A stretch of 64,000 bases of DNA from contig NZ_QPJY01000007.1 in the NCBI RefSeq assembly GCF_003337735.1, forward strand, positions 124,001-188,000. The letters run 5' to 3'. The notes beneath the pieces were generated by a model, which worked only from the letters and a program-made list of their open reading frames with translations, did no database searches and was not told where the DNA came from. Both the position numbers and the translations under genes were made by a program. Position 1 is the first letter of the stretch; each line of letters opens with the position of its first letter. This document shows, piece after piece, positions 1-64,000 of the stretch. This stretch comes from Thioalbus denitrificans. Its GTDB lineage: Bacteria; Pseudomonadota; Gammaproteobacteria; DSM-26407.

Positions 1-133
1 GCCTGCCGGGTGTACGGCGCGCATCAGGGCACGCCCGGCACTGTTTTCCGGCCTCTCTGCATCCGGTGATGATGCGACGCCGTGCCGGGATCCGGTCGGG
101 ATGCGATCCTGGGCGCGCAGTGACCGTATCGCC

Positions 134-304
134 TCAGACCTGGGCGGAAACCGCGAGGCTGTAGAGGGCGGTGACCACGGCGAACAGCAGCATTCCGGCG
201 GGCCAGCGCCGGGTACGGCGCTCCGGGTGGCGGGGATCGAGCGCCATGATGGCGGAAACGCGGTTGCGGACCTGGTCCTGCATGAAAACGTGGTGACTGT
301 GCAT
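134..304 (-). CDS. Small single-pass membrane protein, 56 aa
   Basis: I do not recognise a family. The start is the ATG at 302-304, chosen because AGAGGAG lies about seven bases upstream; a longer reading to 439 has no such site. The polar N-terminal half (His-rich start, then an Arg/Pro stretch) is followed by one hydrophobic segment at about residues 37-53 that reaches almost to the C-terminus, so it is probably a tail-anchored inner-membrane peptide. It stands alone, convergent to nothing visible. Function unknown. Confidence 0.55.
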   Translation of the reverse strand: MHSHHVFMQDQVRNRVSAIMALDPRHPERRTRRWPAGMLLFAVVTALYSLAVSAQV

Positions 305-677
305 GGCATGGGACTCCTCTGATTGGGAGGGAGGGGCATCCTGCCGGGCCGCATCTTCAGCCGTACTCCATTCGTTCTCCCTTGGATCAGAGATTAGACG
401 AGAACGAAAGGAGAACGCAAGGGGCGGGTGCAGATTCATCCGTACATGGGTGCCGGGGTCAGGGCTCTACCTGGCCGGATGCACCCGGCACCACGCACTC
501 GGAGTGATGGGTGATGGGTGATGGGTGATGGGGTGGTGATCAGGAGAACGCCACAATTCCCATCACTTCATGAAACAGCGCTCGTCATCGTGAGTGCGTG
601 AGGTGATCGCTGTGCCCATTCCCGCACTCCCGCGCCCTTCAGCCTTGCTTCCCTTTCCCGCCCCGCAGGGGCCCTGC
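305..677. other. Intergenic region before small membrane protein and after cls
   Basis: No convincing gene is seen here. The region holds the presumed promoter and leader of the 56-aa gene. It also holds a heptanucleotide tandem repeat (504-531). A GCCCC-GCA-GGGGC hairpin at 660-672, just past the cls stop, may act as a weak terminator although no U-run follows. Confidence 0.5.
504..531. repeat. Heptanucleotide tandem repeat (GTGATGG)x4
   Basis: Four perfect tandem copies of GTGATGG, followed by a degenerate GGTGGTGAT. It is intergenic, about 200 bases upstream of the small membrane protein start, so slipped-strand length change could alter spacing. No function is shown. Confidence 0.85.
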
Positions 678-2135
678 TCACAACAGCGGCGCCAGGGTGC
701 GGGCGGTGGCGGCCAGCAGGCGGGTGCGGTAAGGACGGCGGCGCAGCTCGGGCAGGGTGACGGGGGTGGCCTCGGCCTGGATGGCCTGGAACGAGACTTC
801 GAGCGCATTGGCCATGATGGGCCCGTAGAAGAAGGCGTTGGCCTCGAAGTTGAGGCGGAAGCTGCGCCGGTCCAGGTTGGCCGAGCCCACGGTGGAGAAG
901 CAGCCGTCGACGGTGGCGGTCTTGGCGTGGAGCATATGCTGGGGTAACTCGAAGATGCGCACGCCCGCTTCCAGGAGTTCCGCGTAGAAGGAGCGTCCGG
1001 CGTGGAGCACCAGGGGATGGTCGGAGTTGCCGGGGAGCACGAGGCGGACGTCCACCCCGCGCAGGGCCGCGGTCTGGAGCGACATGAGCATCGCCTGATC
1101 GGGGACGAAGTAGGGCGTCTCGATCCAGATCCGCTCCCGGGCCAGGTTGAGCGCGGAGAAGAGCAAGGTATGGATCGAGCGCCAGCGCAGGTCCGCCGGG
1201 CCGCTGGCCAGGAACTGCACCCAGGCCTCACCCACAGGGGCGACCTGGGGGAAATACTCCGGCGTGGCCAGATCCTCGCCGGCGGCCTGGTACCAGTCCT
1301 GGGCGAATATCTCCTGCAGCTGGATCACGGCCGGACCGCCCACCTCCACGTGGGCGTCGCGCCACGGGGCTGCCAGTCCGGTGTATTCGTCGCCCACGTT
1401 CATGCCGCCCGTGAAGGCCTTGCTGCCGTCCACCACCACCACCTTGCGGTGGTTGCGGAAGTTCAGCGCCAGCTGGCGGCTGAAGAGGTTGACCGGCAGG
1501 AACCGTTCCACCCGTCCGCCCACCGCCAGCAGCGGGGCGAAGAAAGCCGGCCGGGTGGTGCGCGATCCCACGTCATCCACCAGCACCCTGACTTCCACGC
1601 CCCGGCGCACGGCCCGGATCAGCGCGTCGCGGAGCCGGGTGCCGGTCCGGTCCGGCTGCCAGATGTAGTAGAGCAGGTGGAGGTGGTGGCGGGCCGCCTC
1701 GATTGCCGCGATGATCGCATCGAAGCAGTGGTCGCCATCCCGGTAGAGGGTCACCCGGTTGCCGGCGAGCGGACCGCTGGCATCGAGGCGGCGGGCCAGG
1801 GCGAGCAGTTCCGGGCGCACCGGGGGGGTGTCCGCCCCCTGGCGGGCCGCGACGGTGATCTCGCTGGTCAGCGGATGCAGCTGGGGGGCGAGGCGGCTCT
1901 CCGAGCGGCGCCGGCGGCGCCGGCGCAACTTGAGCCGGGTGGTGCCCAGGATCCAGAAGGCCAGCAGACCGAGGAAGGGCAACAGCACAATGAGCAGGAT
2001 CCAGGCCAGCGTGGCCCCCGATTCGCGCTGCTGGAGCAGGATCTTGGGTACCAGCAGCAGCACGATGCCGAGGTCCAGCATGATGAACGCGGTGCCGATC
2101 CAGAAATCGAGGCTGGTGAAGGGGGCGTCCATCAT
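678..2135 (-). CDS. cls: Cardiolipin synthase (PLD superfamily)
   Basis: Inner-membrane phospholipid enzyme that condenses two phosphatidylglycerols into cardiolipin and glycerol. The 485-aa length is typical. Two N-terminal membrane segments (about residues 10-34 and 40-66) are followed by an Arg-rich stretch (69-77) and two PLD domains. The catalytic HxKx4D motifs are visible: H229/K231/D236 and H403/K405/D410, each followed by the usual GG(M)N or GSAN residues. Two adjacent ATGs (2135, 2132) could serve as start; there is no strong Shine-Dalgarno site. It follows the 147-aa hypothetical gene by 26 bases on the same strand, so the two are probably cotranscribed. Confidence 0.93.
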   Translation of the reverse strand: MMDAPFTSLDFWIGTAFIMLDLGIVLLLVPKILLQQRESGATLAWILLIVLLPFLGLLAFWILGTTRLKLRRRRRRRSESRLAPQLHPLTSEITVAARQGADTPPVRPELLALARRLDASGPLAGNRVTLYRDGDHCFDAIIAAIEAARHHLHLLYYIWQPDRTGTRLRDALIRAVRRGVEVRVLVDDVGSRTTRPAFFAPLLAVGGRVERFLPVNLFSRQLALNFRNHRKVVVVDGSKAFTGGMNVGDEYTGLAAPWRDAHVEVGGPAVIQLQEIFAQDWYQAAGEDLATPEYFPQVAPVGEAWVQFLASGPADLRWRSIHTLLFSALNLARERIWIETPYFVPDQAMLMSLQTAALRGVDVRLVLPGNSDHPLVLHAGRSFYAELLEAGVRIFELPQHMLHAKTATVDGCFSTVGSANLDRRSFRLNFEANAFFYGPIMANALEVSFQAIQAEATPVTLPELRRRPYRTRLLAATARTLAPLL

Positions 2136-2161
2136 GGGCGTGGCGGGGTCGGCACCGGCGT

Positions 2162-2605
2162 TCAGCGCAACCGCACCTGCAGCTTCCCCACGGTCTTGTA
2201 GAGCAGGCCGAGGGGGTGTTTGCGGGAGAAGGTGATGATGCGGGTGCCGGCAGGGTAGAACACGTGGTAGGTCAGGAACAGGTGGAGGGGATCCTGCCCC
2301 TCGAACAGGCCGCGCAGGCGATCCAGGGCCGTGGTGTCGGGCAGGCTCGGCAGCGCGATGCGGGTATCGTTCACCTGGATGTATTCGGGGCTGATGGTCA
2401 GCTCCGGCGTGGCCCGCTCCTGGTGCATCAGTTCGCGCAGGATTTCGCGCCGTTCCCGTGCGGCGAGAATGACACCCACCCGGTCCTCACCGACGAGCCA
2501 GGTGAGCGCGCCGGTCTCGTCGGCCACCGCGTCGTGCTCGCCGAAGGCCTGGCACCAGTTGAAATAGTAGGCGGCGTAACGCTCTACCTGTCGTTTGATC
2601 GCCAC
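2162..2605 (-). CDS. Conserved hypothetical protein, 147 aa
   Basis: Family not recognised. The start is GTG at 2603-2605, with GGAAGGAG correctly spaced upstream. The protein is soluble, with no signal peptide or membrane helix. It has an acidic centre and a C-terminal stretch rich in Leu/Tyr/Phe and basic residues. It lies between the kinase-like gene (91-base gap) and cls (26-base gap), all on the minus strand, so one transcript is likely. No enzymatic motif is evident. Confidence 0.7.
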   Translation of the reverse strand: MAIKRQVERYAAYYFNWCQAFGEHDAVADETGALTWLVGEDRVGVILAARERREILRELMHQERATPELTISPEYIQVNDTRIALPSLPDTTALDRLRGLFEGQDPLHLFLTYHVFYPAGTRIITFSRKHPLGLLYKTVGKLQVRLR

Positions 2606-2695
2606 GCGCTCCTTCCTCTCTCCCTGGCGATGGCGCCTGCCTCCCTCAGCCCGAATCCATGGCGGCCGGGCGGCGGCCGGCGTCGTGACGGTGGT

Positions 2696-3907
2696 TCAAT
2701 CGTTGCCCGTCCTGGCTTCGCTGTCCCTGCTGAAGGCATGTGCGAGCGCGTCGATGATGGTGCTCATCACCTGCCGGATCGCCTTCTCCTTGTTGTCGTT
2801 GACGATGATGTTGATGCTGTTCCGGGGGTCCTGCTCGGCCTGTGACAGCAGGTCCGACTGCAGGCGCCAGATGTCGTCGAAGTGATCCAGGTAGCGCTCG
2901 GTACGGCGATCGGGCACCTTGCGGCCACGGCCGCGGATGCGGGCGCGCAGCTGCTCGGGCTTGAGTACGGCGAGGAGGATGGGCACCACGATGGCATCGG
3001 TATCGTGGGGGACCCGCTGCAGCACCGCGGGATGCAGGTGCACGCCCTCGATCACCAGTGACACCCGTTCGGTGAGCGCGCGCTGGATCGCGGCCTCCAC
3101 GGCCACGGAGACCAGCTCCGCCTGGGCATGGTAGCCGTCCAGCACGGCGTTCGCGCCCGGTTCACGGCCCATCCGGCTGCCCGGCAACGCCCGCCAGGCG
3201 GTAAAGGAGGAGGCGTGCAGCACCGGCATCAGCTGCTTCGGCACCAGCATGCGCATCACCTCGCGCAGCATGTCGGTTGACTGGGTGCGGGCGCTGTCCA
3301 GCCGATGGGCGATATCGTTGGCGATGGTGCTCTTGCCCGAGCCCGGCACGCCGCCGATGAGCAGCAGCAGGGGCCGGCCGCTGTGCAGGAACTCCATCCA
3401 CACCAGGTAGCGACGGGCGGAGCCCGCGCCGAGATCCTCCTTCAGCCGCCGATAGGTGAGGCGGCGCAGGTGGTGGGAGCTGGTGTGGGTGGCGTTCTCC
3501 CGCAGCAGCTCCACGTGGACCTTGCGGGTGATGTCCGCCGATTCCTCGCTGGTGAGTCCGCACGATTCCAGGCAGCGCCGCAGCTCCGCGCGGGAGAAGG
3601 GCGATACGTTGCCGGCGGCGGTGCGGACCTGGATGGCCTCCACGCCCCGCCCGCTGGCCTGGTAGGCGCGGGTCTGCTCGGGGGAGGCCAGCCGCTGCAG
3701 GCGGCGCAGTACCAGCCGGCGCAGCTCGGCGGTGCTGATCTCGCGGGTCTCTCCCGCGCCTTCACCCAGCTCGGTGCGAATGGCCGAGGCGATATCGTAG
3801 GCGCGCTCGAAGGCGAGGCCGGCATCCTGCAGGGAGCGGGTGAGGATGCCGCGCAGGAAGGGAACCCGGGTGCCTTCCCCGGGGTCGGTGACCAGGATCT
3901 TGGCCAT
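2696..3907 (-). CDS. 2-phosphoglycerate kinase-like protein with ATP-cone-like N-terminus
   Basis: A P-loop kinase of the 2-phosphoglycerate kinase type (in archaea, 2PG + ATP to 2,3-bisphosphoglycerate, a step to cyclic 2,3-diphosphoglycerate). Residues 1-170 look like two ATP-cone-type repeats, each with an RRxLRRLxR-like helix. The kinase domain follows, with Walker A at 185-194 (GGVPGSGKST) and an STDMLREVMR-like segment after it. Later come EGVHLHP and an Arg-rich lid (RGRGRKVPDRR). Bacterial homologues have no settled substrate, so 2PG is an inference. It is transcribed away from the polyphosphate:AMP phosphotransferase gene across a 149-base shared promoter region. Confidence 0.75.
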   Translation of the reverse strand: MAKILVTDPGEGTRVPFLRGILTRSLQDAGLAFERAYDIASAIRTELGEGAGETREISTAELRRLVLRRLQRLASPEQTRAYQASGRGVEAIQVRTAAGNVSPFSRAELRRCLESCGLTSEESADITRKVHVELLRENATHTSSHHLRRLTYRRLKEDLGAGSARRYLVWMEFLHSGRPLLLLIGGVPGSGKSTIANDIAHRLDSARTQSTDMLREVMRMLVPKQLMPVLHASSFTAWRALPGSRMGREPGANAVLDGYHAQAELVSVAVEAAIQRALTERVSLVIEGVHLHPAVLQRVPHDTDAIVVPILLAVLKPEQLRARIRGRGRKVPDRRTERYLDHFDDIWRLQSDLLSQAEQDPRNSINIIVNDNKEKAIRQVMSTIIDALAHAFSRDSEARTGND

Positions 3908-3932
3908 GGGGCTGCGGATTGCCTCCAGTCTG

Positions 3933-3947
3933 TGTCAAGGTGTGACA
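3933..3947. promoter_or_regulatory. 15-bp dyad TGTCA-N5-TGACA in divergent promoter
   Basis: An inverted repeat, TGTCA AGGTG TGACA, starting 26 bases upstream of the kinase-like start on the minus strand. This is a plausible operator position for that gene. The binding factor is unknown. Confidence 0.35.
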
Positions 3948-3996
3948 AAGGCCATCGAAAGTAGGGTCTTGGCGGTACTGCGGCGTTACACTCCGA

Positions 3997-4013
3997 TTAT
4001 GATGTCATCATAA
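3997..4013. promoter_or_regulatory. Perfect 17-bp palindrome, candidate operator
   Basis: TTATGATG-T-CATCATAA has perfect 8-bp arms about a central T. It lies in the divergent region between the kinase-like gene and pap, 43 bases upstream of the pap ATG. The sharp AT-rich symmetry in a GC-rich background suggests a dimeric regulator site, of the general shape used by GntR-type regulators, though the family assignment is a guess. Confidence 0.5.
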
Positions 4014-4056
4014 CAGGGGCGGCGTGCCGGCCGCACCCGGACACGCAGGGGGAGGC

Positions 4057-5598
4057 ATGTTCAGAACCGCCGAACTGGGCCGGAAAATTCCGAAAGCCGA
4101 GTACAAGGAGATCGAACCCGTACTCCGCCAGGAGCTGCTGGAGCTGCAGCAGACGCTCCGTCTCGAGGACGGATTCCCCGTCATCATCGTCTTCGCCGGT
4201 GTGGACGGCGGCGGCAAGAATGCCACCGTCAACCGGCTCAACGCCTGGATGGATCCGCGCTGGCTCATCACCCGCGCCTACGGCGAGCCCTCCGACGAGG
4301 AGCGCGAACGGCCCGAGTACTGGCGCTACTGGCGCGACCTGCCGCCGAAGGGACGCATCGGCCTGTTCCTGCGCTCGTGGTACTCGCGGCCGGTGATCGA
4401 TCGGGCCTACGGCAGCATCGACGAGGCGGATTTCGACGAGCGGCTGGACCGGGTCATCAACTTCGAAAATGCCCTGGCCGACGATGGCGCGCTCATCATC
4501 AAGTTCTGGATGCACCTGAGCCGCGAGGCGCAGAAGAAGCGCCTCAAGGCGCTGGAGAAGGACCCGCTGACCCGCTGGCAGGTGACCGAGACCGACTGGC
4601 ACCACTGGCGCCTCTACGACCAGTTCCTCGAGGCCGGGGAGCGGGTCATCATGCGCACCAGCACCGGCAAGGCTCCCTGGTCCATCGTCGAGGGAGTGGA
4701 TCCCTACTACCGCAGCGTCACCGTGGGGCGCACCATCCGCGACGCGGTGCGCCGGCGCCTGGAGGAGGTGGCCGCCCGCCGCCGGCTCCAGGCCGAGATG
4801 CAGGCCGGCAAGGAGGAGGCGAAGCCGGCGCGCCGCAGGCGCCCCGGAACGGCCGGGACGGAGCCGGAGCCGCCGGCACCGGTGACGGTGCTCGACAGCC
4901 TCGAAATGAAGCGCCTGGACAAGCGGGGGTACAGGAAGGCCTACAAGCAGCTCCAGGGCCGCCTCAACGAGCTGCAGCGGCGGGCGCAGGAGCGGAAGAT
5001 CTCCACCATTCTCGTCTTCGAGGGCCCCGATGCCGCCGGCAAGGGCGGCGCCATCCGCCGGGTGACCGAGTCGCTCGATGCCCGCAACTACCAGGTGCTG
5101 CCGTTCGCCGCGCCCACCGACGAGGAGAAGGCCCAGCACTACCTGTGGCGCTTCTGGCGCCATCTCTCCCGGGCCGGCCGGGTGACCCTGTTCGACCGCA
5201 GCTGGTACGGCCGGGTGCTGGTGGAGCGGGTGGAGGGGTTCGCCGGCGAGACCGAGTGGCGGCGGGCCTACTCCGAGATCAACGATTTCGAGGCCCAGCT
5301 CATCGAGCACGGGATCGTGTTGATGAAGTACTGGGTTCACATCAGCAAGGAGGAGCAGCTGCGCCGCTTCCAGGACCGCGAGCAGACGCCCCACAAGCGC
5401 TGGAAGCTCACCGCGGATGACTGGCGCAATCGCGAGAAGTGGAATGACTATCTGCTGGCGGTCAACGACATGGTGGAGCATACCAGTACCCGGCTTGCGC
5501 CCTGGAACCTGGTGGAGGGGGACGACAAGCCCTATGCCCGGATCAAGGTGATGTCCACCCTGTGCGACAAGCTGGAGCAGGTGCTGGGAGAGGAGTGA
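4057..5598 (+). CDS. pap: Polyphosphate:AMP phosphotransferase (class II PPK2, two-domain)
   Basis: Cytosolic enzyme that phosphorylates AMP to ADP with polyphosphate as donor. 513 aa, with two tandem PPK2 domains. Domain 1 has a Walker A-like GVDGGGKN at residues 48-55; domain 2 has GPDAAGKGG near residue 322. Each is followed by a FLRSWYSR or FDRSWYGR segment typical of PPK2. A GTG at 4024 is in frame, but the family-typical N-terminus begins at the ATG at 4057, with a purine-rich AGGGGGAGG just before it. It opens a plus-strand run followed by the DUF47 and Pit genes. A CCCC-TCC-GGGG hairpin follows the stop. Confidence 0.93.
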   Translation: MFRTAELGRKIPKAEYKEIEPVLRQELLELQQTLRLEDGFPVIIVFAGVDGGGKNATVNRLNAWMDPRWLITRAYGEPSDEERERPEYWRYWRDLPPKGRIGLFLRSWYSRPVIDRAYGSIDEADFDERLDRVINFENALADDGALIIKFWMHLSREAQKKRLKALEKDPLTRWQVTETDWHHWRLYDQFLEAGERVIMRTSTGKAPWSIVEGVDPYYRSVTVGRTIRDAVRRRLEEVAARRRLQAEMQAGKEEAKPARRRRPGTAGTEPEPPAPVTVLDSLEMKRLDKRGYRKAYKQLQGRLNELQRRAQERKISTILVFEGPDAAGKGGAIRRVTESLDARNYQVLPFAAPTDEEKAQHYLWRFWRHLSRAGRVTLFDRSWYGRVLVERVEGFAGETEWRRAYSEINDFEAQLIEHGIVLMKYWVHISKEEQLRRFQDREQTPHKRWKLTADDWRNREKWNDYLLAVNDMVEHTSTRLAPWNLVEGDDKPYARIKVMSTLCDKLEQVLGEE

Positions 5599-5745
5599 TC
5601 CCCCTCCGGGGCTTATACTGATCCCGCTGCACCAGACCCGGCGTGGCCTTGCCCGGCCCCCCGCCGGGGGCGGAGTCAAGGGGCGGCTTGCCGCATGGGA
5701 CATTTCCCAGGGTCGTGGACGATCATCAGAGGAGAGGAGCGGACG

Positions 5746-6423
5746 GTGTTCAAGAATCCCATTGCGAGCCTGCTCGGCAGCTCGCCATTCAAGGCGCTGC
5801 AGGAGCATATGCGGGTGGTGCTGGAGTGCGCACGGGAGGTCACTCCCCTGTTCGAGGCCCTGAGCGCGGGCGACCAGGAACGGGTGCGGGAGATCGAACA
5901 GCGCATCTTCGAGCGTGAGGCCGCCGCCGACAGCATCAAGAACCAGCTGCGCCAGCACTTGCCGAAGAGCCTGTTCATGCCCGTGGACCGGCGTGACCTG
6001 CTGGAAGTGCTGCAGATGCAGGACTCCATCGCCGATACCGCCCAGGATATCGCCGGGCTGCTGGTGGAGCGGCCCATGGAGGTGCCCGAGCCGCTGCGCG
6101 AGCCTCTGCTGGCGCTGACCCGGCGCTGCGTCGAGGTGTGCGAGCACTCGGCACGGGTCATCGAGGAGCTCGACGAGCTGCTGGAAATGGGCTTCCGCGG
6201 ACGCGAGGCCGACCAGGTGGAGACCATGGTGGACGAGCTCAACCGCCTCGAGGACGAAACCGACGAACTCGGCATCCGCCTCGTGCGCAGCCTCTTCGCC
6301 CACGAGGACGAGATGAACCCGGTCTCGGTGATGATGTGGTACCAGCTCATCAACTGGATCGGCGACCTGGCCGATTACGCAGAAAAGGTGGGCGACCGGC
6401 TGCGGCTGCTCATCGCGCGCTGA
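5746..6423 (+). CDS. DUF47 (PhoU-like) Pit accessory protein, TIGR00153 family
   Basis: All-helical PhoU-like cytosolic protein of 225 aa, the family's usual length. The start is GTG 5746, which has a strong GGAGAGGAG six bases upstream; an in-frame ATG at 5695 lacks this. It carries repeated helical motifs with conserved acidic residues (VxExLxRLExExDELxIRL-like segment near residues 160-185) as in PhoU relatives. The gene immediately precedes pit, the common arrangement in which DUF47 proteins modulate or depend on the low-affinity phosphate transporter. No catalytic function is expected. Confidence 0.9.
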   Translation: MFKNPIASLLGSSPFKALQEHMRVVLECAREVTPLFEALSAGDQERVREIEQRIFEREAAADSIKNQLRQHLPKSLFMPVDRRDLLEVLQMQDSIADTAQDIAGLLVERPMEVPEPLREPLLALTRRCVEVCEHSARVIEELDELLEMGFRGREADQVETMVDELNRLEDETDELGIRLVRSLFAHEDEMNPVSVMMWYQLINWIGDLADYAEKVGDRLRLLIAR

Positions 6424-6432
6424 CGCTGCCGG

Positions 6433-6449
6433 CTCGGCCGACGGCCGAG
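6433..6449. other. Short perfect hairpin between DUF47 and pit genes
   Basis: CTCGGCC-GAC-GGCCGAG is a 7-bp perfect stem with a 3-base loop, just after the DUF47 stop and without a U-run. It may reduce read-through or stabilise the upstream message. Further down, a 12-base direct repeat, CAACAACGACAA, occurs at 6507-6518 and 6534-6545 ahead of the pit start. Confidence 0.4.
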
Positions 6450-6560
6450 GCCGCAGGGAGCGATAGCCCGCGGGGGGGTGCGTCTTCCCGCACGGAACAG
6501 ACCTCACAACAACGACAATCGAGGGGTCTTCCGCAACAACGACAACATGACATAGCGGGT

Positions 6561-7832
6561 ATGGGTGTGGATATCATCAGCAACTACGGTACGTTCTTCC
6601 TCGTGCTGGCCGTTCTGTTCGGCTTCTACATGACCTGGGGCATCGGTGCCAACGACGTGGCCAACGCCATGGGCACCTCGGTGGGCTCCGGCGCCATCAC
6701 CGTCGGCCAGGCCATCCTCATCGCCGCGGTGTTCGAGTTCGCCGGGGCCTTCATTGCCGGCGGCCACGTGACCGCCACCATCCGCAAGGGCATCATCGAT
6801 GCCGGGCCACTCGCCGGACATCCGGAGCTGCTGGTCTACGGCATGCTCGCCGCGCTGCTGGCGGCGGCGATCTGGCTCATGATCGCCTCCACCCGCGGCT
6901 GGCCGGTCTCCACCACCCACTCCATCGTGGGCGCCATCGTCGGCTTCGCAGTGGCCGGCATCGGCATCGACGCGGTGCAATGGGGCAAGATCGGCCAGAT
7001 CGTCGCCAGCTGGGTGGTCTCCCCGGTGCTGGGCGGCCTGCTGGCCTTCCTGCTGATGTTGAGCATCCGGCGCTTCATTCTCAACACCGAGCATCCCTTC
7101 GAGAGCGCCAAGCGCTGGGGGCCCTTCTACGTCTTCCTGGTGGGGTTCATCATTGCCCTGGTGACGCTGTTCAAGGGTCTGAAGCACCTCGACCTGACCC
7201 TCTCGGTGGGCATGAGCTTCGTGCTGGCCGTGGGCATAGGGGCGGCGGTGGCGCTGGTGAGCTGGGTGCTGATCCGGCGCGTGCGCATCGATGCGGCCGC
7301 GGATCGCACCTTCCACTATGCCAGCGTGGAGAAGGTCTTCGCGCCGATGATGATCTTCACCGCCTGCGCCATGGCCTTCGCCCACGGCTCCAATGACGTG
7401 GCCAACGGCATCGGTCCCATGGCGGCGGTGGTGAGCATCGTCAAGAGCGGCGGCGAGGTGGCCCAGAAGGCCGAGCTGCCGCTGTGGATTCTGATCCTGG
7501 GCGGCGCCGGCATCGTGGTGGGGCTGGGCACCCTGGGCTATCGGGTGATGCGCACCATCGGCACCAGTATCACCGAGCTGACCCCGAGCCGGGGGTTTTG
7601 CGCCACCCTGGCCGCGGCCGCCACCGTGGTGCTCGCCTCGCGGACCGGACTGCCGGTCTCCACCACCCATATCGCGGTGGGGGCGGTGATCGGCGTGGGC
7701 CTGGCCCGGGGCATCGGTGCCATCGACCTGCGGGTGATTGGCGGCATCGTGACCTCCTGGCTGGTCACGCTGCCGGTGGGGGGCATCCTGGCGGCACTGT
7801 TCTTCTTCATCCTGAAGGGGGTGTTCGGTTGA
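6561..7832 (+). CDS. pit: Inorganic phosphate transporter, PiT family
   Basis: Inner-membrane low-affinity phosphate (metal-phosphate):proton symporter of 423 aa with about ten membrane helices. Both halves carry the PiT signature: GANDVANAMG near residue 28 and GSNDVANGIG near residue 277. Paired STTHSIVGA and STTHIAVGA motifs occur in each inverted half. The start is the ATG at 6561; longer readings run into the DUF47 gene in another frame. It is cotranscribed with the PhoU-like gene upstream and overlaps the sixA start downstream, so phosphate uptake is coupled genetically to the polyphosphate genes around it. Confidence 0.95.
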   Translation: MGVDIISNYGTFFLVLAVLFGFYMTWGIGANDVANAMGTSVGSGAITVGQAILIAAVFEFAGAFIAGGHVTATIRKGIIDAGPLAGHPELLVYGMLAALLAAAIWLMIASTRGWPVSTTHSIVGAIVGFAVAGIGIDAVQWGKIGQIVASWVVSPVLGGLLAFLLMLSIRRFILNTEHPFESAKRWGPFYVFLVGFIIALVTLFKGLKHLDLTLSVGMSFVLAVGIGAAVALVSWVLIRRVRIDAAADRTFHYASVEKVFAPMMIFTACAMAFAHGSNDVANGIGPMAAVVSIVKSGGEVAQKAELPLWILILGGAGIVVGLGTLGYRVMRTIGTSITELTPSRGFCATLAAAATVVLASRTGLPVSTTHIAVGAVIGVGLARGIGAIDLRVIGGIVTSWLVTLPVGGILAALFFFILKGVFG

Positions 7833-8377
7833 CCGTGGCCGGGGACGGCGACCACCCCGCCGACCCGGGGCGCGAACTGCTGCTGCTGCGTCATGCCAAG
7901 TCCGACTGGAACACCGGGGCGGCCACCGACTTCGACCGCCCCCTCAATGTCCGCGGCCGGCAGGATGCGCCGCGCCTGGGGAAATGGCTCTACACGGTGG
8001 GGCTGGTGCCGGATCTCGTGCTTGCCTCGCCGGCGCGGCGTGCGCGGCAGACCGCGCGCCGGGTGTGCAAGGCGCTCGGCTATCCGCGCGAGTCGATCCT
8101 GTGGGAGCCCCGCCTCTACGAGGCCGGCCCCGGCACGCTGATCGGCTGCCTGCAGGCACTGTCCGGCATGCCGCGGCGGGTGCTGCTGGTGGCGCACAAC
8201 CCGGGCCTGGAGGAGCTGCTGCGCCACCTTTGCGGCGCGCTGGAGACGCCGGCCGACGGCAAGCTCCTGCCCACCGCGGCGCTGGCGCGCCTGGCGATGC
8301 CGGCGGACTGGCGGCGCCTGGAGAGCGGCTGCGCCCGCTTGCTCGGCCTGGTCAGGCCGCGCGATCTGCCGCGCTAG
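7829..8377 (+). CDS. sixA: Phosphohistidine phosphatase SixA-like
   Basis: Small histidine-phosphatase-superfamily protein of 182 aa. The RHAKSDW motif at residues 21-27 gives the catalytic His22, and the second His lies in VAHNPGLEEL near residue 120, as in SixA. The start is taken as TTG 7829, overlapping the pit TGA by four bases and preceded by AAGGGGG; GTG at 7835 is an alternative. Substrates are probably phosphohistidines on HPr- or HPt-like proteins, but related family members act on small phospho-compounds. It ends nine bases from the convergent ParA-like gene. Confidence 0.85.
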   Translation: MTVAGDGDHPADPGRELLLLRHAKSDWNTGAATDFDRPLNVRGRQDAPRLGKWLYTVGLVPDLVLASPARRARQTARRVCKALGYPRESILWEPRLYEAGPGTLIGCLQALSGMPRRVLLVAHNPGLEELLRHLCGALETPADGKLLPTAALARLAMPADWRRLESGCARLLGLVRPRDLPR

Positions 8378-8386
8378 TGTACTGCT

Positions 8387-9124
8387 TCAGCAGGCGTCGA
8401 GTATCTCGGACCAGAGCGCGGCATAGGCCTGCGCCGCCGGACTGCGGCCGGCCCAGGCCCCCAGCGGCGCGCGCTGCAGCCCCATCCGTTCCACGTCGCT
8501 GGCGTAGGGAATGGCGGCTCTCAGCACCCCGGGCCGTTCCGCCGGCAGGGCCTCCATCACCTCCAGGTGGAGGCGCTTGCGCCGGTCCACCATGGAGAAG
8601 AAGGGGAGCACCCCGAGCCGCTCCAGCCCATTGTCGGCCACGAAGCGGTCCAGCTGTTCCAGGGTGCGCAGGGAGAGGATGGTGGGGATGAGCGGCACCA
8701 GCAGGACGTCGGCGGCGCGGAAGACATTCTCCGAAACCAGCGAGATGCTCGGCGGGCAGTCGAGGAACACCCGGTCGTAATCCTCCGCCAGGGGTTTCAG
8801 CAGCTTGCGCAACCGGGTGGGCTTGCGCTGCTCGTCCAGCATCAGGTCAAGGTTGCGGTAGGAGAAGTCGGCGGGGAGGAGGTCCAGGTTCTCGAAGTCG
8901 GTGCCCTTGATGAGCGCGTCCAGTTCATGCTTGCCGCGCACCAGTCCCTTGCCGCCGCCCTTGACCTTCGGCTTCACCCGGAAGTAGAAGCTGGCCGCGC
9001 CCTGGGGGTCGAGATCCCAGACCAGGGTGCGGGCGCCGTCGCGGGCCGAGAGCCAGGCCAGGTTGACCGCGGTGGCGGTCTTGCCGACCCCGCCCTTGAT
9101 GTTGTAGGTGGCGAATACCTTCAT
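8387..9124 (-). CDS. ParA/MinD-family ATPase adjacent to CHAD gene
   Basis: Orphan ParA-type ATPase of 245 aa. The deviant Walker A is KGGVGKT at residues 10-16, with signature Lys10 and catalytic Lys15; WDLDPQG (Walker A') follows near residue 36 and FLDCPPS (Walker B) near residue 120. A Lys/Arg/Gly-rich insertion at about residues 50-66 is unusual and could contact nucleic acid or an anionic polymer. No ParB gene or parS-like repeat is nearby. Its ATG overlaps the stop of the upstream CHAD gene by four bases, so the two are translationally coupled. Cargo-positioning ParA proteins typically sit next to the cargo adaptor; here that would be a polyphosphate-binding protein (inference). Confidence 0.88.
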   Translation of the reverse strand: MKVFATYNIKGGVGKTATAVNLAWLSARDGARTLVWDLDPQGAASFYFRVKPKVKGGGKGLVRGKHELDALIKGTDFENLDLLPADFSYRNLDLMLDEQRKPTRLRKLLKPLAEDYDRVFLDCPPSISLVSENVFRAADVLLVPLIPTILSLRTLEQLDRFVADNGLERLGVLPFFSMVDRRKRLHLEVMEALPAERPGVLRAAIPYASDVERMGLQRAPLGAWAGRSPAAQAYAALWSEILDAC

Positions 9125-10686
9125 GACGGCTTGTGTGCCTCCTCCCGGAACAGGCTGCGGAACAGGCGCCGGTTGGATTCGGAATCGAAGCCGGAAAAGC
9201 GCGCATGGAACTCCCTGCGCGCCAGTGCCTGACGGTGGTGGAGATTCTCCACCAGGTGGGCGATGGCTTCCAGGGTCGCGGCCGGAACCTCGCCCTCAGC
9301 CTGCATCTCCCCGGCGAAGCGCTCCAGGGTGTGGCCCTGGACTTCCAGGTCCTGGAAGTCGCCCAGGTTGTCCTGCAGCCCCTTGAGCGCCTTCACCAGG
9401 CGCCGGTACTTTTTCGCCGGATAGAGACACTGGAAGAACTCCAGCAGGTAACGGAGCTTCTTGCACGACTTGCGCAGCTCGTGCAGCGCCTCCGCCGGGG
9501 AGTCCCCGCAGATGGCGCGGCCCTCCCTGCGTACCCGCTTGTACATGTGCCGAATCCGCGCTGCCGCGAGGGTCTCGACCGGCTGGCGCGCCTCGGCGGG
9601 CGGGCGGGCCGGCTCGGTTTCGAGCCATGCGCGCCAGTCCGCGACCAGGCGGCGGAACCGCTGTGAGCGCAGCACCCGGGCGAGCCGCTGCTGCTCCAGC
9701 CGCTGGTGGGCCGCGAGAAAGTCCCGCAGCGGGGCGAGATGGGGGCGCTGCTCCGGCGGCAGGCTGTCGCGATAGCCCTCGAACTTCAGCAGGTAGACAT
9801 CGAGGTCGCGGGTGGGGCTGGTCACCTGGCCGAGCCAGGCGAACCCGTTGCGGAACCGCGCGAAGCCACGTCGCGGCAGCACCCCGCCGAGCTGGCCGAG
9901 GGCGGTCCGGGTCCGGCGCACGGAGACCCGCAGGTCGTGCAGGAACTCCGGATCGGTGTCGGCGCAGCTGCCCTCGACATTGCGTTCCAGCATCTCCAGC
10001 AGGTGCAGCAGCAGCCTGCGCACGGCGGCGCCGGCTTGCAGGCCGGGTTCGAAGGCCACCCGCAACCTGGGGCTGTAGTCGCAGGGGGTGCGGCCGAGCC
10101 GGGCCAGGAGCGGCTCCAGCGGGTGGTCCGTGCGCCATTCGAACAGGTTCGAGGCCTCGAGCGCGGCGCGGGTATGGCCCAGCACGCGCCGGTAGCCCTT
10201 CACCGGGTAGAGGCGCAGCCAGTACCAGGGCCGGCCACGGGGCCGGCCCCGATCATCCAGCAGGCGCCAGGTCTCGAGCGCGGCCCGCAGCACAACCTTG
10301 CCGTTGGCGTCGATGCGCTCGAAGGGAACGACCCGGCAGCGGCAGCTCGCGCGGGGCAGCAGCGCGCGCTCCTCGGTGACGGGCTCCAGGGCCTCGCGCA
10401 CGGGGCCGGGGGGCAGCGCCCGTGCGAACCGCGGGGACTCGGACAGCGTCAGCCGGCGGAGGACGCGGCCCTCGGCGGGGCGGTACCAGAACAGCCGGCA
10501 GTCGTCACTGTCGGATTCCGACTCCAGGGCCTCGCCGCGCCGGAGGAGCCGCCAGTCGAAGGTATCGAGCCAGTGCCGCGATGCGCTGAAGGCGGGAAGG
10601 GCGCGGAAACCCAGCGCACCGGTCAGCAGCCGGGCCGCGGACTGCAACGGGCCGGAGACGGACAACTGGAGGAAATCGACGGTCAT
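9121..10686 (-). CDS. CHAD-domain protein with CYTH-like N-terminal domain
   Basis: 521-aa protein. Residues 1 to about 200 resemble a degenerate CYTH/triphosphate-tunnel fold; the expected ExExK signature is not clearly seen. Residues from about 215 to 505 are a CHAD domain: histidine-bearing helices (FLHDLRVSVRRTRTALG and ALHELRKSCKKLRYLLEFF) with dense Arg/Lys on one face. CHAD domains bind polyphosphate and target proteins to polyphosphate granules. The gene is the first of a two-gene minus-strand operon with the ParA-like ATPase, inside a cluster of polyphosphate enzymes. Likely role: granule-surface protein or positioning adaptor (inference). Confidence 0.88.
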   Translation of the reverse strand: MTVDFLQLSVSGPLQSAARLLTGALGFRALPAFSASRHWLDTFDWRLLRRGEALESESDSDDCRLFWYRPAEGRVLRRLTLSESPRFARALPPGPVREALEPVTEERALLPRASCRCRVVPFERIDANGKVVLRAALETWRLLDDRGRPRGRPWYWLRLYPVKGYRRVLGHTRAALEASNLFEWRTDHPLEPLLARLGRTPCDYSPRLRVAFEPGLQAGAAVRRLLLHLLEMLERNVEGSCADTDPEFLHDLRVSVRRTRTALGQLGGVLPRRGFARFRNGFAWLGQVTSPTRDLDVYLLKFEGYRDSLPPEQRPHLAPLRDFLAAHQRLEQQRLARVLRSQRFRRLVADWRAWLETEPARPPAEARQPVETLAAARIRHMYKRVRREGRAICGDSPAEALHELRKSCKKLRYLLEFFQCLYPAKKYRRLVKALKGLQDNLGDFQDLEVQGHTLERFAGEMQAEGEVPAATLEAIAHLVENLHHRQALARREFHARFSGFDSESNRRLFRSLFREEAHKPS

Positions 10687-10906
10687 CTGGGCCCTGCCAT
10701 GGGCGTTGATACCAGGACGAAATGTACGTTTATAGTCTACCAGCTACAATCGACGGGTGTGTTACAGGGGGCCAGTCTCCCGTTGCCGGTCACCCGTCGC
10801 CGGTGCAGGCAGTGCCGGGGGCTTGCGGGGGTATCAACGGGGGCATTGTCCGTAGGGTCAACGGGCAACCGGGATCTGCAACGGGCAACTGGAAATGGGA
10901 GGCCGA

Positions 10907-12148
10907 GTGACGGAAATTCTGGGACTGTTGGTTCTGCTGGTGCTCTCGGGGCTGTTCTCCGGCTCGGAGACGGCCCTGGTGTCACTGTCGCTGGCGCGTA
11001 CCGAGGCCCTGATGAAGGAGGGGCGGCGCGGCGCGCAGGCGCTCTACCGCCTCAAGCACAATCCCAGCCGCATGCTGATCACCATTCTCATCGGCAACAA
11101 CGTGGTCAATATCGGTGCCTCGGCCCTGGCCACGGTCCTGGCCACGGAACGCCTGGGGCACCTGGGTCCCGGCGTGGCGGTCGGCGTGCTCACCGTGCTC
11201 ATCCTCATGTTCGGAGAGATCACCCCCAAGAGCCTGGCCACCCGCTACGCCGAGCGGATCTCGCTGGCGGCGGCACCCCTGATGCTGGCTATCATGCGCC
11301 TGTGCTGGCCGCTGGTGCGGGTGTTCGAGCTCTTCACCACCTGGGTGCACCGGCGCACGGCGCTGGGGACAGAGCCGACGATCACCGAATCGGAACTGAT
11401 CCACATGCTCGAGCACGGCACCGCGGAAGGCACCATCCAGTACCGGGAGCGGGAGATCATCGAGCGGGTCTTCGCCTTCAATGACTTGAAGGTGACCGAT
11501 GTGATGACGCCGCGGCGGCGCATCTTCAGCCTCGCCGCCGACCTGAGCCTGGAGGCGGCCCTGCCGGAGATACTCGGGGCCTCCTACTCGCGCATTCCCG
11601 TCTACGACAACGCGCCGGAGGAGATCTGCGGCGTTCTCTACCTGCGTGACGTACTCGCCGCCGTTGCCGACCGGCAGATGGACATCACGCTGCGCTCGCT
11701 GGCACAGGAACCCCTGGCCGTCCCCCCCACGCTCAGTATCGACCAGCTGTTCACCACCCTCAGCACCGAGCAGCGCCACCTGGCGCTGGTGGTGGACGAG
11801 CTGGGCACCCTGGAAGGACTGGTGAGCCTCGAGGACCTGGTGGAGGAGCTGGTGGGGGAAATCTATGACGAGAGCGATCGGGCCCCCACCCGGCTGCTGC
11901 AGCTGGGTCCGGAGACGGTGGCGGCGGACGGCACCGCCGAGCTGCGGGAGCTGGAGCACTTCTTCGGACGGGATCTACCGGGCAAGCCCACCGACACCAT
12001 CAGCTACTGGATCCTGGCCCACACCGGGCGCATCCCGGAAACCGGCGAGGAGATCACCCTGGACGGGCTCCAGGTGCAGGTGGAAAAGGCCTCGCCCCGG
12101 CGCATCCACCGGCTGCGCATCAGCGGCCGGCGCAGTACGGCCGATTGA
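10907..12148 (+). CDS. CorC/HlyC (CNNM-CBS) family protein
   Basis: Membrane protein of the UPF0053/CorB type, about 413 aa. The N-terminal CNNM domain has three to four membrane segments (starting ILGLLVLLVLSGLFSGSETA, with a GEITPKSLA motif near residue 106). A CBS pair follows (VTDVMTPRRRIFSL; RIPVYDNAPEEICGVLYLRD), and then the CorC_HlyC domain (VVDELGTLEGLVSLEDLVEE). GTG 10907 is preferred because TGGGAGG lies four bases upstream; ATG 10895 is in frame but poorly served. Family members are linked to Mg2+/Co2+ efflux or resistance, which would fit Mg2+ demand of polyphosphate stores (inference). Confidence 0.9.
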   Translation: MTEILGLLVLLVLSGLFSGSETALVSLSLARTEALMKEGRRGAQALYRLKHNPSRMLITILIGNNVVNIGASALATVLATERLGHLGPGVAVGVLTVLILMFGEITPKSLATRYAERISLAAAPLMLAIMRLCWPLVRVFELFTTWVHRRTALGTEPTITESELIHMLEHGTAEGTIQYREREIIERVFAFNDLKVTDVMTPRRRIFSLAADLSLEAALPEILGASYSRIPVYDNAPEEICGVLYLRDVLAAVADRQMDITLRSLAQEPLAVPPTLSIDQLFTTLSTEQRHLALVVDELGTLEGLVSLEDLVEELVGEIYDESDRAPTRLLQLGPETVAADGTAELRELEHFFGRDLPGKPTDTISYWILAHTGRIPETGEEITLDGLQVQVEKASPRRIHRLRISGRRSTAD

Positions 12149-12180
12149 CGGCTTCCGCCGCCTCCGGTTTATCCTGCGGG

Positions 12181-12197
12181 AAACGGAAAACCGTTTT
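12181..12197. terminator. Candidate bidirectional terminator between convergent genes
   Basis: AAACGG-AAAA-CCGTTT with flanking A and T residues on the two sides, in the 60-base gap between the CorC/HlyC gene and the Na/Pi cotransporter gene, which converge here. The stem is short, so termination strength is uncertain. Confidence 0.45.
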
Positions 12198-12208
12198 CTG
12201 ACCACCCG

Positions 12209-13963
12209 TCACTCTTCTCCCTCGTCATCCTCCTCGACGACGACGGTCTTGGCGAGGCGCTTGGCGAAGTAGTAGATGCGCTTGAGCTTCTCGATGACAT
12301 CCACCTCCATGCGGTAGGCCGGCAGGCGGTTGGGCTCCGTCGCCACCAGCCGGTGCACTTCATGCCGGGACGCGGAGCCCACCAGCCGGTTGAATTCACG
12401 CTTGCGGGCGATGACCGCCGCGGCCGCCTCGGGATCCCGATCGGCCACCGCGCGCAGGGCGGTGGTCACCGTCTCCGCCACCACCGCGTGCAGTCCCGTC
12501 AGCACCTCCTGGGTGGCGCGGCTGATGTGCAGGCCCACCTGCAGGCGCTTTTCCCCCAGGGCCACCAGGTCGGTCTCGATGACATCGCCGATGTTCTCGA
12601 GATCGTTGGCCGCCTCCATGAGATGCATGAAGTCGCGGGTCTGGTCGTTGGTGAGGGAGCGCTTGCTGATCTGCCCCAGGTAGGTGACGACGGCGCCGTG
12701 GAGGGTGTCCACCGCGTCGTCCATGCCCGCCACCCGGCGCAGGGAGGCGCGGCTGCCGGTGAGCAGCGCCGGCAGCATCTGGTCCAGCATCGCCTGCACA
12801 TGCTGGCCCATGTGGCCGATTTCCAGCCGGACCCCGTCGAGCGCCAGGGAGGGGGTGGAGAGCAGCTCGCTGTCGAGATAGCGGGCGCGCACCACCTCCT
12901 CCTCCTGCAGCGGGCGGTCCGGGACCACCCACTCGCAGAACCGGGCGAAGAAGCTGGCCGCGGGGAGGAACAGCAGTGCCAGGCCGACATTGAACAGCGT
13001 ATGGGCGTTGGCGATCTGGCGCGGGGTCTCCGCCGCCAGGCGCTCCAGGCCCGCGAGATCATCCGCCGCCGGCGAGACGGAGCGCACCAGTTGCGCCAGC
13101 TCCGGAATGAAACCCACCACCAGCAGCACCCCCGCCACCTTGAAGGTGACGTGGGCCACCGCCACCCGCACCGCCTCGCGGGGCTTGCCGATGGCCGCGA
13201 GCCCGGCGGTCATGCAGGTGCCGATGTTGGCGCCCAGGGCCAGGGCGATGCCCGCCTCGAGATTCACCAGCCCCTGGGTGGCCATGGCGATGACCACGCC
13301 CATGGTGGCGGAGGAGGATTGCACCAGGCCGGTGAAGAGCGTGGCGGCGAGAATGCCGTACAGGGGGTGCGAGAAGCCCTGCATCAGGGCGATGAAGGGC
13401 TCGTAGTCGCGCAGCGGCCGCATGCCGTCGCTCATCAGCCCCATGCCGAAGAAGATGAGGCCGAGCCCCATGGTGAGCTGGCCGTACTGGCGCAATGCCT
13501 CCGCGCGGCCGGCAAAATTCATCAGGAAGCCCGCCGCCACCAGCAGCAGAGCGTAGCGGGTGACCTTGAAGGCCACGATCTGGGCGGTGATGGTGGTGCC
13601 GATGTCCGCGCCGAGGATGACGCCCACGGCCTGGGACAGGGACATCAGTCCGGCGGAGACGAAGCCCACCAGCATCACCGTGGTGACCGAGGAGGACTGG
13701 ATGATGGCGGTGATGGCCGCACCGGTGAACAGTCCCATCACCCGGTTGCCCGTGAGCCGTGCCAGCAGCACCTTGAGGCCGTCGCCGGCCACGGCCTTGA
13801 GCGCCTCGGCCATCTGCTCCATGCCGAACAGGAACAGGGCCAGGCCGCCCAGGAGCTGCATGCTCATCTGCCACCAGTCCAGGCTCGCCTCCGTGGCCGC
13901 GCCCAGGGCCGGTGAGGCAGCGATCGCCAGCAGGAGTGCCGCGAGGGCTTCAGGTTTCCGCAT
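12209..13963 (-). CDS. Na/Pi cotransporter family protein with PhoU-like C-terminus
   Basis: Inner-membrane sodium-phosphate symporter-type protein (NptA/YjbB class), 584 aa. After a hydrophobic leader there are eight or more helices. The paired QSSS signature of the family is visible at residues 89-92 (IIQSSSVTT) and 215-218 (LVQSSSATM), with GADIGTT and GANIGTC repeats after each. The last ~200 residues form a PhoU-like helical domain. Homologues export or import phosphate depending on species, so direction is not deducible here. It overlaps the UspA gene upstream by 14 bases and is in the same minus-strand unit. Confidence 0.92.
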   Translation of the reverse strand: MRKPEALAALLLAIAASPALGAATEASLDWWQMSMQLLGGLALFLFGMEQMAEALKAVAGDGLKVLLARLTGNRVMGLFTGAAITAIIQSSSVTTVMLVGFVSAGLMSLSQAVGVILGADIGTTITAQIVAFKVTRYALLLVAAGFLMNFAGRAEALRQYGQLTMGLGLIFFGMGLMSDGMRPLRDYEPFIALMQGFSHPLYGILAATLFTGLVQSSSATMGVVIAMATQGLVNLEAGIALALGANIGTCMTAGLAAIGKPREAVRVAVAHVTFKVAGVLLVVGFIPELAQLVRSVSPAADDLAGLERLAAETPRQIANAHTLFNVGLALLFLPAASFFARFCEWVVPDRPLQEEEVVRARYLDSELLSTPSLALDGVRLEIGHMGQHVQAMLDQMLPALLTGSRASLRRVAGMDDAVDTLHGAVVTYLGQISKRSLTNDQTRDFMHLMEAANDLENIGDVIETDLVALGEKRLQVGLHISRATQEVLTGLHAVVAETVTTALRAVADRDPEAAAAVIARKREFNRLVGSASRHEVHRLVATEPNRLPAYRMEVDVIEKLKRIYYFAKRLAKTVVVEEDDEGEE

Positions 13964-14480
13964 CCGTGCCTTCCGGGGCCTCTTCGGCGGGTGGTTCGGG
14001 CAGGGGGGCGGGCTGTTTCACCAGCACCACCGGCACCGGGCACAGGCGTACCACCTGTTCGGCCTTGGAGCCGAGCAGCGCATCGGCCAGGCAGCTGCGG
14101 CCCTGGCTGCCCATCACCACCAGCCGTGGCCGCAGCTTCTCCACCAGTTCGAGAATGCGGGTGACCGGAAGCCCCGTGACCAGTTCGGTGTGCAGCCGTT
14201 CCACCACCGGGTCCCCGGGGTGGGTGGCGGCGAAACGCTCGAGGAAGTTGTTCAGGACCTCGCCGGCGAGGTCCTCGAGCTTGCGCAGCCGGGGGGTGCT
14301 GTCGCCGAGGGCGCGGGTGTAGTAGCCGGGGGCCTCGGCCGGGTCGTGGACCACGTGCAGAACCACCAGCGGCGCCCTGAGCGCCGCCGCCAGCTCGCAG
14401 CCGAGCTCCAGTGCCGCCGCGGAGTGGGGCGAGAAATCCACCGGCACCAGGATCGGTGCCTCCGAATGCTCCTCTGCCAT
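13950..14480 (-). CDS. Universal stress protein (UspA family)
   Basis: Cytosolic UspA-fold protein of 176 aa. It begins with the family's ILVPVDFSPHS strand-loop and carries the ATP-binding G-2x-G-9x-G(S) pattern in MGSQGRSCLADALLGS near residue 128, followed by VPVVLVK. It is therefore probably of the nucleotide-binding subclass. The C-terminal ~20 residues are a Pro/Glu-rich tail. AGGGAGG lies eight bases before the ATG. It sits between ppk1 and the Na/Pi cotransporter gene (14-base overlap with the latter), suggesting a shared stress or phosphate response. Confidence 0.92.
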   Translation of the reverse strand: MAEEHSEAPILVPVDFSPHSAAALELGCELAAALRAPLVVLHVVHDPAEAPGYYTRALGDSTPRLRKLEDLAGEVLNNFLERFAATHPGDPVVERLHTELVTGLPVTRILELVEKLRPRLVVMGSQGRSCLADALLGSKAEQVVRLCPVPVVLVKQPAPLPEPPAEEAPEGTDAET

Positions 14481-14521
14481 CTGCGCATCCTCCCTGGTCG
14501 GGGTCCCCCCCCATACCCTGG

Positions 14522-14550
14522 CCGGACCGTCCGCTGGGGAGACGGCCCGG
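14522..14550 (-). terminator. Hairpin between ppk1 and uspA
   Basis: CCGGACCGTC and GACGGCCCGG form an imperfect 10-bp stem downstream of the ppk1 stop on the minus strand, with no clear U-run. It may be a weak terminator or processing site between ppk1 and the UspA gene. Confidence 0.35.
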
Positions 14551-14567
14551 TCAGGCTACTGCGCCGG

Positions 14568-16793
<2,226 letters not shown>

Positions 16794-17026
16794 CGGGGTT
16801 CACCATCGGGGCTGTCGATGCGGGGAACATAATGAAAATGATAGTACCACGCGGCCCCGTGGGCGTGAGCCGGGCGCCGCGGACGGTAACAATCTTCAAC
16901 CCGGGATGCGCGGACAGGGGCGGGGCGGTTGCCCGCGGGCGGTCCCGACCGGACGGGTTGTCGCCGTGAGGCCGCCGTCGGTGGGGGCGGTGCGGATGAA
17001 TCGGGCGGCGTCGGACCCGGTGCCGG

Positions 17027-17770
17027 TCAGCTGGCCGGGATGCCGTTGACGGCCGTCACCCGCAGGGTGAAGAAGCTGCCGTCGGCGTCGCGGTGGGTGA
17101 TCTTGACCGGCAGGTAGGCGAGCTTCTCGGCGCACCAGATGGTGGTCACGCGCCCCTTGCGGTCCTTCTGGCGCTGGACCTTGACCGTGCGCAGATCGCC
17201 GAGCTCGGTCTGCAGCGTCTCCATGCCCTGGAAATCCACCTGGTAGACCTTGAGCTTGCCGCCGTCGGCCACGTGGTAGGAAAGGTCCCGCCGGCCGTGG
17301 CTCAGGTCGAGCATCAGGGCCAGCTGGTAGCCGAGCTTGTCCTGGGTGCCCTGGGGGATCTCCATGGTCCAGGGCTCGTTCTCCACCCGGTTGAGGACCT
17401 TGCCGGCGGCCCAGTCGAAGCGCAGGTCGGCCTCGCGTTCGCGCTTGCTCCCGGTGTGCTGGTAGGTGTAGCGCAGGGGCTGGATCTGGCCTTCGCGGCC
17501 GTAGACCCACTGGCTGGTCTCGCGGATGCGGTCGTCGCGGAACAGGGCGAGGACACCGATGGGGCGGGTGAAGGACTCGTACATGTAGTGCTCGCCCTCG
17601 CGGTGCAGGCGTACCTGCAGCTCCGCCACGTCGAGGCCGTTGAGCGACAGGGTGTAGTCGGCCTCGAACTCGGGCAGGGGGGCGTGGGCGGCCGCCAGGG
17701 GCAGGGACACGGCCAGCAGGGCGCAGGCCGTCAGCAGCAGACCCCGTGTCCGCCCCCGGCGCCGGCTCAT
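17027..17770 (-). CDS. DUF3108 domain-containing periplasmic protein
   Basis: 247-aa exported protein of unknown function. The ATG at 17768-17770 overlaps the purN stop by four bases; a longer reading to 17842 would run back into purN. A signal peptide is clear: basic n-region (SRRRGRTRG), hydrophobic core and an A-x-A-type site near residue 28. The mature part begins FEADYTLSLNGL and is rich in beta-strand-like segments, as in the DUF3108 family. The purM-purN-DUF3108 order is common in gammaproteobacteria, but no purine role has been shown for it. Confidence 0.88.
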   Translation of the reverse strand: MSRRRGRTRGLLLTACALLAVSLPLAAAHAPLPEFEADYTLSLNGLDVAELQVRLHREGEHYMYESFTRPIGVLALFRDDRIRETSQWVYGREGQIQPLRYTYQHTGSKREREADLRFDWAAGKVLNRVENEPWTMEIPQGTQDKLGYQLALMLDLSHGRRDLSYHVADGGKLKVYQVDFQGMETLQTELGDLRTVKVQRQKDRKGRVTTIWCAEKLAYLPVKITHRDADGSFFTLRVTAVNGIPAS

Positions 17771-18447
17771 GGTGCCGCCGCCTCTGCCGCTTCGGGATTG
17801 TACTCGTGTCCGCCGGGCCCCAGGGGCGCCCCGTCCAGCCACACCCGTCCGCCGTTCAGCCGCAGCCGGCCCTCGGCGAACCAGCGGATGGCCAGCGGGT
17901 AGATGCGGTGCTCCTGGGCCAGGACCCGGGCAGCCAGTGCCTCCGCATCGTCACCGGGCAGCACCGGCACACGCGCCTGCACGATGACGGGGCCGGAGTC
18001 CAGCTCCGGGGTCACGAAGTGCACGCTGGCGCCGTGCTCCCGGACCTCGGCCTCCAGCGCCCGGCGGTGGGTATGCAGGCCACGGAACGCCGGGAGCAGG
18101 GAGGGGTGGATGTTGAGCATGCGACCGCTGTAATGGGCCACCAGCTCCGGGGTGAGGATGCGCATGAAGCCCGCCAGCACCACCAGCCCCGGATCGAAGC
18201 GGTCGATGAGCTCCACCAGGAGCCGGTCGTAGGTCTCGCGGTCCGGGGCCTCGCGGTGATCCAGCACCTCGGTATGGATGCCGCCGCGGCGGGCGCGCTC
18301 CAGGCCGAAGGCATCGGCGCGGTTGCTGATGACCGCCCTGATCTCCACCGGCAGCGCGCCGGCCGCGGCGGCGTCGATGATGGACTGCAGGTTCGTGCCG
18401 CCACCGGAAATGAGGACCACGATGGGCAGGGGCGCGCCTGGTTTCAC
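17767..18447 (-). CDS. purN: Phosphoribosylglycinamide formyltransferase
   Basis: Third step of purine synthesis: transfers formyl from 10-formyl-THF to GAR. 226 aa. It starts [17 protein letters not shown], the family's N-terminal loop. The catalytic Asn-His-Asp set is represented by [10 protein letters not shown] and the later [15 protein letters not shown]. Both ends show 4-base ATGA overlaps, with purM upstream and the DUF3108 gene downstream, so the operon is tightly coupled. Confidence 0.96.
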
Positions 18448-19517
18448 AGCTCGGCGCCCTCCAGCACCACCCGCGGGCCGGTGCCGTCATGGGCCTCGAT
18501 GGCGCCGATGATCCAGGCCTGTTCACCGGCTTCCCGGAGATGCTCGATGGCTGCGTCAGCCTGGTCGGCCGGGACGCACAGGACCATGCCCACGCCGCAG
18601 TTGAAGGTGCGGTAGAGCTCCGCGTCGGGGATGTCGCCCTGCTCCTGGAGCCAGTCGAAGATCTGCGGCCGGGGCCAGGCGCCGGTGTCGATGACCGCCC
18701 GGGTTCCCTCCGCCAGCACGCGCGGCAGGTTCTCGGGCAGGCCGCCGCCGGTGATGTGGGCCATGGAGCGCACATCGACCCGCTCCAGGAGGGAGAGCAG
18801 CGGCTTGACGTAGATGCGGGTGGGTTCCATCAGCGTCTGGCCCAGGGTGCGCCCGTGGAAGGTCGCCTCGAGGCTGGCGCCACTGACCTCGAGCACCTTG
18901 CGGATCAGCGAGTAGCCGTTGGAATGGGGGCCCGAGGAGGCCAGTCCGACCAGCACGTCGCCGGCCGCGACACGGCTGCCGTCGATGATCCGTTCCTTCT
19001 CCACCACGCCGACGCAGAAGCCGGCCAGGTCGTAGTCGCCCACGGCATACATGCCTGGCATCTCCGCGGTCTCGCCCCCCACCAGCGCGGCGCCCGCCTG
19101 CTCGCAGCCGCGGCCGATGCCGGTGACCACGGCCGCCGCCACCTCCACCTCGAGCCGGCCGGTGGCATAATAATCGAGGAAGAACAGCGGCTCGGCGCCG
19201 AGCACCACCAGGTCGTTGACGCACATGGCCACCAGGTCGATGCCCACCGTGTCGTGGTGCTGCAGCGCCAGGGCCAGCTTCAGCTTGGTACCCACGCCGT
19301 CGGTGGCGGAAACCAGCACCGGCTGGCGGTAGCGGTCCAGGGGCAGTTCGAACAGGGCGCCGAAGCCGCCGAGCCCGCCCATGACCCCGGGCCGCCGGGT
19401 ACGCTCGGTGACCGACTTGATGCGTTCCACCAGGGTGTTGCCGGCGTCGATGTCCACTCCGGCGTCGCGGTAGCTCAGGCCGGTCCTGGTGTGAGAGGGG
19501 TTGGAATCGGATTTCAA
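18444..19517 (-). CDS. purM: Phosphoribosylformylglycinamidine cyclo-ligase
   Basis: Fifth step of purine synthesis: ATP-dependent closure of FGAM to AIR. 357 aa. The start is called at TTG 19515-19517, with GGAG seven bases upstream; no ATG lies near the conserved N-terminus ([13 protein letters not shown]), and longer readings enter non-conserved sequence. Family motifs seen include [31 protein letters not shown] and [13 protein letters not shown]. It is the first gene of purM-purN-DUF3108. Confidence 0.95.
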
Positions 19518-20065
19518 GGACGTGCTCCGGATCTCATGGGGTTGCGGTGGCAGGGACGGGGTCGAAAAGTGAATTTTACAGCCCTTAAACCTGACAAAGC
19601 CACCTCCGGGGCTCCGGGGCGGCGTGCCCGCGGGATGTGGCCGCGCGGGCGGGGTCGCCCGGTCCGGGGGAAGGCAACGGGGTGGACGGGATTCCCCGGC
19701 CGCATTCACCCCGGTGTCGCCGGCGCTTGATGTAGAATAACCACACCGGCGGTGTCGACCCGCCGGCGTGTACACGCCGGGAACCGCCGGGCACCGGTCG
19801 GGGGTTGTCCCCGGGCGGCGATGGCCACCGGGTCGGGCGCGGGGGGCGGACGCCCCGGCCTTGACTTCACCACGGTGCTTGCCTAGTGTGCGGCGGCGGT
19901 GAAACCATGGCTGCCCCAGTGGCTGGCGGCATGGCCGCCGGCGCCGCAGCCGCAGCGCCCGGCCCGCGGGTCTCTGACCACTACACTGCCACGCGGTGAG
20001 CGCCCCTGGCCTCGATCCGGCGTGCGATCCCGGCCGGGGGGTACCGGCTGCACATTACCGGAAGG
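19518..20065. other. Divergent intergenic region upstream of purM and the DUF2066 gene
   Basis: No gene is supported in these ~550 bases. The region must hold both promoters: a TAGAAT hexamer at 19733-19738 is a possible plus-strand -10, though without a good -35. GC-rich palindromes cluster at 19745-19830, including the perfect one at 19763-19780. No PurR-like site was recognised. Confidence 0.5.
19763..19780. promoter_or_regulatory. Perfect 18-bp GC-rich palindrome
   Basis: CCGGCGTG-TA-CACGCCGG reads the same on both strands. It lies about 25 bases beyond a TAGAAT hexamer in the purM/DUF2066 divergent region. It could be a repressor site or an RNA hairpin; no partner is known. Confidence 0.4.
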
Positions 20066-21163
20066 ATGGCGGCTTTCCTCATGTACAGACTCCTGGTGAC
20101 CACGCTGCTGCTGTTCGCCCTGGCACCCGGATTGCGGGCGGCGGAGGCGCAGCGTCTCTACGAGGCCGCCGTCCCGGTGGCCGGCCAGACGGCGGAGGAG
20201 CGCCTGCCGGCGCTGCGCGAGGCCCTGCGCGCGGTGGCCGTGAAGGTGACCGGCCAACGCGGCGTGGCCGCTGATCCGGCCCTGGCGCCGGTGCTGGAGG
20301 CGGCCGAAACCCATGTGCAGCAGTACCGCTACGAGTCCGCCGGCGAGGGCGCCGAGCCCGCGCTGCGCCTCTGGGTCCGGTTCAACCCGGCCGGCGTGGA
20401 ATCCGCGCTGCGCGCCGCCGGCCTGCCTGTCTGGGGCCGCGAACGCCCCCTGACGCTCATGTGGGTCGTGGTGGACGACGGGCGCAACCGGTTGCTCGTG
20501 TCCGAATCGGAGCCCCCCGCCGCGGCGGCGGCGATCAACGGCCAGGCCCGGGTCCGGGCGCTGCCGATGCTGCTTCCCCTGCTCGACCTGGAGGATCGGA
20601 GCGCCGTTTCGGCGAGCGACGTCTGGGGCCGGTTCCAGGATGTCATCCTTGCCGGGTCCGGGCGCTATGGTGCCGACGCGGTGGTGGCGGGACGCGCCTA
20701 TCGCACCCGTGAAGGCGGCTGGCGTGGTGACTGGAGCCTGTTTGCCGGCGGTGCCGTGGCGGCGACCTGGGACAGCCGCGGCGAGACGCAGGCGGCGGTT
20801 CTCGCCGCCGCCGTGGACCGCGCGGCCGACACCCTGGCCGGGCAGGTCGGCCCCTCCATGGCCAGGGGACCGGGTGATTCCGTGCCGGGAGCGGAGGTTC
20901 AGCCCGGCGGGCAGCGGATGACCGTGATCGGCCTGGAGCGTTACGAGGACTATGGCCGCCTGTTGCGGACGCTCGAGTCGCTCCCGGTGGTCAAGTCGGT
21001 GCAGGTCACCGGTGCGGGTCCCGACCGGCTGGAACTGCGCCTGGAGCTGCTGGGAACGCGGATGGACCTGGAGCGCGCCGTGAGCCTGGAGCGGATGCTG
21101 GCGCCGGAGGCCGGGATGGCCGCGTCCGAGGACGGGGGGCTTACCTATCGATGGGTGCGCTGA
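20066..21163 (+). CDS. DUF2066 domain-containing exported protein
   Basis: Periplasmic protein of unknown function, up to 365 aa. The N-terminus is a signal peptide (hydrophobic LLVTTLLLFALAPG, cleavage near RAAEA). ATG 20081 would give a shorter, equally good signal peptide and is a real alternative; the GGAAGG site directly abuts ATG 20066. Body segments match DUF2066: LYEAAVPVAGQTAEER, then ALRAVAVKVTGQRG. In Pseudomonas and relatives the same gene sits between purM and hda, as here. It overlaps the next gene by 13 bases. Confidence 0.85.
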   Translation: MAAFLMYRLLVTTLLLFALAPGLRAAEAQRLYEAAVPVAGQTAEERLPALREALRAVAVKVTGQRGVAADPALAPVLEAAETHVQQYRYESAGEGAEPALRLWVRFNPAGVESALRAAGLPVWGRERPLTLMWVVVDDGRNRLLVSESEPPAAAAAINGQARVRALPMLLPLLDLEDRSAVSASDVWGRFQDVILAGSGRYGADAVVAGRAYRTREGGWRGDWSLFAGGAVAATWDSRGETQAAVLAAAVDRAADTLAGQVGPSMARGPGDSVPGAEVQPGGQRMTVIGLERYEDYGRLLRTLESLPVVKSVQVTGAGPDRLELRLELLGTRMDLERAVSLERMLAPEAGMAASEDGGLTYRWVR

Positions 21164-21708
21164 GGGCGCGTGACATTCCCAACCTGATAACCCTGCTGCG
21201 TATCGCCCTGGTACTGCCGGTGGTGTGGGCGCTGCTGCGGGAACGCTATCCGCTCGCCCTGTGGCTGTTCGCCGTCGCGGGCATCTCCGACGGGCTCGAC
21301 GGATTCCTGGCCAAGCACTTCCACTGGACCAGCCGTCTGGGCGCCATCCTCGATCCCATCGCCGACAAGTTGCTGCTCGTCTCCTGCTATCTCTGCCTGG
21401 GCTGGCTGGAGGTGCTTCCCCTGTGGCTGGTAGGGGTCGTGCTGGGACGGGACCTGTTCATACTCGCCGGCGCCACCGCCTACCATTTCCTCATCGGCCA
21501 CTATGATCCCGCACCCACCTGGATCAGCAAGACCAACACCTTCGCCCAGATCGTGCTGGTTATCGTGGTGGTGCTGCAGCAGGCGGCAGAGCCCTTCTCA
21601 ACCCACTTCGTGCTGTGGCTGATCTACACGGTCCTGGCCACCACCGTCACCAGCGGTGTGGACTATGTCTGGACCTGGGGGCGGATGGCCTGGGTGAACC
21701 GTTCATGA
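21151..21708 (+). CDS. CDP-alcohol phosphatidyltransferase family protein
   Basis: Inner-membrane enzyme, 185 aa with four to six helices. The diagnostic motif DGx2DGx2AKx8Gx2LDx3D is present as SDGLDGFLAKHF...SRLGAILDPIADK near residues 46-75. Members make phosphatidylglycerophosphate, cardiolipin or related lipids from CDP-diacylglycerol. The length and N-terminus (IPNLITLLRIALVLP) suit a PgsA-like enzyme, but the exact alcohol cannot be told. It overlaps the DUF2066 gene and is followed by hda after 28 bases. Confidence 0.88.
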   Translation: MGALRARDIPNLITLLRIALVLPVVWALLRERYPLALWLFAVAGISDGLDGFLAKHFHWTSRLGAILDPIADKLLLVSCYLCLGWLEVLPLWLVGVVLGRDLFILAGATAYHFLIGHYDPAPTWISKTNTFAQIVLVIVVVLQQAAEPFSTHFVLWLIYTVLATTVTSGVDYVWTWGRMAWVNRS

Positions 21709-21736
21709 TCCCGGGCGCCCCGGCCGGGCGGTTGGC

Positions 21737-22426
21737 ATGAGCGTACAGCTGCCCCTGTCGCTGCGCCTGCGCGACGACGCCACCTTCGAGAATTTCCTTC
21801 CCGGCGCCAACGGGGCGCTGGTGGCGGCGGTGCGGGCGAGCGCCGCCGGCACGGGGGATCGCTTCCTCTGCTTCTGGGGGCCGCCCGGCAGTGGCCGGAC
21901 CCATCTCCTGCAGGCCGCCTGTCACCTGGCCGGCGGCCTCGACCTGCCGGCGGCCTATCTGCCGCTGGGGGAGGCGCTGCTCGCCCCCGCGGTGCTGGAG
22001 GGGCTGGAGTCGCTGGCGCTGGTGTGCCTGGACGATCTGGACCGGGTGGCGGGAACGGCGGAATGGGAAACCGCCCTGTTCCACTTCTACAACCGGGCCC
22101 GGGAGGCAGGCACGGTGCTGCTGGTGGCGGCCGGGACGCCTCCGGGCGGCCTCGGCATCCGCCTCGCCGATCTGCGCAGCCGGCTGGCATGGGGTCCGGT
22201 CTACCAGCTCCGGCCCCTCGACGACGGGGGTAGGCTGGCGCTGTTGCGGCTGCGCGCCCAGGCCCGCGGGCTGGAGCTCGAGGACGGCGTGGCCGCCTAC
22301 CTGCTGCGCCGCTGCGCGCGGGATCCCCGGGACCTGATGGAACTGCTGGAAACCCTCGACCGGGCCTCCCTGGTCAATCAGCGGCGTCTCACCATCCCCT
22401 TCGTCAAGTCGGTGCTGGGGCTATGA
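21737..22426 (+). CDS. hda: DnaA regulatory inactivator Hda
   Basis: AAA+ DnaA paralogue that, with the DNA-loaded sliding clamp, stimulates DnaA-ATP hydrolysis after initiation. 229 aa, the normal length. The clamp-binding motif QLPLSLRL is at residues 4-11. The Walker A position reads GPPGSGRTH (Arg in place of the usual Lys, a known feature in DnaA-related Hda proteins), and the Walker B-like LVCLDDLDRV follows. The DnaA-type DNA-binding domain IV is absent, as expected. It is last in the DUF2066-pgsA-like-hda run. Confidence 0.93.
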   Translation: MSVQLPLSLRLRDDATFENFLPGANGALVAAVRASAAGTGDRFLCFWGPPGSGRTHLLQAACHLAGGLDLPAAYLPLGEALLAPAVLEGLESLALVCLDDLDRVAGTAEWETALFHFYNRAREAGTVLLVAAGTPPGGLGIRLADLRSRLAWGPVYQLRPLDDGGRLALLRLRAQARGLELEDGVAAYLLRRCARDPRDLMELLETLDRASLVNQRRLTIPFVKSVLGL

Positions 22427-22457
22427 GCGCCCTGTATGCTGCTGCCCGAATCCGGGG

Positions 22458-22907
22458 CTACAGCGTAGGGTAGAGCCGCTCCGGCAGGTGTTCACGAATC
22501 TCGCGGCCATCCAGGTGGACCAGGTTCTGGTCCAGTTCCAGGATGACCCGCTCCCGGGCCGGCGGGCTCAGGCGCCCGCGCAGGAGGCCCAGGAAACGGG
22601 GGGCCGCGACGAGCACGAGGGCGTCGAACCGCCCCTCAGTGCGCCCCGCCTCCAGGCGCTCGGCCACCTGGATGGCGAAGTTCACGGCCTCCTGCTCCTT
22701 GGGCGCCACGCCGGCCGCCTTGGCATGCCTGCCGGCGCCGGTGCTGTCGAAGGTGCGTCCCGGCAGGTCGGAGACCAGCTCCCGCTCATGCAGGCGGCCT
22801 TCGGGGTGAACCATCTCCTCCAGTTCCTCCAGTGGGCCAGCCGCCGACTCCGCCGCGAACAGCCGCGCGACCGTACTGCTTGCCACCACGACCCATACCC
22901 GTTTCAT
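22458..22907 (-). CDS. Host attachment protein family (AtsE-like, pfam Host_attach)
   Basis: 149-aa soluble protein beginning KRVWVVVASSTVARLFAAE, the family's N-terminal strand, with SDLPGRTFDSTGAGRHA and FDALVLVAAPRFLGLLR later. The family is named after a plant-attachment phenotype in Agrobacterium; its fold resembles archaeal release-factor/Pelota middle domains. Its role in a free-living gammaproteobacterium is unknown. It is a single gene convergent with hda. Confidence 0.85.
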   Translation of the reverse strand: MKRVWVVVASSTVARLFAAESAAGPLEELEEMVHPEGRLHERELVSDLPGRTFDSTGAGRHAKAAGVAPKEQEAVNFAIQVAERLEAGRTEGRFDALVLVAAPRFLGLLRGRLSPPARERVILELDQNLVHLDGREIREHLPERLYPTL

Positions 22908-23057
22908 GGCCTGTGCCTCCCGGTGTCCCTGGTCATGGTTTCAGCATAGGTGGCCGCGGTCGGGTTGTGAATGTCCGTCTTGCAGGCGCCTCTCCGGACC
23001 CTTTGAGCAGGCCTCCATGCGGGCGGAACCGGTCCCGGGCCGTGGGTGCGCGGGCCC

Positions 23058-25338
<2,281 letters not shown>

Positions 25339-25354
25339 GCCCCGATATCCGTTG

Positions 25355-26719
25355 ATGACCATCCTGCCCCGGACCCGCTCCCTAGCCGTACTGCTCATCC
25401 TCTGGATGTGCGGTGTCCCGCCAGTCGCCGTGGCCGCCCCCGAGCCAGCCGCGGAGCCGGCGTTGCCGGAGGGTGAAGCTGGTGTGGCGCCCACGTCCGC
25501 ACCGGAGCCGTTGCCCGAACCGCTGACCCTGGAGGCGGCGCTGGCCCTCGCCGACGCGCCCCACCCGACGCTGGCCCGTGCGGCGGCGGGCGTGGAGGAG
25601 GCGCGGGCCCTGCAGGGCCAGGCCGCGGCCGGGGACGACCTGACGGTCAGGCTGAACGGAGAGCTGTTCTGGACCGAGCCGAACGAGGTCTCGCCCTACG
25701 ATCACGACGATAACCGGCTCTCCCTGCTGGCCAGCAAGACGCTCTACGACAGCGGCCGCAGCAGCGCGCTGGAAGCCGCCGCCGAACATGGCGTCAAAGG
25801 GGAGGAGTTGCGCTACCTCGGCAGCCGGGAGCAGCGGCGGCTCGAGATCATGCGCCGCTACTTCGACGTCCTGCTCGCCGACACTGCCTTCGCCCGCGAC
25901 GACGAGGCGCTGGCGGTGGCTTTCGTGGCCTATGACAAGGCCCGGGAGCGCAACGAACTGGGCCAGCTGTCGGACATCGAGCTGTTGCGCCTGGAGAGCG
26001 GGTTCCGCGCCGCACGGAGCACCCGGGTGGCCAGTGATGCCGACCGGCGCGCCGCACGCTCCCGCCTGGCCATGGCCCTGAACCGGCCCGATGACCTGCC
26101 GGGGACGCTGCTCGAACCCGATCTCTCCGGCAACGACCGGGAGCTGCCGGTGCTGGAGGAGATTCTGGCCCGGACCCTGGCGGGCAACAGCACCATGCTG
26201 GCCCTGCGGGAGTCGGTACAGGCGGCGCAGCGGGAGATCGAGGCCGCCCGGGCCCTGCGCGGGCCGACTCTCAGCGGCCAACTGGAGCTGAACGAATACT
26301 CCCGCGACACCTCCACCCGGGATGATGCCCGGGTGGGGCTGGTGCTGTCCGTGCCGCTGTGGCAGGGCGGGCGCGTGGATGCCGCCCTGGCCAAGGCCCA
26401 GGCGCGCCTGCATCGGGCCCAGGCGGAGCTCGAGGCCCGGCGCCTGGAGTTGCGCCAGGCGGTGCTCGAGGCCTGGCAGGAGATCGCCAACCTGCGTGAG
26501 CGGCGCGAGTCGATGGTTGCGCTCAACGACTACCGGGAGCTCTACCTGGACCGCAGCCGCGCGCTCTATGAGCTTGATGTGAAGACCGATCTGGGCGATG
26601 CGATGGTGCAGATGACGGATGCGCGCTTCAAGACCGTCGAAACCGACTATCGGCTGGCCCTTGCGTGGGCACGCCTGGACGCCCTGCAGGGGGCCCTCAT
26701 CGAACGCTCCGAGGACTGA
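25355..26719 (+). CDS. TolC-family outer membrane efflux protein
   Basis: Outer-membrane channel component of 454 aa. After an N-terminal signal sequence and a Pro/Ala/Glu-rich linker, it shows the family's duplicated pattern: LTLEAALALADAPHPTLARAAAGVEEARA, then long coiled-coil helices and the repeat half from about residue 275 (GVxLSVPLWQGGRVDAALA-like). The ATG at 25355 is chosen over upstream in-frame codons that lie inside the thioredoxin gene. It is followed six bases later by a HlyD-type adaptor, but no inner-membrane pump gene is present. Confidence 0.88.
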   Translation: MTILPRTRSLAVLLILWMCGVPPVAVAAPEPAAEPALPEGEAGVAPTSAPEPLPEPLTLEAALALADAPHPTLARAAAGVEEARALQGQAAAGDDLTVRLNGELFWTEPNEVSPYDHDDNRLSLLASKTLYDSGRSSALEAAAEHGVKGEELRYLGSREQRRLEIMRRYFDVLLADTAFARDDEALAVAFVAYDKARERNELGQLSDIELLRLESGFRAARSTRVASDADRRAARSRLAMALNRPDDLPGTLLEPDLSGNDRELPVLEEILARTLAGNSTMLALRESVQAAQREIEAARALRGPTLSGQLELNEYSRDTSTRDDARVGLVLSVPLWQGGRVDAALAKAQARLHRAQAELEARRLELRQAVLEAWQEIANLRERRESMVALNDYRELYLDRSRALYELDVKTDLGDAMVQMTDARFKTVETDYRLALAWARLDALQGALIERSED

Positions 26720-26725
26720 ACCGAT

Positions 26726-27532
26726 ATGCTCATGACCAACCCGATGAAGAGCCTTCTCCTGGCCGCCCTGCTGTCCGGAGCGCCCCTGCTGCAGGCGGCT
26801 GACGGGAAGGACGCCGCCGGAGCGACGGCCGGTGCGCAGGCCACCCTGCATTGGGCCCGCAGAGTGGAACTGGGCACCCCGGTGTCCGGCGTCGTGGCCG
26901 AGGTGCTGGTGGAGGTGGGCGACCGGGTCGCTGCCGACCAGGTTCTGCTGCGGCTCGACCCACGCCGTTTCGAGGCCGAGGTGGCCCGCGCCCGGGCGGA
27001 GGTGCGGCGGCTCGAGCTCGCCCGCGGCGAGGCGAAGCAGGAACTGGAGCGGGCCGAGGAGCTCTACGCCCGCACCGTCATCTCCGCCCATGACCTTGAG
27101 CAGGCGAAGATCGACTTCGCCGCCGCCGACGCCGAGTATGCCTCGGCCCATGCCGCGGCCACCCAGGCCCGGATGGATCTGCAGGACAGCGCGGTGCGCT
27201 CGCCCATCGAAGGGGTGGTGGTGCAGCGTCGGGCCGAGGTGGGACAGACCGTGGTGAGCCGGCTGGAGAGCCGGCCACTGCTGGTGGTGGCCGACAACAC
27301 CGCCATGGTGGCACGCGCCCGCCTCGGCGCCGATGCCGTGGCGCTGGTGCGCCCGGGGCAGCAGGCCACCGTGGAAGTGGGTGGGCGTCGCTACACCGGC
27401 AGCGTGACCGAGCTGGGTCTCGAGCCGGTGGAGGAGTTCGGGAGTCCCGAGTACAGCGTGGGCGTCAGCTTCAGCCCGGTTGCCGAGGTGCCCCTGCGGG
27501 CCGGACTCTCGGCGACGGTGGAGTTCAAGTGA
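26726..27532 (+). CDS. HlyD/RND-type periplasmic adaptor protein
   Basis: Membrane-fusion protein of 268 aa, short for the family. Signal sequence first, then the lipoyl-like half motif GTPVSGVVAEVLVEVGDRVAADQVLLRL, a short alpha-hairpin, the matching lipoyl half VRSPIEGVVVQRRAEVGQTV, and a beta-barrel domain. Its hairpin is shorter than that of AcrA. It joins the adjacent TolC protein with a pump encoded elsewhere, or with a non-canonical partner. Start: ATG 26726 or 26732. Its stop overlaps the acylphosphatase start. Confidence 0.87.
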   Translation: MLMTNPMKSLLLAALLSGAPLLQAADGKDAAGATAGAQATLHWARRVELGTPVSGVVAEVLVEVGDRVAADQVLLRLDPRRFEAEVARARAEVRRLELARGEAKQELERAEELYARTVISAHDLEQAKIDFAAADAEYASAHAAATQARMDLQDSAVRSPIEGVVVQRRAEVGQTVVSRLESRPLLVVADNTAMVARARLGADAVALVRPGQQATVEVGGRRYTGSVTELGLEPVEEFGSPEYSVGVSFSPVAEVPLRAGLSATVEFK

Positions 27533-27807
27533 CCCATCCCGTCTGCCTGCGCTGCATCGTCTCCGGGCGCGTGCAGGGGGTCTGGTACCGCGCCGGCACC
27601 CGCCAGCGGGCCACCGGGCTCGGGCTGAGCGGTCATGCCCGCAACCTCTCCAATGGCGACGTGGAAGTGCTGGCCTGCGGCGAACCCGAAGCCGTGAAGA
27701 CGCTCTGCGACTGGCTGTGGGAGGGCACCCCGGCGGCCGAGGTCACCGACGTGGCCTGCGAGACCGTTCCCGCCCCGGCCCGCCTCGAGGGCTTCACCAC
27801 GGGTTAA
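27529..27807 (+). CDS. acyP: Acylphosphatase
   Basis: Small cytosolic enzyme of 92 aa that hydrolyses acyl phosphates such as acetyl- or carbamoyl-phosphate. The signature VSGRVQGVWYRAGTRQRA gives the catalytic Arg near residue 21, and the later GHARNLSNGDVEVLACG supplies the catalytic Asn. It starts at GTG 27529, overlapping the adaptor gene stop by four bases. Confidence 0.95.
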   Translation: MTHPVCLRCIVSGRVQGVWYRAGTRQRATGLGLSGHARNLSNGDVEVLACGEPEAVKTLCDWLWEGTPAAEVTDVACETVPAPARLEGFTTG

Positions 27808-27820
27808 AGGCTTTTTCAGC

Positions 27821-28062
27821 CAACCGCAGATTTGCGTTGATTTGCGTGAATATTACCGCGGCACCGGTGGCCCGGAGTGGCGCTTGACAGCAGGTGGCCT
27901 CCCGCCGGCACCAGAGTGGCTGGTTGCCATGCGGTTCCCCAGGGCGGAACTCCGGCGCTGCTTGTTCGTTCCCCCATGGCAATGAGTAGTGCCGCTCTGC
28001 TGTCTGCCCCCCAATCAACGCTAATCAACGTCAATCTGCGGTTCAGTCAATCTGCGGTTCAG
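27821..28062. repeat. Composite inverted-repeat element A
   Basis: The left arm at 27821-27850 (CAACCGCAGATTTGCGTTGA and on) and the right arm at 28013-28046 are inverted copies built of CGCAGATT and CAACGTCAAT-like units. The last part of the right arm is duplicated at 28047-28062. The ~160-base core is unique. It fills the gap between the convergent acyP and proS genes. Confidence 0.8.
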
Positions 28063-28105
28063 ATTTTTTCCTTCCGCCTTCAGGTCGCCACGGCGGAGTC
28101 GGTGC

Positions 28106-29821
28106 CTACCCCGCCAGTCGTTCCAGCAGGAAGTCCATGACGCCGTCGAGCGGGATGTTCTGGGACTCGCTGTCGCGGCGGCCCTTGTACTCGATCTCGC
28201 CGCTGTCGAGGCCGCGTTCGCCCAGCACCAGGCGATGGGGAATGCCGATGAGCTCCATGTCGGCGAACATCACGCCGGGGCGCTCCCTGCGGTCGTCGAA
28301 CAGCACCTCGAAGCCGTTGGCGGTGAGTTCCCGGTAGAGGGTTTCGGCGGCCTCGCGCAGGCGCTGGGACTTGTGCATGTTCATGGGCAGCAGGGCCACC
28401 TGGTAGGGGGCGATGGCCTGGGGCCAGATGATGCCCCGCTCATCGTTGTTCTGCTCGATGGCGGCCGCCACCACCCGGGAGACCCCGATGCCGTAGCAGC
28501 CCATGGACATCACCACCGCCTGGCCGCTTTCGTCCAGCACCGTGGCGTTCATGGCGCGGCTGTACTTCTCCCCCAGCTGGAAGATGTGCCCCACCTCGAT
28601 GCCGCGGGCGATGGCGAGGGTGCCGTTGCCGTCGGGGCTGGGGTCGCCCGGCACCACGTTGCGGATGTCGGCGACGGCCGGCTCGGGGAGATCCCGGCCC
28701 CAGTTCACCCCGGTGAGGTGCTTACCGTCCACGTTGGCGCCGCAGACGAAGTCGGCCACTACCGCGGCGCTGCGATCCACGATGACGGGGATGGCGAGAC
28801 CCACCGGGCCGAGGGAGCCCACGCCGCAGCCCAGCGCGGCGCGGATGTCGGCGTCGGCGGCGAATTCCAGCGGGTCGGCCACGGCCGTGAGCTTGCCCGC
28901 CTTGATGGCGTTGAGCTCGTGGTCACCGCGCAGCACCAGCGCCACCAGCGGGGCCTCGGCGCTGTCGCCCCTCACCACCAGGGTCTTGAGTGTCTGTCCG
29001 GGAGGCACGTCGAGGAACGCGGAGACCTCCTCGATGGTGTGCTGCTCCGGGGTGTCCACGGTGGCCATCCCGGCGCCGGGGGCCGGCCGCGCCTGCGCGG
29101 GGGCCAGGGCCTCGGCCAGCTCCACGTTGGCGGCGTAGTCGCTGGCGTCGGAGAAGGCGATGGCGTCCTCGCCCGAGTCGGCCAGCACATGGAACTCGTG
29201 GGAGCCGCTGCCGCCGATGGCGCCGGTGTCGGCCAGCACCGGGCGGTAGGTGAGGCCGATGCGGTCGAAGATGCGGCAGTAGGCCTCGTGCATCACCCGG
29301 TAGGTCTCCTCCAGGGAGGCCATGTCCAGGTGGAAGGAGTAGGCGTCCTTCATCAGGAATTCGCGGGCGCGCATGACGCCGAAGCGGGGCCGGCGCTCGT
29401 CGCGGAACTTGGTCTGGATCTGGTAGAAGTTGGCCGGCAGCTGCTTGTAGCTGCGCAGTTCGTTGCGGATGAGGTCGGTGATGACCTCCTCGTGGGTGGG
29501 GCCGAAGCAGAATTCCCGCTGGTGACGGTCCTTGAGGCGCAGCATCTCCGCGCCCATGTCCTCCCAGCGCCCCGACTCCTGCCACAGCTCCGCCGGCTGC
29601 ACCGCCGGCATCAGCACCTCCTGGGCCCCGGCCCGGTCCATCTCCTCGCGCACGATGGTCTCCACCTTGCGCAGCACCCGCAGCCCCAGGGGCAGCCAGG
29701 TGTAGAGCCCCGCGGCCAGCTTGCGGATCATGCCCGCGCGCAGCATGAGCTTGTGGCTGATGACCTCGGCGTCGGCCGGGGTCTCCTTGAGGGTGGCGAG
29801 CAGCAGTCGTGAGGTTCGCAT
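28106..29821 (-). CDS. proS: Prolyl-tRNA synthetase (bacterial type)
   Basis: Charges tRNA-Pro. 571 aa with the class II motifs and the inserted editing domain of the bacterial-type enzyme. The N-terminus is [20 protein letters not shown]; motif 2/3 segments [26 protein letters not shown] and [21 protein letters not shown] are clear. It is transcribed alone. Composite repeat elements lie on both sides. Confidence 0.97.
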
Positions 29822-30224
29822 GGTCGGGTTTCGCTGTCCTGGGTCGTGGGCGCAAAACCCCTATTGTATGCACTCGGCCGGGAAGCGTCAGCATCCGGGC
29901 TTCGATACCCGTCGTGGAAAAGTTGTTCACCACGAAGGCACGAAGGAAAAAGACAAAAGCAATCTATCCGCAGATTACGCAGATTACGCAGATTAAAAAG
30001 AACCCAACTATTGTTGTTCCGTGTCGCGGTGCATGGGCTTATGCGTGGCCATGCATACAGAAATACCTCAACGGTCTCTACGAACCGACAACAACTCGGT
30101 TGCCGGTTTAATCCCCCTTGGGCAACCCCGGTATCGCTCCAAAGAAATCTGCGTAATCTGCGTAATCTGCGGTTAACAAGTCTTTATCTTCGTGTTCTTC
30201 GTGCCTTCGTGGTGAAAAAATGCC
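29822..30224. other. Intergenic region upstream of proS, mostly repeat element B
   Basis: About 400 bases without a supported gene. The first ~100 bases must carry the proS promoter and leader; the remainder is composite element B, which ends only nine bases from the SDR stop codon. Confidence 0.6.
29926..30216. repeat. Composite inverted-repeat element B (nested arms)
   Basis: Outer arms TTCACCACGAAGGCACGAAG (29926-29945) and its complement near 30197-30216 enclose inner arms built of three CGCAGATTA units (29968-29995 and 30146-30173). The core of about 150 bases is unique. The same two-layer design occurs at 55106-55410. The arms could pair as RNA or DNA over more than 70 bases in total. 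Confidence 0.85.
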
Positions 30225-31073
30225 TCACCGGTTCTCGCCGCGGGAGACGCGGTGCAGGACGGCGTCGAGGGCCCGGTGGGGCAGCAGGCGGCGGAGGGTG
30301 GCGAACAGGTGGGTGGGGAGGGTGACGTAGTAGCGCACCCTGGGGCGGGGGCTCTCCAGGGCGTGGACCACCTTGCTCAGCACCGCCTCGGGGCCGAGGG
30401 TGAAGGGGGCGGCCGGTCCCCGTTTCGTGAGCCGCCGCTCCATGGCGCGGTAGGTCTCGCGGTGGGGACTCGACTCGGCGTCGATGTGGCGCCGGAAGGC
30501 GGCATGGGCATTGTCGCGGAAGCGGCTGACGATGGGGCCCGGCTCCACCAGGCTGACATGGATGCCGGTGCCGGCCAGTTCCAGGCGCAGGGTGTCGGTG
30601 AGGCCCTCGAGGGCGAACTTGCTGGCGTTGTAGGCGCCGCGGTAGGGGAGGCTGACGAGTCCCAGCACGGAGCTGTTCTGGACGATGCGCCCGTGCCCCT
30701 GGGCGCGCATGACCGGGAGGACCCGGTTGGTGAGCTCCAGGGTGCCGAACAGGTTGGTCTCGAACTGGGCCCGCAGGGCGTCGCGGGTGAGATCCTCCAC
30801 GGCGCCGGGCTGGCCGTAGGCGCCATTGTTGAACAGGGCGTCGAGGCGCCCACCCGTGCGCTCCAGGATCGTGCCGAGGCTGGTGGCGATGGAGTCGCTG
30901 TCGTCGAGATCCAGGACCAGCGACTCGAGGCCCAGCGCCGTCAGCCGCTGCACGTCGGCGGGCTTGCGGGCGGTGGCGAAGACCCGCCAGCCGCGCCCGG
31001 CGAGCCCCTGGGCCACGCACAGTCCGATGCCGCTGGAGCAGCCGGTGACGAGAACGGATCGGGGTTGGTTCAA
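30225..31073 (-). CDS. Short-chain dehydrogenase/reductase
   Basis: Classical SDR of 282 aa, with unknown substrate. Rossmann motif TGCSSGIG near residue 10, NNGAYGQ (NAG-type) near residue 78, and catalytic Ser/Tyr/Lys in NSSVLGLVSLPYRGAYNASK. The start is TTG 31071-31073 with a near-perfect AAAGGAGG five bases upstream; the longer ATG-initiated reading is not supported. The Tyr-x-x-x-Lys reads YNASK. Close in pattern to YbbO-like enzymes. A REP-like hairpin lies 24 bases upstream of the start. Confidence 0.9.
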   Translation of the reverse strand: MNQPRSVLVTGCSSGIGLCVAQGLAGRGWRVFATARKPADVQRLTALGLESLVLDLDDSDSIATSLGTILERTGGRLDALFNNGAYGQPGAVEDLTRDALRAQFETNLFGTLELTNRVLPVMRAQGHGRIVQNSSVLGLVSLPYRGAYNASKFALEGLTDTLRLELAGTGIHVSLVEPGPIVSRFRDNAHAAFRRHIDAESSPHRETYRAMERRLTKRGPAAPFTLGPEAVLSKVVHALESPRPRVRYYVTLPTHLFATLRRLLPHRALDAVLHRVSRGENR

Positions 31074-31096
31074 GACGGCCTCCTTTGAGGATGCTG

Positions 31097-31130
31097 CCAA
31101 TGGTCGAGCGCCGCCCTGTTCGATCATTGG
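31097..31130. repeat. REP-like palindrome 1
   Basis: The arms CCAATGGTCGA and TCGATCATTGG are complementary except for one base, around a 12-base GC-rich loop. 27 of 34 positions match the second copy at 34206-34239. It lies in the 5' leader of the SDR gene, between that gene and the upstream diguanylate cyclase gene on the same strand. Confidence 0.7.
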
Positions 31131-31181
31131 CGCTGCCCGTATGCCGGTGAACCGGCCCGACAGTGTACCCGGTCGCGGCCC

Positions 31182-34136
31182 TCAGGTGGCTTCCGGACCC
31201 GGTTTCCCCGTCACGTCCGCGCCTCCGTCTCCGCCATTGCTGAAGCGGAAGGCGTTGCGGCCCGCGGCCTTGGCCTCGTACAGGGCGTGATCGGCGCACT
31301 CCACCAGCAGCTCCTGGGTGTCGGCATCCCGGGGGTAGATGGCGATGCCGATGCTGGTGGTGACCTGGCGGGCTTCGTCACCGAGACTGAACGGGGCCGC
31401 CATGGCGGCGAGGATCTTGTGCGCCACCAGGGCGGCGTCGTCCGGCTGCTGCAGTCCGGTCAGGATCAGGGTGAACTCGTCGCCACCCAGCCGCGCCACC
31501 GTGTCGCTCTCGCGCACGCACCCGCTCAGCCGGGTGGCCACCTCCTTCAGAAGGGAATCTCCCACGGCATGTCCCAGGGTGTCGTTGATGGCCTTGAACC
31601 GGTCCAGGTCCATGAAGAACACGGCCAGCCGGCCGCCCTTGCGCCGGGCCTCGTTGATGGCCTGCTCCAGCCGGGCATGGAACAGCAGCCGGTTGGGCAG
31701 CCCGGTGAGGGCGTCGTGGTGGGCGAGGTGGGCGAACTTGCGCTCCGATTCCTTGATGGAGCTGATGTCCGAGAAGACGGCGACGTAGTTGCTGATGTCG
31801 CCCGCGTCGTTGCGGACGGTGCCGATGCTGAGCCAGGCCGGGTAGAGCTCGCCGTCGCGGCGGCGGTTCCAGATCTCGCCGCGCCACTGGCCCTGCTCAC
31901 GCAGCTGGGCGTTCATGGCATCGAAGAAGCTCTGCGGGTGGTGGCCGGAGCCGAGCAGGTCGGGAGTGCGGCCGAGAGCCTCGCGGCGGCTGTAGCCGGT
32001 GATGGAGGTGAAGGCGTCGTTGACCATGATGATGCGCTGGCGGGCATCGGTGATCATGACCCCCTCGGTGGTGTTCTCGAACACGGTCGCGGCCTGGCGC
32101 AGGCGCTGCTCCACCCGCCGGCGCTCGGTGGCATCACGCTTGATGCCCACGTAGCAGAAGGGCCGGCCCGTCCCGTCCAGGACCGGGAAGGCGGCTATCT
32201 CCACCTCGATGTGCCGGCCGTCCGCGCGCCGGCAGGTGACCTCGCCGCGGAAGTCCCCCCTGCTTTCGATCTCGCGGACGATCTCGGTGAAGTTGCTCTC
32301 GCCCATGTGCAGGGCGGGGGTGTTGCGGTGCAGGACCTCGTCCTCGTAACCGAGCAGGCGCCGGTGCGCCGCGTTCTGGCGCAGGTAGTGGCCGTCGGTG
32401 GCGATGATGCCCACCGCGTCGGTGGAGTGGGAGAAGATGGCCTGGTAGAGGCTGAGGCGCTCCTCGGCGTGGCGCAGGGAGGTGATGTCCATCCCCACGG
32501 TCCATACCGGCCAGCCGGGTATCGGGATCCGGGCGGAGATGTCCGACCAGAGAATGTTGCGCACCTCGCCGCTGCGGGTGGTCAGCCGCCACTCCCAGTC
32601 GCGGTAGTTGTGCCCCCGCCGGTTGCGTTCCTCGAGCATCCGCTGGCGGTAGTCGGGGTCCGGGTAGAGCAGGGCGAAGGCATCCGCGTTGCCCACGATC
32701 TCCTCGGCGCGGTAGCCGCTCACCCGCTCGCAGGCGCGGTTCCAGAACAGGACCCGGCCCTGTTCGTCGAAGGCGTCGAGCATCACCGGCATCTCCTCGA
32801 CGATGCGCCGGAGGCGCGACTCCTCCTCGCGCAGCACCTGCTCGGCCCGGCTCCTTTCGCTGACGTCCCGCACCACCGCCACCAGGTGGCGCTCGCTGCC
32901 CCGGTTGACATGGCTGAGGGCGATTTCCACCGGCCGCCGGCGGCCGTCGCGCAACCGGATCTCTCCGGGCAGCCGTTTGCCCGGTTCCGTCTGCACGGCG
33001 GTGACCAGGTCGCTCCAGCCCTCCATTCCGTCGCCGAGATTCACCAGTTCCGGAAACGGGGCGTTGGCCAAGAGGTCGCGGGAACGCTCGAACAGCCTGC
33101 AGCCGGAGCTGTTGATCTCCACGACACCCGCGGTTGCCGGTTCGATGATGAGAAAGGCGTCCGGCGAGTGATCGACCAGATCGCGGCAGCGCCTCAGCTG
33201 TTCCTCCAGGTGCTGGCGGCCGCGGGCCTCCCGTTGCAGGGAACGGTTGGTCCGGGTCAGGACCTCGGTGCCCTGGTGGACGCTCTCGGCGAGCCAGGCC
33301 TGGCGCCCGGCCAGGAGATGGAACAGGACGGTCAGCAGCACCACCAGCACCAGTCCGCCCGCGCCGTACAGGCGCAGCGGCGTGGCGACGGCCGCCTCCC
33401 AGCCGTTTCTGGGCTCCATGGCCAGGCGCCAGTCGCTTCCGGGCAGGTTCATCCTGAAGTAGCGCGGATTCCGTTCCAGGAGCGCCGAGTGGCCGCCCAG
33501 CAGACGCTGCGGCGGCTTCAGCAGCGCCCATTCCAGCTCCGGATCCACCGCCTCGAGTCCGGCCTCCCGCAGGAGCGGGGAGATCGCCAGCAGCGCCGTG
33601 GCGCGGCCCCAGAACTGTCCGTGATCGTAGACGGGCACGATGGTTTCCACGGCCAGGCGTCCGGCACCGGCGTCGAGCACCGGCCCGAGCCGGGCCAGGC
33701 CGGGGGTCGGCAATCCGGGTACGGGCGGAAGGCGTGGCGAGGCGGCGGGCAGCCCGGCGCCCGGCGCTTCCCAGCGGTAGCCGCGGCCCTCCCGGGGGAT
33801 CAGGCTGAAGGCCAGGACGACGGGATCGTTGATCTGCAGACGGGCAGAGAAATCCTCGAAGGCGGACTTGAAGCGGGCATCCTTCGGCGTGTGGGCGGTG
33901 AAGGCGGCAAGTCCGTCGAGGAGGCGGAAGCGCTGCCGGAGCGCGGATTCCAGCCGCGCCACCTGTGCATCGGCCTGGAGGTCGATGCGGGCATGGAGAT
34001 CGGCGCGCAGGTGTTCGCCCAGCCAGTACCCGCCCAGCTGCCAGAGGGCCAGCAGCAGCAGCAGGAAGCCCCCGCTGGCATACCAGGCCCGGCGGCGCGG
34101 GGTATGGCCCGAACGCTCCAGTAAACCCTGCCGCAT
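31182..34136 (-). CDS. Membrane diguanylate cyclase, CHASE-PAS-GGDEF
   Basis: 984-aa sensor that makes cyclic di-GMP. One N-terminal membrane helix (about 18-36) and another near 275-295 frame a periplasmic CHASE-like sensor (INDPVVLAFSLIPREGRGYRW). Four PAS/PAC modules follow, and then a C-terminal GGDEF domain. The active-site GGDEF is intact near residue 880 and the inhibitory RxxD (RESD) lies five residues before it. There is no EAL domain, so it is a cyclase, not a phosphodiesterase. GGAAGGAGG lies about nine bases upstream of the ATG. The trigger ligand is unknown. Confidence 0.93.
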   Translation of the reverse strand: MRQGLLERSGHTPRRRAWYASGGFLLLLLALWQLGGYWLGEHLRADLHARIDLQADAQVARLESALRQRFRLLDGLAAFTAHTPKDARFKSAFEDFSARLQINDPVVLAFSLIPREGRGYRWEAPGAGLPAASPRLPPVPGLPTPGLARLGPVLDAGAGRLAVETIVPVYDHGQFWGRATALLAISPLLREAGLEAVDPELEWALLKPPQRLLGGHSALLERNPRYFRMNLPGSDWRLAMEPRNGWEAAVATPLRLYGAGGLVLVVLLTVLFHLLAGRQAWLAESVHQGTEVLTRTNRSLQREARGRQHLEEQLRRCRDLVDHSPDAFLIIEPATAGVVEINSSGCRLFERSRDLLANAPFPELVNLGDGMEGWSDLVTAVQTEPGKRLPGEIRLRDGRRRPVEIALSHVNRGSERHLVAVVRDVSERSRAEQVLREEESRLRRIVEEMPVMLDAFDEQGRVLFWNRACERVSGYRAEEIVGNADAFALLYPDPDYRQRMLEERNRRGHNYRDWEWRLTTRSGEVRNILWSDISARIPIPGWPVWTVGMDITSLRHAEERLSLYQAIFSHSTDAVGIIATDGHYLRQNAAHRRLLGYEDEVLHRNTPALHMGESNFTEIVREIESRGDFRGEVTCRRADGRHIEVEIAAFPVLDGTGRPFCYVGIKRDATERRRVEQRLRQAATVFENTTEGVMITDARQRIIMVNDAFTSITGYSRREALGRTPDLLGSGHHPQSFFDAMNAQLREQGQWRGEIWNRRRDGELYPAWLSIGTVRNDAGDISNYVAVFSDISSIKESERKFAHLAHHDALTGLPNRLLFHARLEQAINEARRKGGRLAVFFMDLDRFKAINDTLGHAVGDSLLKEVATRLSGCVRESDTVARLGGDEFTLILTGLQQPDDAALVAHKILAAMAAPFSLGDEARQVTTSIGIAIYPRDADTQELLVECADHALYEAKAAGRNAFRFSNGGDGGADVTGKPGPEAT

Positions 34137-34204
34137 CCGCCAATGCCTCCTTCCGATCCCTCGGACCGTTCCCGCCTGTCAAGAGGTTGCCATGCAAGGT
34201 CACA

Positions 34205-34240
34205 TCCGATAATCGGGCGCAGCCGTGTTCGATCATCGGA
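34205..34240. repeat. REP-like palindrome 2
   Basis: The arms TCCGATAATCG and CGATCATCGGA (one mismatch) flank a 14-base loop. It aligns over 34 bases without gaps to the palindrome at 31097-31130, sharing TGTTCGATCAT exactly. It sits about 70 bases upstream of the diguanylate cyclase start. Confidence 0.7.
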
Positions 34241-34373
34241 CGCGTCCTTAAGCGTAGTCGGCTGCCGGGGCCGGGAACGTGGCCCGGTTCACACCCCCCG
34301 GAGTCTTCGACTGGGGCCGCCTGCACGGACGCTGCCGCCGGGGCGTTTCCGCGGCGCCCGCTCCTGCCGTCCT

Positions 34374-35039
34374 TCAGGCGAGCAGCACGGCGACGATACC
34401 GGTCATGAAGATGCCGTCGAAGGTGCCCGCCCCGCCGATGGCGGCAATGGGTACCCCCATGGCGCGGATATCCCCGATGCGCAGCAGGTCGGCGCCCACC
34501 AGGACGCCCAGGGTGCCGCAGATGTAGGCCAGCGGTGCACTCTGCTGCGGGTCCACCAGCAGGGCCACGGCCGCGGCGGCCAGGGGGGCGACGAAAATGG
34601 GCATGCCGATGCCGAGACCGGGGATGGGTCGGCTGATCCAGTGGCTGATGGCCGCCACCGCCGCCACCGCCGCCAGCACCTCGCCCCAGCCCAGGGGGTG
34701 GAGCCGCATCAGGTAGGCGGAGAAGGTCAGCGGGATCAGGCAGCCGCCCAGGTTCACCGCCACCACGGTCTTGCCGGTGAAGGCCGGGGGCGGGCGCAGC
34801 AGGGTGCGGAAGCGCCAGTCGAGCTGGCCCGGGGGCGGCGGGCGGGCATCCACCTGGAACAGGGGCAGGTTGATGGCGCTGCCGAACAGCGAGGCGGCCA
34901 GCAGCAGCAGCGCGGAGGAGGGGGAAAGGCCCAGTTTCTCCACCGCGATGGTGAGCACGCCGAGCTGCACGAACACCACCAGGAAGGCGATGAGGAAGAT
35001 GAACAGCAGCAGCTGCAGGGGCGAGAAGGGTGAGCGCAC
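34374..35039 (-). CDS. DUF1614 family integral membrane protein
   Basis: 221-aa membrane protein with about seven helices, function unknown. It starts at GTG 35037-35039, five bases after the PRPP synthetase stop; upstream readings only overlap that gene. Family-like features: LLLFIFLIAFLVVFVQLGVL at the N-terminus, NLPLF, VAVNLGGCLIPL, and a glycine-rich end with GIGGAGTFDGIF. It is the last gene of the AMP phosphorylase/PRPP synthetase/DUF1614 run, suggesting a linked role in nucleotide or ribose-phosphate use (inference). Confidence 0.82.
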   Translation of the reverse strand: MRSPFSPLQLLLFIFLIAFLVVFVQLGVLTIAVEKLGLSPSSALLLLAASLFGSAINLPLFQVDARPPPPGQLDWRFRTLLRPPPAFTGKTVVAVNLGGCLIPLTFSAYLMRLHPLGWGEVLAAVAAVAAISHWISRPIPGLGIGMPIFVAPLAAAAVALLVDPQQSAPLAYICGTLGVLVGADLLRIGDIRAMGVPIAAIGGAGTFDGIFMTGIVAVLLA

Positions 35040-35043
35040 GGGC

Positions 35044-35973
35044 TCAGCCCCCGTCGACGATGAGGCTGTCGGGCTCCAGGGTGTCCGCGCCGTCCAGGGA
35101 ACGGATTGCCCGTGCCAGGAGTCCGGCCAGTTGTTCGACGTTGCTCGGGTGGATGATGCTGTCGCTGCTGCAGAGGGTGTCAATCCCCCCCTTTTCCAGC
35201 AGCTGCTCGGCGCCGGGGGCCAGCAGCGGGTGGGTCACCAGGCAGTCCACCCGCCTGGCGCCGGCCGCCTTGAGGGCGGCGGCGGTTTCGGCCACCGTGT
35301 GCCCGGTGCTCACCACGTCGTCCACCAGCACCACCGTCCGTCCGGCAACCTCCACCTCCGGCAGGCTGATGCTCACGGCGTGATCGCTGTGGCGGATCTT
35401 GTGGGCGATGGCGTACTCCAGCCCCGCCTTGGCGGCGATGCCCGCCACCCACTGCTCCGACTCCTGGTCGGGGCCCAGCAGCAGGGGGCCGTCGCTGCGC
35501 CGGGCGAGCCGTGCGGCCATCAGCGGCGCCGCGGTCAGGTTGACGGCCCGGGCCCCGGGGATTACCTCGGGCAGATCGCTGATCCGGTGCAGGTGGGCAT
35601 CCACGGTGATCACCGCCTCCAGCCGTTCGCCGAGCAGCCTGCCCACGATCCGCTGACTGACCGCCTCACCGGGATTGAAGGCGGTGTCCTGGCGCATGTA
35701 GCAGAGGTAGGGGGCCACCAGGGTCAGCCGTTCGGCGCCGAGGTTGCGGGCCGTGTCGATGGCCAGCAGGAGCTCCACCAGCTTGTCGTTGGGGTGCTCC
35801 AGGCTGCGGCACAGGATGACGTGGGCGGGCAGCTCCGAGGGCAGGCGCACCAGGCTCTCCCCGTCCGGAAACCGGTGGACCGCGACCGCATCGCAGGGAC
35901 AATCCAGCGCCTTGCCCAGGCGTACGGCGGGAGACTGGTATTCCGGGAATCCGAGTACCAGCATGTCAGACAT
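35044..35973 (-). CDS. Ribose-phosphate pyrophosphokinase paralogue, archaeal-like class
   Basis: PRPP synthetase-fold protein of 309 aa (ribose 5-phosphate + ATP to PRPP + AMP). The PRPP loop VVLVDDVVSTGHTVAET is intact near residue 210. The ATP-site loop reads YMRQDTAFNPGEAVS, a pattern closer to archaeal enzymes than to the RQDRK of bacterial Prs. The usual DLHxxQIQGFF segment is replaced by VDAHLHRISDLPEV. It is therefore probably a second, specialised synthetase. It lies 131 bases downstream of the AMP phosphorylase-like gene on the same strand. Confidence 0.85.
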   Translation of the reverse strand: MSDMLVLGFPEYQSPAVRLGKALDCPCDAVAVHRFPDGESLVRLPSELPAHVILCRSLEHPNDKLVELLLAIDTARNLGAERLTLVAPYLCYMRQDTAFNPGEAVSQRIVGRLLGERLEAVITVDAHLHRISDLPEVIPGARAVNLTAAPLMAARLARRSDGPLLLGPDQESEQWVAGIAAKAGLEYAIAHKIRHSDHAVSISLPEVEVAGRTVVLVDDVVSTGHTVAETAAALKAAGARRVDCLVTHPLLAPGAEQLLEKGGIDTLCSSDSIIHPSNVEQLAGLLARAIRSLDGADTLEPDSLIVDGG

Positions 35974-36104
35974 GGCCGGGTTCTCCTGCCGTTGCCGTTC
36001 TCAGGTCTGGAATCATCGCGGTGACCGGTTGGCGGTTGTCCTGGACCACTAACAATAGCTCACCGGCACCGGTTTCGCAGCCGCCGGCGCGCCGTGGCCG
36101 GGGT

Positions 36105-37655
36105 TCAGAAATCCACGTAGGTGCCGGGCAGCTGCTCGGTGGTGCCGATGCTGTAGCCGCTGTCCCGCTCGGCCAGCCCCCGGGCGAAGCGGAAGTCGGC
36201 CTCGAACTCGGCATGGATGCGGTAGATGGGTTCACCCTTCCGCACTGGGTCGCCCAGCTTCCTGAGCAGGTCCACCCCGGCGCCCTTGTCCATGGGGGCG
36301 CCGGCAAGGCGGGCGATGCGGTTCATCTGCAGGTTGTCGATGCCCACCACGACGCCGTCCTGGGCGGCGGTGACCTCGTGGGTCAGCTCGCTGGGCCCGG
36401 GACTGGCCTCCAGCCCGCCCTGGGCGGCGATGATGGCGTTCATCTTGGCCAGCGCCCGTCCCGAGTCGAGAATGTCCCGGGCAATGGCGAAGCCGTGACC
36501 GCCGCGGATGTCGGGGTCGAACTCCAGCACCCGACCGGCAAGGCGCAGGGCCTTCTGGCGCAGGTCCGGCGGGGCGTCGGGGTGGTTGCCCAGCACCTGC
36601 ATCACGTCGCGGGCCTCCAGCACCGGGCCGATGCCGCGGCCGACGGGCTGGCGGCCGTCGGTGATGATGACCTCCAGCAGGATGCCGATGCGATCGCCCA
36701 CGAACTCGAACAGCTTGCGCAGGGCGAGCGCCTGGCGCATGTGCCGCACCTTGGCGGTCGGCCCCACCGGGATGTCCACCAGCAGGTGGGTGGCCCCCGC
36801 CGCCAGCTTCTTGGACAGGATGGAGGCCACCATCTGGCCCACCGCGTCCATGCCCAGCGGCCGCTCCACGGCGATGAGGATGTCGTCCACGGGGGCCAGG
36901 TGGGCGGTGCCGCCCCAGGCCAGGCAGCCGCGCTCCTTGCGCACGATGCTGTGCAGGCGTTCGGGCGAGAGCTCGACCCGGGCCAGCACCTCCATGGTGT
37001 CGGCGGTGCCGGCCGGGGAGGTGATGGCGCGGCTCGAGGTCTTGGGGATGAGCATGCCGTGGGCGGCGACGATGGGCACCACCAGCATGCTGGTGCGGTT
37101 GCCGGGAATGCCGCCGATGCAGTGCTTGTCCGCCACCAGCGGCTCGTGCCAGTCCAGCCGCCGTCCCGAGTCGGCCATGGCGCGGGTGTAGTAGAGGACC
37201 TCGTCCCGATCGAGGCCGGTCTGGCCCGAGGCCACCAGGAAGGCGGCCATCTCCATCTTCGAGTAGCGGTTGTGGACCAGGTCGCGGGTGATGGCGTGGA
37301 AATCCTCCTCGGTGAGCCGTTCGCCGGCGATCTTGCGCCGCACCGCGTCCATGGAGGCGGGGGGCTCGGCCTGGGCCACCCGCACCGGCGCGCCGGCCTC
37401 CACGCCCAGCTGGTCGAAGGCCTGCTCCGAGAGCCCCAGCTCGTCGGGGGCGACGATGGCCTCGTCGTCCACCACGTTCAGCAGTGCCAGCACCGTCTTG
37501 CCGTTGGTGGTGATCTCCACCTTGGAGAGGGCCTGGAAGCCCTCGGCACGGTAGACCGGACACTCCCGGTGCAGGTAGCCCACGTTCTCCCGGTAGGTGT
37601 CGATATCCACCCGCCGCAGCCGCAGCAGCCCGTTGCCGTTCGGTTCCTTGCCCAT
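36105..37655 (-). CDS. AMP/thymidine phosphorylase family protein (AMP phosphorylase-like)
   Basis: 516-aa nucleoside(tide) phosphorylase. The core has the family's [15 protein letters not shown] phosphate-binding motif and the [19 protein letters not shown] segment. It carries an N-terminal extension of about 90 residues, like archaeal AMP phosphorylases that convert AMP + Pi to adenine + ribose 1,5-bisphosphate; ordinary bacterial DeoA (about 440 aa) lacks it. Substrate assignment is by this architecture only. It is followed by a PRPP synthetase paralogue and a DUF1614 protein. No ribose-1,5-bisphosphate isomerase or RuBisCO gene is in the window. Confidence 0.85.
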
Positions 37656-37776
37656 GCTGCCAATTTACACCCCGGACGGGGTCCGGGCCAGAGCCGGGAC
37701 GGGCGCCGCCGGCACCGCGCGCCAGCCGGTGGCTACGGTGGTGCAGAAGTCGGGATTCAAGCGCAGATTGACACTG

Positions 37777-37801
37777 AAGCAACGCCAACCTGCGGTTGCT
37801 T
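37777..37801 (-). terminator. Hairpin after ABC exporter gene
   Basis: AAGCAAC and GTTGCTT form a 7-bp stem with an 11-base loop, beginning eight bases past the exporter's stop on the minus strand. There is no U-run. The surrounding CGCAGATTG suggests a decayed relative of the composite repeat arms. Confidence 0.3.
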
Positions 37802-37809
37802 GACGGTTT

Positions 37810-39648
37810 TCAACGCTCGGCCGGTTCGGGCACGGCCGCCGTCGGCGGCAGGCGGGGCTCGCGGGACTCGGCCTGCTGCAGGGCCCAGAGGCGGGCGTAG
37901 ATGCCGTCGGCGGCGAGGAGACCGGCATGGGTGCCGCGCTCCACCACCCGGCCCTGGTCCATCACCAGGATGGTGTCGGCGTCGACGATGGTGGACAGGC
38001 GGTGGGCGATGACCAGGGTGGTGTGGTTCTCCGCCACCTCGGCGAGCGAGGTCTGGATGGCCTTCTCCGAGCGCGAGTCGAGGGAGGAGGTGGCCTCGTC
38101 GAACACCAGGATGGGCGGGTTCTTGAGAATCACCCGGGCGATGGCGACCCGCTGCTTCTCTCCGCCGGAGAGCTTCAGGCCCCGCTCGCCCACAAGGGTG
38201 TCGTAGCCCTGGGGCAGCCCCGCGATGAAGTCGTGGATGTGGGCCAGCCGGGCCGCCTGCTCCACCTCTTCCCGGCTGGCTTCGGGGCGGGCGTAGGCGA
38301 TGTTGTAGAAGATGGTGTCGTTGAACAGCACCGTGTCCTGGGGAACGATGCCGATGGCCCGGCGCAGGCTCTCCTGGGTGACGCCGGCGATGTCCCGGCC
38401 GTCCACCCGGATCGCGCCCGAGCCCACCTCGTAGAAGCGGAACAGCAGCCGCGCCAGGGTCGACTTGCCGGCGCCGGAGGGACCCACCACCGCCACCTTG
38501 GTCCCCGGGGCGATGGCGAAGTCCACCTCCCGCAGGATGGGCCGTTCCGGCTGGTAGGCGAAGCTCACCCGGTCGAAGCGGACCTCGGGGGCGTGCGCCA
38601 GCCTCAGCTCGCCGGCGTCGGGCGCATCACGCACCTCGGGGGTGCGCTCCAGCAGGTCGAACATCTGGCCCATGTCCACCAGGGTGTGCTTGATCTGGCG
38701 GTAGACCACGCCGAGGAACCCGAGCGGCATGAACAGCTGCAGCATCATGGTGTTCACCAGCACCAGGTCGCCCAGGGACAGCGCGCCCGCGACCACGCCC
38801 TGTCCCGCCATCACCATGACCACGGTGACCCCCAGGGCGATGATGGCGCCCTGGCCGAAGTTGAGCAGCGACATGGAGGTCTGGCTCTTCACCGCGGCGT
38901 CCTCCCACTCCGACAGGCTGCCGTCGTAGCGGCTGACCTCGAACCGGTCGTTGCCGAAATACTTCACCGTCTCGTAGTTGATCAGCCCGTCGATGGCCTG
39001 GCTGTTGGCGTGGGAGTCCAGGGAGTTCATGCGCAGCCGGTAGTGCATGCGCCACTCGGTGATGAGCAGGGTGAAGGTGACATAGACGCCCACCGTGACC
39101 AGCACCGCGCCGGCGAAGCCGGCCGGGTACTTGCCGAACAGGATGGCCGACACCAGGATGAACTCGAACAGGGTGGGGAGGATGTTGAAGACCAGGTAGT
39201 TGAGCAGGGTGCTCACGCTGCGGGTCCCGCGCTCGATGTCGCGGGAGATGGCCCCGGTATTGCGCTCCAGATGGAAGCGCAGGCTGAGGGCGTGGAGATG
39301 CTCCAGCACCCGGATGGAGATGCGGCGCATGACCCGGTAGCGAACCCGGGCGAAGACCGAGTCGCGCAGCTCGTTGAACATGGCGCTGGAAAGGCGCAGG
39401 GCGCCGTAGCCCAGCAGCAGCCCCAGGGGCAGGATGAGCGCGGTGGCCCGCTCGGTGTCGAGGGCGTCGATGATCTCCTTCAATACCAGCGGCACGCCGA
39501 CGTTGGCCAGTTTCGCCAGCGCCAGGCTGGCGAGCGCCAGCAGCACCCGCCCGCGGTATTCGCGCAGGAAGGGCAGCAGCCCGGCGAGGATCCTCAGGTC
39601 GCGGCCCCGCACGCGGGGCGCCTCGGTGTAACGTGCGCCGTGTATCAT
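37810..39648 (-). CDS. ABC transporter, ATM1/HMT1-type exporter
   Basis: Half-transporter of 612 aa, acting as a dimer in the inner membrane. Six helices in the first ~330 residues, then an ATPase domain: Walker A GPSGAGKST, Q-loop VPQDTVLFNDTIFYNIAY, signature LSGGEKQRVAIARV, Walker B ILVFDEATSS, and the H-loop LVIAHRLST. ALSLRFHLERNTGAISRDIERGTR is typical of the ATM1/HMT1 (ABCB7-like) subfamily, which exports glutathione-linked sulfur or metal species. The start is the ATG at 39646-39648, since upstream residues are not conserved-looking. Confidence 0.93.
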   Translation of the reverse strand: MIHGARYTEAPRVRGRDLRILAGLLPFLREYRGRVLLALASLALAKLANVGVPLVLKEIIDALDTERATALILPLGLLLGYGALRLSSAMFNELRDSVFARVRYRVMRRISIRVLEHLHALSLRFHLERNTGAISRDIERGTRSVSTLLNYLVFNILPTLFEFILVSAILFGKYPAGFAGAVLVTVGVYVTFTLLITEWRMHYRLRMNSLDSHANSQAIDGLINYETVKYFGNDRFEVSRYDGSLSEWEDAAVKSQTSMSLLNFGQGAIIALGVTVVMVMAGQGVVAGALSLGDLVLVNTMMLQLFMPLGFLGVVYRQIKHTLVDMGQMFDLLERTPEVRDAPDAGELRLAHAPEVRFDRVSFAYQPERPILREVDFAIAPGTKVAVVGPSGAGKSTLARLLFRFYEVGSGAIRVDGRDIAGVTQESLRRAIGIVPQDTVLFNDTIFYNIAYARPEASREEVEQAARLAHIHDFIAGLPQGYDTLVGERGLKLSGGEKQRVAIARVILKNPPILVFDEATSSLDSRSEKAIQTSLAEVAENHTTLVIAHRLSTIVDADTILVMDQGRVVERGTHAGLLAADGIYARLWALQQAESREPRLPPTAAVPEPAER

Positions 39649-39815
39649 GCCGTCAATCCCGGAAACGTGTGTCCCGCGGGAGCCGCGGGGAGGGAAACGG
39701 TAGCAGAAACCGGCGGGGTTGTGGCGGGCGGGCCGGCTTTCGCGCCCAATCACCCTGTCCGCGTGGGGTTACCCGTGTGCCGCGCGGTAATCGGTGGCTC
39801 TGCCCCAAAGCGCTG

Positions 39816-39821
39816 TATAAT
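39816..39821 (+). promoter_or_regulatory. Consensus -10 box upstream of fmdB
   Basis: TATAAT, preceded directly by TG, about 78 bases upstream of the FmdB-family start and on the right strand. The -35 position (near GGTGGC) is poor, so an activator may be needed. It would drive fmdB, DUF502 and possibly aspS. Confidence 0.5.
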
Positions 39822-39898
39822 GCGGGCCTTGACATCCGAAACCGTGTCCCCATGTGGGCGGTATCCATCCGTACCCATGGTCTTTCCGAGGTGAAGCA

Positions 39899-40162
39899 AT
39901 GCCTATCTACGAGTATGCCTGCAATGCCTGTGGCCACGCCCTGGAGGCCATGCAGAAGATGAGTGACGAGCCGCTGGTGGACTGCCCCGAGTGCGGCAAG
40001 CCGGAGCTGCGCAAGCTGATCTCCGCCACCGGGTTCCGTCTCAAGGGCGGCGGCTGGTACGAAACCGACTTCAAGGGCGGCGGCAAGAAGAACGTCGCCA
40101 GCTCCGACAGCGGTTCGGCGCCCGCCTGCGGCACCGGGGCCTGCCCGGCCTGCTCCGACTGA
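39899..40162 (+). CDS. FmdB-family zinc ribbon protein
   Basis: 87-aa protein with two CxxC knuckles (CNACG near residue 8 and CPECG near residue 29) followed by LRKLISATGFRLKGGGWYETDF and a low-complexity tail ending in Cys residues. The family is called a putative regulatory protein; its molecular role is not settled. GAGGTGA precedes the ATG. It opens a conserved cluster with DUF502 and aspS. Confidence 0.93.
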   Translation: MPIYEYACNACGHALEAMQKMSDEPLVDCPECGKPELRKLISATGFRLKGGGWYETDFKGGGKKNVASSDSGSAPACGTGACPACSD

Positions 40163-40175
40163 TACCGGCCCCTCC

Positions 40176-40808
40176 GTGGTCACCACGCTGCGCCGCTATC
40201 TCATCGCCGGGCTGCTGGTCTGGCTGCCCCTGGGGGTGACGGTCCTGGTGGTCAAGGTCCTGGTGGACCTCATGGACCGCACCCTGCTGCTGCTGCCGCC
40301 GGACTACCGTCCCGACGCCCTGCTGGGGTTCCATGTTCCGGGCCTCGGGGTGGTGCTCTCGGTGGTGGTGGTGCTGTCCACGGGCATGCTGGTGGCCAAC
40401 CTGCTCGGCAGGCGGCTGGTGGGCCTGTGGGAGAGCCTGCTCTCCCGCATCCCGCTGGTGCGCTCGGTCTACACCGGCGCCAAGCAGGTGGCCGAGACCC
40501 TGTTCGCCGGGGATGGACAATCGTTTCGCCGGGTGCTGCTGGTGGAATACCCCCGCAAGGGCATCTGGAGCATTGCGTTCCAGACCGGGGCCGGCACCGA
40601 GGAGACCAGCACCCGCACCGGCCAGGATCTGGTGACCGTGTTCGTGCCCACCACGCCAAACCCCACCTCGGGATTCATCATTTTCGTCCCCCGGGCCGAG
40701 GTCCAGTTCCTGGACATGAGCGTGGATGATGCGCTGAAGCTCATCATCTCCCTCGGCGTGGTGAAGCCGGGCAGCCGCCGTCCGTCTCCGGACAAGGCGA
40801 CGGCATAG
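40176..40808 (+). CDS. DUF502 family membrane protein
   Basis: 210-aa inner-membrane protein with two N-terminal helices (about 8-30 and 53-75) and a cytosolic C-terminal domain. It starts at GTG 40176. Characteristic segments are RRYLIAGLLVWLPLGVTVLV, SRIPLVRSVYTGAKQVAETL, and VFVPTTPNPTSGF. The family is fixed between fmdB and aspS in many proteobacteria; function unknown. Confidence 0.93.
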   Translation: MVTTLRRYLIAGLLVWLPLGVTVLVVKVLVDLMDRTLLLLPPDYRPDALLGFHVPGLGVVLSVVVVLSTGMLVANLLGRRLVGLWESLLSRIPLVRSVYTGAKQVAETLFAGDGQSFRRVLLVEYPRKGIWSIAFQTGAGTEETSTRTGQDLVTVFVPTTPNPTSGFIIFVPRAEVQFLDMSVDDALKLIISLGVVKPGSRRPSPDKATA

Positions 40809-40864
40809 CCGCGCCGCGGCGGGCAGGCCCTTGTCCGGAAAGGGCGTCCGGGTGGTGCCGAGCC

Positions 40865-40894
40865 TTGCTTTGACCATTTCAGGGGCTGTAACAT
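40865..40894 (+). promoter_or_regulatory. Candidate aspS promoter
   Basis: TTGCTT (40865-40870) and TAACAT (40889-40894) are separated by 18 bases. This would place the start of transcription about 48 bases ahead of the aspS ATG. Moderate matches only. Confidence 0.35.
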
Positions 40895-40949
40895 TCCCGC
40901 TTTTGATCCCATCTCACGCGTTTCAACGAGCAACAGGACCCCGCGAGTC

Positions 40950-42734
40950 ATGCGCAGCCACTATTGCGGCCATCTGAACGAAAGCCATCTGGATCAGGAT
41001 GTGGAACTCTGCGGCTGGGTACACCGCCGCCGGGACCACGGTGGAGTCATCTTCGTGGATCTCCGCGATCGCGAGGGTCTGGTGCAGGTGGTGTTCGACC
41101 CGGACAACCCGGAGAACTTCGCCCACGCCGAGCGGCTGCGCAGCGAATACGTCATCCGTGTCAGCGGCCGGGTCCGCCGCCGGCCCGAGGGCACCGCCAA
41201 TCCCGATCTCCCCACCGGGCAGGTGGAGGTGGCCGCCTCCGGGGTCGAGATCCTCAACGCCTCGGAGACGCCGCCCTTCCCGGTGGACGAACACGTGGAA
41301 GTGGGCGAGGAGACCCGCCTGCGCTACCGTTACGTGGATCTGCGCCGCCCCGAGATGCTGACCCGCATGAAGCTGCGCGCCCGGGTCACCCGCGCCCTGC
41401 GCGAGTACCTGGATCGCAACGGTTTCATGGACATAGAGACTCCGGTGCTGACCCGGGCGACCCCCGAGGGCGCCCGCGACTACCTGGTGCCGAGCCGGGT
41501 CCACCAGGGCGAGTTCTACGCCCTGCCCCAGTCGCCCCAGCTGTTCAAGCAGCTGCTGATGGTGGCCGGGATGGATCGCTACTACCAGATCGTGCGCTGC
41601 TTCCGCGACGAGGACCTGCGCGCCGACCGGCAGCCGGAGTTCACCCAGCTGGACATCGAGACCTCGTTCATGGACGAGGAATCCATCATGACCCTGATGG
41701 AGGAGATGATCCGCGAGGTCTTCGCCCACGCCCTCGAGGAGGCCCTGCCCAACCCCTTCCCGCGCATGACCTACGCCGAGGCCATGCGCCGTTATGGCTC
41801 CGACCGTCCCGATCTGCGCGTGCCGCTGGAGCTGGTGGACGTGGGCGACGTCATGGCGGAGGTGGAGTTCAAGGTCTTCTCCGCCCCCGCCAACGACCCC
41901 AACGGCCGGGTGGCCGCCCTGCGCCTGCCCGCCGGCGGCGAGCTGACCCGCAAGGAGATCGACGACTACACCAGGTTCGTCGGCATCTACGGCGCCAAGG
42001 GGCTGGCGTACATCAAGGTCAATGACGTCGCCGCCGGGCGGGAGGGGCTGCAGTCGCCCATCCTCAAGTTCCTGCCCGACGCCTCGGTGGCCGCCATCCT
42101 GGAGCGCACCGGCGCCCAGAGCGGCGACCTGATCTTCTTCGGCGCCGACAAGGCCAAGGTGGTGAACGAGGCCCTCGGCGCGCTGCGGGTGAAGCTGGGC
42201 GAGGACCGCGGCCTGATGGAACGCGGCTGGCGCCCCCTGTGGGTGGTGGACTTTCCCATGTTCGAGTGGGACGACGAGGCCGGCCGCTGGATCTCCCTGC
42301 ACCACCCCTTCACCTCCCCGAAGGAGGAGGACCTCGAACTGCTGGAGTCCGATCCCGCCGCCTGCCGCTCGCGTGCCTACGACATGGTGCTCAACGGCAC
42401 CGAGGTGGGCGGAGGCTCCATGCGTATCTATCGCCATGCCGTCCAGCAGCAGGTGTTCCGCATCCTCGGCATCTCCGAGGAGGAGGCCGGGGACAAGTTC
42501 GGCTTCCTGCTCGAGGCGCTGAAGTACGGCTGCCCGCCTCACGGCGGGCTGGCCTTCGGCCTCGACCGGCTGGTGATGCTGATGACCGGCGCGGCCTCCA
42601 TCCGCGACGTCATGGCCTTCCCCAAGACCCAGAGCGCCAGCTGCCCGCTCACCCGCGCCCCCTCCGCCGTGGACGACCGCCAGCTGCGCGATCTCAACCT
42701 GCGCCTGCGCCGCGTCCCGGGGCAGGAGGGCTGA
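40950..42734 (+). CDS. aspS: Aspartyl-tRNA synthetase
   Basis: Class IIb synthetase, 594 aa, full length for the bacterial enzyme with the central GAD insertion. N-terminal OB fold ([26 protein letters not shown]), motif 2 [22 protein letters not shown], motif 3 [29 protein letters not shown]. Whether it is Asp-only or Asp/Asn-charging cannot be decided from this window. Confidence 0.98.
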
Positions 42735-42746
42735 GATTTTTCCAAT

Positions 42747-42959
42747 AGACAGGATTGACAGGATTGACAGGATTTGAAGCGGATCGAGAGCCAGTTATAA
42801 CCGACTGACAGGATATCGTTTATTTACAGAGCTGCGGAGACCAGGTTGTCTTGCAGTGAATGCCGATACCCCGGGTCCGCATGGTTGGCACTTGCGGACG
42901 CTACCAGCGGATACGTATACGACTTCAATCCCGTAAATCCTGTTAATCCTGTCCATTAA
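42747..42959. repeat. Composite inverted-repeat element C (ACAGGATT type)
   Basis: The left arm (42747-42779) holds three tandem ACAGGATTG-type units ending in GAAG. The right arm (42923-42959) starts CTTCAATCC and holds the inverted units (AATCCTGTTAATCCTGTC). The core of about 140 bases also contains single GACAGGATA. It lies between aspS and nudB. Confidence 0.85.
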
Positions 42960-42973
42960 GGTGCTTCCCCCCC

Positions 42974-43423
42974 ATGGCCGGAATGGCGTACAAGCGGCCG
43001 GAGTCGGTGCTGGTGCTGGTCTATACCCGCACCGGGGAGGTGCTGGTGCTGCGGCGGCACGAGCCGGCGGATTTCTGGCAGTCGGTGACCGGCAGCCTGG
43101 AGTGGGACGAGAGTCCGGCGGAAGCGGCGCGGCGTGAGCTGGCCGAGGAGTCCGGGCTGTCTGCCGGCGGGCTGTCCGCGGCCGGGGTGACCCGCCGCTT
43201 TCCCATCGTCCCGCCCTGGCGCGAGCGCTACGCCCCGGAGGCGGACCACAACCTCGAGCACTGGTTCCTGCTGGAGCTGCCGGTGCCGGTTCCGGTGCGG
43301 CTCAGTCCCCGCGAACACGCCGAGTACGCCTGGCTGCCCGCCGCCGAGGCCGCCGCCCGGGTCGGCTCCTGGACCAACCGGGAGGCCATCGAGCGCTTCG
43401 TCCCCGCCCGCGCGCCCGGCTGA
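42974..43423 (+). CDS. nudB: Dihydroneopterin triphosphate diphosphatase (Nudix)
   Basis: Removes pyrophosphate from dihydroneopterin triphosphate in folate synthesis. 149 aa, with the Nudix box GSLEWDESPAEAARRELAEESGL at about residues 39-61 in the standard Gx5Ex7REUxEExGU form. The early YKRPESVLVLVYTRTGEVLVLRR is typical of NudB. Starts at 42974 or 42983 are possible (MAGM). It follows aspS as in many gammaproteobacteria, but here repeat element C lies between them. Confidence 0.93.
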   Translation: MAGMAYKRPESVLVLVYTRTGEVLVLRRHEPADFWQSVTGSLEWDESPAEAARRELAEESGLSAGGLSAAGVTRRFPIVPPWRERYAPEADHNLEHWFLLELPVPVPVRLSPREHAEYAWLPAAEAAARVGSWTNREAIERFVPARAPG

Positions 43424-43561
43424 CGGGCCCGGTTCCGGTCGTGGGCGTCACGCCCTGCCGGGCGCCCGGAGCGCCGCTTCGGGGTTTCAGGAAACCTCAA
43501 ACTCTCCCCGCAATCGGCGTAATCTGTGGCAAACCGGAACGATGGACGCAGAGTCCGACTC

Positions 43562-44239
43562 ATGACGAACGAACGCAAGGACGAAGCCCCCGGGAGTGCC
43601 CCGGTGCTGCTGCTGCACGGGCTGTGGATGCCGGGGCTGGAGATGAGCCTGCTGCAGCACCGGCTGGAGGGGCGCGGCTGGCACTGCCGGCGCTTTACCT
43701 ACACCACCTTCCAGGGCTCGGTCGACGACAGCCTGGACGCCCTGGACGCCGTGGTGGCGGAACTGGATGCGCCCCGGGTCCACTTCGTCGCCCACAGCCT
43801 CGGCGGACTGCTGCTGCGCCACTACTTCAGCGACAGGCCGGATGCGCCCGCGGGCCGGGTGGTGACCCTCGGCACGCCCCACACCGGCAGCAAGGTCGCC
43901 CAGGTGCTCAACGGGCTCGGCCCGCTGGGCTGGGTGCTCGGCAACGGCCGCCGGATGGGGCTCATGGGCGATGCGCCGGCCTGGTCGCCGGAGCGGGACC
44001 TGGGCGTCATCGCCGGCACCATGAGCATGGGCCTGGGGATGGTGGTGCCGGGGCTGGACAGCCCCAACGACGGCACGGTCGCCGCCGCCGAGACCCGCTG
44101 CCCGGAGATGGCCGACTACCTGGAGCTGCCCGTCAGCCACATGGGCCTGGTCCTCTCCGAGCAGGTGGCCGAAGCCATCTCCGCCTTCCTCGCCAGCGGC
44201 TGTTTCCCGCACGGGCCGGACGCGAAAGAGCGGGGTTGA
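43562..44239 (+). CDS. Alpha/beta-fold hydrolase, lipase-like
   Basis: 225-aa serine hydrolase, substrate unknown. VLLLHGLWMPGLEM gives the oxyanion HG; the nucleophile elbow is AHSLGG (Ser near residue 83); GTPHTGSKVA and SHMGLVLS supply further lipase/PGAP1-like features, the last with a probable catalytic His. There is no signal peptide, so it is cytosolic. The ATG at 43562 has only a weak Shine-Dalgarno. It sits alone, with repeat element E directly after it and repeat element C two genes upstream. Confidence 0.85.
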   Translation: MTNERKDEAPGSAPVLLLHGLWMPGLEMSLLQHRLEGRGWHCRRFTYTTFQGSVDDSLDALDAVVAELDAPRVHFVAHSLGGLLLRHYFSDRPDAPAGRVVTLGTPHTGSKVAQVLNGLGPLGWVLGNGRRMGLMGDAPAWSPERDLGVIAGTMSMGLGMVVPGLDSPNDGTVAAAETRCPEMADYLELPVSHMGLVLSEQVAEAISAFLASGCFPHGPDAKERG

Positions 44240-44771
44240 AAAAGCATTATCCGCAGATTACACAGATTACGCAGATAGGCTTGCCCTGCACTTGACTCAC
44301 AAATCGGCCATCAGCGAGTCACTGGGCAGTCAGGCGCAAGGCGCATCCTCGCCGGGGCAGTGGTTCTGCCTCAAGAGGATGCAACGCCGCGGATGGCCGC
44401 CCAGCGGCTCGCCCGGAGGGAGCCTCCCGGAAGCGCCAGTCCTGCGTTGCGGCACTTGGAAAGGGAAGCCACCATTCCCTGCGCACCGCGCCTTGTCCTG
44501 ACGCTTCCGGGAGGCTCTGATGACTGATTTGTGGGTAAAGGGCAGGGCTTACCCGGCAGCCCGCCCGGATCCTGTACAGCCATTCGCTACGTCCCTGAGC
44601 TGGAACGGCCGGATCCCGATCCCTGCCAACACCGCGATCATCTGCGTAATCCGTGTAATCTGCGGATGAATGGGCGGCCTCTCATGGGGTGATGCCGCCC
44701 GGGTTGTCGGCACGGCTTCGCCTGCGTCATGTTAGAATCCGCACATTTATGGATCGTAAGCGCGAGGTTTT
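44240..44771. other. Intergenic region with repeat element E and yebC promoter
   Basis: About 530 bases without a supported gene. Most of it (44251-44667) is composite element E. The last 100 bases hold the yebC leader; TAGAAT at 44733-44738 is the likely -10, without a clear -35. Confidence 0.6.
44251..44667. repeat. Composite inverted-repeat element E (long core)
   Basis: Arms of three CGCAGATTA-type units at 44251-44277 and inverted at 44637-44667. The core is the longest of the family (about 360 bases). It carries its own nested symmetry: ACTCACAAATC near 44293 faces GATTTGTGGGTA near 44525, and GCCTCCCGGAAGCG faces CGCTTCCGGGAGGC across 44421-44518. Confidence 0.8.
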
Positions 44772-45515
44772 ATGGCAGGTCACAGCAAGTGGGCGAACAT
44801 CCAGCACCGCAAGGGCGCCCAGGACAAGAAACGCGGCAAGCTGTTCACCAAGCTCATCCGCGAAATCACCGTCTCCGCCCGGATGGGGGGCGGTGACCCG
44901 GCGGCCAATCCCCGCCTGCGCGCGGCCATCGATGCGGCGCTGTCCAACAACATGCCCAAGGACACCATCGAGCGTGCCGTGAAGCGCGGTTCCGGCGAGA
45001 TGGATGGGGAGAACTACGACGAGGTGCGCTACGAGGGCTACGGCCCCGGCGGCGTGGCGGTGATGGTGGATGCCATGACCGACAACCGCAACCGCACCGT
45101 GGCCGAGGTCCGCCACGCCTTCTCCAAGTGCGGCGGCAACCTGGGCACCGAGGGCTCGGTGGCGTTCCAGTTCACCAAGACCGGGCTGCTGAGCTTTCCT
45201 GCCGGCACCGACGAGGATGCGGTCATGGAGGCGGCCCTGGAGGCCGGCGCCGAGGACGTGGTGACCAACGACGACGGCTCGGTGGAGGTGCTCGCCACGC
45301 CGGAGAATTTCCACGAGGTGCTGGAGGGGCTCAAGGGCGCGGGGCTGGAGCCGGAGTTCGCGGAGGTGACCATGCGGGCGGCCACCAACGCCGAGCTCGA
45401 CCTCGACAACGCCGGCCAGATGGTGCGGCTGCTGGACATGCTGGAGGATCTGGACGACGTGCAGAAGGTCTACTCCAACGCCGAGATCTCCGACGAGATC
45501 CTGGCCCAGCTCTGA
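44772..45515 (+). CDS. yebC: YebC/PmpR family regulator (TACO1-like)
   Basis: 247-aa cytosolic protein. N-terminus [25 protein letters not shown] is the family hallmark, followed by [24 protein letters not shown]. Homologues act as transcription regulators or help ribosomes through difficult sequences; which applies here is not visible. It precedes ruvCAB, the classic order. GCGAGG lies five bases before the ATG. Confidence 0.96.
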
Positions 45516-45568
45516 GCACCGGTGAGCCGCTCCCGCCACGATCGCACTCCACCCCTGGGTGCCCGCCC

Positions 45569-46093
45569 ATGCCGCTGATACTCGGCATCGACCCCGGCTC
45601 CCGGATCACCGGCTACGGGCTGGTGCGGGTGGAGGGCAACCGCAGCGCCTATGTCGCCAGCGGCGAGGTGCGGGTGGAGGGGGAGACCCTGGCCCAGAAG
45701 CTGCATCACATCTTCACCGCGCTGAGCGCGGTGATCGAGACCCACGCCCCCGACGAGGCGGCGGTGGAGCAGGTGTTCATGCACCGCAATCCCGACTCGG
45801 CCCTGAAGCTGGGCCAGGCCCGGGGCGCGGCCATCTGCGCCCTGGCCGCCCACGGACTGCCGGTGGCCGAGTACACCCCCCAGGAGATCAAGCGGGCGGT
45901 GGTGGGCGGCGGCCGGGCGGTCAAGGAGCAGGTGCAGCACATGGTCAAGGCGCTGCTGAACCTGAGCGAGATCTCCTCGGCGGACGCCGCCGACGCCCTC
46001 GCGGTGGCCCTGTGCCACGGCCACACGGGCCAGACCCTGGCGCGCATGGGGGCGGTGACCGTCCGCGGCCGGCGGGGAGGGCGGTGGCGATGA
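45569..46093 (+). CDS. ruvC: Crossover junction endodeoxyribonuclease RuvC
   Basis: Resolves Holliday junctions with RuvAB. 174 aa. [15 protein letters not shown] holds the first catalytic Asp (residue 8); the Glu in [21 protein letters not shown] and the Asp pair in [15 protein letters not shown] complete the active site. It overlaps ruvA by four bases. Confidence 0.97.
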
Positions 46094-46692
46094 TCGGGCG
46101 CCTGCGCGGGATCATCCTGGAGAAGCGGCCGCCCTGGCTGCTGCTCGACGTGCACGGCGTGGGCTACGAGATCGAGGCGCCCATGACCACCTTCTACCGC
46201 CTGCCGGCGGTGGGCGCCGAGGTCTCCCTGCACACCCACCTGGTGGTGCGCGAGGATGCCCACCTGCTCTACGGTTTCATGGAACTGCGCGAGCGCACCC
46301 TGTTCCGCACCCTGATCAAGGTCTCCGGCGTCGGCGCGCGCCTGGCGCTCGCCATCCTCTCCGGCATGGAGGCCGACAGCTTCGCCCGCTGTGTCCAGGA
46401 GGGGGACGTCGCCGCCCTCACCCGGCTGCCGGGCATCGGCAAGAAGACCGCCGAGCGGCTGGTGGTGGAGATGCGCGACCGCCTCGCCGACTGGGGGGGC
46501 GGAGCGGTGCTGCCCGCCTCCGGCCGGCCGGGCGGAACCGGCGCCCCCGTCACGCCCGTGGACGACGCGGTCAGCGCCCTGGTGGCCCTCGGCTACAAGC
46601 AGGCCGAGGCGGTGCGGGCGGTCAAGGCCGTCGCCGCCGAGGGCCTCACCAGCGAGGAGATCATCCGCCACGCCCTGCGCGGCATGGTCTGA
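46090..46692 (+). CDS. ruvA: Holliday junction branch migration protein RuvA
   Basis: Junction-binding subunit, 200 aa, three-domain form. Starts [20 protein letters not shown]. Helix-hairpin-helix motifs ([18 protein letters not shown] and [16 protein letters not shown]) bind the junction; the C-terminal domain III ([14 protein letters not shown]) contacts RuvB. It is coupled to ruvC by an ATGA overlap. Confidence 0.97.
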
Positions 46693-46720
46693 TCCGACTC
46701 CCGGCAGTGCACCGAAAATA

Positions 46721-46883
46721 CGGTAAACCGCAGATTGACGTTGATTTTCGTTGATTTCTCATGAGATTCCTGATGGGGTGCGGTGCCCGGTCGTAGATGT
46801 GACTCCGCTAGCAGTGGTGCTGTGGCGGCAGATGAAGCTGGCTGGAAAATTCACGCAAATCAACGTTAATCTGCGGTTTACCG
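46721..46883. repeat. Composite inverted-repeat element F
   Basis: The left arm 46721-46757 begins CGGTAAACCGCAGATT and continues with GTTGATTTTCGTTGATTT-type units. The right arm 46847-46883 is its inverse and ends AATCTGCGGTTTACCG. The core is about 90 bases, the shortest of the family. It separates ruvA from ruvB, which are usually adjacent, so it may uncouple their expression. Confidence 0.85.
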
Positions 46884-46946
46884 GTTTTTGTTTGCCCAAT
46901 CCGAACTTCATGGTTCCATAGAGACTTTCCAGTGCCGGAGAGGCCG

Positions 46947-47996
46947 ATGACCGAGCGCCTGATTGCCGCCGAGACCCGCCCCGAGGACGTCACCGTGGAG
47001 GAGACCATCCGCCCGGTCCGCCTGGCCGACTACGTGGGCCAGGCCTCCGTGCGCGAGCAGATGGGGATCTTCATCGACGCCGCCCGGCGCCGGGGCGAGG
47101 CGCTGGACCACGTGCTCATCTTCGGCCCGCCCGGGCTCGGCAAGACCACCCTGGCCCACATCATCGCCCACGAGATGGGGGTGGGGCTGAAGCAGACCTC
47201 CGGACCGGTGCTGGAGCGCCCCGGGGACCTGGCGGCCCTGCTCACCAACCTGGAGCCGCGCGAGGTGCTGTTCGTGGACGAGATCCACCGCCTCAGCCCG
47301 GTGGTGGAGGAGGTCCTCTACCCGGCCATGGAGGACTACCAGCTGGACATCATGATCGGGGAGGGGCCGGCGGCGCGCTCCATCAAGCTGGACCTGCCGC
47401 CCTTCACCCTGGTGGGGGCCACCACCCGCGCCGGGCTGCTCACCTCGCCCCTGCGCGACCGCTTCGGCATCGTCCAGCGGCTGGAGTTCTACGGCGTGGA
47501 GGAGCTGGCCCGCATCGTCACCCGTTCCGCCGGCATCATGGCCGTGGGCATGACCGCCGACGGCGCCCACGAGATCGCCCGCCGCTCCCGGGGCACCCCG
47601 CGCATCGCCAACCGCCTGCTGCGGCGGGTGCGCGACTACGCCGAGGTGCGGGCCGACGGCCAGGTGAACCGGACGGTGGCCGCCGAGGCGCTGGCCATGC
47701 TGGACGTGGACGCCATGGGCTTCGACCTCATGGACCGCAAGCTGCTCGGCGCTCTGATCGAGAAGTTCGATGGCGGGCCGGTGGGCATCGACAGTCTCGC
47801 GGCGGCCATCGGCGAGGAGCGCGACACCATCGAGGACGTGCTGGAGCCCTTCCTCATCCAGCAGGGTTTCATCGCCCGCACGCCCCGGGGCCGGGTGGCG
47901 ACCCGCAACGCCTATCTTCACTTCGGACTGAAACCCGGGCAGAATGCACCATCGGCATCGATCCCGGACCTCTTCGATCCTTCCGCGCTGGATTAG
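46947..47996 (+). CDS. ruvB: Holliday junction branch migration helicase RuvB
   Basis: AAA+ motor of RuvAB, 349 aa. Walker [11 protein letters not shown], Walker [11 protein letters not shown], sensor motif [21 protein letters not shown], and the C-terminal winged helix ([17 protein letters not shown]). The start is the ATG at 46947 with GGAGAGG four bases before it; an in-frame GTG at 46932 is less well placed. A 254-base gap with repeat element F separates it from ruvA. Confidence 0.97.
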
Positions 47997-48230
47997 GTCA
48001 TTTTCTGACCGGCGCCGGAATCCCCAACGGACTGATTATCCAGAGCCTGCGCCGCCACCGTCGGCAGCGGGCGGGTCGCGATATGGCCGCGACCGGGTAT
48101 GGGGTTGAACCAAACCGGGCGCCCCGTCCGTTATCCCTGAATGGCGTTCGCGGGGCGGGTGGCGGGCGGTGGAGGCGGACGGATGTTTCCGTTAGCATAG
48201 TTCGGACTTTTACGCAGGGCAGCTTCGGCA

Positions 48231-48674
48231 GTGAAGGAACAGACGCGGCAGTCGGTGACGGACGGGCACTTCGTGTGGCCGGTCCGCGTCTATTACGAGG
48301 ACACCGACTCGGGGGGTGTGGTCTACTACGCCAACTACCTCCGTTTCATGGAGCGGGCCCGTACGGAATGGCTGCGCAGCCTGGGCTTCGAGCAGGATGC
48401 CCTCGCCCGCGAGGCGGGGGTCATCTTCGCGGTCCGTTCCGCCGCCCTGGAATACCTGCGTCCGGCACGCTTCAACGACCTGCTCCAGGTGGACTCGCGC
48501 ATCGCCGGGGTGGGCCGCGCGAGTCTGACCTTCGAACAGTCCATCGTCCGCCGGGAGGAGCCCGCGGTGCCGCTGTGTACCGGCCGCATCCGTGTGGCCT
48601 GCGTGAGCGCCGATGCCCTGCGCCCCCGGCCCATACCACCTGAGATACTCGCGGAGATAAGCGGTGACCGCTGA
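48231..48674 (+). CDS. ybgC: Tol-Pal associated acyl-CoA thioesterase YbgC
   Basis: Hotdog-fold thioesterase, 147 aa, starting at GTG 48231. The motif YYEDTDSGGVVYYANYLRFMERARTEW carries the catalytic Asp of the 4-hydroxybenzoyl-CoA type. It overlaps tolQ by 11 bases and is the standard first gene of the tol-pal operon. The 234 bases upstream (47997-48230) hold the promoter; no gene is there. Confidence 0.95.
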   Translation: MKEQTRQSVTDGHFVWPVRVYYEDTDSGGVVYYANYLRFMERARTEWLRSLGFEQDALAREAGVIFAVRSAALEYLRPARFNDLLQVDSRIAGVGRASLTFEQSIVRREEPAVPLCTGRIRVACVSADALRPRPIPPEILAEISGDR

Positions 48675-49356
48675 CCTGTCCCTGGTAAGTCTCGTCCTCA
48701 CGGCAAGCCCCCTGGTCAAGGGGGTGCTGCTGCTGCTGCTGTTCGCCTCGCTCGCTTCCTGGACGATGATCTTCCAGAAGGCGGCCATGCTGCGCCGGGC
48801 CCGGCGCCTGGCCGACGAGTTCGAGGACGACTTCTGGTCGGGCACCGAGCTGACCGGACTCTACACCCGGCTCTCCGCCCGCAAGGGGAACCGCTCGGGC
48901 ATGGAGAGCATCTTCCTGGCCGGCTTCAAGGAGTTCGCGCGGCTGCGCAAGCAGCGCGGGCTGGAGGCCACGGTGGCGGTGGAAGGGGTGCAGCGGGCCA
49001 TGCGCGTGGTGCTCTCCCGGGAGATGGACCGGCTCGAAACCCACCTGGCGTTCCTGGCCACGGTGGGCTCCACCAGCCCCTACGTGGGCCTGTTCGGCAC
49101 GGTGTGGGGCATCATGAACTCCTTCCGGGCGCTGGGGAACGTGAGCCAGGCGACGCTCGCCATGGTGGCCCCGGGCATCGCCGAGGCGCTCATCGCCACC
49201 GCCATGGGCCTGTTCGCGGCGATTCCCGCGGTGGTGGCCTACAACCGCTACTCGAACCAGGTGGAGCGGCTCTACACCCGCTACGACGCATTCCTGGAGG
49301 AGTTCTCCAGCATCCTCTACCGCCAGGCCGACAGCGGCGAGAGGAGTGCGGCATGA
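48664..49356 (+). CDS. tolQ: Tol-Pal system proton channel subunit TolQ
   Basis: Inner-membrane protein of 230 aa with three helices, homologous to ExbB/MotA. It begins at GTG 48664 after GGAGATAAGCG. Helices 2 and 3 (STSPYVGLFGTVWGIMNSF; APGIAEALIATAMGLFAAIPAVVAYN) carry the conserved channel-lining Thr residues. With TolR it uses the proton gradient to energise TolA during envelope constriction. Confidence 0.96.
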   Translation: MTADLSLVSLVLTASPLVKGVLLLLLFASLASWTMIFQKAAMLRRARRLADEFEDDFWSGTELTGLYTRLSARKGNRSGMESIFLAGFKEFARLRKQRGLEATVAVEGVQRAMRVVLSREMDRLETHLAFLATVGSTSPYVGLFGTVWGIMNSFRALGNVSQATLAMVAPGIAEALIATAMGLFAAIPAVVAYNRYSNQVERLYTRYDAFLEEFSSILYRQADSGERSAA

Positions 49357-49390
49357 ACCGCGGACCCGCGAGTGACGGAGGATGGCGCTG

Positions 49391-49828
49391 ATGGCAGGTG
49401 TCCAGGCTCGCCACCACAAGCGCCGGCAGCCGATGTCGGAGATGAACGTGGTGCCCTACATCGACGTGATGCTGGTGCTCCTGGTGATCTTCATGGTGAC
49501 CGCGCCCCTGCTCAGCCAGGGGGTGAAGGTGGAACTGCCCCAGGCGCCCTCCAAGCCCCTGGAGCGGAACCAGACCGATCCCCTGGTCGTGAGCGTGGAC
49601 CGCGACGGCAACTACTATCTCAACGTGGGAGAGAACAGCGACGCACCACTGGCCGAGGCGGACCTGGTGGCGCGGGTGGCCGCGGTACTGCGTCACCGCC
49701 CCGGCACGCCTGTCTACGTCAAGGGGGATCGGGCGGTTGACTACGGCACCGTGGTCTATGCCATGACCCTCCTGCAGCGGGCCGGAGCCCCGGGTGTGGG
49801 GCTCGTCACCCAGGCCGAGGAGCGCTGA
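49391..49828 (+). CDS. tolR: Tol-Pal system subunit TolR
   Basis: 145-aa single-span inner-membrane protein of the ExbD family. PMSEMNVVPYIDVMLVLLVIFMV contains the proton-carrying Asp in the membrane helix. ATG 49391 is preferred (GGAGG nine bases upstream); ATG 49382, in the same frame, touches the Shine-Dalgarno itself. Confidence 0.94.
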   Translation: MAGVQARHHKRRQPMSEMNVVPYIDVMLVLLVIFMVTAPLLSQGVKVELPQAPSKPLERNQTDPLVVSVDRDGNYYLNVGENSDAPLAEADLVARVAAVLRHRPGTPVYVKGDRAVDYGTVVYAMTLLQRAGAPGVGLVTQAEER

Positions 49829-49838
49829 GTCCAGGTCC

Positions 49839-50993
49839 ATGCTGCGTATCATCCGCGACTACCCGGTCTCGTTCCTGTTCGCCGTGCTGGTGCACATGCT
49901 TCTGCTGGTGTTCCTGGTGGTGGGGCTGGACTGGTCGCCCAAGCCGCAGCAGGGCGGTGCCGAACCCCAGGTGGTGCAGGCCACGGTGGTGAACGAGGAG
50001 CGGGTTCAGGCCGAGATCGACGCCCTGCGCCAGCAGGATCGGCAGAAGCGGGCCGACGAGGATGCCCGCCAGCAGCGCCTGGAGCAGCAGGCCGCCGAGG
50101 CCGAGCAGCGGCGCCAGGCCGAGGAGCAGCGTCTTACCCGGCTGGAGGAGGAGCGCAAGGCCGCCACCGAGAAGGCGGAACGCCAGCGCCAGGACGAGGC
50201 CCGGCGCCTCGAGCAGCTGCGCCAGCAGCAGGCCGCTGAGTCCGCGCGGCTGGAGCAGCTGGAGCGGGAGAAGCAGGCCCTGGAAGAGGCCCGGCGGCAG
50301 GAGGCGGAGCGCAAGCGCCAGGCTGAGCAGGAGCGGCAGCAGGCCGAGGCGGAGGCCCGCCGGCTCACGGCCGAGAAGCAGCGGCTGGAGGAGGAGGCGC
50401 GCCAGGCCGCCGCGGAGAAGAAGCGCCAGGAGGAGGCCGCGCGCCAGGCCGCCGCGGAGAAGAAGCGTCAGGAGGAGGCCGCCCGCCAGGCCGCCGCGGA
50501 GAAGAAGCGCCAGGAGGAGGCCGCCCGTCAGGCCGCCGCGGAGCGCCAGCGCATCGAGGCCGAGCGTGCCGCCGCGGAGAAGAAGCGTCGTGAGGAGGAG
50601 GCCCGCAAGGCCGCTGTGGCGAAGCAGCAGGCCGAAGAGGCCCGGCTGCGCCAGGAGATGATCGCCGCGGAGGAGTCCCGCCTGCGGGCGGAGGCGGACC
50701 GGCGCGCCCAGCGGGAGGTGGACCGTTACATCGCCATCATCCGCCAGCGGGTGGAGCGCAACTGGATCCGTCCGCCCAGCGCGGTCCAGGGCCTCTCCTG
50801 CACGCTGCAGGTGCGGGTCATTCCCAGCGGCGACGTGGTGGACGTGAGCGTGGTGACCAGCAGCGGCGACGGCGCCTTCGACCGGTCCGCGGTGGCCGCC
50901 GTGTACAAGGCCTCGCCGCTGGACCTGCCGCGGGAGCCGGGGCTGGCGGATCGGTTCCGTGTGTTCAACCTGGATTTCAGACCGGAGGGATAA
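49839..50993 (+). CDS. tolA: Tol-Pal envelope-spanning protein TolA
   Basis: 384-aa protein. One membrane helix (about 11-30) anchors it in the inner membrane, followed by a helical Ala/Glu/Lys/Arg/Gln-rich rod of about 240 residues crossing the periplasm and a C-terminal TonB-like domain ([12 protein letters not shown]...[17 protein letters not shown]) that meets TolB/Pal. The rod contains three identical 14-residue repeats at residues 190-231. The start is the ATG at 49839; upstream in-frame codons lie inside tolR. Confidence 0.95.
50406..50531 (+). repeat. Tandem 42-bp repeats in tolA
   Basis: Three consecutive near-identical 42-base units encode [14 protein letters not shown] three times. 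A fourth, partial unit follows (AAAERQR). Copy number changes would lengthen or shorten the TolA rod in steps of 14 residues. Confidence 0.9.
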
Positions 50994-51000
50994 CAGAGGC

Positions 51001-52308
51001 ATGAAGACCCTGCTGCGCAACTTGGGCCTGCTGCTCATCGGCCTGCTGCTGTTCCAGGCCCGCGCCCACGCGGTACTGACCATCGAGATCACCCAGGGCG
51101 TGGAAGGGGCGCTGCCGCTGGCCGTGGTGCCGTTTGCCGTGGCGCCGGGCGGCGCGGCGCCGGATACCGACGTCGCCGCCGTCATCAGCGCGGACCTGGG
51201 CCGCAGCGGCCGCTTCCGCCCGCTGCCGCCGGAAGACATGCTGGCCCGCCCCCACGATGCCGCCGAGGTGAAGTACGAGGATTGGCGGGTGCTGGGCATG
51301 GAGAACCTGGTGGTGGGGCGGCTGGAACCGAACCCCGACGGCAGCTACGAGGTGCGTTTCCAGCTGCTGGACGTGTTCCGCGCCAACCAACTGCTCGGCT
51401 ACAGCATCACCGCGCGCCCGGGCGAGCTGCGCCGCGCCGCCCACTACATCAGCGATCTCATCTACGAGAAGCTCACCGGCGAGCGGGGGGCCTTCAATAC
51501 CCGCATCGCCTACGTGACCGTCCAGCGTCCCGCGAAGGGGGAGACGCTGTTCGGTCTGCAGGTGGCCGACTCCGACGGCCACAATCCGCAGACCATTCTC
51601 TCCTCGCGCGAACCGATCATGTCGCCGAGCTGGTCCCCGGACGGCAACCGCCTGGCCTATGTCTCCTTCGAGGGCAAGCGCTCGGCGGTCTACGTCCAGG
51701 ACGTGCGCACCGGACAGCGCGAGCAGGTCACCTCCAGCCCCGGCATCAACGGCGCGCCCGCCTGGGCCCCGGACGGGCAGCGCCTGGCCCTGACCCTGTC
51801 CAAGGACGGCAACCCGGAGATCTACGTGCTGTATCTCTACAGCAAGCGCCTGGCCCGCATCACCAACAGCCTCGGCATCGATACCGAGCCGAGCTGGGCG
51901 CCGGACGGGATGTCCCTGGCGTTCACCTCCGACCGGGGCGGCACACCCCAGATCTACCGGGCCTGGCTCGACGGCGGGCGCACCCAGCGCCTCACCTTCG
52001 ACGGCAGCTACAACGCCAGCCCCGATTTCTCGCGCGACGGCAAGCGCCTCGCGCTGGTGAACGGCAACGGTCGCAGCTTCCACATTGCAGTGCAGGACCT
52101 GGACAGCGGGGTCCTGCAGGTCGTAACGGATACACCGCTGGATGAATCACCGAGCTTCGCGCCCAACGGCAGCATGATCATCTACGCCACCCAGTCCGGC
52201 GGACGGGGTGTGCTGGCCGCCACTTCGGTGGACGGGCGCGTCAAGCAGCGGCTGCTGCTCACCGAGGGCGAGGTCCGGGAACCGTCCTGGTCCCCGTTCC
52301 TGCAGTGA
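51001..52308 (+). CDS. tolB: Tol-Pal periplasmic beta-propeller protein TolB
   Basis: 435 aa. Signal peptide at residues 1-24, an N-terminal alpha/beta domain, then six WD40-like propeller repeats marked by [42 protein letters not shown] and similar. It links TolA to Pal at the outer membrane. The ATG at 51001 follows GGAGGG. Confidence 0.96.
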
Positions 52309-52367
52309 GCGAGCGGAATACGGACAAGGGGCTTTTCACTTTTAACTTTCATTCAAGGAGTTGCATC

Positions 52368-52916
52368 ATGTTTCTCCGCATCGGCAAATTCATGGGTACC
52401 ATCGTGGTCGGTCTGTCCCTGCTGGGACTGGCCGGGTGCCAGACCACCGGCGGTCTGGGGCAGGGCGAGGAGGGCGCCGCCGTGGACGAGGCCGGCGCCA
52501 TGAGCGGCGGGGCGGATGCCCGGGGCGCGGCCGCGGGCGGACGCTTCAGCAGCGCGGCGCTGGACGATCCCAACAGCCCGCTGGCCAACCGGGTGTTCTA
52601 CTTCGATTTCGACAGCTTCATGATCAAGGACGAGGACCGCTCGACCATCAGCGCCCACGGCGAATTTCTCGCCGCCAATCCCGACGCGAAGGTGCGCCTG
52701 GAGGGCCATGCCGACGAGCGCGGCAGCCGCGAGTACAACATCGCCCTGGGCGAGCGCCGGGCCAACGCCGTCCGCCAGCTGCTCCAGCTCCAGGGTGTGG
52801 CCGCCGGCCAGATCGAGACGGTAAGCTACGGCGAGGAGCGCCCCGCGGGCCTCGGCCACGACGAGCAGTCCTGGTCACTGAACCGCCGGGTGGAGCTGAT
52901 CTACACGAGGCGTTGA
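52368..52916 (+). CDS. pal: Peptidoglycan-associated lipoprotein Pal
   Basis: 182-aa outer-membrane lipoprotein. The signal peptide ends in the lipobox LAGC (Cys24). A Gly/Ala-rich linker leads to the OmpA-like domain (VFYFDFDSFMIKDED, LEGHADERGSREYNIALGERRA) that binds meso-DAP. AAGGAG lies seven bases before the ATG at 52368. Confidence 0.97.
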   Translation: MFLRIGKFMGTIVVGLSLLGLAGCQTTGGLGQGEEGAAVDEAGAMSGGADARGAAAGGRFSSAALDDPNSPLANRVFYFDFDSFMIKDEDRSTISAHGEFLAANPDAKVRLEGHADERGSREYNIALGERRANAVRQLLQLQGVAAGQIETVSYGEERPAGLGHDEQSWSLNRRVELIYTRR

Positions 52917-52917
52917 G

Positions 52918-53715
52918 ATGAGGTTCGACAACCGCATCATCGCGGCTGCCGTCGCCCTGGCCTTCGGGCTGGGTGCGGCGGCGCCCGCCCAGGCACAGCT
53001 GTTCGGTGGCGCCAGCCGGGATGAGGTGGCCGCGCTGCAGCAGCGGGTGGAGCGCCTCGAGCGCCTGCTCGACAGCGGCAGTCTGGCCGACCTGCTGACC
53101 CGTGTGGAACGCCTGCAGCAGGAGATCCAGCAGCTGCGGGGCCAGGTTGAGACCCAGGGTTTCGCCATCGAGGAGCTGAAGAAGCGCCAGCGTGATCTCT
53201 ACGTTGACGTGGACCGCCGCCTGGGACGGCTGGAGGCCGGCGGTCCGGCACCGGCGCCGGCCGCAGCCCCTGCCGCCCCGGGACCCGCGGCAACAGCTCC
53301 GCCGGCGGCTGATTCGGCCCCGGCCGGGGTGGACGAGGTGGCGGAGCAGCAGGCCTATGAACAGGCCTTCGACCTGCTCAAGCAGGGGCGCTATGCCGAC
53401 GCGGCCGCCGCCTTCAGCCGCTTCCTGACCGACTTCCCCGGCGGAACCTATGCGCCCAATGCCCAGTACTGGCTGGGCGAGGCCTACTATGTGACGCGCC
53501 GCTTCGACGAGGCGCTGGCCGAGTTCAGCAAGGTGCGCGAACTCTACCCGGACAGCCAGAAGGTGCCGGACGCCCTGCTCAAGATGGGCTACATCCTCAT
53601 CGAGAAGGGTGAACGGGAGCGGGCCCGCACGCTGCTCAACGAAGTGAAACAGCGCTATCCCGGAACCACCGCCGCCAGCCTCGCCGACCGGCGACTCCAG
53701 AACATGGGACGCTGA
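52918..53715 (+). CDS. cpoB: Cell division coordinator CpoB (YbgF)
   Basis: 265-aa periplasmic protein. Signal peptide to about residue 27, a trimerising coiled coil (VAALQQRVERLERLLD, then to about 95), a Pro/Ala linker, and C-terminal tetratricopeptide repeats (AYEQAFDLLKQGRYADAAAAFSRFL; APNAQYWLGEAYYVTRRFDEALAEF). It coordinates Tol-Pal constriction with peptidoglycan synthesis. It starts one base after the pal stop. Confidence 0.95.
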   Translation: MRFDNRIIAAAVALAFGLGAAAPAQAQLFGGASRDEVAALQQRVERLERLLDSGSLADLLTRVERLQQEIQQLRGQVETQGFAIEELKKRQRDLYVDVDRRLGRLEAGGPAPAPAAAPAAPGPAATAPPAADSAPAGVDEVAEQQAYEQAFDLLKQGRYADAAAAFSRFLTDFPGGTYAPNAQYWLGEAYYVTRRFDEALAEFSKVRELYPDSQKVPDALLKMGYILIEKGERERARTLLNEVKQRYPGTTAASLADRRLQNMGR

Positions 53716-53758
53716 TGGCCCGGTGTTCAACGGCCCGCCCGGCGGCGGAGTCGGGTGC

Positions 53759-54400
53759 GTGAGTCGACTGCGCATCACCGAGGTTTTCCTGTCCCTGCAG
53801 GGCGAGGCGCGGACGGTGGGACTGCCCACGGTGTTCGTGCGCCTCACCGGCTGCCCGCTGCGCTGTGACTGGTGCGATACCGAATATGCCTTCCAGGGCG
53901 GTGTGTGGCGGGAGATCCCCGAACTGACAGCAGAGGTGGGCGCGTTCGGCGTGCGCCATGTCTGCGTCACCGGGGGAGAGCCACTGGCCCAGCAGGCGGT
54001 GCACGAACTGCTCCGCGCACTCTGCGACGCCGGCTTCGAGGTGGCCCTCGAAACCAGCGGCGCCCTGGACGTTTGCGGCGTGGACCCGCGGGTGAGCCGG
54101 GTCATGGATCTGAAGGCCCCCGGATCCGGCGAGGTGGGGCGCAACCGCTGGGAAAACCTTCACTGCCTGACCGCGCGCGACCAGGTGAAATTCGTCCTCC
54201 GTGACCGGGCGGACTATGATTGGGCCTGTGAGCAGCTGCGCGTGCACGATCTGACGGAACGCTGTGAGGTCCTGTTCTCACCGGTGCATGGAGTTCTTCC
54301 GCCCCGCCAGCTGGCCGAATGGATCCTGGCCGACCGCCTGCCGGTGCGCTTCCAGCTGCAACTGCACAAGTTACTCTGGGGAGAGGAGCGGGGGCGATGA
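53759..54400 (+). CDS. queE: 7-carboxy-7-deazaguanine synthase
   Basis: Radical SAM enzyme of queuosine/preQ0 synthesis, 213 aa. The cluster motif is CPLRCDWC near residue 33 (CxxxCxxC), after [33 protein letters not shown] follows. GTG 53759 is chosen because GGAG lies eight bases before it and the conserved sequence starts there. It overlaps queC by four bases. Confidence 0.95.
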
Positions 54401-55095
54401 ACACGACGGTAAAACAGGCAGTGGTGCTGACATCCGGCGGGCTCGACTCCACCACCTGCCTGGCCATCGCCCGGGATCAGGGCTACCGCTGTCATACCCT
54501 GGCCTTCGACTACGGGCAGAAGCACAAGGCCGAGCTGGATGCCGGCATCCGTATCTCGCGCGCCCTCGGCGCCGGGGATCACAAGATCATCCGCATCGAC
54601 CTGGCCTCCATCGGCGGATCGGCACTCACCGATCCCAAGATCGCGGTGCCCGATCATCCCACCCGCGGCATTCCCGTCACCTACGTGCCGGCACGCAATA
54701 CCGTGTTCCTGTCCCTGGCCCTCGGCTGGGCCGAGGTGCTCGGCGCCTGCGACATCTTCATCGGTGTCAACGCCGTGGACTACTCCGGCTACCCCGATTG
54801 CCGGCCCGCCTTCATCGAGGCCTTCCAGGACCTGGCCAACCTGGCCACCAAGGCCGGGGTGGAGGGGGAGCGGTTCCGCATCCACGCCCCGCTGCTGCAC
54901 CTGAGCAAGGCCGATATCATCCGCACCGGCGTGCGCCTGGGTCTCGACTACGGCATGACGGTCTCCTGCTACAGCGCCGATGAGGAGGGCCGCGCCTGCG
55001 GGGTGTGCGACGCCTGCCGCCTGCGCCGCGAGGGCTTCCGGGAAGCCGAAATCCCCGACCCCACCCGCTACCGCCCCGGCAGCCCCTTCGCCTGA
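54397..55095 (+). CDS. queC: 7-cyano-7-deazaguanine synthase
   Basis: Converts CDG to preQ0 with ATP and ammonia. 232 aa. The PP-loop is [11 protein letters not shown] near residue 12, and the C-terminal zinc site is formed by [20 protein letters not shown]. It is last in the tol-pal-que run and is followed by composite repeat element G. Confidence 0.97.
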
Positions 55096-55571
55096 CTGGG
55101 ATCCCTTCACCACGAAGGCACGAAGCTCACGAAGAAAAGACAAAGACAAAGACGTAAAGACAAAAGCGGTCCATCCGCAGATTACGCAGATTACGCAGAT
55201 TAAAAAAACTACCGGTGACTTGCTGAAGGGTTGATTGGCCCTGCACACGGAAACACTCCCGCGATCTGTACAGACTGCCAACAGCCCCGTGACCGGGTTC
55301 GTCCATTGGAAATCCCGGTATCCTCGAAGTAATCTGTGTCAATCTGCGTAATCTGTGGATAACGAGTCTTTTGGTCTTTATCTTCGTGCGCTTCGTGCCT
55401 TCGTGGTGAATGGATGGGCGACGGTATAGTCGACATCCGTCGCTGGAATCGTCAATCAGCTTCCGCTAATCTAGCTCCCTTTCCCGACACCCACGGTCGG
55501 GAAGCCGCCACCCCGAGTTGTCACGGGGTTATAACCAAATCATAGGCCGGCTGGAGGAGGGGAATCCCATC
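55096..55571. other. Intergenic region with repeat element G and permease leader
   Basis: About 475 bases without a supported gene. Element G takes 55106-55410. The last 160 bases contain the leader of the thiosulfate permease gene; no clear promoter was recognised. Confidence 0.6.
55106..55410. repeat. Composite inverted-repeat element G (nested arms)
   Basis: The same two-layer design as element B: outer arms TTCACCACGAAGGCACGAAG (55106-55125) and inverse (ending 55410), and inner arms of CGCAGATTA units (55175-55202; inverse, slightly decayed, 55331-55360). Between the outer and inner left arms lies an AAAGACAAAGAC-type purine run, mirrored by TCTTTATCTT on the right. Confidence 0.85.
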
Positions 55572-56837
55572 ATGGTCTTCGAAAGCTTCGCTGCCGGGCA
55601 GTCGTTTCTGCTCTGGTCCACCTTCGTTGTCGCCCTGATCCTGGGCGCAGTGGTCAACAAGACCAATTTCTGCACCATGGGGGCCGTGTCGGACATGGTC
55701 AACATGGGCGATCTCGGCCGCATGCGCGCCTGGCTGCTGGCCATCGCCGTGGCGCTCATCGGGGTGCTGGCACTCGAGCCCCTGGGGCTTGTCGACCTCG
55801 GCGCCGCCTTTCCGCCCTACCGGGCCGGCCAGCTCATCTGGGCGGAGAACCTGCTCGGCGGGCTGATGTTCGGCATCGGCATGACCCTCGCTTCCGGCTG
55901 CGGCAACAAGACTCTCATCCGCATTGGCGGAGGCAACGCCAAGTCGGTGGTGGTGCTGGCCATTATCGGCGTCATCGCCTACTTCATGGTCAACCCCTTC
56001 CCGGGAACCGACCAGACTTTGATGTCGGTGCTCTTCTACGACTGGATCCGCCCGCTGGCGGTGAACGTGGGCCCGTCCCAGGACCTCGGCACCCTGCTGG
56101 GGGGCAGCGACAACGCCGCCACCGTGCGCTTGGCGGTGGGCGCGCTGCTGGCCGTCGCGCTGCTGTACTACGTGTTCCGGGCGCGGGAGTTCCGCCACGG
56201 CTTCGACAACATACTCGGCGGCCTGGTGGTGGGGCTTGCCGTGGTGGCGGCCTGGTACGTCTCCAGCAACCTGCAGGTAAGCCTGGACGGCGAGAGCTAC
56301 AGCCTGCGCGGCTACGTCCAGAACTGGGACTTCCTGGCCGACTCCGGCGCCGGCAAGCCCGCCGACAGCCGGCCGCTGAGCCCCCAGTCGTTCACCTTCA
56401 TCAACCCCATGGGGCAGAGCCTCGGCTATACGGCCTCGGGCTTCGACGCCGGCCTGCTCACCTTCGGCGTCATGGCGCTCGCCGGCGTCATCGCCGGGTC
56501 CCTGCTGTGGTCCCTGGTGACCCGCAGCTTCCGCTTCGAGTGGTTCGCCAACGGCCGGGACTTCCTCAACCACGTGGTGGGCGCGGTCCTCATGGGCTTC
56601 GGCGGCGTGCTGGGCATGGGCTGCACCATCGGCCAGGGCGTGACCGGCATCTCCACCCTCGCCGTGGGATCCATAATCACCTTCGGCGCCATTGTGCTCG
56701 GCAGCGCCCTGACCATGAAGGTGCAGCTCTACCGCATGGTCTACGAGGGTGAGGCCGGCTTCCTGGCCGCGCTGGTCACCGGCCTGGTGGACCTGAAGCT
56801 GCTGCCGGCGCGCCTGCGGCGCCTGGAGGCGGTCTGA
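55572..56837 (+). CDS. TsuA/YeeE-type thiosulfate (sulfur) permease
   Basis: Inner-membrane transporter of the YeeE/YedE family, 421 aa, with nine or more helices. The three conserved cysteines of the thiosulfate pathway are present: C34 in NFCTMG, C110 in ASGCGNK and C351 in GMGCTIGQG. The central insertion (about 235-285) looks periplasmic. GGAGGAGGGGAA lies about seven bases before the ATG at 55572. No tusA or yeeD gene follows; instead a tRNA gene does. In a sulfur oxidiser it may serve thiosulfate or polysulfide uptake (inference). Confidence 0.88.
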   Translation: MVFESFAAGQSFLLWSTFVVALILGAVVNKTNFCTMGAVSDMVNMGDLGRMRAWLLAIAVALIGVLALEPLGLVDLGAAFPPYRAGQLIWAENLLGGLMFGIGMTLASGCGNKTLIRIGGGNAKSVVVLAIIGVIAYFMVNPFPGTDQTLMSVLFYDWIRPLAVNVGPSQDLGTLLGGSDNAATVRLAVGALLAVALLYYVFRAREFRHGFDNILGGLVVGLAVVAAWYVSSNLQVSLDGESYSLRGYVQNWDFLADSGAGKPADSRPLSPQSFTFINPMGQSLGYTASGFDAGLLTFGVMALAGVIAGSLLWSLVTRSFRFEWFANGRDFLNHVVGAVLMGFGGVLGMGCTIGQGVTGISTLAVGSIITFGAIVLGSALTMKVQLYRMVYEGEAGFLAALVTGLVDLKLLPARLRRLEAV

Positions 56838-57011
56838 GCAACGGCCGGGGCGCTTCGAACGAACAGCCTTGGCCGCTTACGCCGGGATGCCGGGACGCGA
56901 TGGATAAAGCCGCTGAAAGGACTGGATTTTCAGGGCGGGCCTTGCGTCCCGGCGGTTCCGGCGGACTTGCTATCATGGCCCGGATCGGTATGATCCTCCC
57001 CTTCCGGATTG

Positions 57012-57087
57012 GCGCCGTTAGCTCAGTTGGTAGAGCATCTGACTTTTAATCAGGTGGTCGATGGTTCGAGTCCATCACGGCGCACCA
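57012..57087 (+). tRNA. tRNA-Lys (anticodon UUU)
   Basis: A complete 76-base cloverleaf. Acceptor GCGCCGT pairs with ACGGCGC, discriminator A and an encoded CCA follow. The anticodon loop CTTTTAA gives anticodon TTT, and the T loop reads GGTTCGAGTCC. Its 3' 50 bases are duplicated at 63183-63232, so it is the integration target of the downstream element and remains intact. Confidence 0.97.
57038..57087. other. attL: 3' end of tRNA-Lys
   Basis: A 50-bp perfect direct repeat with 63183-63232, running from the anticodon stem through the CCA. Identity stops abruptly on both sides, as expected for tyrosine-recombinase attachment cores within a tRNA. Confidence 0.92.
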
Positions 57088-57862
57088 TTCAAAACAAAGA
57101 CTTACGGGATGCGGTAGGCCATATTTCGGCGGGGTTCGTCGCCGGGGTTCCTTCCAGGGTTACGGCAGGGGGCTTGCTGCATCCCCAAGCCGTGCCCCTC
57201 GCCAGCTCGGCCGGCTGGCCCCTTTTCCTCTCCCGGCGCGGCAGACACCCCCCCCTCGTTTCATACCCCCCGAGGGGCATGAGCACGCAAAAGGGAGGGG
57301 GCTTCTGTGTCTAGTACCCCCATACGCTCGCTATCTCAGGTTTTCACTGGCAACCCTCTGGCTGTACCCCAGGCATCACCGCATTGCCCGCTCAGAACGC
57401 CGTGGGCGCGACTTCTCGCCTTTGGTATGGGTACATAGCCAAATGAAGCGAAGTGCCGCCTACCGCGCTCACAGGGCGTCACAGCAGCTTGCCGCCAGAA
57501 GATAGGCGGTCATCCCCCGGCCAGGCCAGTGCGCAGTGATTGCCGGACCTGCACACCAGCAGGACAAAACCCCAGTCGAATCAATGCGTTGACACATACC
57601 CCATCGGTAAGTTGTTGATGCCTAGGAGGTATCTGCGGACGATTCGCACAACCTATTGATTGGCGGTGGAATTGTTATCAAACCGGGCTGATGGGGGTGG
57701 ACCACATACACACGCTGGACCGAACGCACAGCGGGGGAAATCAAACTCAACCCCCCGGAAGTGGCCGGAATGAGCGTTCCGTTATTGTCTCGCGCCGTGC
57801 CGCCGCATCCCGTCCCGGGGGATGGTCTACACTTGGCTTGCTCATCGGCAGGAGGCCACAAA
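57088..57862. other. Non-coding left end of the integrated element
   Basis: About 775 bases with no supported gene; the short ORFs here look accidental. A hairpin CCCCTCG (57252-57258) with CGAGGGG (57271-57277) stands near the junction. No mobilisation gene, iteron or obvious oriT was recognised. It may hold transfer or single-strand initiation sites that I cannot identify. Confidence 0.4.
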
Positions 57863-58117
57863 ATGCAGACATACAAGCTATCCCCGGAGAGGGCGGCAGA
57901 GGTCAGCATCATCACCCAGTACGGGCAGCGCTTCGGTCACCCACCACCCCCGGGCGCGTTGCAGGATGGCACAGCGGTCCGGCTGGCGAAGCAGGCCCTT
58001 GAGACGGGAATCCCCGTGGCCGAGTGGATGGACGAACCCGAAGGCACCATACCGGGCTCGAGCATCGTGCTCGGGGACTTCGACGAACCAAACGATGGAG
58101 GCGCAGACAATGAGTGA
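57863..58117 (+). CDS. Element-borne hypothetical protein, 84 aa
   Basis: Not recognised. The ATG at 57863 has AGGAGG about seven bases upstream. The first half is polar and helical (YKLSPERAAEVSIITQYG), with a PPPP turn; the C-terminus is strongly acidic (DFDEPNDGGADNE). No membrane segment. It overlaps the next ORF by eight bases, implying coupled translation. It lies in the cargo zone between attL and the replication genes. Confidence 0.6.
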   Translation: MQTYKLSPERAAEVSIITQYGQRFGHPPPPGALQDGTAVRLAKQALETGIPVAEWMDEPEGTIPGSSIVLGDFDEPNDGGADNE

Positions 58118-58322
58118 ACCAGCGAAGGCGGCATCGGCACTTGACGCAGCAGCGATAGCCCACCAGCGAATCGCCGACCTCGGGGCCATGTTCCGGGGAA
58201 TCATGGATGCAACCGACGACACCACCGCCCAAGCCTTGGCCAGGGCCGGGGTGAATCTCTCGGAGGAGTGGGCAAATGAGTTTGACACGCAGGCCGAGGT
58301 TTTGGAGTTGAACGTGTTGTGA
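58110..58322 (+). CDS. Element-borne hypothetical protein, 70 aa
   Basis: Not recognised. Ala-rich helical protein (ALDAAAIAHQRIADLGAMF) with an acidic C-terminal half; no membrane segment or cysteines. Its start ATG 58110 overlaps the 84-aa gene by eight bases. Possibly a small accessory or regulatory protein of the element. Confidence 0.55.
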   Translation: MSEPAKAASALDAAAIAHQRIADLGAMFRGIMDATDDTTAQALARAGVNLSEEWANEFDTQAEVLELNVL

Positions 58323-58387
58323 GCATTGAAGCGGCCCGTACGACAAGACAGATACGACGGGACTGATTTCACAGCAGGAGGTGGGCA

Positions 58388-59008
58388 ATGAACTCTCGCC
58401 AGCATTTGTTAGTCGTTGGTCTAATATATGGTGCTTTAACGTTATCTGGTTGTGTAACTAGCGGGGCATCTCAAAGTCATGTTGAGCGCCCTGCAATTCC
58501 GTATGAAGAGTGGGGAAAGTTAGAGCATTACGCTGTTTCGCCAAGTGCAACAATAATCTATACAACAAAAAACAACTCTGCAAAGATCTATTATGATGGA
58601 GAGCAATGGGTTCCCCAATCCAAATCAGAATTGGAGAGATACGGGCTAGGCAGCGCAGATATTGGATTCACGGACCAGAAGAATTTCAACCCAATGCTTA
58701 TTGCAGTGACAGATAGGTATTCCTTTGGGTCGCAGGATGGCTATGAAAAATCTATGAAGCAGAGGCTTGCGTCACAGGGTGGTGAATTTGATATCCTGGA
58801 CGAGCAATATATTGTTGTTAACGGGCAATTGGTTAAGCTGATTACCTCAAAAGTATCCGTAGACAACAAGAACGTTATTCTGATTAAGCAGTCTTGGCAT
58901 GGAAGAAATAATGCGGTTGTGATAATTGATGCTGTGATACCAGAGTCATTCTATAAAAATTCAAAGCGTCAAGCACGGCTATTCATGAATGGGTTTGTAA
59001 TTGAGTGA
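58388..59008 (+). CDS. AT-rich lipoprotein gene in the element cargo
   Basis: 206-aa predicted lipoprotein, family not recognised. The leader NSRQHLLVVGLIYGALTLSGC has a lipobox with Cys22. The mature part is mixed alpha/beta with many Asn, Lys, Ile and Tyr residues. Base use is clearly AT-rich (AAA, ATT, TAT codons common), unlike every neighbouring gene, so it was probably acquired separately from elsewhere. AGGAGGTG precedes the ATG. It may alter surface properties or exclude competitors, but nothing in the sequence shows this. Confidence 0.75.
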   Translation: MNSRQHLLVVGLIYGALTLSGCVTSGASQSHVERPAIPYEEWGKLEHYAVSPSATIIYTTKNNSAKIYYDGEQWVPQSKSELERYGLGSADIGFTDQKNFNPMLIAVTDRYSFGSQDGYEKSMKQRLASQGGEFDILDEQYIVVNGQLVKLITSKVSVDNKNVILIKQSWHGRNNAVVIIDAVIPESFYKNSKRQARLFMNGFVIE

Positions 59009-59062
59009 CAAAGGTGTCGACTGAAGCCGGAAGAGTCCGAAGGTGAACCAGCCGACCCAGCC

Positions 59063-59215
59063 ATGGTGAAGGGGAAGGGACTGACACTGAGGTTGCATCC
59101 GGCAGTGAACGGGGAAGAGACAACCACCACCCAAATCTTGGCTGGGAACAGCGACCTCTACACCAAGCAACGCAAACCGGAATACACGGTGTTGGTGAAC
59201 AGCCCTCCTAGATAG
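59063..59215 (+). CDS. Possible small ORF or gene remnant, 50 aa
   Basis: An open frame begins directly after the lipoprotein stop in the same phase and runs to TAG 59213-59215. Its first ATG is at 59063. It encodes a soluble peptide (KGKGLTLRLHPAVNGEE, then TVLVNSPPR). There is no Shine-Dalgarno, so it may be the remnant C-terminus of a lost gene. Low confidence. Confidence 0.25.
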   Translation: MVKGKGLTLRLHPAVNGEETTTTQILAGNSDLYTKQRKPEYTVLVNSPPR

Positions 59216-59259
59216 ATCTTAGATATGATCTTAGATCGGATTTCCAAACTCCCCGGAAA

Positions 59260-59292
59260 CCCCCGCCCCGCCTGAGTTTGGCGGAACGGGGG
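59260..59292. other. GC-rich hairpin next to iterons
   Basis: CCCCCG-CC-CCGCC and GGCGG-AA-CGGGGG form an 11-bp stem with one 2x2 internal loop and a 7-base loop (TGAGTTT). It resembles a single-strand initiation site or strand-opening block, but could also terminate repC. Confidence 0.5.
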
Positions 59293-59354
59293 CGTGACCG
59301 TTAGTACGGGAAAGCGTGACCGTTAGTACGGGAAAGCGTGACCGTTAGTACGGA
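59292..59354. repeat. Three 22-bp iterons
   Basis: Two complete copies of a 22-base unit starting GCGTGACCGTTAGTACGG (59292-59313, 59314-59335) and a third, truncated copy from 59336. Identical in the shared part. The repC stop codon (59323-59325) lies inside the second copy. Confidence 0.92.
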
Positions 59355-60177
59355 CGCCGGGCCGGGCGATTTCGAACCTGGACCTCGAGCACTCGGCCAC
59401 CTTCCAGCCCAGCGCCGCCAGTTCGGACAAGGCATCGCGAGCCCGCTGGCGGCGCTTCCGCTTTGTGGACCTGTTGGCCTCATCCGGCCAGACGTAGCCG
59501 CACAAGGTGTCCAGGGCCACCCGGCCCATCTTGCCCGGATCAATCCAGCCGCACAGCCGCTGATGAATCAGCCGGGCAGGATCGGATCTCAACTTGCGCA
59601 CCTCATCCAGGTCGATCCGCACGTGCCGCTGATCGCCTAGGATTGCTCCGGCAAGGCGCGGGTTCAGGGCCACCAACAGCCCGCCGGTTTCTTCGTCGAG
59701 CGCGTAGCTCAGCAGATTGTACGAAGCCTGTCGCGGGCCGTTGGTGGCCACAACTGTCACGTTGGACATTCGCGCCAGACTGGCCTTCATCGCCCGGATA
59801 TTGCGCCCGCCGTCGGTCATGCCCACTTCGTGCAGTAACCGTGACATGCTCGCCCTGACCATCATCCCGTCCCGCTCGGCGGCATCGCCCACCGTGGCCA
59901 GGGAGTGACGGAGCTGTTGGCCCACTTCCGTCTCGGGGGCGGGTTCCAGCAACAGACCATCAGGCCCGGCCATGGCAACGATGCCTTGCAGCAGGCGCAT
60001 ATCATCCGCTCCCAATGGCTCGAACCCGATGAAGCGGACGCACCCGCTGGCCCCCATGTCGTGTGTGATATCCAGCTTTCCGCTTTCGCGTTCGCCACGC
60101 TTGAGGGAGCGGAACAGGCCGGGAGCAAGGCAGTGGGTTGGATCGTGCCGGGCGAGGGCCAGGTTATGCTCTGTCAC
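59323..60177 (-). CDS. repC: IncQ-type replication initiator RepC
   Basis: Iteron-binding initiator, 284 aa, close in length to RSF1010 RepC. Segments recalled from IncQ RepC proteins are present: LAPGLFRSLKRGER, PLGADDMRLLQGIVAMAG, LIHQRLCGWIDPGK and LDTLCGYVWPDEANRST. The start is GTG 60175-60177 with GGGAGGG six bases upstream, overlapping the repA stop by 14 bases. Its last eight or so codons (RTNGHAFPY) are encoded by the iteron array itself. Confidence 0.9.
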   Translation of the reverse strand: MTEHNLALARHDPTHCLAPGLFRSLKRGERESGKLDITHDMGASGCVRFIGFEPLGADDMRLLQGIVAMAGPDGLLLEPAPETEVGQQLRHSLATVGDAAERDGMMVRASMSRLLHEVGMTDGGRNIRAMKASLARMSNVTVVATNGPRQASYNLLSYALDEETGGLLVALNPRLAGAILGDQRHVRIDLDEVRKLRSDPARLIHQRLCGWIDPGKMGRVALDTLCGYVWPDEANRSTKRKRRQRARDALSELAALGWKVAECSRSRFEIARPGVRTNGHAFPY

Positions 60178-61063
60178 GGGGAGCCCTCCCGGTCTTGCCC
60201 TGCTGCATCCGGCACGCGACAGAGGGGTCATGCCGCAGGATTCCGCCCTCATTGCGGCGGAGCCAGAGCCCGTGGAACGTTGAGCCGGAGTTGGCCTTGC
60301 TCACCCCGAACCGGACATACTCGCCCCGCCTGTCCTCGCTGATGCCAAGCCTCCCGGCCTCTGCGCTGGCCATGGCGGCCAGATACCCCTGCCATCGCAC
60401 ATTGTCGGTGAGCACGGACGATCCACGGCTGGCCTGCTGCTGAGCGCCCCCGCCATTCATCGCCGCGCTCTTGGTTGTGTGGTGCAGGTACAGGACGGCA
60501 CACCCGGTGCTGGCGGCGATGGATTCCATGCGCCCGACAACCTGAGTCATCTGGCTGCTGTCGTTCTCGTCGGCTGCGTGGAAGCGCAGGAGCGTGTCCA
60601 GCACCATGATGCGGCACCCTTCCGCAGTTCTTTGCAGCCAATCAAGCCACCCGTCATCCATGAGACTTGGCCGACAGCCTGCAAGCGGGTGAATCGTCAG
60701 GCCCTTGGCTACGGCCTGCTGCTGTGCCGGGGTCATGCACCACCTCAACGCGTGCAGCCGGTGCATGATGGCGGCGGACGGATCTTCGGCTGGGAGATAG
60801 ACAGCCCTTCCAGTCGGCAGGTCACCGAGCCCCAGCAGGTCAGGGCCGCCGGCAATCTGGGCCGCCACCTGAAGCGCCAGCATAGACTTGCCGACACCAC
60901 CGGGGGACACCAGCGCCCCGACCGTCCCGGCGACCATGCCGGGAAGCACGTAATCAATCGGCGGGGGCGGGCTCTCGAAGGCGGCCATGATGTCGATGGG
61001 AGGAGGGGGAGCGACGCCCCCCCTATTCACGGATGCGGCCCGCATCGGATCAGGCCACGCCAT
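60164..61063 (-). CDS. repA: IncQ-type replicative helicase RepA
   Basis: RecA-fold hexameric helicase, 299 aa. DYVLPGMVAGTVGALVSPGG leads into Walker A GGVGKS (about 55-60); YLPAEDPSAAIMHRLHAL, MVLDTLLRFHAADENDSSQM (Walker B) and QQQASRGSSVLTDNVRWQ follow, all typical of RSF1010-type RepA. The start ATG 61061-61063 has GGAGGAGGT about seven bases upstream; it adds a short extension before the conserved region. No RepB-type primase gene is present in the element. Confidence 0.9.
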   Translation of the reverse strand: MAWPDPMRAASVNRGGVAPPPPIDIMAAFESPPPPIDYVLPGMVAGTVGALVSPGGVGKSMLALQVAAQIAGGPDLLGLGDLPTGRAVYLPAEDPSAAIMHRLHALRWCMTPAQQQAVAKGLTIHPLAGCRPSLMDDGWLDWLQRTAEGCRIMVLDTLLRFHAADENDSSQMTQVVGRMESIAASTGCAVLYLHHTTKSAAMNGGGAQQQASRGSSVLTDNVRWQGYLAAMASAEAGRLGISEDRRGEYVRFGVSKANSGSTFHGLWLRRNEGGILRHDPSVACRMQQGKTGRAPRDRA

Positions 61064-61259
61064 CGCCGACCTCCTCCCGGAGCGCAGCCCAGCCCAGAAG
61101 CGAGCTGAGCCGCCAGCCACCGGTACCATGGGGAAGGCGCAGCCGCGCCGGGAAGGTCGGACACTCGCGCTCCAATCGCTCCACGCAGTGCACGGGCACC
61201 CCGAGAAGCTTGGCCGCGTCAACAATGTCGAGCTGAACGTCGTCGGCATTAGGAGTCAT
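61050..61259 (-). CDS. Small helix-turn-helix protein, 69 aa
   Basis: A short DNA-binding-like protein: DIVDAAKLLGVPVHCVERL looks like a MerR/AlpA-type helix-turn-helix, followed by FPARLRLPHGTGGWRLSSLLGWA, the usual wing-and-helix ending of such excisionase-like proteins. It lies between alpA (11-base overlap) and repA (14-base overlap), the position held by repF in RSF1010, though no likeness to RepF is seen. Probably a regulator of the replication operon. Confidence 0.65.
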   Translation of the reverse strand: MTPNADDVQLDIVDAAKLLGVPVHCVERLERECPTFPARLRLPHGTGGWRLSSLLGWAALREEVGDGVA

Positions 61260-61458
61260 GGCTGGCCCCCTGCATCGTGCCGTCACCACGATGAGACTTC
61301 AGCCACGCTTCCACCTCGTGGACGAACCACGAGGTGACGCCGCCACCGACCTTCACCGGGGCCGGGAAATCTCCGGCGCGGGTCCAACGCCAGAGCGTCG
61401 TGCGCGAAATGGAAAGTTCACGGCAGAGGCCCGCCGCACGAATCATCCGCAATGCCAT
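61249..61458 (-). CDS. alpA: AlpA-family excisionase/regulator
   Basis: 69-aa phage/island regulator. LCRELSISRTTLWRWTRAGDFPAPVKVGGGVTSWFVHEVEAWL is the AlpA pattern (helix-turn-helix, FPxPxK wing, W.. EVEAWL). GAGGTG lies seven bases upstream of the ATG at 61458. AlpA proteins control excision and often the replication genes of P4-like elements; here it heads the alpA-orf69-repA-repC operon. A terminator-bearing leader precedes it. Confidence 0.88.
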   Translation of the reverse strand: MALRMIRAAGLCRELSISRTTLWRWTRAGDFPAPVKVGGGVTSWFVHEVEAWLKSHRGDGTMQGASHDS

Positions 61459-61507
61459 GATGGGCACCTCTTCTATCTTGTGCCGCTCATAACTTCGCGT
61501 GGCCCAT

Positions 61508-61565
61508 AAAAAAACCGACGCGATATGAGCAATCCAAGCCATAGGCTCGGGCTACTCCGCGTCGG
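61508..61565 (-). terminator. Intrinsic terminator/attenuator in the alpA leader
   Basis: On the minus strand CCGACGCG (61558-61565) pairs with CGCGTCGG (61515-61522), and seven U residues follow (61508-61514). The intervening 35 bases fold further (GAGCC-TAT-GGCTT and flanking pairs), giving a long stem. It lies 50 bases ahead of the alpA start, so it would stop alpA-rep transcription unless prevented. Confidence 0.75.
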
Positions 61566-61653
61566 CCTGCTTTCGCGGGTGCGTTGCGGCTAGCTAGCAG
61601 CAAGCACCGTTCGGGCGCGACGGTCGGCCCCGTGTGGGGCGGACGACCGGATT
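61508..61653 (-). ncRNA. Candidate leader small RNA upstream of alpA-rep operon
   Basis: Predicted from the promoter (start near 61653) to the terminator U-run: about 145 bases with two hairpins. By position it resembles the leader-encoded immunity RNA of satellite phage P4, but no sequence likeness is claimed. Confidence 0.4.
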
Positions 61654-61659
61654 GAGCGC

Positions 61660-61688
61660 ATGATATAACGCCAGGCAAATCCATGCAA
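61660..61688 (-). promoter_or_regulatory. Promoter of the alpA-rep leader
   Basis: Minus strand TTGCAT (61683-61688), 17-base spacer, TATCAT (61660-61665). The -10 matches five of six consensus bases; the -35 matches three. No other good promoter lies between the integrase stop and alpA. Confidence 0.5.
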
Positions 61689-61750
61689 CCATCTGAAGTG
61701 CATAGAGAAATTTATGCAAATTGCAGTCAGCTACGGATTGGTCTTGGCGT

Positions 61751-62992
61751 CTATCGCTGGCGCAAGGTGACCACGTTGCCGCCCGCCTCTGCCAGCCCGA
61801 GAATGGACCGCAGCCGCCGATCCCATGCATCCATTGCCTGCCGCTTCTCCGTGTCGTAGGTGTGCCGGTCGTAGATGCCGCCCACGGTGCGGTCCTTGTG
61901 GTTGAGCACCTTGTCCTGAACCAGCCGGTCGAAGCCCAGTTCGCCCAGCCGGGTTGCCACGGTGCGCCGCAGGTCATGGGGGGTCCATGGGTTCCCGGTT
62001 GCCCAGCGGGTCACGGCCCGGCTGAGGGAGGCCCTTGTCATTGGCTTGGCTGGCTTGTCCTTCGGCTGATTCCTGCCGGGGAAAACCCACTGTTCAGAGG
62101 CGCGGATTGCATCGAGTTCGCGGATGATATCCAGCGCCATGCCGGCCAGAGGGACGCGGTGGGTTTCGCCGTTCTTCGCCTTGGCCGCCGGGATGGTCCA
62201 CCAACCGCCGGCCATGTCCAGCTCGCTCCACTCCATCTGCAACACCTCGCCGCTACGCTGCCCCGTCAGCAGAAGCAGGCGCAGGGCATGGCGGGTGTAG
62301 GGCGTCACGCCGTCCAGCCTGTTCCAGAAGGCGCGGATCTCCTCATCGCTCAGGATGCGTTCCCGCCGGTTCTCCTTGGCAGGGGGGCGCACATGGGTGG
62401 CCGGGGAGCTGTCCAGATACCCCTTCTCCACGGCGAAGTTGAACATGCGCCGGACCAGGGCCAGGGTGCGGTTCGCCGCAATGGGCGCACCCCGCGCCGC
62501 GATGCCGTCCAGCAGCTTGTTCACGTCCCGCCGGGTGATGTCCTTCACCTTCCGCCTCTTCCACTTCGGCAACACATCCTTCTGCAACATCCGCTCATCT
62601 TCGGCAGCGGAACGCTTGCGGGGCTTGGCCCACTTCTCCAGATACTCGCTGGCGAGGTGTGCCACCGTCTCGGCCTCACGCTCCGCCTTCTCTGCGGCCG
62701 ACTGTTCCCGGCGGGCGTTCGCTCGCTTGGTTGCGGGGTCAATCCCCTGCGCCAGCAGTGCGGCAGCTTTCGCCTTCTCCCTTCGGGCGTCCTTCAGCGA
62801 CAGGTCAGGGTACCTGCCCAAGGTCATCCTTCGCCGCCTTCCAAGGAAGTCGTAGGCGAAGAAGAAGCTGCGCTCGCCTGTCGGAGACACCCGCACCCCG
62901 AAGCCGTCGCCTTCACGCAGGTCATAGCGGGTTGCCTTGAGCTTCGCATTGCGGATGTCAGCATCGGTGAACTTCGTTCCGTGCTTGGGCAT
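61751..62992 (-). CDS. int: Tyrosine-type integrase (P4-like, DUF4102 N-terminus)
   Basis: Site-specific recombinase, 413 aa. The N-terminal arm-binding domain (RYDLREGDGFGVRVSPTGER, then RRMTLGRYPDLSLKDAR) is the DUF4102 type. The catalytic set is R246 (TGQRSGEV), H339/R342 (TPHDLRRT), H365 (LNH) and a Tyr in IYDRHTYD (374 or 379). The start is ATG 62990-62992; the upstream extension is unlike the family. It lies next to attR and points away from it, at the end opposite the intact tRNA. It drives integration into tRNA-Lys. Confidence 0.95.
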   Translation of the reverse strand: MPKHGTKFTDADIRNAKLKATRYDLREGDGFGVRVSPTGERSFFFAYDFLGRRRRMTLGRYPDLSLKDARREKAKAAALLAQGIDPATKRANARREQSAAEKAEREAETVAHLASEYLEKWAKPRKRSAAEDERMLQKDVLPKWKRRKVKDITRRDVNKLLDGIAARGAPIAANRTLALVRRMFNFAVEKGYLDSSPATHVRPPAKENRRERILSDEEIRAFWNRLDGVTPYTRHALRLLLLTGQRSGEVLQMEWSELDMAGGWWTIPAAKAKNGETHRVPLAGMALDIIRELDAIRASEQWVFPGRNQPKDKPAKPMTRASLSRAVTRWATGNPWTPHDLRRTVATRLGELGFDRLVQDKVLNHKDRTVGGIYDRHTYDTEKRQAMDAWDRRLRSILGLAEAGGNVVTLRQR

Positions 62993-63182
62993 TGGCCTTG
63001 TCTCCGGTGATGTAAAGGAACCCCGGCGCCTCGGGGTTACTCTCGGGGTTCCTCTGAAGTGTAGGCTATCACGGAACATTAAGTAACAGAGCGAAACACA
63101 AACAAGTGATGTATTACAGTAGCTTATGCGCCTTCATCTGCTGATGGTGTGCACTATAGAAACGTGGTGTGAATCATAAATT

Positions 63183-63232
63183 TCTGACTTTTAATCAGGT
63201 GGTCGATGGTTCGAGTCCATCACGGCGCACCA
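63183..63232. other. attR: duplicated tRNA-Lys 3' end
   Basis: A 50-bp perfect copy of the tRNA-Lys 3' part, lacking the acceptor 5' strand and D arm, so not a functional tRNA. It marks the right boundary of the integrated element. Confidence 0.92.
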
Positions 63233-63241
63233 ACTTGAACA

Positions 63242-63273
63242 AAGAGGTTGCATCGAGCAACCTCTTGCTTTTT
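63242..63273 (+). terminator. Intrinsic terminator, apparently native to tRNA-Lys
   Basis: AAGAGGTTGC-ATCGA-GCAACCTCTT is a perfect 10-bp stem followed by GCTTTTT. It starts nine bases after the attR copy of the tRNA 3' end, so before integration it would have lain directly behind tRNA-Lys. Confidence 0.9.
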
Positions 63274-63391
63274 CAGGCTTGATCAATCTCCCAACATACG
63301 GCCGTCCCCGTCGCGTCCCGGTTCCATCCTCATTGCCCCCATTCCGGCTATTCGCCCCTGTTCGGCGACTTACGCCCGCCGCCCCTCTGCC

Positions 63392-63420
63392 TTGACAGAT
63401 GGCCCGGTGCGGCCAATTCT
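63392..63420 (+). promoter_or_regulatory. Candidate promoter for the rhodanese gene
   Basis: A perfect TTGACA (63392-63397), 17 bases, then AATTCT (63415-63420). The -10 is weak. The distance to the ATG is about 175 bases, so a long leader would result. Confidence 0.35.
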
Positions 63421-63598
63421 TTCAATTCCCTGTTGCGGGGGGGGCAATAAAGCAGCATCCCGCAGTCCATGGGGCAACCCGTCGCTCAACGAACCTCCGG
63501 AAAGCATCACTACAAGATGGGATTGGGGCGTTGCGTTTGATTCCCCGCCGAAATCGCTTCCCGGTCAAATATCACAAACACGGGTGGAGGAATGCCAG

Positions 63599-64000
63599 AT
63601 GAATATGAAGAATATCTTCATCGCCGTTGCCGGTATCGTTTCAGTCTCCCTCGCCAGCCCTGCTGCCGCAGATGAGATAGGCGACGGCAACCGGTACGAG
63701 TTGGACCGCTACTACCATTCGGAGATAAGTGCGGCCGAAGCCTACCAGGACATGATGCGTAATGAAGCGGTGCTCATCGACGTCCGCAGGTTGCGTGAAT
63801 ATGCCGCCGGTCATCCGGAGCGCGCCTACAACGTGCCCTATCCCCATATCGTAGGCAGCAATGACCAGTCCGCCCTGACCTTCTACTGGGAGGTCTATGA
63901 CATCGTCAATGGCAGAACCGATACACCCATCATGACACTCTGCCGCACCGGTCACCGCAGCGTGCTCGCCGCCAATATCCTGTCGGACCCGGACTCGCAC
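63599..64000 (+). CDS. Exported rhodanese-domain protein (3' end outside window)
   Basis: Partial; 134 codons are visible and the frame is still open at the window end. ATG 63599 has GGAGG eight to nine bases upstream. The signal peptide covers residues 1-24 (FIAVAGIVSVSLASPAAA). Rhodanese features: AVLIDVRRLREYAAGHPERAYNVPY, and the active loop LCRTGHRS with Cys115. The protein is probably periplasmic and handles sulfane sulfur. It would have been the tRNA-Lys neighbour before the element integrated. Confidence 0.85.
   Translation, partial: MNMKNIFIAVAGIVSVSLASPAAADEIGDGNRYELDRYYHSEISAAEAYQDMMRNEAVLIDVRRLREYAAGHPERAYNVPYPHIVGSNDQSALTFYWEVYDIVNGRTDTPIMTLCRTGHRSVLAANILSDPDSH

Follow-up and report, generated by a model that had tools for sequence, protein, structure and literature searches.

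A leader capped by a strong predicted intrinsic terminator stands ahead of alpA in an integrated element of approximately 6.1 kb, and it may hold the excision and replication operon of this element (alpA, a small ORF, repA and repC) at a low level while the element is integrated, a reading in which our confidence is about even. The element lies in a window (the whole stretch of DNA analysed) of 64,000 nucleotides. On the minus strand, the gap between the int stop (61751) and the likely alpA start codon (ATG 61458) has 292 nt; within it, a structured stretch separates a promoter-like site from a terminator-like stem that is followed by seven T. The promoter and terminator signals and the gene order are present in the DNA, and there is no good promoter past the terminator. 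RNA polymerase coming from the leader promoter or from int would reach the strong terminator approximately 50 nt before alpA; most transcripts would stop there as a terminated product of approximately 146 nt, and AlpA, RepA and RepC would be made by read-through only. The leader promoter might be constitutive or controlled by protein; through the paired TGCAT repeats over its -35, it might also be set by a protein that binds DNA, with AlpA and the small helix-turn-helix-like protein as candidates.

The element sits in a tRNA-Lys gene and carries int, alpA, the small ORF, repA, repC and three 22-bp iterons (Table 1). In a congener (G001), a left flank 90% identical to that of the element was followed by an uninterrupted tRNA-Lys; the right flank of the congener had no match, so the empty site is backed from one side only. 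Pfam agreed with an earlier note on this DNA in the assignment of AlpA, of a P4-class integrase and of an IncQ RepC. A longer AlpA frame, open to ATG 61542, runs across the terminator and was taken as chance. RepC and iterons occur together, which makes the replicon one of the IncQ type. The element shares RepA helicase, RepC and iterons with the IncQ plasmids (RSF1010 group), but it is integrated by a tyrosine integrase, and no stand-alone primase (RepB), relaxase or mobilization genes were recognized among the element ORFs scanned (part of the ORFs). Two cargo ORFs of the element (58388-59008 and 57761-58117, both on the plus strand) had no family match, and one of them is lipoprotein-like. 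The same genome harbours a second P4-type integrase (G000:C2:67897-69144; loci L103 and L105), 48% identical and with its own alpA downstream, across a gap of approximately 240 nt in which no U-tailed terminator adjoins alpA.

Table 1. Features of the integrated element and of the int-alpA gap (window coordinates).
Feature	Position	Strand	Basis
tRNA-Lys (TTT), target of integration, restored by the element	57012..57087	+	ARAGORN, Rfam
Attachment repeat, tRNA end	57038..57100	+	63-nt direct repeat, 92% identical to 63183-63245
Three 22-bp iterons at repC end, putative oriV	59292..59357	-	repeat search
IncQ RepC (PF06504), start possibly internal near 60174	59323..60252	-	Pfam, 3.5e-117
RepA-type helicase (AAA_25)	60164..61063	-	Pfam; match to the RepA proteins paired with RepC in relatives
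Small ORF, helix-turn-helix look	61050..61259	-	sequence; no Pfam or PADLOC match
AlpA-family protein, 69 aa, likely start ATG 61458	61249..61458	-	Pfam PF05930, 3.2e-7; PHROG excisionase and transcriptional regulator
Predicted intrinsic terminator, long stem 61568-61512, then TTTTTTT 61514-61508	61508..61568	-	folding, T-run scan
Two predicted leader hairpins: 61649-61621; 61608-61578 inside outer stem 61620-61573	61573..61649	-	folding
Predicted 146-nt non-coding leader RNA	~61653..61508	-	promoter and terminator positions
Predicted sigma-70-like promoter TTGCAT-17-TATCAT (-35 61688-61683, -10 61665-61660)	61660..61688	-	weight-matrix scan
Two TTGCATrrATTT direct repeats, 31 bp apart, second over the -35	61677..61719	-	
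Operator-like interrupted palindrome TGCATA-N8-TATGCA (perfect)	61699..61718	-	window's only exact copy
Tyrosine integrase, P4 type (Arm-DNA-bind_3, Phage_integrase)	61751..62995	-	Pfam
Attachment repeat, int end (tRNA 3' remnant)	63183..63245	+	63-nt direct repeat

Promoters were scored with a matrix of E. coli sigma-70 weights (taken from general knowledge and GC-corrected). The predicted leader promoter came third of all sites on both strands of the window, and its score was equalled in 19 of 500 shuffled gaps (approximately 4%). Its -35 agrees with the consensus at three of six positions only, and it was not listed by a simpler, stricter consensus scan of the window. When 13 alpA upstream regions were placed on one scale, the promoter of the window was the strongest. 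The interrupted palindrome upstream of it is expected 0.5 times in the window even with two mismatches permitted. This palindrome, together with the repeats spaced by 31 bp that reach over the -35, suggests an operator.

The terminator stem had a folding energy of -34.9 kcal/mol (z -5.9), the lowest among the T-run-linked hairpins of the window, and is thus the strongest terminator-like site in the 64 kb; a hairpin below -30 kcal/mol with a T-run was present in two of ten Markov-shuffled windows. The stem is GC-rich and the U-tract follows it directly, as in intrinsic terminators. The promoter, the structured leader of approximately 145 bases and the long-stem terminator with seven U residues that the earlier note had placed before alpA were therefore all recovered, with a predicted leader of 146 nt. 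The best fold in which the 3' arm of the terminator was left free was 26 kcal/mol worse, no competing antiterminator fold was found and consequently nothing points to a classical attenuator with two states; in partial transcripts, the 5' arm of the terminator paired with an upstream segment only weakly and transiently. An Rfam search of the leader region gave no riboswitch or leader family above threshold. The two-state attenuator was rejected on the absence of both an antiterminator fold and an Rfam leader family, and leader-peptide attenuation was set aside as well, since inspection by eye revealed no convincing small ORF with a ribosome site within the 146 nt.

Folding of the whole region gave z -5.0 on the minus strand, and the part of the leader 5' of the terminator gave z -3.3 on the minus strand vs. 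-1.8 on the plus strand. Both values count against a role of the hairpins as DNA, that is, as a site of single-strand initiation, an origin of transfer or a region of integrase arm sites. Such a role would suit an element that may have to borrow both primase and relaxase, and the TGCAT repeats do resemble protein-binding sites, but the stem is followed by seven T, a transcription signal, a search of plasmid DNA gave no similarity and the iterons are 2.2 kb away, making this explanation very unlikely.

Between the terminator and alpA, the promoter scan found no promoter comparable to that of the leader, so that transcription starting at the leader promoter or at int needs read-through for expression of the operon; to this extent, the read-through called for in the earlier note holds. 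A weak site (TTTTTT-17-TATGAG) ends at 61486, and there may be a weak alpA promoter within or past the terminator. It is possible, if rather doubtful, that the stem is an ordinary int terminator, that alpA-rep is transcribed from such a weak promoter of its own near the start codon and that the leader promoter and the hairpins are incidental. The two genes int and alpA are indeed co-directional, and four to five relatives (including the GIsul2-like elements L066, L068, L069 and L076) have a modest terminator directly past int, between int and alpA. Here, however, the terminator lies approximately 240 nt past int and only 50 nt before alpA, a far better promoter is placed between int and the terminator, and a structured lead-in of approximately 100 nt is nothing that an int terminator needs. 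Our preferred reading remains a leader whose terminator keeps the operon low; that its signals work and that read-through is the main route to the operon we infer, and likewise what triggers it. The most likely role of the terminator, insulating or attenuating, is ordinary in kind.

Stand-alone genes for small RNAs are also usually built from a strong promoter, a structured non-coding body and a U-tailed terminator. On this view, the product of 146 nt would act in trans on other targets and regulate alpA as a by-product. This is unlikely, as no Rfam family matched above threshold, no relative was found and the pairing of the leader with the start regions of alpA, the small ORF, repA, repC and int was at chance level. 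We regard it as equally improbable that the two leader hairpins form a new RNA regulator, either a cis antiterminator that carries polymerase past the stem in answer to a signal (e.g. excision) or a trans RNA limiting the IncQ-type replication of an integrative element. Iterons are the usual control point in IncQ replication. The replicon of the element has three of them, 22 bp each, like GIsul2, and the copy control by leader RNA put forward in the earlier note gained no positive evidence.

The element has a P4-type integrase, an AlpA-like regulator and a replication operon behind a structured leader in common with satellite phage P4, in which the CI RNA pairs with seqA and seqC and transcription terminates (PMC4825925). 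On this model, the leader RNA would pair with targets in the same transcript and terminate it early in trans, and a resident copy would block a newcomer. With the P4 region as a positive control, the same Rfam tool recovered both C4 (74.9 bits) and isrK (60.8 bits), while neither matched in 61400-61800 at E values up to 10. Complementarity between the leader and its flanks was at chance in a comparison of limited power (the best segments of the window were reached by 32 and 80 of 100 shuffles, those of the P4 control, approximately 200 nt apart, by 4 and 10 of 100). Moreover, the RNA region of P4 is located downstream of the AlpA-like ORF88, toward the replication genes, whereas the leader of the window is upstream of alpA, and P4 replicates with the alpha primase, as opposed to IncQ RepA/RepC in the window element. 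Immunity of the P4 type is accordingly highly improbable here, and the CI-like RNA of the earlier note was not borne out; the resemblance to P4 is one of integrase class and gene names only.

The nearest named relative, a distant one, is GIsul2, an integrative element at guaA (R485 copy, L007). Both elements carry int, alpA, repA and repC in the same order on one strand, their RepC proteins are 61% identical, and their three 22-bp iterons agree in number, period and position at the repC end. By contrast, the integrases are only approximately 31% identical, the target is guaA in GIsul2 and tRNA-Lys here, the int-alpA gap of GIsul2 measures 147 nt and is without a terminator, and the genes for transfer, arsenic and sul2 that are present in GIsul2 were not seen in the window element. 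The element is consequently of the GIsul2 type by its gene order, but not by insertion in guaA with a GIsul2 integrase. The alpA of GIsul2 is thought to be weakly expressed, which was proposed to limit excision, and forced AlpA expression led to more mobilization (PMC9376610); low default expression thus fits the element type.

In Tn916, a terminator insulates the replication genes, and a cis-acting RNA of the element antiterminates once the element is excised (PMC11658703). The T1/canT system is similar to the arrangement described here in that a terminator stands before the replication genes of an integrated element, which it silences in Tn916 (PMC11658703). Nevertheless, Tn916 is an unrelated element in an unrelated host, and its T1 stops read-through from the host close to the end of Tn916, whereas the terminator of the window lies inside the element, downstream of a promoter predicted for the element itself; Tn916 also has the antiterminator canT, and no antiterminator fold was found for the leader of the window. 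By analogy, the precedents of Tn916 and GIsul2 make control of this kind plausible. Little is known about how integrated elements that bring a plasmid-type replicon are kept from replicating within the chromosome. For one GIsul2-like element, a terminator behind an element promoter would offer a simple explanation. Its scope is local, since the leader is shared by none of the relatives found.

The leader DNA had no match in 93 other genomes or in plasmids, and a covariance model built on it found only the leader itself in 369 genomes of the class, as well as in the related loci and in the order. No leader homologue was found in the 15 other int-alpA-repA-repC loci or the 368 other genomes of the class, so that the leader has no backing from conservation. 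The window was alone among 16 distinct loci in which alpA precedes repA in having a strong terminator close to alpA; the other 15 had none. In 30 AlpA loci of the class, a compact terminator-like hairpin directly 5' of alpA occurred in L123 only, where it is short and followed by four T. On the minus strand of L094 (740-800, the same place as L123), GGAGG, the ribosome site of alpA, falls within a terminator-like hairpin adjoining the start codon. L066 at least has GTCCG...CGGAC hairpins past its int terminator and ahead of alpA, which are possible protein-binding sites. Searches of RepC, the integrase and RepA against viral contigs gave no usable close relative, and an exact 16-mer of a terminator arm matched these contigs seven times, never with extended similarity. 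When 84,980 species genomes were scanned, no RepC closer than 63% was present among the matches listed, from which near kin of the window genome were possibly omitted. GIsul2-type int-alpA-repA-repC cores that are near-identical to each other (L010-L036, L040, L061 and L062) occur in approximately 30 species from various groups of proteobacteria, which points to recent spread.
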